The translations under genes were made by a program, and so were the position numbers. From Corynebacterium urinipleomorphum (GTDB taxonomy: Bacteria > Actinomycetota > Actinomycetes > Mycobacteriales > Mycobacteriaceae), in NCBI RefSeq assembly GCF_900155535.1, contig NZ_LT706965.1, forward strand, positions 509,393-573,392: a stretch of 64,000 nt of DNA, given 5' to 3'. The notes beneath the pieces are model-generated. The model saw only the letters and a program-made list of their open reading frames with translations. It was not told the origin of the DNA and did not search any database. Shown here in pieces: positions 1 to 64,000 of the stretch; the stretch's first letter is position 1, and each line of letters begins with the position of its first letter.

Positions 1-636
1 TTCGCGCAGTTTCTCCACGGCCGTCGCCGGGTCGTCCGCCCCGAACACCGCCGAACCGGCCACGAAGGATTCCACACCGGCTTCGGCCGCCTGGGCGATG
101 GTGGATTCGCCGATGCCGCCGTCGATGCCGATGATCGTCGATAAGCCGGCGTCTGCGATGTGCTCGCGCAAGGTGACCACCTTGCTCAAGACCTCCGGCA
201 TGAACTTCTGGCCGCCGAAGCCGGGCTCGACGCTCATGACCATGACTTCCTCGAAGTGCTCGAGGTCGTCGAGGTAGGGCTCGATCGGCGTGCCGGGCTT
301 GATGGCAAAACCTGCCTCAACGCCGAGGTCATGCAGCTTTTTCGCGGCCTCGACGTGGTCGTTCGTCGCTTCAATGTGGAAGACCAGGCGGTCGCCGCCG
401 GCGTCGATGTAGGTCTCGAACCAGGCTTCAGGCTCCTCGATCATCATGTGGATATCCAGGAACTGGTCGGTGACGCGGTTGACGGCCTTGGTCACGTCCG
501 GGCCGAAGGAGAGGTTGGGCACGAAGTGGCCGTCCATGATGTCCACGTGGATGAGGTCAGCGGTGGGGACTTTCTCCACGTCCGCGCCGAGTGCGGCGTA
601 GTCGGCGGCCAGGATCGACGGGGCGATGTAGATCAT
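1..636 (-). CDS. rpe: Ribulose-phosphate 3-epimerase (3' end cut by window)
   Basis: This enzyme interconverts ribulose 5-phosphate and xylulose 5-phosphate in the cytosolic pentose phosphate pathway. The visible 212 residues begin with the family start MIYIAPSILAADYA. They carry the metal-site segment HVDIMDGHFVPN (about residues 30-41), a DIHMM histidine, the phosphate-loop stretch VEPGFGGQKF and the DGG motif. A family member is about 220 residues long, so only the last few codons are missing past base 1. The ATG at 636 overlaps the rsmB stop as ATGA, which suggests translational coupling. A copy of the GCTTATCGACG word lies inside the gene at 136-146. Confidence 0.96.
   Translation of the reverse strand, partial: MIYIAPSILAADYAALGADVEKVPTADLIHVDIMDGHFVPNLSFGPDVTKAVNRVTDQFLDIHMMIEEPEAWFETYIDAGGDRLVFHIEATNDHVEAAKKLHDLGVEAGFAIKPGTPIEPYLDDLEHFEEVMVMSVEPGFGGQKFMPEVLSKVVTLREHIADAGLSTIIGIDGGIGESTIAQAAEAGVESFVAGSAVFGADDPATAVEKLRE
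136..146 (-). repeat. GCTTATCGACG word, copy 1
   Basis: This exact 11-mer lies inside rpe, where it is read as Gly-Leu-Ser-Thr. It is one of 17 dispersed copies in the window (see findings). Confidence 0.85.
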
Positions 637-2102
637 GACTTCATCTTACGGAGAACGGCCATGAACATCGCGTCGGTGCCATGCCGGTGCGGCCACATCT
701 GCGCGCTCAAGTGCTGGCCGAGCTCGTCCATCTCCGGAATGTAGTCGCGCGCGTCGAGCTCTTCGACGTTGCCCTGCGCCACTTGCTTATCGACGATCCC
801 CCGCGTCTCCCTCACATCCGGCGAGCACGTCGAGTACACGACCACCCCGCCCGGCTTCGCCAGATCGACTGCGGATGCCAGCAGGTCCGATTGGAGAGTG
901 TTCAGGTCGGCGATGTCGTCTTCGGATTTGCGCCAGCGGGCTTCGGGGCGGCGGCGCAGGGCGCCGAGGCCGGAGCAGGGGGCGTCCACAAGCACGCGGT
1001 CGAAGCCCGGCTCCAGTCCGGGGCTCCGGCCGTCGGCGACATGCACCGTGACCGGCAGGCCGTCGGTGCTCTTCCGGATGAGCTCAGCGCGGGTCTCGCC
1101 GACCTCGACGGCGTCGACGTGCGCGCCGTCGATCTCCGCGATGGAGCCCATGAGCGCTGCTTTGCCGCCGGGACCCGCGCACAGGTCGAGCCAGCGGCCC
1201 TGGTCATCGTCCACCGGCACCTCAGTCACGGCGCGGGCGATGAGCTGGGATCCTTCGTCCTGGACCGCAGCCATTCGGTCGCGCACCGGTTCGAGCGAGC
1301 CGGGGTCGCCGCCGTCCGCCAAGTACACGGCGTACGGGCTGTAGCGCCCCTCGTCCCCACCAGTGACAAGGGCGAGTTCCTCCGCCGACATCTCGCCTGG
1401 TCGGGCAACGAGGTGCACGATGGGGCGCTGCGAATCGGCCTCGAGCGCCGCTTCGAGCTCGTCCTTCCCCACGACCCGAGCGAAAGACTGCGCGATCCAC
1501 TCTGGGTGCGCAGTGCGGAACGCCACTGCGGCGACCGCGTCATCTGGGGTGAGTTTGTCCATCCACGCCTCGGCGCTCGTGCGCGAGACCGTGCGCAGAA
1601 TGCCGTTGACGAAGCCTTTCGCTTTACCGGCACCAGCGGCCTCGGCGAGCCGGACGGAGGTGTCCACCGCGGCGTGGTCGTCGACGCGTGTGAACAGGAG
1701 CTGGTAGGTGCCCAACCGCAGGGCGGTGAGGACTGCTGGATCGAGGTCGTTCAGACTGCGGGACGAGCAGTCGGCGATCACCGCGTCGAGGACCCCCAAG
1801 GAGCGCAGCGTGCCGTAGGCGATCTCGGTGGCGAAGGCCGCGTCGCGGCCCTTGATCTTTCGCTCGCGGAGGATCTGGGGCAGAACGAGGTTGCCGAAGG
1901 CGTCCTCTGTTTCCACCCGCAGCACAGCGTCGAAGGCGGCCTGGCGCGCGGGGTCTCCGATGTCGGCGGTCGCGCTCGGGTTGCGCCGCGGGGCGTCGTC
2001 ACGCGTGCTCTTTTTCACCGGGCGCTGGCTCTGCCCGTGCACCGCTTCTTGCTCGGCCTGCTCCTTCGCGCGTTTCGTGCGGGACCGGAATCCTCCGCTC
2101 AC
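633..2102 (-). CDS. rsmB: 16S rRNA m5C967 methyltransferase RsmB/Fmu family
   Basis: This is a SAM-dependent RNA cytosine-5 methyltransferase that probably modifies C967 of 16S rRNA. A charged N-terminal tail of about 50 residues precedes a NusB-like RNA-binding domain (about residues 52-180). The Rossmann methyltransferase domain follows, with the SAM motif LDLCAGPGGKAALM, the catalytic cysteine motif DAPCSGLG and the second cysteine motif YSTCSPDV. The 489-residue length is somewhat longer than E. coli RsmB (about 430), because of the tail. The GTG start overlaps the fmt stop as GTGA, and its own stop overlaps rpe, so fmt-rsmB-rpe look co-translated. Confidence 0.94.
   Translation of the reverse strand: MSGGFRSRTKRAKEQAEQEAVHGQSQRPVKKSTRDDAPRRNPSATADIGDPARQAAFDAVLRVETEDAFGNLVLPQILRERKIKGRDAAFATEIAYGTLRSLGVLDAVIADCSSRSLNDLDPAVLTALRLGTYQLLFTRVDDHAAVDTSVRLAEAAGAGKAKGFVNGILRTVSRTSAEAWMDKLTPDDAVAAVAFRTAHPEWIAQSFARVVGKDELEAALEADSQRPIVHLVARPGEMSAEELALVTGGDEGRYSPYAVYLADGGDPGSLEPVRDRMAAVQDEGSQLIARAVTEVPVDDDQGRWLDLCAGPGGKAALMGSIAEIDGAHVDAVEVGETRAELIRKSTDGLPVTVHVADGRSPGLEPGFDRVLVDAPCSGLGALRRRPEARWRKSEDDIADLNTLQSDLLASAVDLAKPGGVVVYSTCSPDVRETRGIVDKQVAQGNVEELDARDYIPEMDELGQHLSAQMWPHRHGTDAMFMAVLRKMKS
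785..795 (+). repeat. GCTTATCGACG word, copy 2
   Basis: This exact 11-mer lies antisense within rsmB, where the gene reads it as Val-Asp-Lys. Confidence 0.85.
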
Positions 2103-3025
2103 TCGAACCTCACTCCCTTAGTGTCCTGGAGCCCGCGAGCCCAATCGGCTGCGGACATCATCTTCTTTCCTGGCGGCTGGATGGTGTCGAGCACGACCGC
2201 CTCCGTCCCAGTTCCGACCCGCACAGAATTCTTGGTCACCTCGAGCTGGCCGGGTTCGAGGGCCTGCGCTTCTGCGTCGAGGCGGACGGGGCTGACCTTC
2301 ACGCGGTCACCGTTCAGCGTGGTCCACGCGCCCGGGCCCGGGGTGTAAGCGCGGATCGAACGGTCAATGTCCTCGGCGGCTGCGGTCCAGTCGATACGCG
2401 CGTCGTCCTTGCTGATCTTCGGCGCGTACGTGGCATCTCCTTCCTGGGGCGTGAACGTGGAGTGCCCGGTGGCCAGGTCGTCCATCGTCCGAACAAGCAG
2501 ATCGCCGCCGGAATAGGCCAGTCGGGTGAGCAGGTCGTCAGCGGTGTCGTCCGCCTGGATCAGCTCCGGTTCCTGCAGCAGGATGTCACCGGTGTCCAAT
2601 CCGGCATCAATACGGAACGTGGTCGCACCGCTGTACTCGTCGCCGTGAAGAATGCCTGCCTGTACCGGGGCGGCACCGCGCCACCGCGGGAGCAGCGAGA
2701 AGTGCAGGTTGATCCACCCGTGTGTGGGAATGTCCAGGAAATCCTCGGGAATCAAGTTGCCGTAGGCGACAACGGGAATCGCGTCGGGCGCAAGCTCCTT
2801 CAGAGTGGCCTTGACTTCCTCGTTCCCTTTGAGCTTCTCCGGCGTGAGCACCTCAATACCGTGCTTCTGCGCCAGCGCCTTCACCGGGGACGGGTGAAGC
2901 GTCCGGCCCCGCCCCTTCTTGGCGTCGGGGCGGGTAAGCACAGCCACCACTTCGTGTTCGGAGGCGATCAGCTTCTCTAGCGCCACCACCGCCGGCTCCG
3001 GGGTTCCCGCGAAAACTATGCGCAT
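2099..3025 (-). CDS. fmt: Methionyl-tRNA formyltransferase
   Basis: The enzyme transfers a formyl group from 10-formyltetrahydrofolate to initiator Met-tRNA. It begins MRIVFAGTPEPAV, the typical nucleotide-fold start. It contains the formyltransferase active-site region NLHFSLLPRWRGAAPVQ, followed by a C-terminal OB-fold region (about residues 205-308). The 308-residue length is normal for the family. It sits between def and rsmB, so enzymes that add and remove the N-formyl group are encoded side by side. A 36-base gap separates it from def upstream, and it overlaps rsmB by four bases downstream. Confidence 0.97.
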   Translation of the reverse strand: MRIVFAGTPEPAVVALEKLIASEHEVVAVLTRPDAKKGRGRTLHPSPVKALAQKHGIEVLTPEKLKGNEEVKATLKELAPDAIPVVAYGNLIPEDFLDIPTHGWINLHFSLLPRWRGAAPVQAGILHGDEYSGATTFRIDAGLDTGDILLQEPELIQADDTADDLLTRLAYSGGDLLVRTMDDLATGHSTFTPQEGDATYAPKISKDDARIDWTAAAEDIDRSIRAYTPGPGAWTTLNGDRVKVSPVRLDAEAQALEPGQLEVTKNSVRVGTGTEAVVLDTIQPPGKKMMSAADWARGLQDTKGVRFE

Positions 3026-3061
3026 CGTCTCGTCTTCCTCTCTCCTACTTCCCTGGCTTTC

Positions 3062-3571
3062 CTATCCGTTCTGCCCGTCCGTGTACCAGTCCATGCCCCG
3101 GATCATCTGCATAGCTTCTTTCCGCACCTCCGGATCGAGGCGACGGAGGAACAGCACCCCGTCTAGGTGGTCCGTCTCGTGCTGGATGCAACGGGCCAGC
3201 AAACCGTTCGCACGCAGCGCCACGGGCCGGCCGAATTCATCCGATCCACGGGCCAGAACGGTCTCGTGCCGCACCACGTCCGCCTGCAGGTCCGGGATGG
3301 ACAGGCAGCCCTCCGGGCCGACCTGGACCTTATCGTCGACAGGCTCCCACTCCGGGTTGATCAGGGCTCCGCGCATCCCGTCGCAGTCGTACACGAACAC
3401 ACGTTTGGCCAGGCCGATCTGGTTGGCGGCCAAGCCCACGCCTCCGGCATCGTCCATTGTCTTGAGCATGTCGTGGACGAGGCGGATAAGTGCGGCGTCG
3501 AAAAGCTCGATGCGCGAAGCCTGCGTGTTCAAAATCGGATCGCCGAAGATCCTGATGCGGCGGATGGTCAT
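3062..3571 (-). CDS. def: Peptide deformylase
   Basis: This metalloenzyme removes the formyl group from the N-terminal methionine of nascent proteins. All three family motifs are present: GVGLAANQIG (motif 1, about residue 43), EGCLSI with the metal-binding cysteine (motif 2, about residue 88), and QHETDHLDG with the HExxH-type ligands (motif 3, about residue 131). The 169-residue length is standard. It is upstream of fmt in the same direction and probably in one operon with it. The Ile-Arg-Arg-Ile-Arg start is typical of actinobacterial deformylases. Confidence 0.97.
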   Translation of the reverse strand: MTIRRIRIFGDPILNTQASRIELFDAALIRLVHDMLKTMDDAGGVGLAANQIGLAKRVFVYDCDGMRGALINPEWEPVDDKVQVGPEGCLSIPDLQADVVRHETVLARGSDEFGRPVALRANGLLARCIQHETDHLDGVLFLRRLDPEVRKEAMQMIRGMDWYTDGQNG

Positions 3572-3630
3572 GGCTGCCCAGTCTACGTGCCCGGGTGCGG
3601 GGCAGTTACGGCGGCGCGAGATGCTGGAGA

Positions 3631-5658
3631 TTAGCCGATATGCATCGGGTTGACCTGAATTCTCAACGGCAGGTCCTGCTTGCGGGTCGCCCGGTTCACA
3701 GCCGCGGCACGCAACGCTTTGCCCAGCGCGCTACGCGTGGACAACGGTGTGCGGATGAGCACGCGCTGAGCTGGTCCAGCGACACGCTCGTCCCACTCCC
3801 CCGGCAGATCTGCACCGGGCGGAACGTCGACCGGGCCGAGAATATCCACGTCAGCCGGTAAGTCGATGTGTTCCAGGAAGTCGGTGAGCGAATCACGCGG
3901 GCTGTCCACGGCAGCCATGTGAACGGCGGGCGGGAAACGCACCTCGCGGCGCTGCGCGAGCTCAGTTGCGGCGTGCCCCGCCGCATCCCACCGAATGAGG
4001 TGCTGGACAACGGGCAGCGCGGCATCGGCGACAACCACGACTTCACCGCCTTTTCCGTGCGGTGCGACGAGGGTGCACCCCGCCATCCACTTGGCCATCG
4101 TCTCCTCAGCCGCGCGGAGGTCGGGCCGCCCCAGTAGCGCCCATGTGTCCAGCAGAACCGCGGCACCGTATTTCCCGCCGTCGGCGACACGCGGCTCGGC
4201 ACCCGGCGTGGACACCACGATCGCTGGCGCATCGGGCACCTCGGTGAGGATGCGCTCGCCCCACGACGTGATCACTTTCTGCGGAGCGAAAGCCCGGCCA
4301 AGTTCCTCCGCCGTCCTTTGAGTGCCCACAACCACGGCACGGAGACGATGTGAACCGCAATGAGGACACACGTATGAACTGTCCATTCGCCCGCACCATC
4401 GGCACGTCGGCGCCGCGGCCTCGTTTCCGGAAGGCAACCCCAGCGGACCGTTGCAGGCGCGGCACCGGGCGGGGGTGCGGCAGATCCCGCACGCCAACGA
4501 CTGGACATACCCGGCACGCGGCACTTGGAAGAGAACTGGTTTCCCCGCCGACAAAGCCCGCCGAGCAGCCTCGAACGCCACCGAAGGCAACCGGGCGGCA
4601 CCTGCCCGCGGGTCGCGCTCCAGCTCAAAATCACTGTCGCCCGCAGCGTGAATGTGCGGGGACCGTGTGCGAACCGTGGACCGTGGCGCGATCAGGTCGT
4701 GCACCCACCCAGATTCCACGAGCAGCTGAGTCTCCGCGGTGCGGGAGTGCCCGCCGATAATGAGAGAGCATTTCTCTACGGCGGACCGCGTTGTCAACAC
4801 CTCTCGCGCGTGCGTGTACGGCGCACGGGGATCCACCAGGGAATCGTCGCCGTCGAACATCACCACGGCCAACTGCAAGTTCTCCACCGGGGCGAAGCTT
4901 GCGGACCTCGTACCCACCACGAGGCGCCCCTGACCGTGGAGGATGGACAAGAAACGGCTGTAGCGCGCCTGCGGGCCGAGCGAGGCTGTCAGGGTGGTGA
5001 TTTGCCGCGGACCGATGATCTTGCGCAGGGCAGCGTCCACGCGGTCCACATCCGCCTGGTCTGGCACCACAATGAGCACCCCGCCACCGCCGTGCGCGAC
5101 CTTCGTGGCCAGCGTGGCCAATGCGTCGGCCCAATCATCGCCGGGAGCGATCTGCCACGCCGCTCGGGCAACAGTGCCGGCGACCACCGCGTCGACGAAT
5201 GACTCGCCGTGCGTGTACACGCTCCACCCGGACAAGTCGGGTTCCTCGACTTGCCCGAGGTCCTCCCATGGCGTCGATGTATCGGTCGTCTCAGCCTTCA
5301 CGTGGCGGGCGGGAATAGCGGAGCGGATGATGTCCGACCGCGTTCCCGCGTACCGGTCAGCTAGAGCGTCCACCAGCTCGCGCATCCGTTCCGGGTAGAC
5401 AACCTCGGGGGAAACCACCCGCTCAATGAAACGGAGTTTGCCTTCGTGATCGGACTCAGCCACACGGGAAAGCACCAAGGCGTCAACCAGCCGGCCAGCG
5501 AAACGGATGCGCACACGGACCCCCGGTTGCGCATCTGCAGAGTGACTCTCCGAAACCAGATAATCAAAGGTCCTGTCCAGATGCGGAAGTCCCAACAGCG
5601 GAAGCACACGGGCGACTGGGTCGACCGCCGCAGTAGCGCTGTTCGGGTTCTCAGGCAT
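3631..5658 (-). CDS. priA: Primosomal protein N' (PriA), actinobacterial type probably without helicase activity
   Basis: This is the replication-restart protein PriA. The zinc-binding cysteines are clear in the region CGICRTPARCRACNGPL...CRWCG...CPHCGSHRL (about residues 405-455), which is diagnostic of PriA. No intact Walker A GxGKT motif is visible in the central domain. That fits the actinobacterial pattern, in which PriA keeps its DNA-binding scaffold but has lost helicase motifs. I chose the ATG at 5658 (MPENPNSAT, 675 aa), because the ten extra residues of the longer GTG start at 5688 (MVHGAVTLWC) look non-native. It is divergent from the deacetylase gene at 5819. Confidence 0.9.
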   Translation of the reverse strand: MPENPNSATAAVDPVARVLPLLGLPHLDRTFDYLVSESHSADAQPGVRVRIRFAGRLVDALVLSRVAESDHEGKLRFIERVVSPEVVYPERMRELVDALADRYAGTRSDIIRSAIPARHVKAETTDTSTPWEDLGQVEEPDLSGWSVYTHGESFVDAVVAGTVARAAWQIAPGDDWADALATLATKVAHGGGGVLIVVPDQADVDRVDAALRKIIGPRQITTLTASLGPQARYSRFLSILHGQGRLVVGTRSASFAPVENLQLAVVMFDGDDSLVDPRAPYTHAREVLTTRSAVEKCSLIIGGHSRTAETQLLVESGWVHDLIAPRSTVRTRSPHIHAAGDSDFELERDPRAGAARLPSVAFEAARRALSAGKPVLFQVPRAGYVQSLACGICRTPARCRACNGPLGLPSGNEAAAPTCRWCGRMDSSYVCPHCGSHRLRAVVVGTQRTAEELGRAFAPQKVITSWGERILTEVPDAPAIVVSTPGAEPRVADGGKYGAAVLLDTWALLGRPDLRAAEETMAKWMAGCTLVAPHGKGGEVVVVADAALPVVQHLIRWDAAGHAATELAQRREVRFPPAVHMAAVDSPRDSLTDFLEHIDLPADVDILGPVDVPPGADLPGEWDERVAGPAQRVLIRTPLSTRSALGKALRAAAVNRATRKQDLPLRIQVNPMHIG

Positions 5659-5818
5659 GCACCAGAGTGTAACGGCCCCGTGAACCACGCCCTACCGGTC
5701 TGGTGAAACCCTGGACTATTCACCCGAAATTCGTGTGTGATTGCTTGCAGAAAAGGAGCTCCGGACGCATAATCAATTCGTTTTCACTCCTTCTTCGTTT
5801 GAAAGTGCGCGCATCACC

Positions 5819-6757
5819 GTGAAACGCTCCCTCACCGCCTCCTCCCTGGCTTTGATCACCACTGCCTTGATGGTCAGCCCGGCCACGGCTGCTCCGCTGT
5901 CCGGTGCGCCAAGCCCGTCCTTGGAACCGAACACTCTGGCATTGAGTTCACAGGCGGCCCGCAATATCGATTCGGGTGTCCAAAACGGTATGCGCCAGGC
6001 ATTCAACGCGCTCCCGGCCGATGTGCGAAAGGCAATCCCCGGCGAGCTCCGCCCGGTGCAGCACAGCCCCCACCCGCAGACGCAGCCGCTGCCCCAGGCT
6101 CCCTCAATGTGCTTCGACACCAACGGCCGCAAGAAAAAGGCCCCGGAGGCCCCGCCAGCCTGCACGAACACTGTCGCTCTCACCTACGACGACGGCCCAT
6201 CGCCGGAGACGACCAGGCGCTTGCTGGATATCCTCAAGAGCAAGAACGTGAAGGCGACTTTCTTCACCATCGGCGGTAACTCCGATGCCTTCCCGGAAAT
6301 TCTGCGCCGTGAGCGCGACGAGGGACACATTGTGGCGAACCACTCCTACAACCATCCGCAGCTGAATGCGATTGCGGACGAGAGGATCGCTGCGGAGCTG
6401 GACGAGACCGACAAGGCCATCGAGGCTGCACTCGGCTCGAAACCCCGTTGGCTGCGTCCGCCGTACGGCGCCACCGACGAGCGCGTGGCATCTATCGCCG
6501 GCCAGCGTGGGTTGAGTCTCGCCCTGTGGGACGTTGACACTTCGGACTGGCAGAACCGCAACGCAGACATCACTTGCCGCAACGCAGTCGACAACGCTGT
6601 GCCGGGATCGATCATTCTCATGCACGACATTCACCCGAGCACCGTCGACGCTACCGCCTGCATCATCGACGGACTGCGCGAGAAGGGTCTTCGCCCCGTG
6701 ACCTTGGATGAGCTCGTCCAGCCGGTGCCCGGACGCACCTACACCAACGCCGAATAG
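5819..6757 (+). CDS. Secreted polysaccharide deacetylase (NodB/CE4 family)
   Basis: This is a predicted exported carbohydrate esterase that removes N- or O-acetyl groups from peptidoglycan or another cell-wall polysaccharide. I chose GTG 5819 because it gives a clear signal peptide (MKRSLTAS..., hydrophobic core, cleavage near ATAAP). A TTG at 5741 would add 26 unlikely residues. The five CE4 motifs are present: TYDDGP (catalytic Asp plus metal Asp), the NHSYNH histidines, RPPYGA, WDVDTSDW and ILMHD. All catalytic residues appear intact, so the enzyme should be active. The exact substrate cannot be read from sequence. Confidence 0.9.
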   Translation: MKRSLTASSLALITTALMVSPATAAPLSGAPSPSLEPNTLALSSQAARNIDSGVQNGMRQAFNALPADVRKAIPGELRPVQHSPHPQTQPLPQAPSMCFDTNGRKKKAPEAPPACTNTVALTYDDGPSPETTRRLLDILKSKNVKATFFTIGGNSDAFPEILRRERDEGHIVANHSYNHPQLNAIADERIAAELDETDKAIEAALGSKPRWLRPPYGATDERVASIAGQRGLSLALWDVDTSDWQNRNADITCRNAVDNAVPGSIILMHDIHPSTVDATACIIDGLREKGLRPVTLDELVQPVPGRTYTNAE

Positions 6758-6821
6758 CGCTTCCGCCCCAGCATCGACAATCCCCGTTGAGTAAACGGTT
6801 TCGCTGACATAAGTTCGAGGC

Positions 6822-7208
6822 ATGAGTGAATCGGTTGCGGTAGACGTCGATAAGCAAGAAGCCCATAAAGGCGCGCGTACAGGTGCCCAGCGCGCCACTC
6901 CGTACGCGATGTTCGCCGTCTATTTGCTTGGGCCGCTCGTTCTCATTCCCGCCGTAGGCGAAGAGAACGCGGTGATTCCGTCGATCGCCCTCATTTTGGG
7001 CGCTGCTGCGATCTTCGGGTTCATCGACGGCTGGACTTACCGCCCAACCTGGTCTTTCCCGGTTCTTGCGGGCGTTGCTTTCCTCGCCGCGAAATTCCTG
7101 TACTTCAACGACGGGACCGTCATTTATTTCATGGGTGCCGTCCTCGTCGCCGCGGCCGCCACGTTCCTCGCAGGTGCGCTAGCCGGCACTAACCCGAAGG
7201 AAAGCTAA
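6822..7208 (+). CDS. Small four-helix membrane protein, unknown function
   Basis: This 128-residue protein has a charged, soluble N-terminus of about 25 residues followed by four hydrophobic segments (about residues 29-45, 49-67, 74-88 and 100-120). I do not recognise a family. It starts with ATG, and only 3 bases separate its stop from the next gene, so the two are probably translated together and may form a membrane complex. A copy of the GCTTATCGACG word overlaps codons 9-11 (Val-Asp-Lys). The pair is inserted between the deacetylase gene and metK. Confidence 0.75.
   Translation: MSESVAVDVDKQEAHKGARTGAQRATPYAMFAVYLLGPLVLIPAVGEENAVIPSIALILGAAAIFGFIDGWTYRPTWSFPVLAGVAFLAAKFLYFNDGTVIYFMGAVLVAAAATFLAGALAGTNPKES
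6845..6855 (-). repeat. GCTTATCGACG word, copy 3
   Basis: This exact 11-mer lies near the 5' end of the small membrane protein gene, where the gene reads it as Val-Asp-Lys. Confidence 0.85.
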
Positions 7209-7211
7209 ACC

Positions 7212-8150
7212 ATGGAGACCTGGGTTCTCGACCACCCTGACTACGGGCGCATAGAGGTCCGTTCCGGCTTCGACAAAGACTTCCACGCCATCGACCCCGA
7301 CTGGCCGGGAGAGCCACCGGAGAAATTCGCGGACCGACCCGATGCTGGCACACGCGCACCCGCCGACGCGAAGCCATGGCAGCGCATCAAAGAATTCCGC
7401 GACAACCCGCCGCTTCGCTTGGAGGTGCTTGTCGACGGCACCGTGCAGAACCAATACTCTTCCCTCGAACAGGGCTCCAACCGGATTCCCTTGCGCGGCC
7501 CCGGCAAGAAGGACGAGCTGCAAACCTTTATCAGCGTGGGCACCGACCGCGCAAAGCCCCACTTGCGGATTCTGGTGAACACGTTCAAAGACATTTTGCA
7601 GATCGAATTCCGCGAAGGCAGTACCGTCGTCGAATTTGATCCACCAGCTGGGTCGCGCGGAGAACGCCGCCGGGACATCATGCAGTCCAGCCCGGTCAAG
7701 CGGACGCTGATACCCATGGCAGAAGGGTTGGGCAAGGCCGGTTGGGCCATTGCGGTGCTCGTGCTCGGGCCGCTGGTGGGTAAGGTCCTCGACTGGCTGT
7801 CGCAGTTCCTGCCCGACTGGAAGCTGCCGGAGTTCACAACCCCCCACGTGGACCTGCCCGTTCCGAAACTGCCGCAGGTGACCCTGCCGACACCCGGCAT
7901 CGACTTACCCGCGCTGCCCGAGTTACCGGGGTGGGTTCAAGTCCTCATGGAATACACCAAGATCTGGGTGCCCATCGTCATCGGTGTCGTTGTCGGGCTG
8001 ATCGCTTTGCGGAACTACCGTAAGTCCGAAGAGCAGAAGGAAGAGTGGCGCCACGCGAGCAGTGGGCCCCCGGGCACGACGGCCCCCCCGAATGGCGAAG
8101 CAGCCCCAGCTCAGGTTGAGCCGGGGCTGGCGGACGGGCCGAGACTTTAG
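7212..8150 (+). CDS. Two-helix membrane protein with Pro-rich periplasmic-type linker, unknown function
   Basis: This 312-residue protein has three visible parts. The first is a soluble N-terminal domain (about 1-165, rich in charged residues and beta-type segments). A first transmembrane segment (about 176-198) leads into a linker of repeated Leu-Pro units (about 205-245, as in [26 protein letters not shown]). A second transmembrane helix (about 256-275) precedes a charged, Pro/Ala-rich tail. The family is not recognised. The stop codon overlaps that of convergent metK (CTTTAG), and a strong hairpin is embedded in its last codons. An AAGGAAAG ribosome-binding site precedes the ATG. Confidence 0.75.
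8101..8129. terminator. Long hairpin at the convergent gene ends
   Basis: Arms CAGCCCC/GGGGCTG and GCTCA/TGAGC form a 12-pair stem with one mismatch and a 3-base loop, inside the last codons of the 7212-8150 gene. It lies 18 bases before the shared stops of that gene and metK. There is no U-tract, so it may block read-through or exonucleases in both directions rather than act as a classical terminator. Confidence 0.45.
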
Positions 8151-9361
8151 AGCCCGGCGGCCGCCTTCAGCTCGTCGACCTTGTCCAGGGCCTCCCACGG
8201 GAAGTCCACGTCGGTGCGACCGAAGTGGCCGTAGGCGGCGGTGTCGGCGTAGATCGGGCGCAGCAGGTCCAGCTCGCGGATGATCGCCGTGGGGCGCAGG
8301 TCGAAGACCTTTTCCACGGCTTGCTGAATCGTCTCGTTGGTCTGGCCTTCGGCGGCGGTGCCGAAGGTTTCCACGTACAAGCCCACTGGAGTAGCTCGGC
8401 CGATGGCGTAAGCGACCTGGACTTCCACGCGCTTGGCCAGACCAGCGGCGACGATGTTCTTAGCCACCCAGCGCATCGCATACGCGGCCGAGCGGTCGAC
8501 CTTTGACGGGTCCTTGCCGGAGAAGGCACCGCCGCCGTGACGGGCCATGCCGCCGTAGGTATCCACGATGATCTTGCGGCCGGTCAGGCCCGCGTCACCC
8601 ATCGGCCCGCCGAGAACGAAGGAACCGGACGGGTTGACCAGCAATTTGGTCTCGGGGGTGTAGAACTGCGTCAACCCAGCGTCCTCCAGCACCCACTCCA
8701 GCACGTGCTCACGCAGTGCAGTCTCGAGGGGTTCGCCGGTGAAGTCCGGGTCGTGCTGCGTGGAGATGACCACGGTGTCCAGATGAACCGGTGTCTCGCC
8801 GTCGTACGCGAAAGTGACCTGTGTCTTGCCGTCCGGGCGCAGCCCCTGGACGATGCTCTCTTTGCGCACCTGCGTGAGGCGGCGTGAGAGGCGGTGCGCT
8901 GTGGAGATGGGCAGCGGCATGAACTCCTCGGTCTCGTCCGTCGCGTAACCGAACATGAGGCCCTGGTCGCCTGCGCCGGACTGATCTTCCTCCCCGGTCG
9001 AGGTATTCGACCGGACTTCGAGGGAATCAGTGACGCCGTCGGAAATCTCGGCGGACTGGTCGCCGATGGCGATATTCACGCCGCAGGTGCGGCCGTCGAA
9101 GCCGACCTCGGAGGAGATGAACCCGATATCGACCAGTTTGTCGCGGACCAGTTTGGCGATGTTGGAGTACGCCTTTGTGGTCACCTCGCCCACAACGTGG
9201 ACCTGGCCGGTAGTCACCAAAGTCTCCACGGCCACACGCGACAGCGGATCCTGCGCAAGCATATCGTCCAGAATCGTGTCCGAGATGGCATCGCAGATCT
9301 TGTCGGGGTGCCCCTCAGTCACGGATTCGCTGGTGAAAAGGCGGTAGAAGGGGTCAGTCAT
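8147..9361 (-). CDS. metK: S-adenosylmethionine synthetase
   Basis: The enzyme makes S-adenosylmethionine from methionine and ATP. It opens with [20 protein letters not shown] (about residues 9-28), which carries the ATP-binding histidine and metal site. It includes the signature hexapeptide GAGDQG ([12 protein letters not shown]) and the P-loop-like [19 protein letters not shown]. The 404-residue length is normal. Its promoter region carries a perfect McbR-type operator at 9437-9452, so it is likely repressed when sulfur metabolites are plentiful. The 3' end overlaps the stop of the convergent membrane protein gene. Confidence 0.98.
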
Positions 9362-9436
9362 CGTGTACGTGGTCCTTTAAAGTGAGACGGCTGTCTGAAT
9401 TTTTGACACGCGTTCTTCGCGGCGCACCCACAACAA

Positions 9437-9452
9437 TAGACCAAGCTGTCTA
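9437..9452 (-). promoter_or_regulatory. McbR-type operator TAGAC-N6-GTCTA upstream of metK
   Basis: The sequence TAGAC-CAAGCT-GTCTA is a perfect inverted repeat 76-91 bases upstream of the metK ATG. It equals the published C. glutamicum McbR consensus TAGAC-N6-GTCTA, and metK belongs to that regulon in C. glutamicum. On the metK strand a TATTGT -10-like element directly overlaps its downstream half. Confidence 0.8.
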
Positions 9453-9464
9453 ACGAAGACAACC

Positions 9465-10715
9465 TCACTGTCTGTTTTCAGTCATCTCCTCGATCGCATC
9501 CCAGATCCGCGCAGCTACCACGTGCTTCGGGCCGTCTGCGATTTCCTGGGTCTCGCCGCCGCGGCCGATCAACCAACCGCTGTTGCGTGTCTCACCGAAC
9601 ACGGCACCGCCCGCCACAGAATTGACCATGAGCATGTCGGCGCCCTTGCTCTTTAGTTTCGCCTTACCGTATTCAAGCAGGTTGTCTGTTTCCGCGGCGA
9701 AGCCGACGATCGCGGCGGAAGTCTCCCCCGCATTCCGCTTATCGACGAGCCCCTTCAGAATGTCCGGGTTCTCCACCAAACGCAGGGTCGACAGCGCGTC
9801 ATCGGCCTGGCCCTTTTTCAGTTTGGAGCCAGCCTCATTCTCCGGCCTGTAATCGGCGACAGCTGCTGCCATGATGACGATGTCCGCGTCCACAGCCGCG
9901 GTGTCGACGGCCTCCTTCATCTCGCGGGTGGAGCGGACTTTGATGATCTCTGCACCGGGTGGGGTGTCCAGTGCGTCAGTATCGCCGGCGACGATAGTGA
10001 CCTGTGCCCCGCGGTGGGCCGCGATATCGGCGAGCGCGAAGCCTTGGCGGCCCGAAGACCGGTTGCCGATGAAGCGGACCGGATCGATATTCTCCTGGGT
10101 GCCGCCGGCGCTGATGACCACCTTTATGCCTTCCAATGAGCGGGTGTAAGCCCCCGCCTCGAGCACGGTCCGCGCCATCTCCGCTATCTGCCCCGCTTCT
10201 AGCATCCGTCCTGCACCTGAATCCGTGCCGGTGAGGCGACCCCGCGCCGGCTCCAGCACCGTTAGGCCCCGGCGGCGGAGAGTAGCCACATTGTCTTGCG
10301 TGGCGGGGTTCTCCCACATTTCCGTGTGCATCGCCGGTGCCAGCACGACCGGGCAGGTGGCAACGAGCACTGTCGCGGTCAGCAGGTCATCCGCGCGCCC
10401 CGCCGCGATCCGCGCGATTGTGTCCGCTGTGGCCGGTGCGATGACGATCAGGTCCGCTTCCTTGCCCACGCGGACGTGCTGCACCTCGTCCACGCGGGAG
10501 AACACGCCCGTATCCACCGGTTGCCCGGAGAGCGCCTCGAACGTGGCCGCCCCGACGAAATTCAACGCCGCCGGTGTGGGGACCACCCTGACTTCGTCAC
10601 CGGCTTCCGTGAACTCGCGGACCAGGTGGCAGGCTTTGTACGCTGCGATTCCACCTGCCACACCGATGACGACTTTACGGGGGGCGTGGGTGTTCTCATT
10701 GGGCTCTAGGCTCAT
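9465..10715 (-). CDS. coaBC: Bifunctional phosphopantothenoylcysteine decarboxylase / phosphopantothenate-cysteine ligase
   Basis: This protein makes 4'-phosphopantetheine for coenzyme A in two steps. The N-terminal CoaC flavoprotein domain (about residues 12-190) shows GVAGGIAAYKACHLVREF, the APAMHTEMW histidine region and a substrate-flap motif GRLTGTDSGAGRM. The C-terminal CoaB ligase domain (about 200-410) shows VISAGGTQENIDPVRFIGNRSSG and AAAVADYRP. The CoaC flap lacks the cysteine of the usual ACG motif, reading TGT instead. The length is normal at 416. It lies 103 bases upstream of metK in the same direction, with the McbR operator in between. Confidence 0.95.
   Translation of the reverse strand: MSLEPNENTHAPRKVVIGVAGGIAAYKACHLVREFTEAGDEVRVVPTPAALNFVGAATFEALSGQPVDTGVFSRVDEVQHVRVGKEADLIVIAPATADTIARIAAGRADDLLTATVLVATCPVVLAPAMHTEMWENPATQDNVATLRRRGLTVLEPARGRLTGTDSGAGRMLEAGQIAEMARTVLEAGAYTRSLEGIKVVISAGGTQENIDPVRFIGNRSSGRQGFALADIAAHRGAQVTIVAGDTDALDTPPGAEIIKVRSTREMKEAVDTAAVDADIVIMAAAVADYRPENEAGSKLKKGQADDALSTLRLVENPDILKGLVDKRNAGETSAAIVGFAAETDNLLEYGKAKLKSKGADMLMVNSVAGGAVFGETRNSGWLIGRGGETQEIADGPKHVVAARIWDAIEEMTENRQ
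9737..9747 (+). repeat. GCTTATCGACG word, copy 4
   Basis: This exact 11-mer lies antisense within coaBC, where the gene reads it as Val-Asp-Lys. Confidence 0.85.
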
Positions 10716-10739
10716 GGCCCCCGAGCTTACCCACCAGTT

Positions 10740-12581
10740 CTAGGTCCGGGGCTGCCGCACCCACGCACCGATCACACCGGGGACTACTTCCGGGGCTTCC
10801 CCCAGCAAGGCTTTGAGGTTGCCTTCACGTTCTACTGCCGACGTCACCGCCTGCACTTTCCCCCGCTTCCGTTTACCGCTACCGCGCTGGCCGGCGCCGT
10901 ACATGCTCGGTCCTGCTGCTGCACCACCACGTGCACCTGACTGGCCGCTACCGGCCTGACCGCCAGATACGAAGGTGTTGCCGCCCTGCACGCCACCCTG
11001 CAGACTGGCACCTGGTCCGGGTGTCAGTCCCATGCCCGTCCCGGATCCCGCGCTGAAACCACCCAAGGGCCCTGAGGCCATCCGGCCGGCGTTCAACGCA
11101 TTCATTCCGCCGCCCGATCCGCTTGCTCCTCCGAGACCACCGCGGCCGGCAAGCCCGCCGAGTGCTCCGGCACCTGCTTGGCTTCCCAGGCCGCTCAAGC
11201 TACCTGCACGCCCGGCCCCTCCGGTGCCGGAGCGTCCACTGCTCACTCCCCGCAGATTCGTCACTGCACTATTCGCGCGCGACGCGCCCCCCGGAAGCCC
11301 GGCAGCGGGCATTCCTGCTCCTCCGGCGGCACCCGACGCTGCTGGGCTGCCTGCGCCCATAGCACCAGCACCCGGCACTCCACCGCCGGAGCCAATACTG
11401 ACTGGTGTGATGTGGCCCAATGGCGCACCGGCACCCGGCTGAATCGCCCCTGTTCCGAGTGCACCCGCAGGCGACACCGTATTCAGCGACGGAGGCATCG
11501 CTGGTGCCGCTGCGCTCGCTACCTGTGTCGGCGTAGCCCCCGCGGCGATAGATTCGAGCATGTCCGGATTTGGCCGCCCGAACTGCTCAACCACCTGCGT
11601 CGGCGTGGACGCGTAGGCCAAATCCCGGTAACCAGCGTTGGAGAGAGCCTGTTGAACGATCTTCGGCAATGGCGTGTTCTCGAACGACGGCGCGGTCGGT
11701 GCCAAAGCTCCCGACTGGTCGGTGCCCGCTCCGTTCGGCGCGCCCAGTTCTGGCAGCAGTTGCGTGAACATAGGCGTAACCGGAACGAGTTCCGTCGTGA
11801 GCTTCGGGGAAAACGCCGCCAGGAAAGATTCCTCCAACGCCTTAGCCACGCCCGGGTTCGGTGTTCCCCGCACTACTGCTAGAGCTGCCGCAGCTTGAAG
11901 CGCATTCGCCTCCGCCACCGTGGCTAGATCAGCCGTGTGCGCCGACAACGCACTGGCATTGCCCATATATTGCGAACCCGCTGCTTCAACTTGGCTAAGG
12001 TGCTCGATCGCCCTTGCAATCGATTCCGTTTCCGCCGACCCTTGCAGGTCCCCGATCGCTGCCGGTATGAACGACAACGCCTCCCCGATTGTGGTTGCCG
12101 TATCTGCCCAATCCATTGACATCCCAGCCATCGATGCTATGTCTGTCGCGATCAACTGCGCATTCAATGCTTCCAAGCTTTGCGGCCTGCCCGCCACCGG
12201 GTTTGTAGCGTTGAAAGCTTTGATCACCGGATCACCTGTCTTAACGTTGTCAACCAGGGCCTTGTAACCGTTCCCCCGCACTGCCTGCCCGATGTTGCCC
12301 AGCGCGTCACCGAAGCTCTCATCCGCCATCTGGTAACCCACCAGCTGCGCCGACAGCAGATCCACCGCATTACTGAAATGCTGCGCCAGCCCCTTCGTTG
12401 CCTCCGGCTCACTGTCAGAGCGGATACTCCCGTGCATCAAGCCCGATTCGTCGAGGCCGGAGACCTTCGAAAATGCTAATCCGCTTGGCGGCAAAGCTAG
12501 AAGAGAAGTAGGTGCCAAAGTAGATCTTGCTTGGCCTAGTTTGCTTATACTGTTCTGAACCTCTTCACTAATGATCTTCAT
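10740..12581 (-). CDS. Gly/Ala-rich 613-aa protein, possibly ESX/PPE-like
   Basis: I do not recognise this gene with certainty. The first 270 or so residues are Ala-rich and look largely helical. A Pro/Ala/Thr region follows, then a long low-complexity Gly/Ala/Ser stretch (about 385-560), and a short basic patch GSGKRKRGK leading to a conserved-looking end (VPGVIGAWVRQPRT). There is no signal peptide or transmembrane segment. A helical N-terminus, a Gly-rich tail and an adjacent DUF3558-like lipoprotein recall PPE/ESX-linked loci of actinobacteria, but this is inference. The ATG at 12581 is preceded by AGGGGGG and lies 8 bases after the lipoprotein stop, so the two form one operon. It is inserted between coaBC and rpoZ. 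Confidence 0.7.
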   Translation of the reverse strand: MKIISEEVQNSISKLGQARSTLAPTSLLALPPSGLAFSKVSGLDESGLMHGSIRSDSEPEATKGLAQHFSNAVDLLSAQLVGYQMADESFGDALGNIGQAVRGNGYKALVDNVKTGDPVIKAFNATNPVAGRPQSLEALNAQLIATDIASMAGMSMDWADTATTIGEALSFIPAAIGDLQGSAETESIARAIEHLSQVEAAGSQYMGNASALSAHTADLATVAEANALQAAAALAVVRGTPNPGVAKALEESFLAAFSPKLTTELVPVTPMFTQLLPELGAPNGAGTDQSGALAPTAPSFENTPLPKIVQQALSNAGYRDLAYASTPTQVVEQFGRPNPDMLESIAAGATPTQVASAAAPAMPPSLNTVSPAGALGTGAIQPGAGAPLGHITPVSIGSGGGVPGAGAMGAGSPAASGAAGGAGMPAAGLPGGASRANSAVTNLRGVSSGRSGTGGAGRAGSLSGLGSQAGAGALGGLAGRGGLGGASGSGGGMNALNAGRMASGPLGGFSAGSGTGMGLTPGPGASLQGGVQGGNTFVSGGQAGSGQSGARGGAAAGPSMYGAGQRGSGKRKRGKVQAVTSAVEREGNLKALLGEAPEVVPGVIGAWVRQPRT

Positions 12582-12589
12582 AGTCCCCC

Positions 12590-13261
12590 CTATTTATTTA
12601 ACTTGTAGAGCTCATCGAGAACTCTGACTGCATCCTCGCAGAAGTATTCATTCGGAAGATCTGCTCTTAAGCGACCTGCCGTAACACCGAGCTGGCCCCT
12701 CTTAGTGTCGACGGCAGCCCCACAAACGCCTTCGTCCCCTTGATTTTCATAGGTGTAAACCCCTGGCATAGATTTTGAGGCATCCGAATCAACGATGTGG
12801 CGTTGCTCTGTCGTGTTCGAGAGGTTTCCAGAACCACCTGATACTGCGAAACTTAGTGAATCGTCCTCAATCGCGTAAATGGCACACCCATAGAGATCCT
12901 TAGTCTCCACGCGACGGACCTTGCCCTCCTTCTCAAACCCAATAGCAGCAAACTCCTCGACGGAAATCTCCTCGCAGGGGTTGAAGATGTTCCCGGCAAC
13001 GTCCTCGTAGGTGAAATCGCCGAGGACGAGGTCGCCGCTTTCGAAGTGGAAGGCGGGCGGGTCGTCGTGGGGTGGATTGTTAGATGGATCGGTTGGCTGG
13101 CTGTCTGCGGGGGCGGAATGAGTCGCGATGCCGGAGGAAGCTTCCTGTGCGGAATCTCCCAACGAGCAGCCGGCCAGCACCACTACCAACACAGCCCCCG
13201 AAGCGGCGGAGAATACGCGGGCTGCCACGGTCCCCCAACCTATGGTCATGCCGCGTCGCAT
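12590..13261 (-). CDS. Lipoprotein, DUF3558-like
   Basis: This is a predicted exported lipoprotein of 223 residues. The N-terminus is MRRGMTIGWGTVAARV followed by a hydrophobic core and the lipobox VLAGC, with the lipidated cysteine near residue 32. After a Ser/Pro/Thr/Asp-rich spacer comes a domain with several cysteines (in NPCEEIS, YGCAI, EGVCGAAV and YFCED), a pattern I associate with actinobacterial DUF3558. I chose ATG 13261 because GGAGG lies 8 bases upstream; ATG 13267 and an upstream start at 13342 also exist. It is the first gene of a two-gene unit with the 613-aa protein and has a somewhat lower GC content than its neighbours. Confidence 0.72.
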   Translation of the reverse strand: MRRGMTIGWGTVAARVFSAASGAVLVVVLAGCSLGDSAQEASSGIATHSAPADSQPTDPSNNPPHDDPPAFHFESGDLVLGDFTYEDVAGNIFNPCEEISVEEFAAIGFEKEGKVRRVETKDLYGCAIYAIEDDSLSFAVSGGSGNLSNTTEQRHIVDSDASKSMPGVYTYENQGDEGVCGAAVDTKRGQLGVTAGRLRADLPNEYFCEDAVRVLDELYKLNK

Positions 13262-13368
13262 TCTCATCTCCTCCGTCCCCCCATCGCGGTGGAATCGCCC
13301 TGTGTTTGTACTGGTGCTGGCCGACAGCAATAAGAATGGCACGAGGTCAAAGCAAGGGAAAGGGGAAG

Positions 13369-13388
13369 ATGTCTACTTCAGTAGACAT
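13369..13388. promoter_or_regulatory. Perfect 9-bp inverted repeat with 2-base centre
   Basis: Arms ATGTCTACT and AGTAGACAT are separated by TC. The repeat lies 108 bases upstream of the lipoprotein ATG. Its core is GTCTA-N6-TAGAC, the McbR half-sites in everted order, which may be coincidence. It could be a repressor operator, or in RNA a hairpin that hides the ATG of the small ORF beginning at 13369. Confidence 0.45.
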
Positions 13389-13431
13389 CGGAGCCAAAAA
13401 GATCTGCACCACACTGAAGGAATCAAGGTGA
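13369..13431 (+). CDS. Possible 20-residue leader-type peptide
   Basis: An ATG six bases after an AAGGGG ribosome-binding-like sequence opens a 20-codon ORF (MSTSVDIGAKKICTTLKESR). It stops with TGA 10 bases before the next small ORF. The start codon lies inside the inverted repeat at 13369-13388. The purine-rich background produces such sites by chance, so this is only a candidate. Confidence 0.18.
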   Translation: MSTSVDIGAKKICTTLKESR

Positions 13432-13441
13432 GAGAGAACAC

Positions 13442-13600
13442 ATGCTCGACTCGAAGTATGGAGCAGAGGAATTGAGGGGCACAACGCTTACAGCAGCGGG
13501 TGGAACAGGAAGCATGCGTACAAAGAAGCCCGCACCGAAAAGAAAGCAGGGGAAAGGATGGGCGAACGCGCCCCTTCCTAGCTTCGATGTAGGTCCTTAA
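13442..13600 (+). CDS. Possible 52-residue basic small protein
   Basis: An ATG ORF of 52 codons encodes a protein with an acidic start (MLDSKYGAEELRG) and a strongly basic middle (MRTKKPAPKRKQGKGW), ending in PLPSFDVGP. It is divergent from the lipoprotein operon. The ribosome-binding site is weak, and its codon use (aca, gga, agg) is unlike the neighbouring genes. No family is recognised. It may be spurious. Confidence 0.25.
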   Translation: MLDSKYGAEELRGTTLTAAGGTGSMRTKKPAPKRKQGKGWANAPLPSFDVGP

Positions 13601-13623
13601 AAGAAAATTTGGACGGAACGCAT

Positions 13624-13669
13624 AAAAAACGCGGACCGCGCACCATTCGTCGGGTGTACGGACCGCGTT
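13624..13669 (-). terminator. Rho-independent terminator of the mihF-gmk-rpoZ operon
   Basis: On the minus strand, arms AACGCGG and CCGCGTT (extended by three pairs beyond one mismatch) are followed by TTTTTT. The element lies 25 bases after the rpoZ stop. Confidence 0.85.
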
Positions 13670-13693
13670 GTCAGTTAGAACAGGTGAAAAGAC

Positions 13694-14005
13694 TTACTGG
13701 CCTTCCTCATGCTCCAGAAGACCGTGCTCGATCTCACGGAGAGCGATGGACAGCGGCTTCTCGCCCGGCTGAGGAGTGACCAGGGGGCCGATGAACTCGA
13801 ACACGCCCTCGTCCTGCTCCTGGTAATAGCTGTTGATCTGGCGGGCACGCTTGGCCGCAAAGATCACCAGGGCGTACTTGGAAGACACCTTGGTCAACAG
13901 CTCGTCAATAGGCGGGGCCGTGATGCCTTCGGGTGCGTCGTACACCTGCTCGTTGACGTCGGCGGTCTCTGCCGAATTAGCCAGATCGTTGGTCACGTTG
14001 CTCAC
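13694..14005 (-). CDS. rpoZ: DNA-directed RNA polymerase omega subunit
   Basis: Omega binds the beta-prime subunit and helps assemble RNA polymerase. The 103-residue protein has an N-terminal extension of about 30 residues, then the family core [28 protein letters not shown] (about residues 31-58). The C-terminal helix reads [16 protein letters not shown] chose the GTG start at 14005, because it leaves 6 bases after the gmk stop. The order mihF-gmk-rpoZ is conserved in corynebacteria and mycobacteria. A strong terminator follows. Confidence 0.95.
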
Positions 14006-14011
14006 TCACAC

Positions 14012-14602
14012 CTACTCGTTGTTTGGACGCTGGTCGCACAAGAGAATATCACTGATCCCCTGCACAGCCTCATCCAGATCGTTGTTGACAATGACATCGT
14101 CGAACTCGTCCTGAGCAGCAAGCTCAGCGCGAGCCGTTTGAAGTCGACGCGCGATCACGTCCTCGGTCTCCGTGGCGCGACCCGTCAGGCGTTCCACGAG
14201 GACCTCCCACGAAGGAGGTGCAAGGAAGACGGTGATGGCTTCCGGCATGATGTCTTTGATGTTCCGGGCACCGGCCAAGTCCACTTCGACGAGCACCGGG
14301 CGACCGGCATCAAGAGCTTCGCGCACTGGAGCAGCCGGCGTGCCGGAGCGCTGGAGCCCACCGTGAATGTCAGCCCACTCGAGCATCTCCCCTGCGTCAA
14401 TACGCTCCTGGAAGGCATCGCGGCTAACAAAGAAGTAGTCCTTGCCGTCCACTTCACCCGGACGCGGGTCACGTGTGGTCATGGAGACGGAGAAGTACAG
14501 GTCCTCCACTTCCTTGCGCAGACGCTGGACCACCGTCGACTTTCCAACGGCGGAAGGGCCAGCCAAAACAACCAGCCGGCCCTTCCTATTCATACTTGTC
14601 AC
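14012..14602 (-). CDS. gmk: Guanylate kinase
   Basis: The enzyme phosphorylates GMP to GDP using ATP. It shows the P-loop [12 protein letters not shown] (about residues 13-24), the GMP-binding region [22 protein letters not shown] and the [20 protein letters not shown] strand. The 196-residue length is typical. The GTG start at 14602 is preceded by GGGGAA, which overlaps the mihF stop region, so gmk is coupled to mihF. An alternative ATG lies three codons downstream at 14593. Confidence 0.96.
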
Positions 14603-14605
14603 CGA

Positions 14606-14926
14606 TTATTCCCCGAAACCGAAGCGCTCGAGCAGAGCGCGACGCTGACGGTCACCGAGGCCGCGGAGGCGACGGGTCTGAGCGATCTCGAGCTCCTCCA
14701 TGATCTCGCGAGCCTTGACCTTGCCCACCTTCGGCATAGCCTCGAGGAGAGCGGAGACCTTGGTCTTGCCGATGATCTCGTCAGACTCGGCCTTCTCCAG
14801 CACTTCCTTGAGGTTCGTGTCGCCGCGCTTCAGGGACGCCTTGAGCTCAGCACGCTGCTTGCGTGCTTCCGCAGCCTTAGCGAGAGCTTCCTGGCGCTGT
14901 TCCGGGGTCAGTTCGGGAAGGGCCAC
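14606..14926 (-). CDS. mihF: Mycobacterial-type integration host factor (mIHF)
   Basis: This is an actinobacterial nucleoid-associated DNA-binding protein, unrelated in fold to the alpha/beta IHF of E. coli. I chose the GTG at 14926 (MALPELTPEQRQEALAKA), because a GGAGG lies 6 bases upstream and a promoter-like -10 sits at 14966, inside the longer reading frame that opens at 15040. The resulting 106 residues match the family length. The C-terminal half contains the helix-two-turn-helix region LLEAMPKVGKVKAREIMEELEI followed by RRLRGLGDRQRRALLERF. It heads the operon mihF-gmk-rpoZ. Confidence 0.95.
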   Translation of the reverse strand: MALPELTPEQRQEALAKAAEARKQRAELKASLKRGDTNLKEVLEKAESDEIIGKTKVSALLEAMPKVGKVKAREIMEELEIAQTRRLRGLGDRQRRALLERFGFGE

Positions 14927-15144
14927 TGGGTTCCTCCAATGTGTTAGGGGTTGATTTCGAACGAGCTTATAAAACCGCTTCGACACTGTCGCAGAAGAAT
15001 TACAAACATGCAACTTGCCGACGTGGGACAACTGTACCACTGCGCGGTTACAGACACGGTGACCGCCAGCCTATTTTGCCACGTCACCGCATCGACGCCT
15101 ATAACCTACCAGCAGTTTTAGCCTCAGCGATAGTCAGGGTGAGT
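14927..15144. other. Intergenic region between pyrF and mihF
   Basis: These 218 bases lie between the pyrF stop and the mihF start, both on the minus strand. They hold the likely mihF promoter (14966-14993). I see no convincing terminator for the long pyr operon here. Confidence 0.5.
14966..14993 (-). promoter_or_regulatory. Probable mihF promoter
   Basis: On the minus strand TGCGAC (-35) and TATAAG (-10) are separated by 16 bases. The -10 ends 39 bases upstream of the mihF GTG. This supports the short mihF start. Confidence 0.45.
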
Positions 15145-16005
15145 TTAACCGCGCCCGGCCAGGACTTTGGCCGCTTTCCGCAGGTCAGCAACATCCGGGC
15201 CCTCGGAGAGCACAGAACGGGAGACGTTTGGGAAGACGAGGTGGGCGTTCGCGCCGGCGATCCGCGAGACGTCCTCCATCGTCGCGCCCTGTGCACCCAC
15301 TCCGGGCATGAGCACAGGAGCATTCAGGTGGTCGAGGTTCGGCGGGGTTTTCACTGTCGCGCCGACAACCACACCAACGTGCCCGACGTACGCGTACTCC
15401 GAATCGCTTTCAGCACGCTTATCGACGTTGTACGCCGCGCATTCGTCCACCATCTGCTGCGCCACGGTGACACCGCTCCGGTCGAGAACCTGGGACTGAA
15501 ACGCTTCCGCCTCCGGGTTGGAGTTTGCGGACATGACGAAGACACCGCGGTTCTCGCGCCCGGCTAGTTCGATGGCCGGAGCCAGAGACCCGACACCGAG
15601 GTAGGGAGTCAGTGTCACGGCATCGCAGCGCAACGGGGAGTTCTCGTCGAGCCATGCAAGGGCATAACCCTCCATGGTCGAGCCGATGTCGCCGCGTTTG
15701 GCGTCGGCCACCACGAGAGAGTCACTCTCCCGCAACTGTGCGAGTACCTCCTCCAGCACGGCAAATCCGGCGGAGCCGAAGCGCTCGTAGAACGCCACCT
15801 GAGGTTTGATCAGCGCGACGTGGCCGGCAAAGGCCTCGACGCAGCGCAGGGAGAACTCTCTCAACCCTTCGGCATCCAGGGAGAGCCCCCAGGCACTGAG
15901 CAGCGCCTCATGGGGGTCAATACCAACGCAGAGCCGGCCGAAGCACTCCCCCGCCGCGACAAGACGGTTGCCGAAATTCCGCGGATTAGCGTCCTCGATG
16001 CCCAT
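15145..16005 (-). CDS. pyrF: Orotidine 5'-phosphate decarboxylase (type 2)
   Basis: This enzyme carries out the last step of UMP synthesis, decarboxylating OMP. The catalytic Asp-Lys-Asp cluster is in VVADAKRGDIGSTMEGYA (about residues 97-114). Its 286 residues and the sequence around LCVGIDPHEALLSAWGL fit the longer type 2 subfamily used by actinobacteria. Its start touches the carB stop without a gap (16005/16006), and it is the last gene of the pyr operon. Confidence 0.96.
   Translation of the reverse strand: MGIEDANPRNFGNRLVAAGECFGRLCVGIDPHEALLSAWGLSLDAEGLREFSLRCVEAFAGHVALIKPQVAFYERFGSAGFAVLEEVLAQLRESDSLVVADAKRGDIGSTMEGYALAWLDENSPLRCDAVTLTPYLGVGSLAPAIELAGRENRGVFVMSANSNPEAEAFQSQVLDRSGVTVAQQMVDECAAYNVDKRAESDSEYAYVGHVGVVVGATVKTPPNLDHLNAPVLMPGVGAQGATMEDVSRIAGANAHLVFPNVSRSVLSEGPDVADLRKAAKVLAGRG
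15417..15427 (+). repeat. GCTTATCGACG word, copy 5
   Basis: This exact 11-mer lies antisense within pyrF, where the gene reads it as Val-Asp-Lys. Confidence 0.85.
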
Positions 16006-19347
<3,342 letters not shown>

Positions 19348-19362
19348 TGTTTCCCTTCCTGG

Positions 19363-20568
19363 TTAGTTCTGCTCGGCAGCGTTCGCGGTGGTGTTCTTCG
19401 CCGCTTTGTGCTCGTCCATCAAGGAGACGAACTGATCGAAAAGCGGGTTGGCATCGTGCGGTCCGGCGGCGGACTCCGGGTGGTACTGAACGGAGTATGC
19501 CTTGCCCGATTCGAGAGCCACGCCTTCAACGACCCCGTCGTTCAGGCAAGTGTGGGTGATTACCGCCGGGCCGAAATCAGTGTCGAAGGTCTCGCCAGGA
19601 TTGAGGTTTTCGCCGCTGTCGTTCGACGGTGCCTTCAGCGCGAATCCGTGATTCTGGGAGGTGATGTCGATCCTGCCGGTGACATGGTTCTTCACTGGGA
19701 CGTTCACACCGCGGTGGCCGAACTTCAACTTGTAGGTTTCCAATCCGAGAGCACGCCCGAGGATCTGGTTGCCGAAGCAGATGCCGAACAGCGGGACGCC
19801 GCTGTCGATCACATCGCGGGTCACGGCCACCATGTCGTCCGCGGTCGCCGGATCGCCCGGTCCGTTGGAAATGAATACGCCATCCGGATTGTGCTTTTCA
19901 ATCTCGTTGAACGGCGTGCCTGCGGGAACCACCACCGTCTCAATACCGCGCTGGGCGAAATGCCCCGGCGTCGCCGTCTTGATGCCCATGTCGAATGCGA
20001 CGACGGTGTAGCGCTTCTCTCCCACCGCCGGGATCACGTACGGCTCCTCCGTGGATACTTCCGCGGACAGGTCAGCTCCGGACATCGCGGGCTGTTCATT
20101 AACACGGGCAACAAGCTTATCGACGTCCCCCTGCGCCTCCTCCCCCGTGAAGATCCCAGCCGCGATCGAGCCGTAGTTGCGCAGGTGCCGTACCAGCGAG
20201 CGGGTGTCTACTCCGTAGATACCTGTGATGCCCTGCGCCGCCATCTCTTCTTCGAGGCTGCGCTCGGCGCGCCAGTTTGAGACCCGCTTGGACAGGTCTC
20301 GGATGACCAGGCCTGCGACCCAAATGCGGTTGTCGTGGGACTCGTTGTCCTCGTCGTTCCAGCCGGTGTTGCCGATCTGGGGGGCCGTGGTGACCACGAT
20401 CTGGCGGTGGTACGACGGATCCGTCATCGTCTCCTGGTAGCCGGTCATGGCGGTGGTGAAAACAGCCTCGCCGAAGACAGCCTCGCCGTTTGCCGCCCCG
20501 AAGGCGAAGCCAGGGAATGTCGTGCCGTCGGCCAAAACCAGCACGGCGGGAATGCGGTCGGTGCTCAT
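19363..20568 (-). CDS. carA: Carbamoyl-phosphate synthase small (glutamine amidotransferase) subunit
   Basis: CarA hydrolyses glutamine and channels ammonia to CarB. The N-terminal CPSase domain starts PAVLVLADGTTFPGFAFG. The class I glutamine amidotransferase domain has the nucleophile cysteine in LFGICFGNQILG (about residue 264) and the His/Glu pair in VQYHPESAAGPHD (about residue 350). The 401-residue length is a little above average, with an Ala/Thr-rich tail. The gap to pyrC upstream is 76 bases and contains a small inverted repeat. Confidence 0.98.
   Translation of the reverse strand: MSTDRIPAVLVLADGTTFPGFAFGAANGEAVFGEAVFTTAMTGYQETMTDPSYHRQIVVTTAPQIGNTGWNDEDNESHDNRIWVAGLVIRDLSKRVSNWRAERSLEEEMAAQGITGIYGVDTRSLVRHLRNYGSIAAGIFTGEEAQGDVDKLVARVNEQPAMSGADLSAEVSTEEPYVIPAVGEKRYTVVAFDMGIKTATPGHFAQRGIETVVVPAGTPFNEIEKHNPDGVFISNGPGDPATADDMVAVTRDVIDSGVPLFGICFGNQILGRALGLETYKLKFGHRGVNVPVKNHVTGRIDITSQNHGFALKAPSNDSGENLNPGETFDTDFGPAVITHTCLNDGVVEGVALESGKAYSVQYHPESAAGPHDANPLFDQFVSLMDEHKAAKNTTANAAEQN
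20114..20124 (+). repeat. GCTTATCGACG word, copy 7
   Basis: This exact 11-mer lies antisense within carA, where the gene reads it as Val-Asp-Lys. Confidence 0.85.
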
Positions 20569-20607
20569 GAATTCTTCCTTAATCTCTCGCTTGATTCACG
20601 CTTATCT

Positions 20608-20634
20608 GTTCCGAACCCTGTCCGGGCGCGGAAC
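20608..20634 (-). other. Inverted repeat in the pyrC-carA gap
   Basis: Arms GTTCCG and CGGAAC enclose 15 bases. It is the only structured element in the 76-base gap and could modulate carAB expression relative to pyrBC, since arginine synthesis also needs carbamoyl phosphate. No T-tract follows. Confidence 0.25.
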
Positions 20635-20644
20635 CGTGTGCTGG

Positions 20645-21937
20645 TCAGTTCGTTCCATTTCCTACTGCATCGAAGGTCTGTGCACCCCGCAGCCAGGTGC
20701 CCACGACGCGGGCACTGAATTCGCTGCCTTCATACGGGGTGTTCGTGGACTTGGAGGCCATCTCCTCGCCGCGGGCGGTCCATGCGGCTTCCGGGTCGAC
20801 GAGGGTGAGGTTGGCGGGCTCCCCCACCTCAATCGGGCGGCCCTGGTCCGCCAAACGGAGGATCTCCGCGGGGCGTTCACTCATGACCTTGGCCACAAAG
20901 CGCCAGTCGGCCAGACCGGATTCGACGAAGACTTTCGCGATGATGGCCAGTGAGGTCTCCAAACCGATCATGCCGGGCTTGGCGTTTTCGAACTCCACGC
21001 ACTTGTCTTCGGAGCCGTGCGGGGCGTGGTCGGTGGCCACGACGTCGATGGTGCCGTCTAGAAGCGCATCGCGCAGCGCCACCGTGTCGCGGTTCTCACG
21101 CAACGGCGGGTTGACGCGGTAGACACCGTCGAAGCTCTCCAACTTCTCGTCGGTGAGCAGCAGGTGGTGCGGAGTGACCTCGGCGGAGACGTCCACGCCC
21201 TGTGCCTTGGCCCAGCGCAGTAGTGACACTGTGCCCTCCGTGGAGGCGTGGCAAAGGTGGTAACGGCCGCCGTAGTCGCGGGTCATGATCAGGTCGCGCG
21301 CCACGATGGATTCCTCGGCAACGCGCGGCCAGCCGCGCAGACCCAACCGAGCTGCGTTCTCGCCCTCGTGCGCACAAGCACCGTCGGTCATCCGGTGGTC
21401 CTCGGCGTGCTGGGCCAGGACCACGTCGTAGGCCTTCGCGTACTCGATGGCCCGCCGCATCAACTGCGGGTCATTCACGCAACGGCCGTCGTCGGAGAAC
21501 ATTTTCACGTGGCCGCGGGACATCAACCCGATCTCGGTGAGTGACTCGCCCTTCAGTCCCTTGGTCATGGAACCGACCGGGTAGACATCGCACTTGCCGT
21601 AAGCCTGGCCCTTCTCCCACACTGCGTCGGCGAGGAACGGCTGGTCAATCACCGGCTGGGTGTTCGCCATGGTGAACACAGCGGTGAAGCCGCCCTTCGC
21701 TGCCGCGTCGGAGCCGGTTGCGATGGTCTCGGTGTCCTCGCGGCCGGGCTCGCGCAGGTGCACGTGCATGTCCACCAGACCTGGAAGGAGAATCTTGCCG
21801 CCGCAGTCGATGACCTCGTCAGCGTCCGTGCACGCCGTGCCGTCGATGGAATCGATCACGCCGGCGTCGACGTCGATGAGAATGTTGGTTTCGTCTTCGC
21901 CGTAGGGGCGGACGTTGTTCAACGCGAGTGTCGTCAT
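20645..21937 (-). CDS. pyrC: Dihydroorotase
   Basis: This zinc amidohydrolase cyclises carbamoyl-aspartate to dihydroorotate. The metal motif [15 protein letters not shown] (about residues 57-71) is the class I signature. Further ligands occur in HAEDHR and HLCHAST, and the catalytic Asp is in VATDHAPHG (about residue 303). The 430-residue length is normal. Its start is 3 bases after the pyrB stop, so pyrR-pyrB-pyrC are read as one unit. An ATCase-DHOase complex is possible, as in other bacteria with adjacent pyrBC. Confidence 0.97.
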
Positions 21938-21940
21938 GCC

Positions 21941-22897
21941 CTACTCCTTTCCTTCTAGGGCGTCCGTGCCGCTGGCCAGCAGTGTGAACAGGACAGCCAT
22001 ACGTGTGTACACACCGTTGGAAACCTGATCGAGTACCACGGTGTTATCGCGGTCGGCGACATCGAAGTTGATTTCCATGCCGCGAAGCATCGGGCCCGGG
22101 TGCATGATCAAGGTGTCACTTGGGAGCGCGTTCGCGCGGTCCTTAGACAGTCCGTACAGAGTGGCGTATTCGCGGTGCGACGGGAAGAAGCCGCCGTTCA
22201 TGCGCTCGGCCTGCACACGCAGCATCATGACCACGCTCGGGGCGGTTCCGTCGGCACCGCCGGCGATCTCCGCGTCGAGGTCGTACCCGACCCGGCAGGG
22301 CCAGTGCTCCACTCCGGTGGGCAACAAGGTCGGCGGGGCGACAAGCACGACGTCAGCGCCGAGCGTGGACAGCAGGTCCACATTGGAGCGGGCTACGCGG
22401 GAGTGCAAGATGTCACCGACGATGAGGACCTTCTTGCCGGCGACGTCGCCGATGTGCTGGCGCATCGTCACGGCGTCGAGAAGCGCCTGCGTCGGGTGCT
22501 GGTGCGAACCGTCGCCGGCGTTGATGATGCTGGCACCCGGCACCCACTCGCGCAGGAGGTTCGGCGCGCCGGAGGACGGGTGGCGCATGATGATCGCATC
22601 CGCGCCAACGGCCCGCAGCGTGGATGCGGTGTCTTTGAGGGACTCGCCCTTCTTCACCGACGAGCTGGACGCGGAAACGTTGATCACGTCGGCGCTCATC
22701 CACTTACCAGCCGTCTCGAACGAAGAGCGGGTGCGAGTTGAATTCTCGTAGAAAAGGGTGAAGATCGTGCGGCCGCGCAATGTCGGCAGCTTCTTCATTT
22801 CGCGTCCGTCGAGCGCTTCCCGGAACCGGTCAGCCTCATCCATCAGGCCGATGATCTCTTCGCGGCTCAAATCCGCGATGCTGATCAGGTGCTTCAT
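21941..22897 (-). CDS. pyrB: Aspartate carbamoyltransferase catalytic subunit
   Basis: The enzyme joins carbamoyl phosphate and aspartate. The carbamoyl-phosphate signature is in [17 protein letters not shown] (about residues 49-65). The aspartate-binding side shows [11 protein letters not shown] (about residue 264). At 318 residues it matches the catalytic chain. No regulatory pyrI is nearby, so feedback through PyrI is not expected. The ATG overlaps the pyrR stop as ATGA. Confidence 0.97.
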
Positions 22898-23448
22898 GCT
22901 TCTTCTCCTTCTTTGACTAGGAGAACGGCGTCCGCATCGTCGAGCGGCGTGAGCGTGACGCGCACGTCTTCGGTGAGTGATGTCGGAATATTCTTGCCCA
23001 CATAGTCCGCACGGATCGGCAAAGCACGGTGGCCGCGGTCCACGAGGACTGCAAGCTGGATTGCTTCCGGGCGACCGATGTCGCTCAGCGAGTCGAGTGC
23101 AGCGCGGATCGTGCGGCCGGAGAACAGCACATCGTCGACGAGGACGATGGTCGCGCCGTTGATGTTTCCCGGGATGTCGGTCGGCGCCAACGCGCGGTGT
23201 GGGCGTCCGCGGAGATCATCGCGGTAGAGCGTCACGTCGAGGCTGCCGACGGGCACGCTCACCCCCGAGAATTCCTCTATCGCCGACGCGATTCGCTGGG
23301 CCAAAGGCACTCCACCGGATGGAATACCCAACATGATCAGTGGTGGAGCACCGTCGGAATCGAGCGCGGTTTTCTCAATGATCTGGTGCGCGATGCGTGC
23401 AATCGTGCGCGAGACGTCACTTGCGTCAAGCAGCTCAGTGGCACTCAT
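22894..23448 (-). CDS. pyrR: PyrR bifunctional pyr operon regulator / uracil phosphoribosyltransferase
   Basis: PyrR is an RNA-binding regulator of pyrimidine genes that senses UMP/UTP and can also act as a uracil phosphoribosyltransferase. The PRPP-binding loop is clear in [18 protein letters not shown] (about residues 102-119), with the family start [13 protein letters not shown]. The length is 184. It is the first gene of the pyrR-pyrB-pyrC-carA-carB-pyrF operon. A GGAGG ribosome-binding site sits directly beside a hairpin that resembles a PyrR-binding loop (23458-23479), suggesting autogenous translational control. Confidence 0.96.
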
Positions 23449-23457
23449 CGAACCTCC

Positions 23458-23479
23458 TTCCCCGCCTCTCTGTGCGGAA
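23458..23479 (-). promoter_or_regulatory. Probable PyrR-binding RNA hairpin next to the pyrR ribosome-binding site
   Basis: On the minus strand TTCC...GGAA arms enclose GCACAGAGAGGCGG. The loop word CAGAGAGG matches the conserved PyrR binding-loop core known from Bacillus. The GGAGG Shine-Dalgarno site of pyrR begins one base after the stem. This fits the PyrR-dependent translational repression described in Mycobacterium smegmatis. Confidence 0.6.
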
Positions 23480-23575
23480 TTTAAAGGATGCTGTTTTCAG
23501 AGCCTGCCTATGCTTGGTAGACGCATGCCACACTAGCACTTTCCGCCCACATGTCTTCAGCGAAGCAGGTCACCT

Positions 23576-24922
23576 TTGTCCCTCACCGCAACACACACTA
23601 TTCCCGCCCCGCTTATCGACGTCTGGCGCTGGCACACCCGCCCCGGCGCCGTCCAACGTCTCACTCCCCCGTTCCTTCCAATGACGGTGGTTTCGGGGGC
23701 TGACTCTTTAAAAGACGGCACCACCGTCTTCGCCCTTCCCGCCGGCCAGAAATGGGTGGCCCGCCACCAGGCAGACGGGTATACCGAGGGCACCCAGTTC
23801 GTCGACGAAGCCGCCAACACCCCCATCAAGCAGCTGACTAAGTGGCGCCACGAACACCGCTTCGAAGAGACGGATGGGCAGACACGAATCACCGACACGG
23901 TTCACACCACCGCACCGGAGAACGTGTTGGCTCCTGCTTTCGCCTACCGCCAGCACCAGCTCGCGGAGGATCTCGCGTTCCTCGATCGAATGGGGCAGCA
24001 CGAAGAAAATGCCAGCAACAAGCTCACCGTTGCCATGACCGGTTCGCGCGGCCTAGTGGGTACAGCACTATCCGCTCAACTCACCACCGCCGGCCACGAG
24101 GTGATCCAGCTCGTCCGCGGCAATGCATCGGAGGGCCAGCGCCACTGGGACATGGATTGTCCTGACCCGGAACTTTTCGACGGGGTCGATGCTGTCGTGC
24201 ATCTGGCCGGTGAGTCGATCATGGGCCGGTTCACCGACGCGCACAAGGCGGACATCTACTCCTCCCGCATCGGCCCCACCAGGCGCTTGGCTCAACTCGC
24301 CGCCGATTCCGGGGTGTCGACTTTCGTGAGCGCATCCGCTGTCGGGTACTACGGCACTTCTGCCGGCGACTCTGTCCGCACTGAAGCAGACGGCCGCGGC
24401 GATGGCTTCCTCGCCGACGTCGTCGATGAATGGGAACGCGCAACCGCTTACGCGCAAGAAGCCGGGGTCCGGACGGTGAATATTCGTACCGGTCTCGCAC
24501 TTTCGGGAACGGGCGGACTACTACCCCTGCTCAAACTGTCTGCTGCTACTGCTATGAGCGCCCGATTCGGCGACGGGGAATTCTGGATGTCCTGGGTCGC
24601 GCTCGACGACCTGACTGACATCTATTTCCGTGCGATCGTGGACGACAGCATCGAGGGCCCCGTCAATGCGACGGCCCCGAACCCAGTGACTAATGCCGCG
24701 CTGTCAAGCACGCTGACAGCGTTGCTCCACCGTCCCGAGCTCATCGGGATCCCAGAATTCGGCCCGAAGCTGCTGCTCGGCGATGAAGGAGCGCGAGAGC
24801 TCGCCCTCGCGGACCAGCGAGTTGAACCGGCGTACTTGAATAGGCTTGGCCACCACTTCCGGTATCCCACGCTCACCGCTGCGCTGAAGCACGAGCTGGG
24901 CAAGGAGCAGTATCTCAACTAA
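23576..24922 (+). CDS. TIGR01777-type NAD(P)-dependent epimerase fused to an N-terminal SRPBCC-like domain
   Basis: The 448-residue protein has two parts. Residues 1-140 resemble a START/SRPBCC ligand-binding domain. From about residue 148 an extended SDR (YfcH/SulA-like) domain begins with the NAD-binding glycine motif AMTGSRGLVGTALSAQL. It continues with VVHLAGESIMGRFTDAHK and SASAVGYYGTSAGD, which holds the Tyr of the active site. The start is a TTG at 23576 behind AAGCAGG, since no ATG or GTG fits. The substrate is unknown. It is divergent from pyrR. The GCTTATCGACG word overlaps codons 13-15. Confidence 0.85.
   Translation: MSLTATHTIPAPLIDVWRWHTRPGAVQRLTPPFLPMTVVSGADSLKDGTTVFALPAGQKWVARHQADGYTEGTQFVDEAANTPIKQLTKWRHEHRFEETDGQTRITDTVHTTAPENVLAPAFAYRQHQLAEDLAFLDRMGQHEENASNKLTVAMTGSRGLVGTALSAQLTTAGHEVIQLVRGNASEGQRHWDMDCPDPELFDGVDAVVHLAGESIMGRFTDAHKADIYSSRIGPTRRLAQLAADSGVSTFVSASAVGYYGTSAGDSVRTEADGRGDGFLADVVDEWERATAYAQEAGVRTVNIRTGLALSGTGGLLPLLKLSAATAMSARFGDGEFWMSWVALDDLTDIYFRAIVDDSIEGPVNATAPNPVTNAALSSTLTALLHRPELIGIPEFGPKLLLGDEGARELALADQRVEPAYLNRLGHHFRYPTLTAALKHELGKEQYLN
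23611..23621 (+). repeat. GCTTATCGACG word, copy 8
   Basis: This exact 11-mer lies near the start of the TIGR01777-type gene and is read as Leu-Ile-Asp. Confidence 0.85.
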
Positions 24923-24952
24923 GCCCCTCACGGATAGGTAGCCTGGGGTGCC

Positions 24953-25420
24953 ATGACCACACCGAATGATCAATCCCTCCCGGACCCAGAGGCAGACGTC
25001 GTCCGAGATATGACGCTCGCCGACATCGCTGCCGTCCTAGAAGGCGAGGGCCTCGAGTACCGCGTGGAAGAGCCCGTCGTGCGCACCGGATTCGTCAACG
25101 CCGCGATGGTCTTCACATTCGATGACGGCAAGCTCGTCTTCGAGTCCGTCTGGCGCGGTGAATTCGCCCCCGAGGAGGTTTCCTCCCTGCTCTATGCCAC
25201 GAACGAGTTCAACCAGACGCACTTCACCCCGACGCTGCGCTTCTTCCAGAGTGAAGAGGACACGCTCGCGATCACGGGTATCCGGACGATCGATGTGAGC
25301 AAAGGCTTATCGACGAACCAGCTCGGCGCCTTCATCGTCACATCGATCCATTCGACGATGCAGGCGTTCAGCTTCCTCGCCGAGACGTTCCCGACAGCCG
25401 TGACCTGGGAGGAGAATTAA
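24953..25420 (+). CDS. YbjN-like protein (first of two)
   Basis: This 155-residue soluble protein resembles the YbjN / type III secretion chaperone-like fold. An N-terminal helix (LADIAAVLEGEGLEYRVEE) is followed by alternating beta strands (AAMVFTFDDGKLVFESVWRG) and a C-terminal helix. Such proteins are common in actinobacteria; their molecular role is not established. The stop overlaps the start of the next YbjN-like gene by one base (TAATG), so the two are co-translated. Confidence 0.8.
   Translation: MTTPNDQSLPDPEADVVRDMTLADIAAVLEGEGLEYRVEEPVVRTGFVNAAMVFTFDDGKLVFESVWRGEFAPEEVSSLLYATNEFNQTHFTPTLRFFQSEEDTLAITGIRTIDVSKGLSTNQLGAFIVTSIHSTMQAFSFLAETFPTAVTWEEN
25305..25315 (+). repeat. GCTTATCGACG word, copy 9
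   Basis: This exact 11-mer lies within the first YbjN-like gene and is read as Leu-Ser-Thr. Confidence 0.85.
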
Positions 25421-25911
25421 TGACTGCCCAAAATCTTGAGAACTCGACCCCCGGCAACACCCCGAGCCTGGTCACCATTGACCGGATTGTGGACGCGGCA
25501 TCCCAGTCCGGTGTCGGCCTGACCGCCGACGCCTCAGGTCGCGCTGCGCACGGCACCCATGAGGAGCTTGAGCTCATGGTGGTTCTGCTCGACTCCGTTT
25601 TCATCGTCCGCGGCGACTCCGTCACCGACACCGCCGCCGATTCCCCCGACGCGACGTACTACCTTGCCGCTAACGAGGTGAATTCCACGTTGATCGGTGC
25701 ACGTGCGATCGTGGGTAACCGGACCGAGAACATCGTCATACGCACCGAGGCCGAGCAGTCCGTCGCAGCTGGAATGACCGATGAGCAACTGCGCTCCGCT
25801 GTGTCCGGCGCAGTGAACGCTGTAGTCAGCGCCCACAACGCTATGGCCGCTCTCTCCGAGCAGATCACGGAGGCCCAGGCCGCCATTGCCGAAGAGAACA
25901 CAGAAGACTAG
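25420..25911 (+). CDS. YbjN-like protein (second of two)
   Basis: This 163-residue acidic protein is translationally coupled to the preceding YbjN-like gene. It shows a helix near residues 20-38, a beta-rich middle (LMVVLLDSVFIVRGDSVTD) and a long C-terminal helix (AVNAVVSAHNAMAALSEQITEAQAAIAEE). It is diverged from its neighbour; the pair may form a heterodimer, which is inference. Its stop overlaps the end of the convergent ABC ATPase gene by four bases. Confidence 0.75.
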   Translation: MTAQNLENSTPGNTPSLVTIDRIVDAASQSGVGLTADASGRAAHGTHEELELMVVLLDSVFIVRGDSVTDTAADSPDATYYLAANEVNSTLIGARAIVGNRTENIVIRTEAEQSVAAGMTDEQLRSAVSGAVNAVVSAHNAMAALSEQITEAQAAIAEENTED

Positions 25912-26666
25912 GCACAGAGCTCATGGCTTAAGGCCTCAAGCTCCGCGCCACCGGACATTTCTCGTGTCAGCTCGTCCAAGGTCACCTCGTCGCGCGACGC
26001 ATTCAACTCCTGCCTACCGAGTTTCAGGATGGTAAATCGATCCCCCACCATGAATGCGTGGTGCGGGTTATGGGTGACAAACACCACCGCGACACCGCGG
26101 TCGCGCGCTGAGGCGATGAACTTCAGCACCACGCCCGACTGCTTCACACCGAGGGCTGCGGTGGGCTCGTCGAGCACCACCACTCGCGCACCGAAATACA
26201 CAGCGCGGGCGATAGCCACCACCTGACGCTGACCGCCGGACAGGTTCCCGGCTTCAACATCCACGTCGGGAATGTCGATGCCCATCTGTGCGAGCTGCTC
26301 CGAACAGATGCGTTTCATCTCGTTCTGCTTGAGCATCCCGAAGGCACCTGTCAGTTCCTGGCCGAGGAAGAAGTTTCGCCACACGCTTAGCTCGTCGACG
26401 ATTGCGAGTGTTTGGTAGACCGTCGCGATTCCTGCGTCAATCGCGTCGCGGGGTGAGGTGAGGGAGGTTGGTGAGCCGTCGATAAGCAGCTCTCCCTCCG
26501 TCGGTTCGTGCAAACCCGCAAGGATTTTGATCAGCGTGGATTTGCCGGCGCCGTTGTCGCCGAGGACGCACGTGACCTCGCCCGCGTTGATGGCTAGATC
26601 GACCCCGCGGAGCGCGTCAAAGCTGCCGTAGGACTTGGTGATTCCCCGCAATTCGATGATGGGCAC
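25908..26666 (-). CDS. CUT2 sugar ABC transporter, single-NBD ATPase (FrcA-like)
   Basis: This is the ATPase of a sugar importer. Its 252 residues form one nucleotide-binding domain: Walker A GDNGAGKSTLIK (about residues 36-47), signature LSGGQRQVVAIARAV, Walker B VVVLDEPTAALG and the switch histidine in VVFVTHNPHHA. RbsA/XylG-type ATPases have two fused domains, so this single-domain protein is closer to the FrcA type. It is the last gene of the binding protein-permease-ATPase operon, 6 bases after the permease stop. Confidence 0.92.
   Translation of the reverse strand: MPIIELRGITKSYGSFDALRGVDLAINAGEVTCVLGDNGAGKSTLIKILAGLHEPTEGELLIDGSPTSLTSPRDAIDAGIATVYQTLAIVDELSVWRNFFLGQELTGAFGMLKQNEMKRICSEQLAQMGIDIPDVDVEAGNLSGGQRQVVAIARAVYFGARVVVLDEPTAALGVKQSGVVLKFIASARDRGVAVVFVTHNPHHAFMVGDRFTILKLGRQELNASRDEVTLDELTREMSGGAELEALSHELCA
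26477..26487 (-). repeat. GCTTATCGACG word, copy 10
   Basis: This exact 11-mer lies sense within the ABC ATPase gene and is read as Leu-Ile-Asp. Confidence 0.85.
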
Positions 26667-26672
26667 TTCGGG

Positions 26673-27752
26673 TTACCTCCGCTTCGTGATGGTAGCGAAC
26701 GACGTGTTGGTCATGACAGCGAAAAGCAGCATCGCGCCGAGGAAGAATTTGAACCAGTCGGGGTTCCACCCTGCGTAGACGATGCCCTGGTTGGTCATGC
26801 CGAAGATCAGTGCACCGATCATGGTTCCCACGGCTGTGCCGCGTCCGCCCTTCATCGCGCACCCGCCGATAACGGCCGCGATGATGTACAGGAACTCGTT
26901 GCCCACGCCTTGGCCCGCCTGGATGGAATCGAACGCGAAGAGCGTGTGCATGCCCACGAACCAGGCGGCGAAGCCGACAGTCATGAACAGCGCGATCTTC
27001 ACGCGGCGCACGGGAACGCCTACGGCGCGGGCCGCATCCTCGTCGCCGCCGACGGCCGTGATCCAGTTCCCGAATTTCGTGCGGAAGAGCACAAAGGATG
27101 CAACGGCGACGAACACCAACCACCAGATGACTGTGACGTTGATGCGCACGTCCCCGATGTGGAAACTACCTGCGAAGAATTCGCGGGCGGACGGGAAACC
27201 CTCCATGTCCGCGATGGTCGGTGTGGCGACCTGCCCGGTGACCAACTTGGTCACCGCGAGATTGAGGCCCTGCAGCATGAGAAATGCCGCCAATGTGATG
27301 AGGAAGCTGTCGATCCCGGTTCGGGAGACCAAGAAACCGTTGAGCGCACCGATGCCCAAAGAAATGAGAAGCGCGAGTCCCGCCCCCACCCATGAATTCA
27401 GGTGGAGGTTGTAGTTGAGCATCGTCGCTGCAAGCGCCGCAGTAGTGACAGCCACCCCGGAAGAAAGGTCGAATTCCCCGCCGATCATGAGCAAGCCCAC
27501 TGCCAACGCCACGATGCCGAGGGTGGAGCTGGCGTAGAGGATTGTCGCCATCGCCTCAAACGAGCGGAAAGCCGGTGCTACGGCGAGAAACAGTGCGAGG
27601 ATTGCGAGGAAACCGAGCAGGCTGGCCAGTTCCGGGCGACGGATGAGCTTGGCAAGCCCCGTGTGCGTGCGCAATCGGTCGTCCGGCGCTGTGTCCTGCG
27701 GTGAGACTTGAGCCGTCGCGCGGTTGTCTGAATGCGGTGCGACCGTGCTCAT
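26673..27752 (-). CDS. CUT2 sugar ABC transporter permease
   Basis: This integral membrane permease of the ribose/fructose/inositol class has 359 residues and about ten hydrophobic segments, after a polar N-terminus of about 40 residues. Family features include GLLMIGGEFDLSSGVAVTTAAL (about residues 85-106) and the cytoplasmic coupling stretch VGGDEDAARAVGVPVRRVKI. The ATG overlaps the stop of the upstream binding-protein gene as ATGA. The sugar cannot be assigned from sequence. Confidence 0.93.
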   Translation of the reverse strand: MSTVAPHSDNRATAQVSPQDTAPDDRLRTHTGLAKLIRRPELASLLGFLAILALFLAVAPAFRSFEAMATILYASSTLGIVALAVGLLMIGGEFDLSSGVAVTTAALAATMLNYNLHLNSWVGAGLALLISLGIGALNGFLVSRTGIDSFLITLAAFLMLQGLNLAVTKLVTGQVATPTIADMEGFPSAREFFAGSFHIGDVRINVTVIWWLVFVAVASFVLFRTKFGNWITAVGGDEDAARAVGVPVRRVKIALFMTVGFAAWFVGMHTLFAFDSIQAGQGVGNEFLYIIAAVIGGCAMKGGRGTAVGTMIGALIFGMTNQGIVYAGWNPDWFKFFLGAMLLFAVMTNTSFATITKRR

Positions 27753-28750
27753 CGCAGACCTGCCTTTGCGGCTTCGACGATTGTGTCCACGTTGGACTTA
27801 TCGACGAAGCTCGGGCCGGTGAACACCGGTTGCCCGCCGCCGAATGTTCCGCCATTGCGTTTGGCCACCCACAACGAATCCACGGCCAGATACCCCTGCA
27901 GATACGGCTGTTGGTCAACTGCCCACGCGACACGACCGTCGGCAATTGCATCGACGAGCTCAGAATTGGTGTCGAAGGTGACCACCTGAGCCTGAATACC
28001 CGATTCCTTCACCGATTCGGTGGCACGCATTGCCACTGGGGCCTGCAGAGCGAAAACGGTGTCAAAACTGGAGTCCTGGCTCAACTTCGAGGCGATCGTC
28101 GACTGAACCGATGTCAGGTCTTGGCCGTTGACGTACAACAGTTCCACAGTGCCGCCACCGAGCCCCTTCTTCACTCCGCCGCACCGGGCTTCCTGCGAAG
28201 AGTTTCCCTGCTCATGGATTACACACAGAACTTTCTTCTTGCCTTCGTCCTTGAGACGTTCACCAGCCGCGGTGCCGGCAACCGTCTCGTCCTGGCCGAA
28301 GAAGCCTGTCATCCCGTAGCCGGTGTACACATCCATTCCCGCATTCAGGCCAACGGTGGGAATGCCAGCGTCGACAGCGTTCTGCGCGGCGGGACCGATT
28401 GCTTCCGGATTCGGCATTGTCAAAGCAATGCCGTCTACTTTCGAATCCACCGCAGAGCGCACTAGGTTCGCTTGATTCGGTGCTTGCGGATCAGAGGAGT
28501 ACCGGAGCTCGATGTTGTCTTTCTTGGCGGCGTCCTCCGCGCCTTTACGCACCAAGTCCCAAAAGGTGTCGCCCGGAGCACCATGTGTGACCATCGCAAC
28601 GACATAACGAGGCGTGTCCACCCCACCAGCTGTGCCGGTGGTCGCGTTGTCACGCGGGGCACCACCAGTTGCGGAGCATCCAGCCACGGACAGACCGACG
28701 GCAGCGGTGATAGCTGCTGCCTTGAAAAAATCGCGGATTCTTAGCACCAA
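27749..28750 (-). CDS. CUT2 sugar ABC transporter substrate-binding lipoprotein
   Basis: This is a periplasmic-binding-protein-like lipoprotein. The signal sequence ends in the lipobox SVAGC (Cys about residue 25). The mature protein is a type I binding fold: MVTHGAPGDTFWDLVRKGAEDAA starts domain 1, with VDGIALTMPNP and DAGIPTVGLNAGMD further on. The C-terminal part has TFDTNSELVDAI and VDQQPYLQGYLAV, the hinge region typical of ribose/inositol-type proteins. It is the first gene of its operon; 106 upstream bases separate it from PPK2. Confidence 0.92.
   Translation of the reverse strand: MVLRIRDFFKAAAITAAVGLSVAGCSATGGAPRDNATTGTAGGVDTPRYVVAMVTHGAPGDTFWDLVRKGAEDAAKKDNIELRYSSDPQAPNQANLVRSAVDSKVDGIALTMPNPEAIGPAAQNAVDAGIPTVGLNAGMDVYTGYGMTGFFGQDETVAGTAAGERLKDEGKKKVLCVIHEQGNSSQEARCGGVKKGLGGGTVELLYVNGQDLTSVQSTIASKLSQDSSFDTVFALQAPVAMRATESVKESGIQAQVVTFDTNSELVDAIADGRVAWAVDQQPYLQGYLAVDSLWVAKRNGGTFGGGQPVFTGPSFVDKSNVDTIVEAAKAGLR
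27796..27806 (+). repeat. ACTTATCGACG word, copy 11 (10 of 11)
   Basis: This copy differs from GCTTATCGACG only at the first base. It lies antisense within the binding-protein gene, which reads it as Val-Asp-Lys. Confidence 0.7.
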
Positions 28751-28856
28751 ACCAGTGTGCCCCGCTTGAGCAGAAAGCCCCGAATCCCCGAGGTGCTTTA
28801 CCGATTAAGAAGTCCTGCGAACTGGTGCTCCGGGCTGACTGCGCGCTCGGATGTGC

Positions 28857-29717
28857 CTAAGATTCGTCGAGGCGCTTCAGCTCAACTTCCGGATCAAAGT
28901 CCGGCGCAGGCCACTGAAGATCGAGCTCGCGCAAGGCCTTGAGCAACAGGGTCTTGACCACAGTGCGGCAGTAGTCCTTGTCGTCTGACGGCACGCAGTA
29001 CCATGGAGCGACATCGGTGGACGTGCGCTTCATGGCGATCTCGTACGCGTCCTGGAACTGGTCCCAGAGCATGCGGTCGTCGATGTCGCCCGGGTTGTAC
29101 TTCCAGTGCTTGTCTGCGCGCTCAATGCGCTTGCGCAGATTCTCACCCTGAAACGCCTTGGAGATGTGCGGCATGACCTTGATGATCTTGGTGCCGTTCG
29201 CCGCGGCTTCCGCCTCGAAGTCCACGATGGCCCCGTAGCGGCGTTCGATCTCCTCCTGCGGCGCCATCTCCCGGACTCGCTGGACCAGGACATCCTCGTA
29301 GTGGGAGCGGTCGAAAACGCTCACCATTCCCGGCTCGGGCAGGTGGGGTGCGATGCGCCACAGGAAATCATGCTGCTTCTCTTCCTCGGTGGGTTTACCG
29401 AAAGACTTGATGTGCACGCCCTGCGGGTCGAGGAGGTCGCCGACCACATGACGGATGATGCCGCCTTTGCCGGACGTATCCATTCCCTGCAACACAAGGA
29501 GAATCGATCCGGCATTCTCGTTGCCCGCGCGGCCGTTCGCGTACAAGCAATCCTGGAGCTCTGAAATCTCCTCGTCGTACTTCTCAAAAGCGTCATCGAC
29601 GTCATCTTGGTCCACGCCCGGTGTGGATTCAGGATCCACATCTGCGAGCACGAAGCCCTCGTCGACGCGAAGTTTCTCTGCTTCCTTAATGGATACTTTC
29701 GCCATAGTGGTGGGCAT
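28857..29717 (-). CDS. ppk2: Polyphosphate kinase 2 family protein
   Basis: This protein transfers phosphate between polyphosphate and nucleotides. The 286-residue single-domain protein shows the Walker A-like LQGMDTSGKGGIIRHV (about residues 75-90) and the Walker B region VFDRSHYEDVLVQRV (about 137). The lid arginines are in LRKRIERADKHWKYN, and PWYCVPSDDKDYCR is the C-terminal motif of the family. Whether it makes ADP, ATP or GTP cannot be told from sequence. Its ATG directly abuts the nusB stop (29717/29718). Confidence 0.9.
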   Translation of the reverse strand: MPTTMAKVSIKEAEKLRVDEGFVLADVDPESTPGVDQDDVDDAFEKYDEEISELQDCLYANGRAGNENAGSILLVLQGMDTSGKGGIIRHVVGDLLDPQGVHIKSFGKPTEEEKQHDFLWRIAPHLPEPGMVSVFDRSHYEDVLVQRVREMAPQEEIERRYGAIVDFEAEAAANGTKIIKVMPHISKAFQGENLRKRIERADKHWKYNPGDIDDRMLWDQFQDAYEIAMKRTSTDVAPWYCVPSDDKDYCRTVVKTLLLKALRELDLQWPAPDFDPEVELKRLDES

Positions 29718-30389
29718 CTACTCCTTCTCAGTTGCCTCATCCGGCTCGGGGGTGAGACCGATGAGAGCGGTGGTGCCGGTCAGTTCCGTGCTTTCGGTGA
29801 CTTCTGGTGCGACGGCATCATCAGCCGCGGCGGATTGGGCATCAGTTCCGGAACCGCTGAGAGCATCAGTTCCGGTTTCAGTGTCAGAAGTGCTGTCAGC
29901 CTCGGCAATGATGTCGGGGTCCGCTTCGCCAGTGACCACGTCGGGGGCGTCGGCAGAATTGGCCTGGATGATGTCGTCGAGGACCGCATGGATGTACGGC
30001 GAGGCGTTGTCGCCGGCGTACTCGGTAGACATCTCCATGGCATTGGCGATGGAGATCGGCGGAGCGACATCGTCGTTGTACAGGATTTCCCATGTGGCTA
30101 CGCGCAAAATGGCACGGTCCACAGCCGGAATGCGGCTGAGCTCCCAGTTCTCCGACAAGAACCGCTCGATGGAATCGTCGATCTCATCCAAGTTCTCCGC
30201 CGCGCCCGCGATGATTTCGCGGGTGTAATCGGCAATGGGTGCGACAGCGTTGGCGGGATCCTGTGCCAGTGCGGCCCGGTCCTCCACGATGGCGACGGGG
30301 TCGAGGTCGCGTGTCTCGGCCTCGAAGAGAATGTCTACTGCGCGGCGGCGCGCCCGGTAGCGCGCTCCATGACGTTTGTAATCAGGCAT
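29718..30389 (-). CDS. nusB: Transcription antitermination factor NusB with long acidic C-terminal tail
   Basis: NusB binds boxA RNA with ribosomal protein S10 and supports rRNA antitermination. I chose ATG 30389 ([19 protein letters not shown]); the frame opens upstream at 30467, but the additional residues overlap a terminator hairpin. The NusB domain occupies about residues 1-140 ([49 protein letters not shown]). About 75 acidic, Ser/Thr-rich residues follow, making 223 in total against about 140 in E. coli. Long acidic tails are known from corynebacterial NusB. Confidence 0.94.
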
Positions 30390-30424
30390 GTTCGCAAAAA
30401 TCAGTTGCAGGGAAAATGAGAATG

Positions 30425-30451
30425 AGGTGGACTCGGACACCGAGTCCACCT
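30425..30451 (-). terminator. Strong hairpin terminator/attenuator between efp and nusB
   Basis: A perfect 12-pair stem (arms AGGTGGACTCGG and CCGAGTCCACCT, 3-base loop) is followed on the minus strand by CATTCTCATTTT. It lies 41 bases after the efp stop and 36 bases before the nusB ATG, so it probably limits read-through from efp into nusB. Confidence 0.75.
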
Positions 30452-30492
30452 GTTGCGGCACCTTCAAGCGAAGCGCCGTTGACGGCGTCGCC

Positions 30493-31056
30493 CTAGTTGT
30501 TCACGCGGGAGAGGTACTCGCCAGTGCGGGTGTCCACCTTGAGCACGTTACCAGTCTCAATGAAGAGCGGAACCTGGATTTCAGCGCCGGTTTCCAGCGT
30601 GGCCGGCTTGGTGCCGCCGGTGGAACGGTCGCCCTGCAGACCTGGATCAGTGTGCTCGACCTTGAGGTCCACGGAGATCGGAAGCTCGGCGAAGAGAGCC
30701 TCGCCCTCGTGGAAGGAAACCTGCACGCGCATGTTCTCCAGCAGGAAGCGTGCGGCGTCGCCGAACTTGTCCTCGCTGAGCTCGTACTGCTCGAAGGTCT
30801 TGTCGTCCATGACGACGTAGTTGGTGCCGTCGTTGTACAGGTAGGTCATGTCGCGGCGGTCCACCGTAGCGGTCTCCACCTTCACCCCTGCGTTCCACGT
30901 CTTGTCCACGGTCTTGCCGGAGACGACATCCTTGAGCTTCGTGCGGACGAACGCGGGGCCCTTACCCGGCTTGACGTGCTGGAACTCGATGATCTGCTGC
31001 AGCTTGCCGTCAACCTTGAGCACAAGGCCGTTCTTGAAATCAGCGGTCGTTGCCAC
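30493..31056 (-). CDS. efp: Elongation factor P
   Basis: EF-P binds near the ribosomal E site and relieves stalling at polyproline stretches. It has 187 residues in three beta-barrel domains. The tip loop of domain I is PGKGPA, with the lysine at residue 32 (the counterpart of the modified Lys34 in E. coli). A proline follows closely after it, as in the PGKGP loops reported for actinobacterial EF-P. The C-terminal region [19 protein letters not shown] is the family signature. It is downstream of pepQ with a 93-base gap and upstream of a strong terminator. Confidence 0.97.
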
Positions 31057-31107
31057 GATCTTCTCCCCTTAATTCGGCTCGGTGGGTATTTCAAACATTG
31101 CCATGCT

Positions 31108-31138
31108 ACACCACAGTCCAGTGTGCACAGTGTGGTGT
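31108..31138 (-). other. Inverted repeat in the pepQ-efp gap
   Basis: Perfect 8-base arms ACACCACA and TGTGGTGT enclose 15 bases rich in GTG/CAC. It lies 11 bases after the pepQ stop. No T-tract follows, so it may be an operator or RNA-processing structure upstream of efp. Confidence 0.35.
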
Positions 31139-31149
31139 CGTGGACCGCG

Positions 31150-32241
31150 CTACAGGACAGTGAGTTCCTTCGGTGCCGGCGTGATCACTTTCGGGACGCC
31201 GGAGGTGATGATCAAGGTGTCCTCGATGCGTACGCCGCCCTTGCCGGGCACGTAGATGCCGGGCTCGATGGTCAACGTCATGTTCTCCTCGAGAACTCCC
31301 TCGCCGCGTGTTGACGCTGCCGGGCCCTCGTGGACCTCCAGACCGATGCCGTGGCCCGTGGAGTGGACGAAGTACTCCCCGTAACCGGCTTCGACAATGA
31401 TGTCGCGGCACGCCTTATCAACATCGACGAGTGCCCGTCCCGGCGTGGCCGCCGCTACACCGGCCTTCTGCGCGGTCAGGACAATCTCGTAAATCTCGCG
31501 GCTGAATTCCGTCGGCTCGCCGATGCAGAAGGTGCGGGTCATGTCGGAATTGAAGCCGCGGTAGTGCGCACCGAAGTCGATGGTGACCAAGTCGCCGTCG
31601 GTCAGCTCACGGTCGCCCGCTGAATAGTGTGGCAGGGCCGAATTCGGCCCCGAGGCCACAATGGTGTCGAAGCTGACTCGCTCTGATCCCAACAGTCGCA
31701 TCCGGTACTCGAGGTCAGCCGCGACCTGCTTCTCGGTGCGGCCGGCGCGCAGCTCCCCGGCGTCGATAAGCTGCCCCAGCGCCGTGACCGCGATATCCGC
31801 TGCTTCTTCGAGTCGCCGTAGCTCAAAATTGTCTTTGATCAGGCGGATCTGCTCCACGACGCCCTTGACGGGTACCAGTGTGACGGAGTCCGGCGTGGCC
31901 TTCTCCAAACGCTTCCACTCATCAACCGTCATTGCAGTCGGGTCGAAACCGACGCGCCATCCCTCAGGCACTGTGGCGAGAACTGCGGTCCCTGCGTCGC
32001 GCTCAATGATCGCTTCAATGTCCGGAACCTCTTCCGCGATCTGGGTGGTGTAGCGGCCGTCGGTGGCGATCGCCGCAGAGAGGTCCTTGTTCATCAGCAC
32101 GGCACCGTTCGATCCGCTGAAACCGGAAAAGTACCGGACGTTGATCGGGTCGGTGAGCAGGAAAGAATCGATTCGTTTCGCGGCGAGCTTCGCGGACAGC
32201 TTGCGGCGACGTGTGAGAAAACGGGAATCGGCGAAGCCCAT
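31150..32241 (-). CDS. pepQ: M24 family Xaa-Pro aminopeptidase/dipeptidase
   Basis: This is a cytosolic metallopeptidase that cleaves next to proline. The N-terminal creatinase-like domain (about residues 8-135) includes NVRYFSGFSGSNG. The pita-bread catalytic domain carries the five metal ligands in VTIDFGAHYRGFNSDMTRTF (two Asp), HSTGHGIGLEVHEGP (His), LTIEPGIYVPG (Glu) and VRIEDT (Glu). The length is 363. The gap to the aroQ stop is zero. Its placement between efp and aroQ is conserved in corynebacteria; efp and a prolidase as neighbours both concern proline-containing chains. Confidence 0.95.
   Translation of the reverse strand: MGFADSRFLTRRRKLSAKLAAKRIDSFLLTDPINVRYFSGFSGSNGAVLMNKDLSAAIATDGRYTTQIAEEVPDIEAIIERDAGTAVLATVPEGWRVGFDPTAMTVDEWKRLEKATPDSVTLVPVKGVVEQIRLIKDNFELRRLEEAADIAVTALGQLIDAGELRAGRTEKQVAADLEYRMRLLGSERVSFDTIVASGPNSALPHYSAGDRELTDGDLVTIDFGAHYRGFNSDMTRTFCIGEPTEFSREIYEIVLTAQKAGVAAATPGRALVDVDKACRDIIVEAGYGEYFVHSTGHGIGLEVHEGPAASTRGEGVLEENMTLTIEPGIYVPGKGGVRIEDTLIITSGVPKVITPAPKELTVL
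31761..31771 (-). repeat. GCTTATCGACG word, copy 12
   Basis: This exact 11-mer lies sense within pepQ and is read as Leu-Ile-Asp. Confidence 0.85.
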
Positions 32242-32676
32242 TTAAGCCCTCCTGAGGAAGTAGTCCAGTGCCATTTCGTAGCCGTCCACGCCCAGACCGG
32301 CGATGACGCCTGTGGCGATCGGCGAGAGATACGAGTGGTGGCGGAACGGTTCACGTGCGTGGACGTTTGAAATGTGCACCTCGATGAAGCCGGTTCCGTC
32401 CTGCAATTCGACGAGCGCGTCGCGCAGCGCCACCGACGTGTGGGTGAAACCGCCGGGATTGATGATCACGGGCCAGGAGTTGTCGGCGGCTTCATGCGCG
32501 GCGTCGATGAGCTCGCCCTCGTGGTTGGACTGCAGGAACGCGATTTCGGCTCCCGCGGCTTCGGCTCGCTCGCGCAGACGCTGCTCAATGTCCGCCAACG
32601 TCGTCGTGCCGTACACGTCGGGTTGCCGCTTGCCCAACCTGTTCAGGTTGGGGCCGTTGAGCACCAGGATTTTCAC
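32242..32676 (-). CDS. aroQ: 3-dehydroquinate dehydratase, type II
   Basis: The enzyme dehydrates 3-dehydroquinate in the shikimate pathway. I chose GTG 32676 ([23 protein letters not shown]), because AGGAGG lies 8 bases upstream and the 144-residue product matches the family. Frames opening at 32850 would overlap aroB and add 58 unrelated residues. Active-site elements are the start motif with its flexible-loop arginine and tyrosine, [25 protein letters not shown] and [20 protein letters not shown]. Confidence 0.95.
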
Positions 32677-32743
32677 GTCGGGCCTCCTCGCCGCAGATCT
32701 GAAAAGTCTCGCGCCGCGGAACCGTGGGGCCGCGACTCGAGCG

Positions 32744-33805
32744 TCACTGTGACAGTTCAGTGTACGCGGTGCGCAGCTCCTCCATGCCCGCATCTCCAAT
32801 GCGGGTGGTGCTGCCGATGCCGTCGAGCACGACGAAGCGGATCTGTCCATTCCGATTCTTCTTGTCGTGCGTCATACCCTCATAGAGCTCGTCGAACGCC
32901 CCGGACTCATAGCTGGTGGGCAGTCCGATGCCGTCGAGGATCTCGCGGTGGAGCTCAACCACCGCGTCATCGATCAGCCCGCGGTTCCGGGCAAGGATAG
33001 CCACGAACATCATGCCCACCGCAACGGCGTTGCCGTGGCGCCAGCGGTAGTCCTCGCGCTTCTCAATGGCGTGGCCGAGAGTGTGGCCGTAGTTGAGGAT
33101 CTCCCGCAGAGACGACTCTTTGAGATCCTGTGCAACAACCGACGCCTTGACGGCAACGGACCGCTCAATGAGCTCCGCGATCTTCTCGGTTGGGACGCTA
33201 CCGCCTTGCTGGTAGATGTCCAGGATCACCGGGTCGGCAATGAAGCCTGTCTTGATGATTTCGGCGGAACCAGAGACGAACTCCGCCTCCGGGAGCGTGT
33301 CCAGCCGGTCAAGGTCGATGAAAACGGAGTCCGGCTCATGGAACGATCCGACGAGGTTCTTACCCGCGCCCGTGTTGATCCCGGTCTTACCGCCGACCGC
33401 TGCGTCGACCATGGCCAAAAGCGTCGTGGGCACCTGGACCACCTTGATTCCGCGCATCCACGTCGCGGCGATGAAACCAGCGAGGTCCGTCGTGGCACCG
33501 CCGCCCAGACCGACAACGACATCCTGACGGGAGAAATTCCGCTCACCCAGCGTGTCCCACAGTTGGCCGGCGACGGCAAGAGACTTTCCGTCTTCTGCGT
33601 CTGGGATCGGAGCCAGGGTGACGTGAACGCCGAGCTCCTCCACCCGCTGGCGGAGACTCTCAGCCGCTTCTTTCAACGGGCCCTGGTGAACGATGAGCGC
33701 TTGGCGTGTTCCTGTTTCGCTGATGCGCTGCGCCACCTGCTCATCGAGGCCGCGGTCGATGCGGACGATGTACGGTGACGGTCCCGCGACCTGGATATCG
33801 GCCAT
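32744..33805 (-). CDS. aroB: 3-dehydroquinate synthase
   Basis: The enzyme cyclises DAHP to 3-dehydroquinate using NAD and zinc. Features are [21 protein letters not shown] (about residues 99-119), [24 protein letters not shown] (about 126-149), and metal ligands in [12 protein letters not shown] (two His, about 241-252) with the Glu of [17 protein letters not shown]. The length is 353. It is followed by aroQ 67 bases downstream and preceded by aroK with a 54-base gap. Confidence 0.97.
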
Positions 33806-33859
33806 GTTGGGTCTCCTTGGTTATCAATGCGGTGACGGTGAAACGGGTGAGTGCTGGAT

Positions 33860-34537
33860 TCAGCGCGATTCGATGAGGGCGAGAATCTCCGCGACGAGAC
33901 GCTGAGGCGGGCGCGAATCGGTGCGCACGCGGTGCATGGCTACCTCGCGGTAGAACGGCTCGCGGGTCTCCAGCAGAGCGCGATAGTGCGCCTCCGGGTC
34001 TGCCGCCTTGAGCACGGGGCGCGAATCATTGTCTGACGTGCGCCTCACACCTTCCTCCACAGAAACGTCGATCCACACCACGTTGTGGGCCTTCAGAAGC
34101 TTGCGGGTGGATTCCGTCAACACGGCCCCGCCACCCAAACTGACAATGCCGCCAGACGCTAGAGAGCGGGCAACGTACTCGGCTTCGACTTCGCGGAAGC
34201 GTTCCTCGCCCAAGTCGCTGTACACCTCGCCGGTGGGCTTGCCTTCGCCCTTCGCGATCAAGTCGTCGGAGTCGACGAGCGGCAGGTTCATCGCGCGAGC
34301 GAGACGGCGACCGATGGTGGATTTACCGGCACCCGGGGGCCCCACAAGAACCACACGGGGTGAACCGTGCACCACGGGTTCCTCCGGCGCGCCGAAAGCA
34401 GCAGCATCCCCGTGGGAGCCGGCGGGCTCACGTCCTGCCGGAACCATCTGACCGTGCGGATGGGTACTCGGTCCTGGGGTGCCGGAGGTGGCGGGGAAAC
34501 GTGCGGGCCGCGGGGGCTGGGCTACGGGGTTAGTCAT
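33860..34537 (-). CDS. aroK: Shikimate kinase (with Pro-rich N-terminal extension, start uncertain)
   Basis: The enzyme phosphorylates shikimate with ATP. The kinase core starts at [19 protein letters not shown] (Walker A) and includes DSDDLI, the [13 protein letters not shown] region, [13 protein letters not shown] and the lid [25 protein letters not shown]. From ATG 34537, which overlaps the aroC stop (ATGACTAA), the product is 225 residues with about 55 Pro/Gly/Ala-rich residues first. A tandem GTGGTG at 34375-34370 behind GGAGGA would give about 170 residues, the standard length, and is a serious alternative start. Confidence 0.92.
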
Positions 34538-35750
34538 CCTCAGTTCCTCCAAACGCGAGACGGTCGGACACATACTGCTGATACGCCTGCACGTTCCGCT
34601 TAGTTTCTTCCACGCTGTCGCCGCCGAATTTCTCCAGCGTCGCACGCGCCAAGACTAGTGCGACCATCGCTTCAGCCACCACACCCGCTGCGGGAACCGC
34701 GCACACGTCGGAGCGCTGATGGATCGCTGTCGCCGCATCGCCGGTAGCCATATCCAGTGTGCGCAGGGCGCGCGGCACAGTGGAAATCGGTTTCATCGCG
34801 GCGCGGACGCGCAACTGCTCACCGTTGGTCATGCCGCCCTCGAGGCCGCCGGCACGGTTAGTTTCACGGTGGATGCCGTTCTCCCCGCGCAAAATCTCAT
34901 CGTGCGCTTCAGAGCCGCGGCGCCGAGCCTCCTCAAAGCCGTCGCCGACCTCGACGCCCTTGATCGCCTGAATGCTCATCAACGCCGCTGCGAGCTGCGC
35001 GTCCAGGCGCGTCTCACCGGACACGTGGGAGCCGAGACCGATCGGCAGCCCGTCAACAATGACCTCGACGATGCCGCCTAGGGTGTCGCCGGCTTTCTTC
35101 GCCGCTTCAATCTCGGCGATCATGCTGGCCTCGGCATCCTTGCCAAAGGCGCGAACGGGCGATTCGTCGATCGCATCGATGTCGCTGAATTGCGGGGCTG
35201 GGCCTTCGTACGGGTCGGACGGCCCGATGGAAATCACGTGCGAGTAGACCTCGACGCCGAGTACTTCGCGGAGGAAGGACCGGGCGACAGTCGCCGCCGC
35301 GACGCGCGACGCTGTTTCGCGTGCCGACGACCTCTCCAGCACTGGGCGCGCCGCATCGAACCCGTACTTGACCATTCCGGAGAAGTCCGCGTGCCCCGGG
35401 CGCGGGCGAGTCAGCGCGGCACCGCGGCCGGAATTCATAGCTTTGGCTACTTCTGGGTCGTCGTAGTCCAGCTCCTCAGGCGACATGATCGTCGTCCACT
35501 TCGGCCACTCGGTATTGCCGATCATGATGGCGATCGGGCTACCAATGCTCTTTCCGTGCACCACGCCGGTGAGAAGGGTGAGCTCATCCTGCTCGAATTT
35601 CATACGGGCGCCTCGGCCGTAGCCGAGACGGCGGCGGGCAAGCTGGTGGCCGATCTCTTCCGCGGAGACGGTGACCCCAGCCGGCATGTTCTCGACCAGA
35701 GCGACAAGCGCCTGACCGTGGGATTCACCTGCGGTAGTCCAACGAAGCAT
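34530..35750 (-). CDS. aroC: Chorismate synthase
   Basis: This FMN-dependent enzyme makes chorismate, the end of the shikimate pathway. Signatures are [18 protein letters not shown] (about residues 8-25), [28 protein letters not shown] and [16 protein letters not shown], with the C-terminal [17 protein letters not shown] (about residue 345). It has 406 residues, normal for actinobacteria. It is separated by only 12 bases from the prepilin-peptidase gene upstream and overlaps the long aroK frame downstream. Confidence 0.98.
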
Positions 35751-35762
35751 GCAGGCATTGTC

Positions 35763-36218
35763 TCATACACCTGGCACGAAGGCGCTAGCGAACCCCACCA
35801 ACCATGCCGACGCCAGCATGGATGGACCGTGGGGGGCAATTTTCTGTCGGCTGAGAAGAAGGAAAAGCACAGTGAAGCAGCTGGCCACGAGCATTCCAGC
35901 CAGCACTGCTCCCACACCGCCGGCCACAGCCAGCACGATTCCGAGGCTCACTGCGAGTTTCACATCACCCCCGCCGAAACCAGGACCCGCGATCAAGTAC
36001 GTTGCCGGCCAGATCAACCCGGCCCAGCCCCGAGGTTCGGCGCAGCAGACAGCAACAGCGATGCCTGCCGCCGGCAGCGTCAACAGATCGGGCAACCGCC
36101 GCTGCGTTGCGTCTACTGAAATGAGCACCATGGCCCACAGAGCAGCGCCAGCGCACATGATCGCCGCGAGCACGACTGCCCCCGCCGAAGCCCACGATGT
36201 CCCCGCAAATTCCCCCAT
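35763..36218 (-). CDS. Prepilin peptidase (A24 family), short form
   Basis: This is an integral membrane aspartic protease of the type IV prepilin/preflagellin peptidase family. The 151-residue protein has about five hydrophobic segments. The first catalytic Asp is in LISVDATQRRLPDLLTLP (about residue 35), and the second is in the GGGD motif FGGGDVKLA (about residue 90). It lacks the N-terminal methylase domain of full-length PilD, like TadV-type peptidases. No pilin gene is present in the window; its substrates must be encoded elsewhere. It sits between aroE and aroC, as in other corynebacteria. Confidence 0.88.
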   Translation of the reverse strand: MGEFAGTSWASAGAVVLAAIMCAGAALWAMVLISVDATQRRLPDLLTLPAAGIAVAVCCAEPRGWAGLIWPATYLIAGPGFGGGDVKLAVSLGIVLAVAGGVGAVLAGMLVASCFTVLFLLLSRQKIAPHGPSMLASAWLVGFASAFVPGV

Positions 36219-36291
36219 GCTTGGGACTGTAAAGCAGGTGGGCGATCAGTGGGCCTGCGGGATGTGCACTGGAGTGGACAGCGGTTGATGT

Positions 36292-37152
36292 CTAGCGGTT
36301 CTGCCGCGTAACACCCGTCGGTGCGACCCAGCCGACGTGGCGGAAAAGTGCTTCGCGCATCTCTTCGCGCGGCGCCGGAACACCGGTGAACTGCTTGAAC
36401 TGGGAGTAGGACTGACACGCCAGCATGACCAATCCCCCCACGGTCAGGTGCCCGTTGGAAGCGGCATGGGTGGCCAAAGGGGTCGGCCAGGGGTTGTAAA
36501 TGACATCCAGAAGCGGGGCGTGACCGAGCTCCTTCTCTCGGCCGGCGAGTGCCGCCGACGGGACAGTGGAGATGATGAGGTCCACGGACATGGCGAGCTG
36601 TTCAAGGTCGCGCTCGAAATCGATGAAATCCGTTTCTATGCCGTCGAGGAGTGGCAGTAGTTCCGCAGAGCGGTCTGAACGGTTAAGCACCGTGACTTTC
36701 TCCGTGCCGCGCTCAGCCAGGGACCAGAGAGCGGGGCGCGCCGTTCCTCCGCCGCCAATGACAAGAGCGTGACCAATGCGCGTTTGCTTGCCGACGAGCT
36801 CATCCAACGCCCCCGCGATTCCCTCGCAGTCAGTGTTGTCGGCCCGCCACGTTTTCCCTTCTCGCACGAGAGTGTTCGCGGAACCAATAGCTTGGGCGCG
36901 CTCCGTCACGGTGTCGGCGAAATTGAGGGCTGCGAATTTGCCCGGCATGGTCACCGAGAAACCTCGGTATTCCTCCCCCGCCCCGCCGACGATTCCCGGC
37001 AATTGCTCTGCATCGCATTCAATGCGCTCGTACGACCAACCGTCGAGCCCTGCTGCCTGGTAACCGGCGCAGTGCAGGACCGGCGAAAGGGAATGTTCAA
37101 CGGGACTGCCCAAAACTGCGGCCTTGCCGCCCCCGGCGATTGCGGTGCTCAT
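36292..37152 (-). CDS. aroE: Shikimate dehydrogenase
   Basis: This NADP-dependent enzyme reduces 3-dehydroshikimate. The substrate-binding start VLGSPVEHSLSPVLH (about residues 14-28) has the SxS motif. The catalytic Lys is in VTMPGKFAALNFAD and the Asp in ADNTDCEGI (about residue 105). The nucleotide-binding loop is VIGGGGTARPALWSLA (about 131-146). The loop lacks the usual GAGG form, reading GGGGTARP, which also occurs in corynebacterial homologues. The length is 286. It lies 12 bases downstream of mltG. Confidence 0.93.
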   Translation of the reverse strand: MSTAIAGGGKAAVLGSPVEHSLSPVLHCAGYQAAGLDGWSYERIECDAEQLPGIVGGAGEEYRGFSVTMPGKFAALNFADTVTERAQAIGSANTLVREGKTWRADNTDCEGIAGALDELVGKQTRIGHALVIGGGGTARPALWSLAERGTEKVTVLNRSDRSAELLPLLDGIETDFIDFERDLEQLAMSVDLIISTVPSAALAGREKELGHAPLLDVIYNPWPTPLATHAASNGHLTVGGLVMLACQSYSQFKQFTGVPAPREEMREALFRHVGWVAPTGVTRQNR

Positions 37153-37164
37153 CTTGTGCTAGCC

Positions 37165-38319
37165 CTAGCGGCGGGAATCGAGGATGCCAGAGTCGTACGC
37201 CTGCTGGACGTTCGCCTGGTGCTCTTCGAAGGTGTTGCTGAAGATCGTCGTGCCCTTGTCGTCGACGGTGACGAAGAACAACCACTGGCCTTCCGCCGGG
37301 TGCTCCATCGCCCTGATCGCGTCCTCCGACGGGGAGGCGATCGGGGTCTCGGGGAGACCGTCCTTGGCGTACGTGTTCCAGGGGGTGACCTTCTTGCGGT
37401 CGGTGTCACCGGTAGCCAGCTCGACGGACTCAAGGCCGTAGTTCACGGTGGAATCGAACTCGAGGCGCATCGGCTCCTTGAGGCGGTTGAGGATGACACG
37501 GGCGACTTTGTCGAACTCGCCCTCGGGTGCCTCGCGCTCCACCAGAGAAGCAGCCGTGAGCAAGTCGTACGGGCTCAGACCGATCGCCTGAGCGCGACCG
37601 ACAATGTCAGTGCTGTTGTATTTCTCGGTCGAGCGGGTGATCAAATCCGTGAGGATCGTCTCCGCATCGGCGTTGGGGTCCACGATGTACTCACCAGGAG
37701 CAATGAGCCCCTCGATACGCTTCGGGTCGCCGCGGTGCGCATTGACCGGTTCAAGCGCCCACTCCGGAACCCCGAGCGCAGCCGGGTCGGCGTTGGCTGC
37801 GACATCGTGAAGTTCCTTGACACTCACGCAGTCCTGGTTCTTGCCGTCGGAGCCGCACGACACAGAGGAGATATTGCTGTAGATACCAAAACGGGTGTCG
37901 CCTCCGACCACCTTGACATCCATCAAGGTGGATCCCCCTGGGATCTTGAGCATGTCCACCTTGTTGGCGGGATCGAGCAACGCCGAAACGGCATCGTCAG
38001 CGCTCATTTTCTCTTGGAGCCGATAGAACCCCGGCTGGATGTTATCGGCGTCGGGGTGAGACATGACGGCATTCTGGAACGCCTTGTCGGAGCGCACGAT
38101 GCCCTTCTCTTCCAAAGCAGGACCCATTGCTGTGAGGGTTGAGCCTTCGGGGATCTCGACGACCTGCTCGACACCGTTGCCGGCACCGTTGAAGTCGCCT
38201 CCGGTTGAATTTGCGCGGGCGAGTGCGATGTAGACGACAGCGCCAATGATCAACAGGATCGATGCCACCAACACCGCGACGCCGCGGGTGCGCCCTTGAG
38301 ACGAGGTTGCCGAGCTCAC
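37165..38319 (-). CDS. mltG: Endolytic murein transglycosylase MltG (YceG)
   Basis: This membrane-anchored enzyme cleaves nascent glycan strands and probably ends peptidoglycan polymerisation. A short cytoplasmic tail is followed by one transmembrane helix (GVAVLVASILLIIGAVVYIALA, about residues 13-34), a LysM-like region (VEIPEGSTLTAMGPALEEKGIV) and the YceG catalytic domain. The key glutamate is in LTAASLVEREAPEGEFDKVARVILNRL, and LEFDSTVNYGL follows. The length is 384. It lies 3 bases downstream of ruvX. Confidence 0.95.
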   Translation of the reverse strand: MSSATSSQGRTRGVAVLVASILLIIGAVVYIALARANSTGGDFNGAGNGVEQVVEIPEGSTLTAMGPALEEKGIVRSDKAFQNAVMSHPDADNIQPGFYRLQEKMSADDAVSALLDPANKVDMLKIPGGSTLMDVKVVGGDTRFGIYSNISSVSCGSDGKNQDCVSVKELHDVAANADPAALGVPEWALEPVNAHRGDPKRIEGLIAPGEYIVDPNADAETILTDLITRSTEKYNSTDIVGRAQAIGLSPYDLLTAASLVEREAPEGEFDKVARVILNRLKEPMRLEFDSTVNYGLESVELATGDTDRKKVTPWNTYAKDGLPETPIASPSEDAIRAMEHPAEGQWLFFVTVDDKGTTIFSNTFEEHQANVQQAYDSGILDSRR

Positions 38320-38322
38320 GTT

Positions 38323-38862
38323 TTAGGTCTCCTTGGGTTCGGGCGACGTGCCCGCGCCGGTTGCCTGATCCGGCGCGCCCATGTCGCGGTAGTTGTTTCG
38401 TCCGTCCAGCCAGGACTGGAGGATGGCCACTGCCGCGGCCTGGTCAATCACGGAACGTCCCGCCTTTTCGCTCACGCCGGAAGCCCGCAGCGCATGCGTG
38501 GCTTCCACTGTGGTGAGACGCTCATCGGCGTACCGGACGGGAACGTCGCTGCGGCGCGAGATCCGAAATCCGATCTCCTTTGCGTGTTTGACGCTGGAGG
38601 ATCCGTTCCCCTGCAAATCGCGTGGAAGACCAACTACGACTTCGACGGCATCGTATTCGTCGATGATCTCCAGAAGACGCTCGATGTCTTTGCCGTCCCG
38701 GTCCTTGAACCCAGTGACTCGCGGAACAGTTTCCACTGGGGTGGCCAGCCGCGCGTCGCGGTCCGAGGAAGAAACGCCAATCCGGACGGTGCCGACATCG
38801 AGACCGATGCGGCGGCCATTCCCCGGGTCGTCGACCCCAGGGGTATCCGGTTGAACTTTCAT
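38323..38862 (-). CDS. ruvX: Holliday junction resolvase-like protein RuvX/YqgF
   Basis: This is a small RNase H-fold nuclease, implicated in pre-16S rRNA 5'-end processing in E. coli. I chose ATG 38862 ([12 protein letters not shown]); the frame opens at 38937, with another ATG at 38901. The fold starts at [26 protein letters not shown], with the catalytic Asp in LDVGTVRIG. It continues with [16 protein letters not shown] and [11 protein letters not shown], and ends with the helix [17 protein letters not shown]. About 179 residues is normal. It is placed between alaS and mltG. Confidence 0.93.
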
Positions 38863-38948
38863 CGTGCGGGGAACCTCTTCTTGTGCAGAAAGCGCCGTCA
38901 TTTCCACGGTAGTGCGCGAACGCACCCCGCGAAGCACAGACAGGGCGT

Positions 38949-38969
38949 GTCACGTAATCAATTCGTGAC
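38949..38969 (-). other. Inverted repeat between alaS and ruvX
   Basis: Arms GTCACG and CGTGAC enclose a 9-base AT-rich loop, 17 bases after the alaS stop. It may be a weak terminator or an operator; there is no T-tract. Confidence 0.3.
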
Positions 38970-38985
38970 CTTCTTGAACCCTATC

Positions 38986-41658
38986 CTATATCTGCGTGAT
39001 ACGGTCCCGAAGGGCTGCGAAACCGGCTTCAATTCCAGCTGCGTCCGAACCAGACCCCTGCGCCAGGTCGGGCTTACCGCCGCCTTTGCCGCCGACGTGC
39101 TGGCCGAACAGCCCCACTAGTTCACCGGCCTTGATTCCCTCGCTCACTGCCGCCTTCGTGGCTGCCACAGCGAACGGCACCTTGCCGCCTGCATCCGAGG
39201 CCAGCACGATCACAGCCGGGGAATCGCCGAAGCGTCCGCGCAGATCTGTGGCGATCGTGCGCATGTCACCACCCGTCGTGCCGTCCGGGAGCTTCACAGC
39301 AAGGTAACTGAATGCACCGATTTCCTCCGCTTTGTTCACCAGCTCACCGGTCTGGTTTGCCAGCTCCTTCTTGCGCAGGTTCTCAATCTCCTTCTCAGCG
39401 GCGCGGAGACGCTCAGTGAGCTGTGCGATACGGTCCGGCAAATCCTCGGACGGGGTCTTCATCTCGCCAGCCAGAGCGTTGGCGATGGCCGCTTCCTTGG
39501 AGAAGTACTGGAAAGAATCCAGGCCCGAATACGCCTCGATTCGGCGGGCACCGGAGCCGACGGATGACTCGCCCAGAACGGCGACGGGGCCGATCTGAGA
39601 AGAGTGGTCGACGTGGGTACCGCCACAGAGCTCGATGGAGAACGGGCCGCCGATCTCCACGACACGCACCTCGTCGCCGTAATTCTCGCCGAACAGAGCC
39701 ATCGCGCCCATCGCCTTCGCCTCGTCCAGGGAGGTCTCGAAGGTGTTGACGGCGAAGTCCGCGTCAACCGCCTGGTTGGCGATGATGGAAATCTCCTCCA
39801 GCTGCTCCGGGGTCAACTGCTCCGTGTAGTTGAAGTCGAAGCGCAGGTAGCCCGGCTTGTTCATCGAGCCAGCCTGCACGGCCGTCGGGCCGAGCACCTG
39901 GCGCAGCGCAGCGTGGATGAGGTGGGTCGCGGTGTGTGCCTGGCGGGCGCCGTGGCGCCACTTCGGGTCAACCTCAGCGCGGACGACCTGTCCGACATCG
40001 AGGCCGCCGTTGGCCACGGTCGCCTTGTGCACCCACAGCTTCTTGTTGCCCACCTTCTGCACGTCGTGAACGTCCAAGATGGTGTCGCCAACGACAATGC
40101 GTCCGCGGTCCGCCAACTGTCCGCCGCCCTCGGCGTACATCGGGGTGACATCCAGGATGACCTCGACTTCATCGCCCTGCGCAGCTTCGCCAACCTTCTC
40201 CCCGTTGCGGACCAGACCAAGCACCTTGCCCTCGTGCTCCAGCTCGGTGAAACCGACGAACTCGGTCGGGTGGCCGTCGATCCACTCGCGGTAGAGGGAT
40301 TCGTCGATATTGCCGTGCTTCTTGGCCTTGTTGTCCGCCTTCGCGCGCTGGCGCTGCTCGTCCATCGCGGCATGGAAGGCGTCCATGTCCACGTCAAGTC
40401 CGGCCTCGGCTGCCATCTCCAAGGTCAGGTCGATCGGGAAGCCGTAGGTGTCGTGCAGCTCGAAGGCTTTGTCGCCCGGAACCGTCTTCTGGCCGGAGGA
40501 CTTCAGGGCCGTCGCGGTTTCGTCGAAACGCGTGGTGCCGGACTCGAGTGTCTTTAGGAACGCCTTTTCCTCAGCGAGCGCGACGCGCAGAATACGCTCG
40601 CGGTTGTCCGCGATCTCCGGGAAAGACGGAGTCATTGTGTCCATGATGGTGTTCATGAACGTCTCCAGCGTGTTACCGGTGGCGCCCAGCAGACGAGCGG
40701 AACGGACGATGCGGCGCATCAAGCGGCGGAGAATGTAGCCGCGGCCCTCATTCGACGGGGTGACACCGTCGAGAATGATCATCATCGCGGTACGCGAGTG
40801 GTCGGCGATAACGCGGAAACGGATGTCATCCTGCTGGTTACCCGCGCCGTATTTGGTGCCGGTCAATTCCTCGGCGGCCGCGATCACCGGGGCGAGCAGG
40901 TCCGTCTCGTAGACATTGTCCACGCCCTGCAGCAGGCAAGCCAGACGCTCGATGCCCAGGCCGGTATCGATGTTCTTCTTCGGCAGTTCGCCGACGATGT
41001 CGAAGTTGCCCTTCTTGTCGCCCTCGCCGCGGATGGACTCCATGAACACGAGGTTCCAGATCTCCATGTACCGGTTGTCGTCGGCGATCGGGCCGCCGTC
41101 AGCACCGTACTCGGGGCCGCGGTCGTAGTAGATCTCCGAGCACGGGCCGCACGGGCCCGGGATGCCCATTGACCAGAAGTTGTCTTCCATGCCCATGCGC
41201 TGGATGCGGTCAGCCGGCACGCCCACCTTGTCGCGCCAGATCGCCGCGGCCTCGTCGTCGTCGTTGTAGACGGTCACCCACAGGCGCTCCGGGTCGAGCT
41301 CGAAGCCGCCGTCCGCCTGCGGTTTAGTTAGCAGATCCCACGCAAGCGTGATCGCACCTTCTTTGAAGTACTGGCCGAAGGAGAAGTTTCCGGCCATCTG
41401 GAAGAAGGTGTTGTGGCGGGTCGTAATGCCCACTTCCTCGATATCAAGGGTGCGCACGCATTTCTGGATCGAGGTGGCCTTGCCCGTCTCAAACGGCGGG
41501 TTCTGCTGGCCCAAGAAGTACGGCTTGAACGGCACCATTCCTGCGTTCACAAACAGCAGGGTCGGGTCGTCAAGGATCAGCGAAGCACTGGGCACAGGGA
41601 TGTGGCCAGCTTCGACAAAATGCGAGGTGAACCGGTCGCGGATCTCATGGGTCTGCAC
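38986..41658 (-). CDS. alaS: Alanyl-tRNA synthetase
   Basis: The enzyme charges tRNA-Ala and edits mischarged serine. The class II catalytic core starts [22 protein letters not shown]. The editing domain has the zinc-site motifs [12 protein letters not shown] (about residue 570) and CGGTHV (about residue 680). The C-terminal part has a coiled coil ([26 protein letters not shown]) and a DHHA1-type Gly-rich end [15 protein letters not shown]. The length is 890. It lies downstream of rarA with a 130-base gap that carries a GCTTATCGACG word and a hairpin. Confidence 0.98.
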
Positions 41659-41698
41659 AGAAGAATCCTTAAAAGTCTGATGCGTTGATAGTGCGTTT

Positions 41699-41728
41699 CT
41701 CGTGGGTACACCTTACCCGCGCCACGAG
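41699..41728 (-). other. Hairpin in the rarA-alaS gap
   Basis: Arms CTCGTGG and CCACGAG, with an inner GGGT/ACCC pairing, form an imperfect hairpin about 41 bases upstream of the alaS ATG. No T-tract follows on the minus strand. It could be a regulatory leader structure of alaS. Confidence 0.3.
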
Positions 41729-41758
41729 CACTCACGGTCACCAGCTCACGGGCACTTC

Positions 41759-41769
41759 GCTTATCGACG
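41759..41769 (+). repeat. GCTTATCGACG word, copy 13
   Basis: This exact 11-mer lies in the non-coding gap between alaS and rarA, so protein sequence cannot explain it. Confidence 0.85.
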
Positions 41770-41788
41770 CCTCACTGCGCCCCCGCGC

Positions 41789-43168
41789 CTATTCTCCCCT
41801 GACCATTTCCCGCAACCGGTCCGAGTAGGACTGGATGCGTTTTTCCGCTCCGTGGTCGGTGGGTTGGTAATAGCGGGCCTCGTCGAGTCCCTCGGGCATG
41901 TAGCGCTGCTGGACCACACCCCGCGGATCGTCGTGGGGGTAGATATAGCCGACGGCGTGACCGATCTTCTTCGCCCCTTCGTAATGTCCATCGCGCAAGT
42001 GGGGCGGGACGGGGCCGGAGTGACCTGCGCGGACGTCGACAAGCGCGGCGTCAATCGCTTTGATCACGGACGGCGACTTGGGTGCGGTGGCCAAATGGAT
42101 GGTGGCTTGGGCAAGGGCGAGGCGGCCTTCCGGCATGCCGATGAACTGGACGGCGTTCGCCGCAGCAGTCGCGGTCTGCAAAGCGGTCGGGTCCGCCATC
42201 CCGATGTCTTCGGAAGCGTGGATGACCAGGCGACGCGCGATGAACCGCGGGTCCTCCCCCGCCTCGATCATGCGGGCGAGGTAGTGCAACGCCGCGTCCA
42301 CGTCCGAACCGCGGATGGATTTGATGAACGCCGAAGTGATGTCGTAGTGCTGGTCGCCGTCGCGGTCGTAGCGCACCACCGCCCGGTCGACGCTGTTCTG
42401 CACGACCTCGAGCGTGATCGCCCCGTCCTCGGCGCCCTCCGCCGCGGCTTCGAGGTACGTCAGTGCTCGGCGGGCATCACCCCCGGCGAGGAGCACGAGC
42501 TGCTCCCGAGCGTCGTCGCTGAGCGTCACCCGTCCATTCAGCCCGCGTTCGTCGGCCACTGCGCGGTCGAGGACCGTGCGGATCCCGTCGTCATCGAGCG
42601 ATTCGAGTTTGAGCAGCAACGACCGCGACAATAAAGGCGCGACGACGCTGAACGACGGGTTCTCCGTCGTTGCGGCGACGAGCAGCACCGTGCGGTTCTC
42701 CACCGCGGCAAGCAGCGCGTCCTGCTGCGTCTTGGAAAACCGGTGCACCTCGTCGATGAAGAGAACCGTCCGCTGCCCGCGCACGAGATCCTGCTTGGCG
42801 CCCTCGAGCACCTCGCGAATCTGCTTCACCCCCGAAGACAACGCGGACAGACCCACGAAATTCTGCCCCATCGCACCAGCGATCAATGACGCGATGGTCG
42901 TCTTGCCCGTCCCTGGCGGTCCGTAGAGAATCACGGACGCTTCGCCGGAACCCTCAACAAGGCGCCGCAGCGGGCGGCCCGGTCCGAGCAGGTGCTCCTG
43001 CCCCACTAGCTCATCGAGGCTGCGCGGACGCATGCGCGCGGCGAGCGGCGCCGCCGAGCCCGCGTCGAAAAATGCGGTGCCCCTTGACGCGGCCGTACCC
43101 GACCCAGCGCGCTGCGAGCTTTCTGTACTCCCGCTAGTCGGATCCGTGAACAGCCCGCCCTGGGTCAT
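41789..43168 (-). CDS. rarA: Replication-associated recombination protein A (RarA/MgsA)
   Basis: This is an AAA+ ATPase of the clamp-loader-like RarA family, acting at stalled replication forks. Walker A is [17 protein letters not shown] (about residues 78-94), Walker B is [17 protein letters not shown], and sensor 1 is [13 protein letters not shown]. The C-terminal tetramerisation domain contains MRDGH-like [29 protein letters not shown] chose ATG 43168 (MTQGGLF), which overlaps the upstream gene's stop as ATGA; an ATG three codons earlier exists. The length is about 459. Confidence 0.95.
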
Positions 43169-44295
43169 GCCAGCCACTCCACAACGCGGCGCGCGAACTC
43201 AGCCACCACCCCGTACGCCGGTTCCGTGCCTGCCTCGGCGTAACGCGCGAGCGCCTCAAATGTTCCGGCGACATCCCGGCGAATCAAGCGGGCTTCAGCT
43301 TCGTCGCGTCCCCCGCCGACGTCCGAAGCGGCGGCGTCCGCGTAGTCCAAGATCGACGCACTGAAGAACGCCCACCCGACCAACGCGGCTGTGATGCGCG
43401 CCTGCAGCGTGTCGTGGTTGAGCACCGAAGGCCAGATCCCGCTGACCTCCGCCACCCAGGCTTCGAGGAACACCGCGGTCTCGCGCTCGCTGATTGGACG
43501 CGCTGAAATGTATTGCGGGAAGCCCGCGATCACCCCGGCAATATCGAAAATGACGTCGCGGAAACCGGCCCACTCGTAATCGAGGAACTGTGCCCGCTCC
43601 GCGAAGATGATGTTGTCCGGAGAGAGGTCGAACGGGGTGAATGCGCGGGAGCCGCCGTGCAGCATACGGACCTGTACGGTGTCGGCGACGGCCGCGACAT
43701 CAGCGGGAACCTCGATCCCTGCCTCCCGGATGATGTCCAAGCCTTCTTGGATTCGGTTCTCCAGCATCGCTTCCCGCTGGATCTGGATGTCCCTCGCTCC
43801 GTCGATGGAGCGCACCATTCGGGCAAGCAGAATGCTGAAGCTCGTCTCCGCCCCCGCTGTTGCGGCGTGCATCTTGCCCAGCGACGTTCCTAAATTCCGC
43901 AGCAGACGCACACGTGCGTCGTCGTCGGACTGCTCGAGCAAATCGGCGAAGGTCTCACCGTTGCCCACATCCGACAAAATCAGGGTGCGGCGCGCGATGT
44001 CGTAGCCGAGGAGGACAGGCCCAGGACGCACATCTTCGCTTAACGACGTCGTGAATTGGTACGCGACCACCTCCCTCACGAATGCCGCGTCGTCGACCAC
44101 ATCGTCAGTGTGCGGGGAGTACTTCACCACGACAGACCGGTGCGGGAAAACTGGGTTATTAGCCACCCGCAGGCGCAGCACCGTCGCGCCACCGGTTCCG
44201 CCCAGCTCCTCTGGATCGGTGAGTTGCTGCTTCCCACCGTACCGGTGGTTCAGCACCGCTTGTGCGGTGGCGATGATCTCTTCGGTGTCCAGCAT
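43165..44295 (-). CDS. Kinase-like phosphotransferase (APH/choline kinase fold), unknown substrate
   Basis: The 376-residue protein resembles aminoglycoside/choline phosphotransferases. A nucleotide-lobe strand set ([24 protein letters not shown]) contains the likely ATP lysine. The catalytic loop reads [13 protein letters not shown] (about residue 222), and the metal motif is [15 protein letters not shown]. The usual HxD of the loop is replaced by FxxFD, so activity is not assured. It is translationally coupled to rarA by a 4-base overlap. A perfect 12-pair hairpin lies 9 bases upstream of its ATG. No substrate can be inferred. Confidence 0.75.
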
Positions 44296-44304
44296 GTCAG
44301 GCCC

Positions 44305-44340
44305 GCCGTTGGCAGGGGTGAAACACCGCCTGCCAACGGC
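44305..44340 (-). terminator. Perfect 12-bp inverted repeat between aspS and the kinase-like gene
   Basis: Arms GCCGTTGGCAGG and CCTGCCAACGGC enclose a 12-base loop, 12 bases after the aspS stop and 9 bases before the next ATG. No T-tract follows, so it may be an attenuator, an operator or a translation-blocking hairpin instead of a classical terminator. Confidence 0.55.
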
Positions 44341-44352
44341 TTTATCCTTTGC

Positions 44353-46197
<1,845 letters not shown>

Positions 46198-46308
46198 TTG
46201 CTTCTCTTAACTTCCGCGAGTCTACCGAATGGCCGCACCGCTCCCGACCACTCCCTGGGAACGACAGTCCCCCATGGAAGCCGCGCTAGGTTGTGGCACA
46301 ATTCACCT

Positions 46309-47220
46309 ATGACGTTCAAGAGCGGTGTGACCCCCTCGGGTCAAGGAGTGAGCACCTCCGGCGGTTCCGGCCGCCGCGGCGGTGGAGGCATGCCCATCAT
46401 GGTCGGCGGCGGCGGATTGGGCACACTCGTGCTGCTCGCGCTGTTCTTCCTCCTAGGCGGAGGCGGCGGCGGTACTGCGCCGGCACCGCAAAACCAAGGC
46501 CAAGGCCAGCACAGCGGCCAAGGCAGCGAGGGATTTGACCTCGCCCAATGCCAGCGTGAAGGCGCGGTCAACGAGATTGCAGAGTGCCGCGCGGCTGCTA
46601 CAGCGGACTCCCTGAACAAGATCTGGAGCGGTGTTCTCCCCGAGCAGGCGAACGTCGACTACTCCATGCCGAGCATGCAGATGTTCAAGAATGATGTGCA
46701 GACCGGCTGCGGTTTCGCTACCGCCGACACCGGCCCGTTCTACTGCCCCCGCGACAAGACGATCTACCTCGACGTCGGCTTCTACAACCAGCTTGAGCGC
46801 ATGGGCGGTTCCGACGGTTCCCTCTCCCAGATGTACGTTGTCGCCCACGAATGGGGCCACCACATTCAAAACCTTGAAGGCACGCTGGGTCTGAGCGACT
46901 ACAACAACCCGGGCGAAGACTCCGCAGCCGTCGCCATCGAACTGCAGGCTGACTGCTACGCTGGCGTGTGGGCATCCCGCGCAGACAAGGGCGATGACGC
47001 CATGCTTGAACCGATCACCGAAGAGCAGGTCAAGCAGGCTGTCCAGACCGCCCGCGCGATCGGCGACGACCACATCCAGGAACAGTCCGGCCGCCAAGTC
47101 AACCCTGACGCGTGGACCCACGGCTCCTCTGAACAGCGCCAGAAACTGTTCCTCACTGGTTACCAGTCCGGTTCCCTGGCCAAGTGCGACACTCTCAACC
47201 GCGGCGCATACCAGGAATAA
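46309..47220 (+). CDS. Membrane-anchored neutral zinc metallopeptidase (YpfJ/COG2321 family)
   Basis: This predicted membrane-anchored protease has a Gly/Ser-rich cytoplasmic segment, then one transmembrane helix (TLVLLALFFLLGG, about residues 38-50). A Gln/Gly-rich linker leads to a domain with the zinc motif VVAHEWGHHIQNLEG (HExxH, about residue 184) and a downstream ligand region AVAIELQADCYAGVWA. I chose ATG 46309, which gives 303 residues; the same frame stays open far upstream, but that part is antisense to aspS. Its substrate is unknown. It is next to a CBS-domain gene. Confidence 0.9.
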   Translation: MTFKSGVTPSGQGVSTSGGSGRRGGGGMPIMVGGGGLGTLVLLALFFLLGGGGGGTAPAPQNQGQGQHSGQGSEGFDLAQCQREGAVNEIAECRAAATADSLNKIWSGVLPEQANVDYSMPSMQMFKNDVQTGCGFATADTGPFYCPRDKTIYLDVGFYNQLERMGGSDGSLSQMYVVAHEWGHHIQNLEGTLGLSDYNNPGEDSAAVAIELQADCYAGVWASRADKGDDAMLEPITEEQVKQAVQTARAIGDDHIQEQSGRQVNPDAWTHGSSEQRQKLFLTGYQSGSLAKCDTLNRGAYQE

Positions 47221-47248
47221 ATTTAGCTAACAGGAGCAGAGGTACGGG

Positions 47249-48004
47249 ATGACGCAGGATAGGGGAACAACGGAGACGTCGATAAGCATTGCCCCGCGTA
47301 ACCGTGCCGTGCCGTTCCTCGCGGCCTTCAACGAGATCGAAGGTTTCCTTCGCGCGGCGCTCGACGCGAAGAAGACCGACAGCTTCAACTGGATGGTCTC
47401 TAAAGCGGAGAAACGCCACATTGTCACCACCGCGCAGGCGAATGACCTGAAAGAATTCGCAGGTCTGCGCAACGCGATCAGCCACGGCGAATACCAGGAC
47501 TTCCGCCCGATCGCGGAACCGCTGCCGGAAACCGTCGCCGAGATTGAGGCCATCCGGGACCAGCTCCTCCACCCAGCCTTGGCCACCGATGTCATCGGGC
47601 ACCAAGACGTGGTCACTTTCGCCCCCGACGAGGACGTACACGAGGCGCTGAAGGCCATCCGGGACACCGGCATCTCCCAGTTCCCCATCTATCAGGGCAA
47701 GCAATGCGTGGGTGTGCTGACCACGAACACCATCGCGCGGTGGCTCGCGGACGAGCTGAAATCAGGCGACACAATCACCAACACGGCGATCGGCGATGTC
47801 CTCGCCTTCAACGAGCGCAAAGACAACGCCGTGTTCCTTCCGCGCACGGCTACAGCTGTGGAAGCGATCGCCGCGCTCACCTCCCCCGGCGATAAGCTGA
47901 CGCTCCCCCGCCTAGTCATCATCACCGAGCACGGTCACGACAACCAGCAGCCGTTGTGCGTGATCACGCCGTCGAATCTAGCGGCGCTGTACGACGCCGC
48001 TTAA
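47249..48004 (+). CDS. CBS-domain protein
   Basis: The 251-residue protein has an N-terminal helical region (about 1-105, with NEIEGFLRAALDAKKTDSFNWMVSKAEKR) and then a pair of CBS motifs (about 108-235: VVTFAPDEDVHEALKAIRDTGISQFPIYQGKQCVGVLTT and FLPRTATAVEAIAALTSPGDK). CBS pairs usually bind adenine nucleotides. No enzymatic domain is attached, so it is probably a regulatory adaptor. It follows the metallopeptidase by 28 bases with a CAGGAG ribosome-binding site. Confidence 0.82.
   Translation: MTQDRGTTETSISIAPRNRAVPFLAAFNEIEGFLRAALDAKKTDSFNWMVSKAEKRHIVTTAQANDLKEFAGLRNAISHGEYQDFRPIAEPLPETVAEIEAIRDQLLHPALATDVIGHQDVVTFAPDEDVHEALKAIRDTGISQFPIYQGKQCVGVLTTNTIARWLADELKSGDTITNTAIGDVLAFNERKDNAVFLPRTATAVEAIAALTSPGDKLTLPRLVIITEHGHDNQQPLCVITPSNLAALYDAA
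47277..47287 (-). repeat. GCTTATCGACG word, copy 14
   Basis: This exact 11-mer lies near the start of the CBS-domain gene, read in a third frame as Thr-Ser-Ile-Ser. Confidence 0.85.
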
Positions 48005-48029
48005 AGCCCGCCGCTGACTGAGCCCCGCG

Positions 48030-48695
48030 CTAGTCCCCAAGCTCCTGGCCCAGCGCCCCCGCCAAAACAAGTCGCACCAGGTACAGGGCCACGGCGGGCA
48101 CGAAGAAGAAGACGAGGGGCACAGAAAGCGCGACGGGCAGGGCAAATACCGCCCACACAGCGCCAACGAGGATGGCCACGGCAACCGCGGTGCGTCCGAG
48201 GAAGCGGAACATCAACTGAATCGATGCCGCGGCTAACGGGCGAAACGCGGGTTTCGCGCTGATGGTTGCGCGGGCGCGGGTCCCGTCACCACGACTAGGC
48301 AGGGACGCCAGCGCGAAGAACCAGACGCTGATCCCCGCAATGATGAATGCCCCGGCGAGCGCCAAAGCCTGGATCGCGGTGAGGGCGAAACCGCTGATCC
48401 CCGCCTGGAACACGACGAACTGCTGGTAGACGAGCAATCCCCCAGCAAGCAGCAGGAGCACCCAATAGAGGCTCACCGTCTTCCACCGCACGGTGAGCTG
48501 CCGGATGAACTGAAGTGCGTACCGGGAACCGCGTCCCTGCACCATGTCCCCCACCACGACGTTGGCGGCCCGCCACGCAGCGCCGCCGGTGACCACCGGA
48601 AGCGAGGTGACCACGAGCAGCATGTTGAGGATGACGATGTCCGCGAGCAGCGTGAACGCCGCCATGAACTTCGAGTCGGGGTGGAAGAACTGCAT
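48030..48695 (-). CDS. YesL-like (DUF624) membrane protein of the sugar ABC operon
   Basis: The 221-residue protein has about five hydrophobic helices and the DUF624 pattern: FFHPDSKFMAAFTLLADIVILNMLLVVTSLPVVTGGAA at the N-terminus, then a long cytoplasmic loop. YesL-type proteins are usually encoded with CUT1 sugar transporters and are thought to support permease assembly or activity. Here it is the last gene of the operon, 12 bases after the MalG-type permease, and convergent with the CBS-domain gene. Confidence 0.82.
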   Translation of the reverse strand: MQFFHPDSKFMAAFTLLADIVILNMLLVVTSLPVVTGGAAWRAANVVVGDMVQGRGSRYALQFIRQLTVRWKTVSLYWVLLLLAGGLLVYQQFVVFQAGISGFALTAIQALALAGAFIIAGISVWFFALASLPSRGDGTRARATISAKPAFRPLAAASIQLMFRFLGRTAVAVAILVGAVWAVFALPVALSVPLVFFFVPAVALYLVRLVLAGALGQELGD

Positions 48696-48707
48696 CTGTC
48701 GGCGCGG

Positions 48708-49649
48708 CTAGCCCTTCACGGCGCCCGCGGCCACACCTTCGATGATGTGCTTTTGGGCGGCGACGTAGAAGATGATGATCGGGGTGATCGCCAGCACCAG
48801 CATGGCCATCATGGCGCCAAGGTCGCGGTCTCCCTGCGAGCCGATGAACTGCTGAATCACCACCGGGATCGTGCGGTACGGGGTGGACAGGCCGATGACC
48901 AAGTACGGCAGGAGGTAGTCGTTCCAGATCCACATTGCGTTGAGGATTGCCACGGTGATCGCTGTTGGCTTGAGCATCGGCAGGACCACACGGAAGAAGG
49001 TCGTCAGCGGGGAGCAGCCGTCGATGTAGGCCGCCTCCTCGATCTCCAGCGGGATGGATTTCACGAATCCGGAGAACATAAACACCGACAGTCCCGCGCC
49101 GAAGCCGAGGTACAGCACCACCATGCCCAGCGGGTTGGCCAGTCCGAGGCGGTCCGCAATGACCACGGTGGGGAACATGACCATCTGGAACGGGATGACC
49201 ATGGAGAACACGAACGCGTAGTAGAGGGCGTTCGTCCACCACGTCTTCACACGGGTGATGTAGTAGGCGGTCATCGCGGAGAAGAACACGATCACCACGA
49301 CGGAGCTGATCGTGATCACGAACGACCACACGATCGCCCAGCCGAAGCCTTCTCCCTGCACGCCGGTGATGTAGTTGGTCAGCCCTGCCCACAGCTCCCC
49401 GACCGGCAGCGCGAACGGGTTGGTGGAAATGGCGAAGCGGTCTTTGAACGAGTTCAGGAGGATGAAGAAGATCGGCCCCAGGAACACGATGGTGAGGAAG
49501 ACCAGCACCGCGTAGATCAGCACCTTGGCGCCGCTAGAGACCGTTGACTCGTCGGCGGCGCGCTTATCGCTTTTCGACGGCGCGTTCACCCCGCTGTTGC
49601 TCCTCACCTTTGACGGAGCCTTATCTGTCGCGTTGATACTCGTAGTCAT
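48708..49649 (-). CDS. CUT1 sugar ABC transporter permease, MalG type
   Basis: This is one of two membrane subunits of a maltose/trehalose-type importer. It has a polar N-terminus of about 40 residues and then six predicted transmembrane helices. The EAA coupling loop reads IEEAAYIDGCSPLTTFFRVVLPMLKP (about residues 203-228). The length is 313. It lies 3 bases downstream of the MalF-type gene. The sugar is not defined by sequence, but the operon type is that of maltodextrin or trehalose uptake. Confidence 0.93.
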   Translation of the reverse strand: MTTSINATDKAPSKVRSNSGVNAPSKSDKRAADESTVSSGAKVLIYAVLVFLTIVFLGPIFFILLNSFKDRFAISTNPFALPVGELWAGLTNYITGVQGEGFGWAIVWSFVITISSVVVIVFFSAMTAYYITRVKTWWTNALYYAFVFSMVIPFQMVMFPTVVIADRLGLANPLGMVVLYLGFGAGLSVFMFSGFVKSIPLEIEEAAYIDGCSPLTTFFRVVLPMLKPTAITVAILNAMWIWNDYLLPYLVIGLSTPYRTIPVVIQQFIGSQGDRDLGAMMAMLVLAITPIIIFYVAAQKHIIEGVAAGAVKG

Positions 49650-49652
49650 TGT

Positions 49653-50498
49653 TTATGCCTCCACTTCCCTGCTGCGGGTGGCGCGCAGCTGGAACATTGC
49701 GATGGCGACGACAACGACGACGAAGATGACTGCCTTCGCCTGGCCCACGCCTTCGGCGCCCACTCGGTTGAACATGGTTTTGACGATGTTGAGGGCGACC
49801 ATTTCGGTCTGGCCGCCGGGTGCGCCATCCGTGAGCGCCAAGTTCTGGTCGTACACCTTGAACGTGTTGGACAGAGTCAGGAACAGGCAGATGGTGATGG
49901 ACGGCATCATCAGCGGAATGGTCACGTGGCGCAACTCCTCCCACTTGGACACGCCGTCGATCTCAGCGGCTTCAATCAGCTCAGGCGGGACATTTTGCAG
50001 ACCCGCGATGTAGATGATCATCATGTATCCGATGAGCTGCCAGTTCATCAGCATGATCAAGCCTGCGTAGCCAAAACGCCAGTCAGCGGAGATCGTCGTC
50101 TCGTAGTTGGCCAGCACCGCGTTGATCATGGACTGCCAGGTGTAGCCGAGCACGATGCCGCCGATGAGGTTCGGCATGAAGAAGACCGTGCGGAAGAAGT
50201 TGGTGCCGCGCAGTTTGCGTGTCAGCGTCCAAGCGATAGCGAACGCGATGACGTTGACGGTGATGATGGACACTACTGCCACCAGAATGGTGAACAGCAA
50301 CGCCGACACGAATCCTTCACGCTCGGAAAAGACTCGTGCGTAGTTGTCCAGTCCGACCCAGGTGGCATCGGTGATAGTGGTGAAGTCGGTGAATGATAGC
50401 GCCGTTCCGACAATGAACGGCACGAAGAACGCGATACCGAATGCGATGAGTGTCGGCAGCACGAAGATCGGGAAGTATTTCTTCAGTGTCTCTTGCAT
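49653..50498 (-). CDS. CUT1 sugar ABC transporter permease, MalF type
   Basis: This is the second membrane subunit. It has 281 residues with six transmembrane helices, starting YFPIFVLPTLIAFGIAFFVPFIVGTALSFTDF. The EAA loop is LIEAAEIDGVSKWEELRHVTIPLMMPS (about residues 172-198). It lacks the long P2 loop of E. coli MalF, like most Gram-positive homologues. It is separated by 30 bases from the binding-protein gene upstream. Confidence 0.93.
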   Translation of the reverse strand: MQETLKKYFPIFVLPTLIAFGIAFFVPFIVGTALSFTDFTTITDATWVGLDNYARVFSEREGFVSALLFTILVAVVSIITVNVIAFAIAWTLTRKLRGTNFFRTVFFMPNLIGGIVLGYTWQSMINAVLANYETTISADWRFGYAGLIMLMNWQLIGYMMIIYIAGLQNVPPELIEAAEIDGVSKWEELRHVTIPLMMPSITICLFLTLSNTFKVYDQNLALTDGAPGGQTEMVALNIVKTMFNRVGAEGVGQAKAVIFVVVVVAIAMFQLRATRSREVEA

Positions 50499-50528
50499 GG
50501 TGTGGTCCCTTGGTTGCTCCCGGTCCGC

Positions 50529-51872
50529 CTAATCCATCAAGGCGATCTGGTTGGCCATCTCGTAGTTCCAGTCCTCTTTGAGCTTGCTCACGAGGTCCTC
50601 CCACGGCATATTTCCGTTGGCATACTGCGCGAGGTTCTGCCCAAACAGGTCGCGGAACTGTTGGTTGGGGGTGTACTGGAAGTCCCACGGGAGGGCTTCG
50701 GTGGTGTCGTCGCTCAGCGCTTCCTGCACCTGGCGGGCCAGCGGGTCGTTAGGCACGTCGTCGACACCGTAGTTCTGGAACGGCGCGATGAAGCCGAGGT
50801 CGTTGACCACGAGTTCCTTGCCGCGCTCGGACAGGAAGAGCCAGTTGAGGAAATCGCGGGTGGCCTTCTGGTCTTCTTCGCTCGCCTTCTTGTTCACGGA
50901 GAGGAAGTTCTCGGTGCCCACGTTGATTCCGACATTCTCTTCGTTCGGCAGTCCCATGTACATGGGCATGAACTTGATCTTGTCCTCTTTGACCACGTTG
51001 CCGCCCTCCTCGGAGATCTGGTCCCATGCCCAGTTGCCGTTCTGGACCATCGCGGCCTTGCCGGTGGCGAATTCCGCCATGGAGTCCGACACCGCGCGGG
51101 CGGAAGCCAGGCTGGGCTTGACCGTGGAGTTCTGCAGGTACAGGTCGAGGAGGTCGCGGTAGTTGTCGCCGTAGGTGAACTCGAAGTCAGCCAGGTCGGA
51201 GAAATCCTGGACACCGCGGTCCTCAATCTCGTAGTGGATCGGTCCGTTCATCAAGTGGTTCGTCCAGCGCCACTCTTCGCCTGCGGCGAGCGACGTCGCG
51301 GCGAACGCGCCCTCGATGCCCAATTCGTCCTTGCGCGCCTGCATGCCCTCTGCGACAGCCTTGAGGTCCTCGAAGGAGTTGAGCTCCTCCATGGAGCCGA
51401 CCTTTGCGCCCGGCAGCGCGAAATAGGCGTCCAGGATCTCTTCGTTGTAGAGAATGCCAAAGCCCTCCATCGCGAACGGAACACCCACGATGCCGCCCTC
51501 GGCGTTAGTGATCGGCTGAGCGTCCTCTTGCAGCGCTTGCGCAATCTCGTAGTCGGACATATCCGCCAAGTAGTCTTTCCAGATGCCGTAGCCTTCCTGG
51601 CCGTTGATCTGGAACAGCGTCGGCGCATTGGTCTTGGCCATCTCGGCCTTCAGCGTTTGCATGTACGAACCGGAGGCAGCTGTGACTACCTTGACCGGGA
51701 CTCCTGTCTCGGCCGTGTACTCTTCGGCGATTTGCTCGAACTGCTGAGATTGCTCGGGCTTGAAGTTCAGGTAGTAGACGCTCGGTCCGTTGTTTTGCCC
51801 GCACGCGGTCAGCACCGAGGCGCTCAACCCGACGGCGGCGACAGCCGCTAGTGCACGGGTGGTTGGTTGCAT
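50529..51872 (-). CDS. CUT1 sugar ABC transporter substrate-binding lipoprotein
   Basis: This is an extracellular solute-binding protein of family 1. I chose ATG 51872 (MQPTTRALAAVAAVGLSASVLTACGQ), which gives a signal peptide with lipobox VLTAC (Cys at about residue 24) and a mature protein of about 424 residues. The open frame up to 52112 is antisense-type extension over the DUF4032 gene. The mature part has ETGVPVKVVTAASGSY and FAMEGFGILYNEEILD, typical of MalE-like proteins, and a Trp-rich sugar-binding cleft (QNGNWAWDQISEEGG). Confidence 0.93.
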   Translation of the reverse strand: MQPTTRALAAVAAVGLSASVLTACGQNNGPSVYYLNFKPEQSQQFEQIAEEYTAETGVPVKVVTAASGSYMQTLKAEMAKTNAPTLFQINGQEGYGIWKDYLADMSDYEIAQALQEDAQPITNAEGGIVGVPFAMEGFGILYNEEILDAYFALPGAKVGSMEELNSFEDLKAVAEGMQARKDELGIEGAFAATSLAAGEEWRWTNHLMNGPIHYEIEDRGVQDFSDLADFEFTYGDNYRDLLDLYLQNSTVKPSLASARAVSDSMAEFATGKAAMVQNGNWAWDQISEEGGNVVKEDKIKFMPMYMGLPNEENVGINVGTENFLSVNKKASEEDQKATRDFLNWLFLSERGKELVVNDLGFIAPFQNYGVDDVPNDPLARQVQEALSDDTTEALPWDFQYTPNQQFRDLFGQNLAQYANGNMPWEDLVSKLKEDWNYEMANQIALMD

Positions 51873-51882
51873 GGAATGCACC

Positions 51883-53184
51883 TCATTCGTTGTGAGTCGT
51901 TTTTTCAGGTTCGTGGAGTTCTTCGGCGGTGTAGATCCGGGCCTCATCCGGCCGGTCGGGCAAGATGGTGCGGAAATAGGACTCGGCTGCTTCGTCGAGA
52001 CGCACGTACCGGTGCTCGTTTTCGGAAATGAACCATCGGTGGTCGAGGATCTCGTGGAAGACTTGGGCTGGCTCGAGCTTCGCGCGTAGTTCTGGCGGGG
52101 TGAGCGCGACAACCGGCTCGTAGCGGTTCACCAGCCAGTCGAGTGCGACGTCTTGCTGGGACACCTCGCCGTCTTGATGGAGTGCTCGGTAGACCTCCAT
52201 CTCGCCGAGAAGGCGCTGCGCCTGCCTGTCCTGCACTTCGAGGCCGGTGAGCTGCTTCAGTTTGCGGCGGTGGAAGCCGGTGGAGAACACGGCTGGCTCG
52301 ATGCTCACCCGGTAGACGTCGATGTTCTCGCCGGTGGGCTGACCGTCTTCTCCCACAGCTGGGCGGGTCTCGTGGCTGATCTCGGTCTCACCGATGTCGA
52401 AGCCGAGTGACTGGATCTTTTCCACGTGCTCTGCGATTTGACCGAACGCGTCGCCTTCCACAACCAGCTCCTCTGTCATGAGGCCCCACAGTTCGTGGTA
52501 GATGGCGTCGACGGCGTTGCCGAGGGCGATGACGTCCACGTCGCCGCCGATAAGCCCGCCCGCTTGAAGGTCCATGAGCTCGCCGATGATGTTGACGCGG
52601 GCGACCTCGACGTCGTAAAGCCTGCGCCCCTCGGAAAGCGGCTCATGGAACTCGCCCGTTTCCGCGTCGACGAGGTACGCGGAGAACTCGTCAGCGTCGC
52701 GGCGGAACAGGGTATTGGACAAGGAGACATCGCCCCAGTAGAAATTGAGCAGGTGGAGTCGCACGAGCAGCACCGCCAGCGCCCGAATCAGCTTGTTCAC
52801 CGTCTCCGGTCCCAGCGCGCGGCTGAACACATCGCGGTACGGCAGTGAGAACTCGAGGTGCTCCGTGACCAGGCACGGAGTGAGCTCCTCATCGCGTGCG
52901 CCGCCGGTGCGGTGCGCAATCACCGCGACTGGCTTCACGCACGGAAGGTCTAGGTCGCGGAGCTTTTTCAGCGTGCGGTACTCGTGGTAAGCGACAGTCT
53001 CGCCGATCTCCTTGACCGCCAACGCCATTCCGTCCGAGGAGATGAGCCGCACCGTATGGCGCGAAATACCCCGCGGAAACGCCGCCAGAAGTTCAGCCGG
53101 CCAGTCCTCGAGCGGGATCGCCCATGGCAGGCCGAGCAACGCTTTCGCGTAGACCGGCGACTGGACGCTCATCTTCTCGGACAT
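51883..53184 (-). CDS. DUF4032 protein, kinase-like fold, inside the sugar ABC operon
   Basis: The 433-residue protein looks like the lipopolysaccharide-kinase/DUF4032 type: a kinase-like N-terminal lobe (MALAVKEIGETVAYHEYRTLKKL, with a candidate ATP lysine) and a catalytic-loop-like segment LHLLNFYWGDVSLSNTLFRRD (about residues 138-158). The metal-like LVDAETGEF follows. The C-terminal 200 residues form the DUF4032 part. It lies between the binding-protein and ATPase genes, 10 bases from the former. Its job is unknown; phosphorylation of an imported sugar is one inference from context. Confidence 0.8.
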   Translation of the reverse strand: MSEKMSVQSPVYAKALLGLPWAIPLEDWPAELLAAFPRGISRHTVRLISSDGMALAVKEIGETVAYHEYRTLKKLRDLDLPCVKPVAVIAHRTGGARDEELTPCLVTEHLEFSLPYRDVFSRALGPETVNKLIRALAVLLVRLHLLNFYWGDVSLSNTLFRRDADEFSAYLVDAETGEFHEPLSEGRRLYDVEVARVNIIGELMDLQAGGLIGGDVDVIALGNAVDAIYHELWGLMTEELVVEGDAFGQIAEHVEKIQSLGFDIGETEISHETRPAVGEDGQPTGENIDVYRVSIEPAVFSTGFHRRKLKQLTGLEVQDRQAQRLLGEMEVYRALHQDGEVSQQDVALDWLVNRYEPVVALTPPELRAKLEPAQVFHEILDHRWFISENEHRYVRLDEAAESYFRTILPDRPDEARIYTAEELHEPEKTTHNE

Positions 53185-53220
53185 GGCTACTTCACCCCCG
53201 CGGCACCTGCGCGGCAGGGA

Positions 53221-54339
<1,119 letters not shown>

Positions 54340-54483
54340 GTGCTTCTCCTCTGTCAGCTAGCACAAACTCATCGGGTTTTGTATTGAACCTTTAAGATGA
54401 CCCTAACACCGGACATTTCGGGCATAAAGAATGCCCGGTTGGCCGTTTGTGCCCCCGATACCCCCGCGTTTACCCTCGGTGTC

Positions 54484-55911
54484 ATGTCCTCGCACCGCGT
54501 CAGTGTTATCGATCTATTCAGCATCGGTATCGGCCCGTCGTCCTCCCACACAGTCGGCCCGATGAGGGCGAGCGCGGCGTTCGTGGAAAAGCTCGGTGAG
54601 ATGCCCGCCGAGGTGCATATTGAGCTGCGCGGGTCCCTCGCTGCAACGGGTGTCGGCCACGGCACCGACCGAGCGGTTCTTCTCGGCTTGGTCGGATACA
54701 CTCCCCTGACCACCGACCAGACGGTCGAGCCGGTCCCTGGCACCCCCATCCCCGCCACAGGCGAAATCAGCGGCCCCGACGGCACAGTCGCCTATTCGCT
54801 CACGTTCAACCCCAAGCCGGTTTCGGAGCACCCTAACTGCCTCATCTTCGACGCCTGGGACGCCGACGGCACCCGCTTGGCCAGCCGCAACGAGTACTAC
54901 TCCGTCGGCGGCGGTTTCATTATGGACCGCGCAGAAATGAATGAGGCCGCTGAGGAGGGAGCAAACACCGGTATCGCGGCTGCAACCGCGGTCGCCGAGG
55001 ATGAGGACCCCGCCGGCGCAGAAGCGACATACGTCTACGATTCCTCTGCCGATCTCCTCGCCGTGTGCGAACGCACCGGGCTCTCCATCGCCGATGTCAT
55101 GGCGCACAACGAACGCATCCAGCGCGGAGAGACCGAATTCACGACTCATCTGGACGAAGTCTGGTCCGTCATGCAGGAGTGTGTGAAAAACGGCATCACT
55201 ACCGACGGCTCTCTCCCCGGCGGCTTGAACGTTCGCCGGCGTGCTCCGCGTTTACACGCGATGCTCACCAGCGAGCAGCAGCGGCACAACTCGGAGGGCC
55301 TCGACGCGATGGAGTGGGTGAACCTCTACGCCCTCGCCGTCAACGAGGAGAACGCCGCGCACGGCCGCGTGGTCACCGCTCCCACGAACGGCGCAGCCGG
55401 AATCATCCCGGCTGTCATGCACTACTGCCGCGACTTTACCGCCGACTTCACTCCGGAGCGCGCCCGCGAGTTTCTACTGACCGCGGGAACAATCGGCGCG
55501 ATCATCAAGACCAACGCGTCCATTTCCGGTGCCGAGGTCGGCTGCCAGGGCGAGGTCGGGTCAGCTTCAGCCATGGCTGCCGCTGGCATGTGCGCCATTC
55601 TCGGTGGCACTCCCGCGCAGGTGGAGAACGCCGCGGAGATCGCCCTCGAGCACAACCTCGGCCTCACCTGCGATCCGGTCGGAGGTCTTGTGCAGGTGCC
55701 TTGCATCGAGCGCAACGCCATCGGCGCTGTCAAAGCAATCAACGCCGCCCGGCTGGCTAAGTGGGGCGACGGAACCAACATCGTCTCCCTCGACGACGCA
55801 GTAGAGACCATGGCCGCCACCGGCCGCGACATGATGACCAAGTACAAGGAGACTTCCGTCGGCGGCCTTGCAGTTCAGCTCGGCTTCCCGGTGAACATCA
55901 CGGAGTGCTGA
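54484..55911 (+). CDS. sdaA: L-serine dehydratase (single chain, iron-sulfur type)
   Basis: The enzyme deaminates L-serine to pyruvate with a [4Fe-4S] cluster. I chose ATG 54484 ([30 protein letters not shown]); an upstream ATG at 54397 adds 29 residues unlike the family. The beta domain is residues 1-160. The alpha domain has [16 protein letters not shown] and the cluster cysteines in [39 protein letters not shown] and the C-terminal region. The length is 475. It sits divergently beside the sugar transporter operon. Confidence 0.95.
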
Positions 55912-55955
55912 CTGATCGAAAGCGGCCATGTACGGATTCAGTTTGGAGGTTTGCT

Positions 55956-56660
55956 TTGGAATCTAAGGATGTTAATGGAGCTGAGTCGAGAGAGAAAGGC
56001 CAGAGCGATACTTCACAGAACGCTGACCAGATTCAAACGCATCCCGTGATGAAAGCTTTGGATGACGCTTTAGTGAAAGCCGTGAATCCTGGGGCTCGAC
56101 GCATCGAAAAACTTCACAGCAAGAACCCGAACGCAAGTAGAAGCGAAATCGCCAACCAGCTGGAGCGAGATTTTCGTCAGAGCGTCACGGTCACTGGTGT
56201 AGCAACCGGTGCTACCAGCGCGGCACCAGGCGTTGGCACTCTGGTGGGATTAGCAGCAGCTTCCGGGGACTTGGTGTGGTTCTTCACCAGTGCGTCGAGA
56301 TACATTCTCTCTCTTGCCAACCTGTACGAGCTTGATGTCGAAGACATTGAACGGCAACGAGCACTCGTTATGACTGTGTTATTAGGTGGGAGCGCGACAG
56401 GAATCGCCACCCGCGCGGCCGAAACGACTGGGCAACATCTGGGCAAGAAAGCTGTGGAGCAGATTCCTATGCACTCTGTACGAGCGATCAATAAGAAACT
56501 GGGTCCCTACTTTGTCACGAAATTCAGCCAGCGCGGAGTGATCCAACTAGGAAAGATACTTCCTTTCGGGTTTGGCGCCGCTATCGGCGGAGCCAGCAAC
56601 TACGCCATCGCGCACACCACCATCCTCAGCGCTCGCAAAGCATTCAAGGAGTTTGAATAA
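55956..56660 (+). CDS. EcsC-like protein
   Basis: The 234-residue protein has a hydrophilic, charged N-terminus (about 1-75) and a central hydrophobic Gly/Ala-rich part (VTVTGVATGATSAAPGVGTLVGLAAASGDLVWFF, about 74-107). A LYELDVEDIERQRALVMTVLLGG segment and a C-terminal GFGAAIGGASNYAIA follow. This pattern resembles EcsC-family proteins, whose role is unclear. I chose TTG 55956, because GGAGG lies 5 bases upstream and no ATG is available. Its base composition is clearly more AT-rich than sdaA, which suggests separate acquisition. It is convergent with hipA. Confidence 0.7.
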   Translation: MESKDVNGAESREKGQSDTSQNADQIQTHPVMKALDDALVKAVNPGARRIEKLHSKNPNASRSEIANQLERDFRQSVTVTGVATGATSAAPGVGTLVGLAAASGDLVWFFTSASRYILSLANLYELDVEDIERQRALVMTVLLGGSATGIATRAAETTGQHLGKKAVEQIPMHSVRAINKKLGPYFVTKFSQRGVIQLGKILPFGFGAAIGGASNYAIAHTTILSARKAFKEFE

Positions 56661-56686
56661 TCTGTTCAAATCCATAGGAGTTGGAG

Positions 56687-57880
56687 TTATAAAATCTGCT
56701 TGATTCCATCCCTTGCCCTGTTGAATCGTTCCTCCATAACGGCAATACTGAAAGCGCTGGCACCATGAGCCGATGCCCGCGCAGCGGCTTGTGCCAGCGC
56801 GTCACTCAGTTGTCGTAGCCACGAGGGATCAATCTTTTGCCCGAAAAGATCCAGAACTGCCGGATCTGTGAAATGCGAGAGAGCCAACTGTGTTTCACCG
56901 TCGAGAGCAAGCTCATGCGCATCGCCTTCACTGTCGGGCGTTGGGTTTACGTCGAACGCGGGTGAAAGGCTCCATGAGCCGTTCCACCTGAGGAAACCGT
57001 GGTTGCGTAGGTGATCATCGACGTTTCCGACGAGCACTCCGAACACGGCTCGGCGCCACAATTCAGCAGAGTCGGCACCGTTAAGGCGAGCCCACTCTAC
57101 GAGGTCCACCCAGTCCCCGCCTTCGCCGTCGGATGCTTCGAGAGCAGTCATCGCTGACATATAAGGAATGCGGTCTCCGTTGGTTCTACGGTCAAAACGG
57201 CGCACAAAAAGGACGGTTCGCTCTTCACCGTCGACAGAGAACATCGTGGTTTCGTGCGGAGCCACCGCGATCCCGGCGGCTGCCATCAGATCGAGGATCG
57301 CGGCTTCCCAGGCGATGACATTCCAGTCGTCCCCAACTGGTTTGGGAAACTTAGCGAGCCACAGGTCGCCACCACGAAGGACGTTGGCCTTCGGTCGAGC
57401 GCCACCTAGCGAGCCGGTCGCACGGAACAGTCTCCGGATGGTGCGTTCCGGGATGTTTTTCTCGCCGCGTTGAACCTGGTCCGCGGTGCGAAGTACCTCC
57501 GCTAGCTCATGTTCGCCAGGCACGCCTTCACCGTCAGCAACTGCAACCCCGTCGACCCAGAACCGTGTCGCTCCCTGGCGGCCGTGGTCGTTGACTCCGA
57601 GTAGGAGAGAAACTTCATCCAGAGTCCTCCCAGCCGCCCGCATGAGCACTTTTCTTCCCCATGTGTCCGGTGCGGAATCGCTGAAGGGGTTGGCCGGGAA
57701 GATCGGCTGTGGCCCGGCGAAAAGCCCGAGCGACGGCGCGAGAGCGAACGCGTTCGGCCGCTCCAGATACGACTGATCGTAAGCGAACGAAGCCGAAGAC
57801 CGCGTACGGTACACATGCCCCGCGAGCACCTCGTCGCCGTTCAGCACGGTTGTCACCGCGATCTTGCCGCTGCTCGTCAT
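56687..57880 (-). CDS. hipA: HipA-type serine/threonine kinase toxin
   Basis: HipA toxins phosphorylate glutamyl-tRNA synthetase in E. coli and cause dormancy. The 397-residue protein has the HipA N1 domain (VLNGDEVLAGHVYRTRSSASFAYDQSYL) and the phosphate-loop region GSLGGARPKANVLRGGDLWLAKFP (about 152-175). A catalytic loop FGVLVGNVDDHLRNHGFLRW (about 285) and metal motif SLSPAFDVNPTP follow, so the kinase residues appear intact. I chose ATG 57880, 10 bases after the antitoxin stop with an AGGGGGG site. The stretch upstream in the same frame overlaps the antitoxin. Confidence 0.88.
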   Translation of the reverse strand: MTSSGKIAVTTVLNGDEVLAGHVYRTRSSASFAYDQSYLERPNAFALAPSLGLFAGPQPIFPANPFSDSAPDTWGRKVLMRAAGRTLDEVSLLLGVNDHGRQGATRFWVDGVAVADGEGVPGEHELAEVLRTADQVQRGEKNIPERTIRRLFRATGSLGGARPKANVLRGGDLWLAKFPKPVGDDWNVIAWEAAILDLMAAAGIAVAPHETTMFSVDGEERTVLFVRRFDRRTNGDRIPYMSAMTALEASDGEGGDWVDLVEWARLNGADSAELWRRAVFGVLVGNVDDHLRNHGFLRWNGSWSLSPAFDVNPTPDSEGDAHELALDGETQLALSHFTDPAVLDLFGQKIDPSWLRQLSDALAQAAARASAHGASAFSIAVMEERFNRARDGIKQIL

Positions 57881-57890
57881 AGCTGCCCCC

Positions 57891-58199
57891 CTAGTCCTCG
57901 AACTTCGGAACACGGACACGCTCGGGCAGCTTCTCCGCCGCCCGCAAGCGCCCCACATCTGTCTCATAGGGGTCGGTGGCCGTGACGACACCCTCCATTA
58001 GGCCCAGCACCTTCAGCACCGCCAACGTGGCATCTAGTCCAGCGCCCTGGCCGTTCTCCAGCTTGCTCAGCGTAGGCGCGGAGATGCCGGCACGCTCGGC
58101 GACCATGGTGACGGTCAAGCCGAGCAGCTTGCGCTGGTTCCGGATGTTCTCGCCGATGGTGCGCAGTCCACGGCGGACTGGGGTCGGGGTGTATTTCAC
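57891..58199 (-). CDS. hipB: HipB-type HTH (XRE) antitoxin
   Basis: This 102-residue DNA-binding protein has a Cro/C1 helix-turn-helix: RTIGENIRNQRKLLGLTVTMVAERAGISAPTLSKLENGQGAGLDATLAVLKVLGL (about residues 14-68). The GTG start at 58199 gives MKYTPTPVRRGL. It is directly upstream of hipA, the normal antitoxin-first order, and probably represses the operon. The upstream 62 bases contain a TTCC-TAC-GGAA dyad that could be part of its operator. Confidence 0.88.
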   Translation of the reverse strand: MKYTPTPVRRGLRTIGENIRNQRKLLGLTVTMVAERAGISAPTLSKLENGQGAGLDATLAVLKVLGLMEGVVTATDPYETDVGRLRAAEKLPERVRVPKFED

Positions 58200-58261
58200 G
58201 CGCCCGACTTTAGCGAAAGATTCCTACGGAAGAAACCTTGTAAGAGTAAGCATCCTTTAGC

Positions 58262-59560
58262 TTAATCCTGAGGGAGATAGATCGCGTCGATGATCTCGTG
58301 GACATCCAGCGCAACAGTCTTCTGCGACTGGTCGCGCAGGTTCTTCACGGTGATCTCGCCGGATTCGAGTTCGCGGTCGCCGAGGACGAGAGCGGTGTGT
58401 GCACCGGAGCGGTCGGCGCCCTTCATCGCTCCCTTGAGGCCGCGGCCGCCGTAGGCCATGTCGGCGGGGATGCCGTTGTGGCGGAGTTCGTCGATAAGCT
58501 TGGCCATCTTCTTGGTGGCCTTAGGCCCGATCGCGACACCGTAGACTTCGACGCGTTGGTCCACCCCGTCGAGCGTGATGCCCTCCGCCTCCAAAGCAAG
58601 AACAGCGCGGTCGACGCCGAGGCCGAAACCGATGCCGGAGAGATCCTGCCCGCCGATCTGCGCCATCAGGCCGTCGTAGCGTCCACCGCCGCCGATGCCG
58701 GATTGCGCGCCGAGGCCGTCGTGGACGAACTCGAAGCACGTCTTGGTGTAATAATCCAAGCCGCGGACCATGCGCGGGTTGATTGTGTACGCGATGCCCA
58801 GATCGTCGAGGGATCCGGTGACGGTTTCGAAGTGCTCGCGGCAATCGTCGTCCAGGTGGTCGAGCATGAGCGGCGCATCCGCGGTCATCTCCTGGACCTC
58901 CGGGCGCTTGTCGTCGAGGACGCGCAGCGGGTTGATCTGCGCACGGTGGCGGGTCTCCTCATCGAGCGGCAGATCGAGGAGGAAGTCCTGCAGCTTCTGG
59001 CGGTACGCCGGGCGGCAATTCTTGTCGCCCAGGCTGGTCAGCTCGAGGCGGTAGCCGCTAAGCCCGATCTCGCGGTAGCAGCGGTCGGCGAGGGCGATGA
59101 CTTCGACGTCGAGAAGCGGATCGTCGACGCCGATCGCCTCGACACCGACCTGCTGCAATTGGCGGTAGCGGCCCGCCTGCGGGCGCTCGTAACGGAAGAA
59201 CGGGCCGTAGTAGTTGAGCTTGACCGGCAGCTGACCGCGGTCGAGATTGTGCTCGATGACCGCGCGCATGACACCCGCGGTGCCCTCGGGGCGCAGAGTG
59301 ACGGAGCGGTCGCCGCGGTCAGCGAAGGTGTACATCTCCTTGGACACCACGTCCGTGGATTCGCCGACACCACGGGCGAAGAGCGTCGTGTCCTCGAAGA
59401 TGGGCAGCTCGATGTGCTGGTACCCGGCGAGATGGGCCTGGTTCACAAACTCCGAACGGACCGCGTGGAAGGTGGCGGACGCCGGCGGGACATAGTCCGG
59501 CACCCCCTTCGGCGCGGAGAGGGGTTTGAACTTCTCGGCTTTCTGCTGGGTATCGCTCAC
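58262..59560 (-). CDS. hisS: Histidyl-tRNA synthetase
   Basis: The enzyme charges tRNA-His. Class II motif 1 starts [30 protein letters not shown]. Motif 2 is [18 protein letters not shown]...[28 protein letters not shown], and the histidine-specific motif [15 protein letters not shown] and [15 protein letters not shown] follow. The anticodon-binding domain is at the C-terminus (about 335-432). The length is 432. Its start is 11 bases downstream of the hydrolase gene stop. Confidence 0.97.
58489..58499 (-). repeat. GCTTATCGACG word, copy 16
   Basis: This exact 11-mer lies sense within hisS and is read as Leu-Ile-Asp. Confidence 0.85.
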
Positions 59561-59571
59561 GTCGGTCGATC

Positions 59572-60234
59572 TTAGCGTGAACGCCCGGCTGCGCTGAGAT
59601 ACGGGTTTGTCGCGCGCTCTTGGGCCACGGTCGTTGCGGGCCCGTGGCCGGGCAACACGGTGAGCGCGTCATCCAGGTCCCACACAGGGCCAGCGAGGGT
59701 GCGGTCCATGGCAGCCGGGTCGCCGAGCGGCAAGTCCGTGCGGCCGATGGATCCGGCGAAAAGAACGTCGCCAGCAAAGACAACATTCTCATCTTGGGCG
59801 ATGAGCAGCGACGAACCAGGCGAGTGGCCGGGTGCGTGGACGATACGGAAGTCCATCCCCGCGACCGTCATAGTCTCCCCCGCCTTCAGGTACCGCAGGT
59901 CCTCCGGCTGCTTCATCGAAGAAACCTCGAAGATGCGGCCAAAGTCGCCGGGTGCGCCCCACTTCGGGTCGAGCATCACCTCATCGTCGGGGTGGATGTA
60001 GACCGGCACACCGAATTCGGCGCAGTCGCGCGTGTGGTCGATGTGGCCGTGAGTCAGGACGACGGCGGTGAGATCTGCCCTGGCTTCTTCCACGACCTTC
60101 AGTACCTGTGCGTGTGAATCCTTGCCCGGGTCGATCACGAACGCCTCGGGCGCCTCGCCTTCCGCGCTCTCAGAGGAGATGACGACGTACGTGTTGGTGC
60201 CGAACGGCCCTGCGGTGAATCCTGCGATCTGCAT
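59572..60234 (-). CDS. Metallo-beta-lactamase-fold hydrolase (glyoxalase II-like)
   Basis: This is a cytosolic MBL-fold hydrolase. I chose ATG 60234 ([18 protein letters not shown]), giving 220 residues; seven residues earlier is another start. The metal motif is [12 protein letters not shown] (HxHxDH). Other ligands are in [11 protein letters not shown] and [17 protein letters not shown], and a late histidine is in [10 protein letters not shown]. The set matches glyoxalase II-like enzymes. The substrate is unknown. It is upstream of hisS in the same direction. Confidence 0.88.
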
Positions 60235-60275
60235 GGCCGCCAGTGTAGACGGCACCCATGAGCGTCAGCGCCGCG

Positions 60276-60776
60276 TTACTTCGACAGCGCTTGGGCGGCG
60301 GCGTCGTAATCGGGCTCGTCCGCGATGTCGTCGACAAGCTGCGTATGGACGATGTTGTGGTCGGCATCCGTGACCACAACGGAACGAGCGAGCAACCCTT
60401 TGATGGGCGAGCCCTCCATGATCACGCCGTAGTCTTCACCGAACGTGGAGCGGAATGCGGATGCGCTGACAACGTTCTCAATGCCCTCCGCCCCGCAGAA
60501 GCGCTGCTGGGCGAACGGCAAGTCCTTGGACACGCACAGTACGACGGTGTTGTCGAAGCCGGCGGCGAGCTCGTTGAAGCGGCGCACGGACTGCGCGCAC
60601 ACACCGGTGTCCACCGACGGGAAGATGTTCAAGACGATGCGTTTGCCAGCGAAATCTGCGTCAGTGACCGGCTGCATGTCGCCGCCGACAAGTTCAAAAG
60701 ACGGAAGGCTGCCTCCCACTGCGGGAAGCTCGCCGGAGGTGGTCGTGGGCTCAGTGCGGAAAGAGATGTCTGCCAT
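60276..60776 (-). CDS. tpx: Thiol peroxidase (Tpx, atypical 2-Cys peroxiredoxin)
   Basis: The enzyme reduces peroxides with electrons from thioredoxin. The peroxidatic cysteine is in [20 protein letters not shown] (about residue 60) and the resolving cysteine in [15 protein letters not shown] (about residue 94), the normal Tpx spacing. I chose ATG 60776 ([10 protein letters not shown]), giving 166 residues; an ATG four codons earlier exists. It is divergent from the cyclophilin gene and shares a 106-base promoter region with it. Confidence 0.94.
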
Positions 60777-60882
60777 GGCGCCCAGCATAAAGGCGTGAGC
60801 GCCCGCATGGAGCGTTCACCAGCTACTGATACTGTATTTACCCATCTGACCACCCTGACTCACTTGATGGAGGCCGAAGTCC

Positions 60883-61767
60883 GTGAGCAATAACGCGCAG
60901 CGCGGCAAAGACGCCCTGAAGGAACTTGACCGCGAGCTAAAGTCCCGCGACCGTAAAGAACAGACCAAACCGTGGACCATCGCGGCGATGGCTCTACTGA
61001 TCATCGCCCTCGTCGGCGGAGGCATTTACCTCGCCGCCACGTGGGGTTCGGACGAGGATGTCGTTGCCGAAGACGAGTCCACCGCATCAACCGAGCCGTC
61101 CGAGGTGATGGAGCCGGTCGCTCTGAGCAAGCAGCGCTCCACGCCGCTCGACCCGACCGTGACGTGTACCTACACCGAGGATGGTCAGGGCGAGTTCTAC
61201 AAGGGGCTTCCTCAGGCCGAGGGCGTGTCCACTGAGGGCACCGTCGACATCACTCTGGACACCACCGCCGGACCGATCGGCATGACTCTGGACCGTTCTG
61301 TTTCACCGTGCACCGTGAACGCCATCGAGTACCTTGCTAAAGAGGGCTACTACAACGACACCGTCTGCCACCGCCTCACCACCGAAGGCATCCACGTCCT
61401 CCAGTGCGGCGACCCGAGCGGAACCGGCAGCGGCGGCCCTGGCTTCTCGTTCCCGGACGAGTACCCGGCTGACGGCGACGCCGAAAAGGACCAGCCGACC
61501 GTCCTCTACGAGCGCGGCACCATCGCAATGGCCAACTCCGGCCCGAACACGAACGGGTCCCAGTTCTTCCTGAACTACGGCGACTCCCCGCTGCCGCCCG
61601 CCTACACCTACTTCGGTTCCATCAACGAAGAAGGCCTGGCCACCCTGGACAAGATCGCGGAAGCTGGCATCGCCGAGCCCGCATCCGAAGAAGAAGCCAT
61701 GATGATGGGACCAGGTGACGGTGCCCCGAAGGAAGAAGTGAAGATCACCAGCGCACAGGTCGCCTAG
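60883..61767 (+). CDS. Membrane-anchored cyclophilin-type peptidyl-prolyl isomerase
   Basis: This is a predicted extracytoplasmic proline isomerase. A charged cytoplasmic N-terminus (about 1-27) is followed by one transmembrane helix (PWTIAAMALLIIALVGGGIYLAA, about 28-50) and an acidic linker. The cyclophilin domain (about 115-294) contains YYNDTVCHRL, GTIAMANSGPNTNGSQFFLNYGD and TYFGSIN. Domain cysteines may form disulfides outside the cell. The GTG start at 60883 lies behind GGAGG. A clear terminator follows. Confidence 0.93.
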   Translation: MSNNAQRGKDALKELDRELKSRDRKEQTKPWTIAAMALLIIALVGGGIYLAATWGSDEDVVAEDESTASTEPSEVMEPVALSKQRSTPLDPTVTCTYTEDGQGEFYKGLPQAEGVSTEGTVDITLDTTAGPIGMTLDRSVSPCTVNAIEYLAKEGYYNDTVCHRLTTEGIHVLQCGDPSGTGSGGPGFSFPDEYPADGDAEKDQPTVLYERGTIAMANSGPNTNGSQFFLNYGDSPLPPAYTYFGSINEEGLATLDKIAEAGIAEPASEEEAMMMGPGDGAPKEEVKITSAQVA

Positions 61768-61813
61768 CCTCTTCCTAGCGGGGTCAGAACCCCACCTTTT
61801 ACACCTCCCACAA

Positions 61814-61856
61814 ACCCGCCGAGCGTGATGTTAGTCACACACGGCGGGTCTTCTTT
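61814..61856 (+). terminator. Rho-independent terminator of the cyclophilin gene
   Basis: Arms ACCCGCCG and CGGCGGGT, with an inner GTGA/TCAC pairing, are followed by CTTCTTT. It lies 47 bases after the stop. Confidence 0.85.
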
Positions 61857-61900
61857 GTCCAGAATTTAAGGTTTCAATAACAGCGCGCAGCGAGCACACA

Positions 61901-61911
61901 GCTTATCGACG
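61901..61911 (+). repeat. GCTTATCGACG word, copy 17
   Basis: This exact 11-mer lies in non-coding DNA between the cyclophilin terminator and the next promoter. Confidence 0.85.
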
Positions 61912-62095
61912 AGCCCCTCAATCCCCCACCTCTCCCCTTCCCATCAGTGACGATCGACAAAAGATCCCGTCCAGAACCCGCTCACATCCCACTAGGCTAA
62001 TAACTCCTGCAACATGCGTCACAGACTTGAAACACTGCCGCTAAAGACAACCTGAGAGAATGCTTTTGAAGCTGGATAGGCCCTCACTTCGGCCC

Positions 62096-62124
62096 TTGCA
62101 GCCCCTAAACCTCGGCTGTAGAGT
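62096..62124 (+). promoter_or_regulatory. Probable promoter of the small exported protein gene
   Basis: TTGCAG (-35) and TAGAGT (-10) are separated by 17 bases and end 42 bases upstream of the ATG. Confidence 0.6.
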
Positions 62125-62166
62125 GATCCACGTCAATACGAGCTTCACTCCGAAAGGTCAGTCCCT

Positions 62167-62496
62167 ATGAAGATCCGCAAGGGCCTCCTCGCCGCTGCTA
62201 CTGCTGCAACCGTTTCCTTCTCCGGCGTTGTCGCCGCACCGGCATTCGCTGAGACGAATGCGTCGAACCCCACCGTCGCAACCGATGTTAACGGCCACCC
62301 TTTGCCGGAAGGCTCTTCGGGCAAGCAGCTGTCCCAGAATGCGACTGACCTCTTCTACGCTTTCGACAAGGAGCAGAACCGGTACATCCTCTCCGCGACC
62401 AAGATCGGTGGCTGGATCACCCTGTTCACGTCGATCCTCGGCGCTGTTACCGCCATCATCAACTTCGCCCAGAAGAACTTCAACATCAAGCGCTAG
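62167..62496 (+). CDS. Small exported protein with C-terminal hydrophobic/amphipathic helix, unknown function
   Basis: The 109-residue protein starts with a clear Sec signal peptide (MKIRKGLLAAATAATVSFSGVVAAPAFA, cleavage near residue 28/29). The mature part is about 80 residues. A polar region (NASNPTVATDVNGHPLPEGSSGKQL) is followed by a helix-prone end, GGWITLFTSILGAVTAIINFAQKNFNIKR, that could insert into or lie on a membrane. Size and layout recall small corynebacterial envelope proteins such as the PorB-type porins, but I see no firm homology. It is monocistronic with its own promoter and terminator, and uses common codons, which suggests high expression. Confidence 0.75.
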   Translation: MKIRKGLLAAATAATVSFSGVVAAPAFAETNASNPTVATDVNGHPLPEGSSGKQLSQNATDLFYAFDKEQNRYILSATKIGGWITLFTSILGAVTAIINFAQKNFNIKR

Positions 62497-62524
62497 GTTC
62501 GCTTAGGGCTTTCAGCTCGCAAGT

Positions 62525-62557
62525 AGCCGCCACGGTAATTGGCTGTGGCGGCTTTTT
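62525..62557 (+). terminator. Rho-independent terminator of the small exported protein gene
   Basis: Perfect 9-base arms AGCCGCCAC and GTGGCGGCT with an 11-base loop are followed directly by TTTTT, 28 bases after the stop. Confidence 0.92.
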
Positions 62558-62685
62558 GCATTCCTAAATCGGTTGCGGTGGATCTGGTTGACACAGCGGG
62601 AAAACCGACCAGCGGAAATAGTGAAGTGGGAGCTGCGAAGTGTAAACGAGATCCACAGGGTTCCGGGGCTAGGCTGTCCCCGTTG

Positions 62686-64000
62686 TTAAGCCGTGACGCG
62701 ATAGACGTCGAAGACGCCCTCGATGTTGCGGATCTGGTTCATGAGGGTCCCCAGCTGCTTGGTGTCGGACACTTGGAAGGTGAACCGGACGGTGGCAATG
62801 TGGTCGTCATCGCAATGGTGGTTGAACGCGATGACGGGCAGCTTCTGATCGTTGAGGACGCGGGTGAGCTCCGCGAGCAGGCCCTGCTTGTCCAATGCTT
62901 CGAGCTGCATGGTGGCCAGGGATGCGCCTTGGCGGGAACCGCTATTCCATTCGACCTGGATCAGGCGGGCGGATTCCTGTTTCAGCTTCTCAGCATTCGT
63001 GCAGTCCACACGGTGGACGGAGACTCCCCCGCCGCGGGTGACAAAGCCGAAGATCTCGTCGCCTGGGACGGGCTGGCAGCACCGGGCCAGTTTGGCCATG
63101 ACGTCGGGGGAACCTTCGACGAGGATGCCGGGGCCGTCGATACGCGAAGGCGTTTTGGTGAGCTCCGACATGGGCGTGCGCGCGGTGAGGGCGTCGACGG
63201 CGTCGTCCTCATCGCCGAACATTTCCACGAGCATGCCCACGACATGCTTTGCAGAGACCTGGCCGGAACCGATGGCTGTGTAGAGCGCGTCGACGCTCTC
63301 GTAATGCAGCTGGACGGCGACTTTATTCATTGAATCCGCCGTGAACAGGCGGTGCATCGGCAGACCGCCGCGCTGAACCTCAGCGGCGAGTGCATCGCGG
63401 CCAGCTTCAAGGTGCTCCTCACGTCGCTCCTTGGCAAACCACTGGCGGATCTTGGTCCGCGCACGGGGCGACACAACGAATTCCTGCCAATCGCGCGACG
63501 GGCCAGCATTGGTGTCCTTCGATGTGAATACCTCAACGCGGTCGCCGGACTTCAGTGTCGACTCGAGGGCGACGAGCTTCCCGTTGACCTTCGCGCCGAT
63601 ACAGCGGTGGCCCACCTCCGTGTGGACGGCGTAGGCGAAATCCACGGGCGTGGATCCCGCCGGCAAGTTGATCACATCGCCCTTTGGTGTGAAGCAGAAG
63701 ATTTGGGCAGACGTGAGATCATAACGCAGCGAGTCGAGGAACTCGTTCGGGTCCGCCGCTTCCTTCTGCCAGTCGAGCAACTGACGCATCCACGTCATCT
63801 GGTCCAGTTCCGCCTGATCGCCCTTGTGGGAGCCTTTCGTCTCCTTGTAGCGCCAGTGGGCGGCGACTCCGAACTCAGCGTTGTAGTGCATCTCGTGGGT
63901 GCGCACCTGGATCTCTAGCGGGCGGCCGGAGTTAGTCATCACCGTGGTGTGCAACGACTGGTAGACGCCGAAGCGCGGGTTGGAGATGTAATCCTTGAAC
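62686..64000 (-). CDS. relA: (p)ppGpp synthetase/hydrolase RelA/SpoT family (5' part outside window)
   Basis: Rel enzymes make and degrade the stringent-response alarmone (p)ppGpp. The window holds the C-terminal part, open to its right edge. It starts in the end of the synthetase domain ([20 protein letters not shown], then [25 protein letters not shown]). Next is the TGS domain ([35 protein letters not shown]), followed by the helical/zinc-finger region with [13 protein letters not shown]-terminal ACT domain ([21 protein letters not shown] to VYRVTA) completes it. About 438 residues are visible; the full protein should be about 760. Confidence 0.96.

Follow-up and report, generated by a model that had tools for sequence, protein, structure and literature searches.

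Two Intergenic Copies of an 11-Base Word in Corynebacterium urinipleomorphum Belong to a Genus-Wide, Strand-Neutral Signal That Probably Works as a DNA Uptake Sequence

The window, i.e., the whole 64-kb stretch of Corynebacterium urinipleomorphum DNA analyzed here, harbors the 11-base word GCTTATCGACG in 16 exact copies as against 0.05 expected under an order-3 Markov model, and copies with at most one mismatch number 30, with a shuffle mean of 1.37 and 7 in the largest shuffle. Two exact copies on the + strand, at 41759–41769 and 61901–61911, had been described as perfect and intergenic in a sequence-only reading of this DNA, and both were indeed found to be exact and to lie between called genes. 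The first is placed in the gap from the start of alaS (CDS 38986–41658, minus strand; TIGR00344 match, E 1e-257) to the stop of rarA (CDS 41789–43177, minus strand; MgsA/RarA C-terminal domain PF12002), these matches confirming the flanking genes that had been named, and it is followed by a C-rich tail (41770–41808, + strand) extending into the 3′ end of rarA. The second lies in the gap between a cyclophilin gene (60883–61767; PF00160) and a small ORF (62167–62496) and is followed by a C-rich tail at 61912–61950 (+ strand). A strong predicted hairpin is located at ∼61810–61850, upstream of the copy and behind the cyclophilin gene. Gene calls were those of a simple codon-usage caller written for this analysis and not of a curated annotation; it placed 4 of the 16 copies in the window outside coding sequence, namely, the two gap copies and those at 23611–23621 (+) and 47277–47287 (−). 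Hence, both intergenic copies of the earlier reading stood, and by this caller their number is extended by two. The additional copies directly precede predicted gene starts, which are uncertain, and would be coding if the true start lay earlier. The remaining copies are within CDSs, on the + strand at 785–795, 9737–9747, 15417–15427, 20115–20125, 25305–25315, and 54270–54280 and on the − strand at 136–146, 6845–6855, 17892–17902, 26477–26487, 31761–31771, and 58489–58499.

The genome of C. urinipleomorphum (2,263,348 bases in 13 contigs) contains 529 exact copies of the word, corresponding to one copy per 4.3 kb, as against four of the reversed word, and the copies are divided 269/260 between the strands. 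The degenerate core class GCTTNNCGAYG is represented by 1189 copies, the 529 copies of GCTTATCGACG included. The 757-kb contig holding the window (694 called genes, 89.3% coding) carries 167 exact copies, 134 of them coding, 32 noncoding, and one at a gene edge. When intergenic and coding densities were tabulated for this contig, noncoding copies made up 32 of 166, and as noncoding DNA constitutes only 10.7% of the contig sequence, the gaps carry about twice their share (p 0.0008). The copies on the contig are spaced more evenly than random (CV 0.78 vs. 0.99, with one of 2000 random sets reaching this evenness), no regional clustering of the word was seen on it, and its largest word-free stretch measures 19.4 kb, below the mean maximum of 25.4 kb in random sets. 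Depletion of the word in foreign DNA was not seen on this one contig, on which no island was identified. A larger set of 314 classified copies was assembled from the contig and two stretches of the related genome G009, leaving out copies within 45–60 bases of the ends of the pieces. It comprised 63 noncoding copies, 4 edge copies, and 247 copies within genes (133 sense copies in one phase, 77 antisense copies in one phase, and 37 copies in other phases), and the 133 copies of the main sense phase, out of 310 lying off gene edges, read as a plain Leu-Ile-Asp string. Exact copies in the sequence analyzed amounted to 382 vs. 1.35 expected.

The two gap copies had also been described as single and unpaired. 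This holds for the noncoding copies as a set, since only 2 of the 32 on the contig have an inverted near-copy (at most two mismatches) within 110 nt, and terminator arms were accordingly rejected as the role of the word. In predicted folds, 6.25 of the 11 bases of the word are paired, vs. 6.57 for 100 random noncoding 11-mers. The description may not hold for the copy in the alaS–rarA gap, which pairs imperfectly in the predicted fold of 41655–41792 with a complement located ∼70–80 nt upstream; this complement shows four mismatches to an inverted copy of the word and is slightly different in the nearest relatives.

Retention of the word between species was evaluated in both gaps. The search for the alaS–rarA gap matched 241 of 242 genomes of the genus, and the best 30 of the 241 loci (own genome and 29 relatives) were taken, of which 26 were read, the loci of G140, G059, G211, and G148 being left out as they were without an anchor. 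The word is present 11/11 in the four genomes that are nearest by this region (G172, G009, G184, and G183), where gap and orientation are the same; an insert in the MAFFT alignment offsets the copies of G184 and G183, and their retention rests on direct reading of the loci. It is also exact in G115, G116, G151, and G156, the gaps of which resemble those of G075, G160, G015, and G073 with GCTTAGCGACG (one mismatch). The similar gap of G048 has two mismatches to the word, near-misses are present in G187, G112, and G224, and an exact copy was absent from the remaining readable relatives among these 26 loci. Of the 14 named Corynebacterium loci, only that of Corynebacterium sp. HMSC074A01 carries the word between alaS and rarA, at another place and in the opposite orientation, indicating that copies also turn over. 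For the gap behind the cyclophilin gene, four of 27 relatives were chosen for alignment, of which G184 was dropped as its anchor was missing, the other 23 being outside the alignment. All 11 word columns are identical among the own genome (G000), G172, and G009 (11/11 in both relatives), with 37 of 60 identical columns in the left flank and 23 of 60 in the right flank, and in G183 two of the 11 word positions differ. In the nearest relatives, the 11 bases thus stay while the flanks drift. Freely diverging bases at both places, which the sequence-only reading had named as the observation that would speak against it, were absent in these nearest relatives; farther out, the bases do diverge, as indicated by the mismatches of G183 in the second gap and the near-misses of G187, G112, and G224 in the first, and copies decay.

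The same was evaluated for the contig copies, 95 of 167 being alignable to 440 kb of G009 (72 were unalignable and not counted). Among coding copies, the word was unchanged in G009 in 54 of 74, and among noncoding copies in 16 of 21, as compared with 753 of 4083 (18%) coding and 121 of 590 (21%) noncoding control 11-mers, which were in phase, of the same class, and 15–99 bases from the word (Fisher p 9e-24 for coding and 1e-7 for noncoding, the overlapping controls not being independent). Noncoding copies are as strongly retained as coding ones. The identity profile showed a plateau of ∼0.9–1.0 over the word with a sole dip, to 0.81, at position 4; this is also the position at which all three substitutions are common (66, 83, and 76 copies vs. 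7.2, 5.2, and 2.4 expected, as compared with the 382 exact copies).

Analysis of the sequence around the word revealed a composition bias on one side. At position −1, G is avoided, accounting for 2% in the noncoding set, and C is favored at +12, +14, +15, and +21 to +24. For noncoding copies, the skew (C−G)/(C+G) falls from 0.48 (+11 to +30) to 0.26 (+31 to +50) and 0.05 (+51 to +70), the 60 bases ahead of the word having values of 0.07–0.15. Third codon positions showed a skew of 0.75, 0.58, and then 0.17, the level elsewhere, for sense copies and of 0.64, 0.38, and then −0.15 for antisense copies; as sense and antisense copies both carry the tail, the signal is likely to be read as DNA and not as a transcript. 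In the first 20 nt, the skew is 0.44 for the exact word, 0.34 for GCTT[CGT]TCGACG, 0.31 for GCTTN[ACG]CGACG, and weaker (0.18) for GCTTNNCGATG, all of which are variants with the right spacing. The tail is absent with purine-9 variants (0.02), with a spacing of 3 (−0.09) or 1 (0.04), and with the reversed word (−0.05). Spacing 2 occurs 903 times in the sequence analyzed, spacing 3 occurs 124 times, and spacing 1 occurs 29 times. The unit is thus GCTT-NN-CGAYG together with ∼40 nt of C-rich, G-poor DNA on one side. Hence, the 11-base word of the earlier reading is real, but it is part of a larger unit made of a degenerate core and a C-rich tail, the latter being present at the copies in both gaps. 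A C-run or G-quadruplex in the tail was rejected, as runs of three or more C are not commoner than in shuffled sequence (1.81 vs. 2.02 per tail).

The nearest named relatives by RarA are Corynebacterium, and C. senegalense (G243) agrees with G148 of the genus set in match coordinates and word counts. In the set of 242 Corynebacterium genomes (own genome included, some incomplete), 172 carry the exact word 10 or more times and 113 carry it at least 100 times, the highest count being 782, and over these 113 genomes the strands carry 15,377 and 15,301 copies. The core class reaches at least three times the reversed control in 189 of the 242 genomes and remains below twice the control in 45. Among named species and strains, the word was counted 359 times in C. 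sp. HMSC074A01, 223 times in C. wankanglinii, 141 times in C. senegalense, 128 times in C. aurimucosum, 97 times in C. tuberculostearicum SK141, and 66 times in C. sputi; C. variabile (0), C. mendelii (0), C. sp. SN15 (2), C. marambiense (5), and C. sp. MSK130 (7) are word-poor. Seven actinobacteria outside Corynebacterium contain 0–4 copies each. In 185 genomes of 30 other genera (of 201 family genomes), the core class is near background, and the highest class/control ratio outside the genus, as read by eye, is 2.7 (G359, 449 vs. 168).

A related word, GCTTGCCGATG, is present in 133–478 copies in 14 of the 242 genomes (G001, G004, G024, G027, G097, G102, G107, G129, G144, G145, G152, G165, G176, and G210) and in 0–37 copies elsewhere, as read by eye. 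In 13 of these 14 genomes, the first word has at most 13 copies. Related words each in their own species, which is how dialects of uptake sequences are distributed, were thus found with the exception of G024. This genome bears both dialects in number (45 copies of the first word and 210 of GCTTGCCGATG), and a dialect switch may be in progress in it. The top words of G001 are GCTTGCCGATGCC and its shifts, and 21 of 31 class copies in the 60 kb read from G107 are GCTTGNCGATG forms. The dialects are tailed as well, the skews of the first and second 20 nt being 0.42 and 0.14 in G001, 0.40 and 0.16 in G097, and 0.33 and 0.15 in G107; the tail of G054 is weak (0.14 and 0.00). Six genomes (G056, G070, G071, G168, G169, and G237) have 1495–1973 class copies and only 2–4 of the first word, indicating that further dialects exist. 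The 45 genomes without core-class signal (e.g., G007, G011, G029, G132, and G230) could have lost the word, could have lost the receptor, or could use an unrelated word. Class copies number at most three each in the sequence read from G012, G021, G011, G132, and G230. Another over-represented word, approximately TTGATGACG[CT]CGCG, was observed in G012, where ATGACGCCGCG has 17 copies per 100 kb vs. 0.2 expected, and other over-represented strings were observed in G230 and G021 (CGACGCCACC; GGCGTCGTCCCC, GAGGCGAAGCC). The over-represented words of word-less G012, G230, and G021 did not clearly show a two-step tail.

Matches to genes for DNA uptake are present in the word-bearing species. A ComEC match was found in 241 of 242 genomes of the genus, a ComEA-type match in all 242 (231 above the cut-off), and a T2SSE/TadA-family match in 239 (235 above the cut-off); the genomes without a T2SSE match are the word-rich G168 and G190, which are fragmentary or incomplete assemblies, and the word-poor G204. 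The 45 genomes without core-class signal all have ComEC and ComEA-type matches, and all but G204 have a T2SSE match. This machinery is equally present in word-less species and hence does not explain which species have the word, and the presence of ComEC, ComEA, and T2SSE was rejected as the decider on account of being nearly universal. The tad locus of C. urinipleomorphum contains genes for an Ssd/CpaE-like protein, TadA, two T2SSF proteins, a DUF4244 Flp-like pilin, a TadE-like protein (Rv3655c type, below its cut-off), and an Rv3654c-type protein. The tad minor pilins and ComEA are candidate receptors. The ComEC gene of this genome is divided between two reading frames by a single frameshift (C13, ∼122,459–122,462), across which the ComEC proteins of six other genomes align; the isolate may therefore have lost DNA uptake, or the frameshift may be an assembly or sequencing error. 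ComEC in two pieces was likewise observed in G014 and G091.

Several systems resemble the one described here. Inverted pairs serving as terminators are common in the DNA uptake sequences (DUS) of Neisseriaceae and the uptake signal sequences (USS) of Pasteurellaceae, though not defining for them, and the Haemophilus USS carries flanking A/T tracts. Similar to the USS, the Corynebacterium signal consists of a core word with composition-biased sequence on one side, but its tail is C-rich and longer and not A/T-rich, its sequence is unrelated, and inverted terminator pairs are not a feature of it. The copy number of the USS, given as ∼1300 in the sections of PMC5217627 considered, is comparable to that of the Corynebacterium word. 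Similar to the DUS as described in passages of PMC3630211, one short word is over-represented in genes and gaps, and related dialects exist within the group, those of Neisseria being dialects of one word across the family with 2245–3603 copies for two dialects in four genomes. The Corynebacterium word differs from the DUS in being fewer (529 exact and 1189 class copies), in its sequence and phylum (actinobacteria), in its 40-nt C-rich tail, and in not having inverted terminator pairs as a feature; the Tad locus was considered here, ComP lying outside the comparison. Micrococcus luteus is an actinobacterium with tad, comEA, and comEC, i.e., genes of the same kinds as those of Corynebacterium, and according to the parts of the source considered, it is naturally transformed by way of its Flp pili and ComEA/ComEC, and tad and com genes are often found together among actinobacteria (PMC4322843). 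Transformation has been demonstrated in M. luteus, whereas for Corynebacterium it is a prediction; in the text of that paper, the words "uptake sequence" do not occur (PMC4322843).

Among the matches listed from the open-access literature (subscription journals and preprints being outside it), there was none recognizable by its title or the opening of its abstract as a report of an uptake word, this repeat, or transformation in Corynebacterium, and the listed matches to the letters of the word (9- to 11-base strings) have titles that look like primer or oligonucleotide matches. CRISPR-derived motif pairs are reported for Corynebacterium in the part of PMC5217627 considered.

The word could owe its abundance to a frequent peptide or codon pair, as the Leu-Ile-Asp string of the main sense phase might suggest, or to chance. 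Such an origin is practically negligible in view of the 382 copies against 1.35 expected, the enrichment of noncoding copies and their equal retention, and the occurrence in several frames and on both strands, and the earlier statement that the word is not a coding by-product is upheld by these findings. A signal acting at the RNA level is very unlikely as well: the ∼40 nt with C over G resemble a Rho-utilisation sequence and could point to Rho loading, but the tail is strong in antisense and gap copies too, and an invariant core with dialects is no part of Rho loading. Being short, abundant, and oriented, the word could also be an FtsK segregation signal of the KOPS type or another replication-polar signal. 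Signals of the KOPS type must point one way per replichore, whereas copies in forward and reverse orientation number 33 and 36 in the first half and 73 and 73 in the second half of the G009 sequence sampled (820 kb, halves split mid-contig, the GC skew changing sign between them), which makes this explanation improbable in the extreme.

Two further explanations deserve slightly more weight. Chi sites, which are read on one strand by the helicase-nuclease of break repair, are short, abundant, and species-specific, their forms following the enzyme, and the density of exact copies in C. urinipleomorphum lies in the range of E. coli Chi. Known Chi words lean to the leading strand, whereas the word shows no replichore bias (106 of 215 copies on one replichore strand, p 0.89; same 820 kb of G009), and the core of 11 positions with an added 40-nt tail exceeds known Chi sites; a Chi-like site is hence an unlikely explanation, and as replication-polar signals, Chi and KOPS were both rejected since strand bias is absent. 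A binding site of a chromosome-organizing or global regulatory protein all along the chromosome would be in agreement with the even spacing on the contig and with retention in gaps. Against it, 247 of the 314 classified copies are inside genes and in both orientations, the contig shows no regional clustering, positions turn over between species, and an exclusive change of dialect within one genus would be unusual for a housekeeping protein, so that this explanation is equally doubtful.

A DNA uptake sequence is the best reading of these data, as a signal that acts at the DNA level, is strand-neutral, is limited to the genus, and bears dialects fits it better than other known kinds. Over-representation on both strands and maintenance in coding as well as noncoding DNA, which characterize uptake sequences, were directly observed, together with the fixed two-base spacer, the one-sided tail, and the interchanging dialects, and from these we infer that word-bearing DNA is taken up preferentially. 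Judged from sequence, the two gap copies probably belong to a genus-wide, strand-neutral recognition signal working in this way. DNA bearing core and tail would be bound by ComEA or by a Tad (Flp) pilus component at the cell surface and pulled in by the pilus, and ComEC would pass one strand; recombination would then install the segments containing the word. With uptake repeatedly biased toward DNA of the own species, the word could spread and be maintained by molecular drive, and a change in the receptor could give rise to a new dialect.

To our knowledge, uptake words are established only in two proteobacterial families, and we know of no uptake sequence with a C-rich tail of 40 nt. It is somewhat probable, on the genomic patterns described, that Corynebacterium has its own sequence-specific uptake of self-DNA via the Tad pilus or ComEA, independent of that of Neisseriaceae and Pasteurellaceae, with the bipartite core GCTT-NN-CGAYG, a one-sided C-rich landing tail of 40 nt, and dialects that would act as barriers to gene exchange between species. 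An uptake-like word would be new for this large group. If true, natural transformation is predicted in a genus of high-GC Gram-positive bacteria comprising commensals of the skin as well as pathogens and species of industrial use, and the dialects would tell which species can exchange genes. The word would also provide a handle for finding the DNA receptor in a Tad-type pilus, any model of which must account for the C-rich tail, and a third lineage would become available for testing why there are uptake words at all, a question of long standing.
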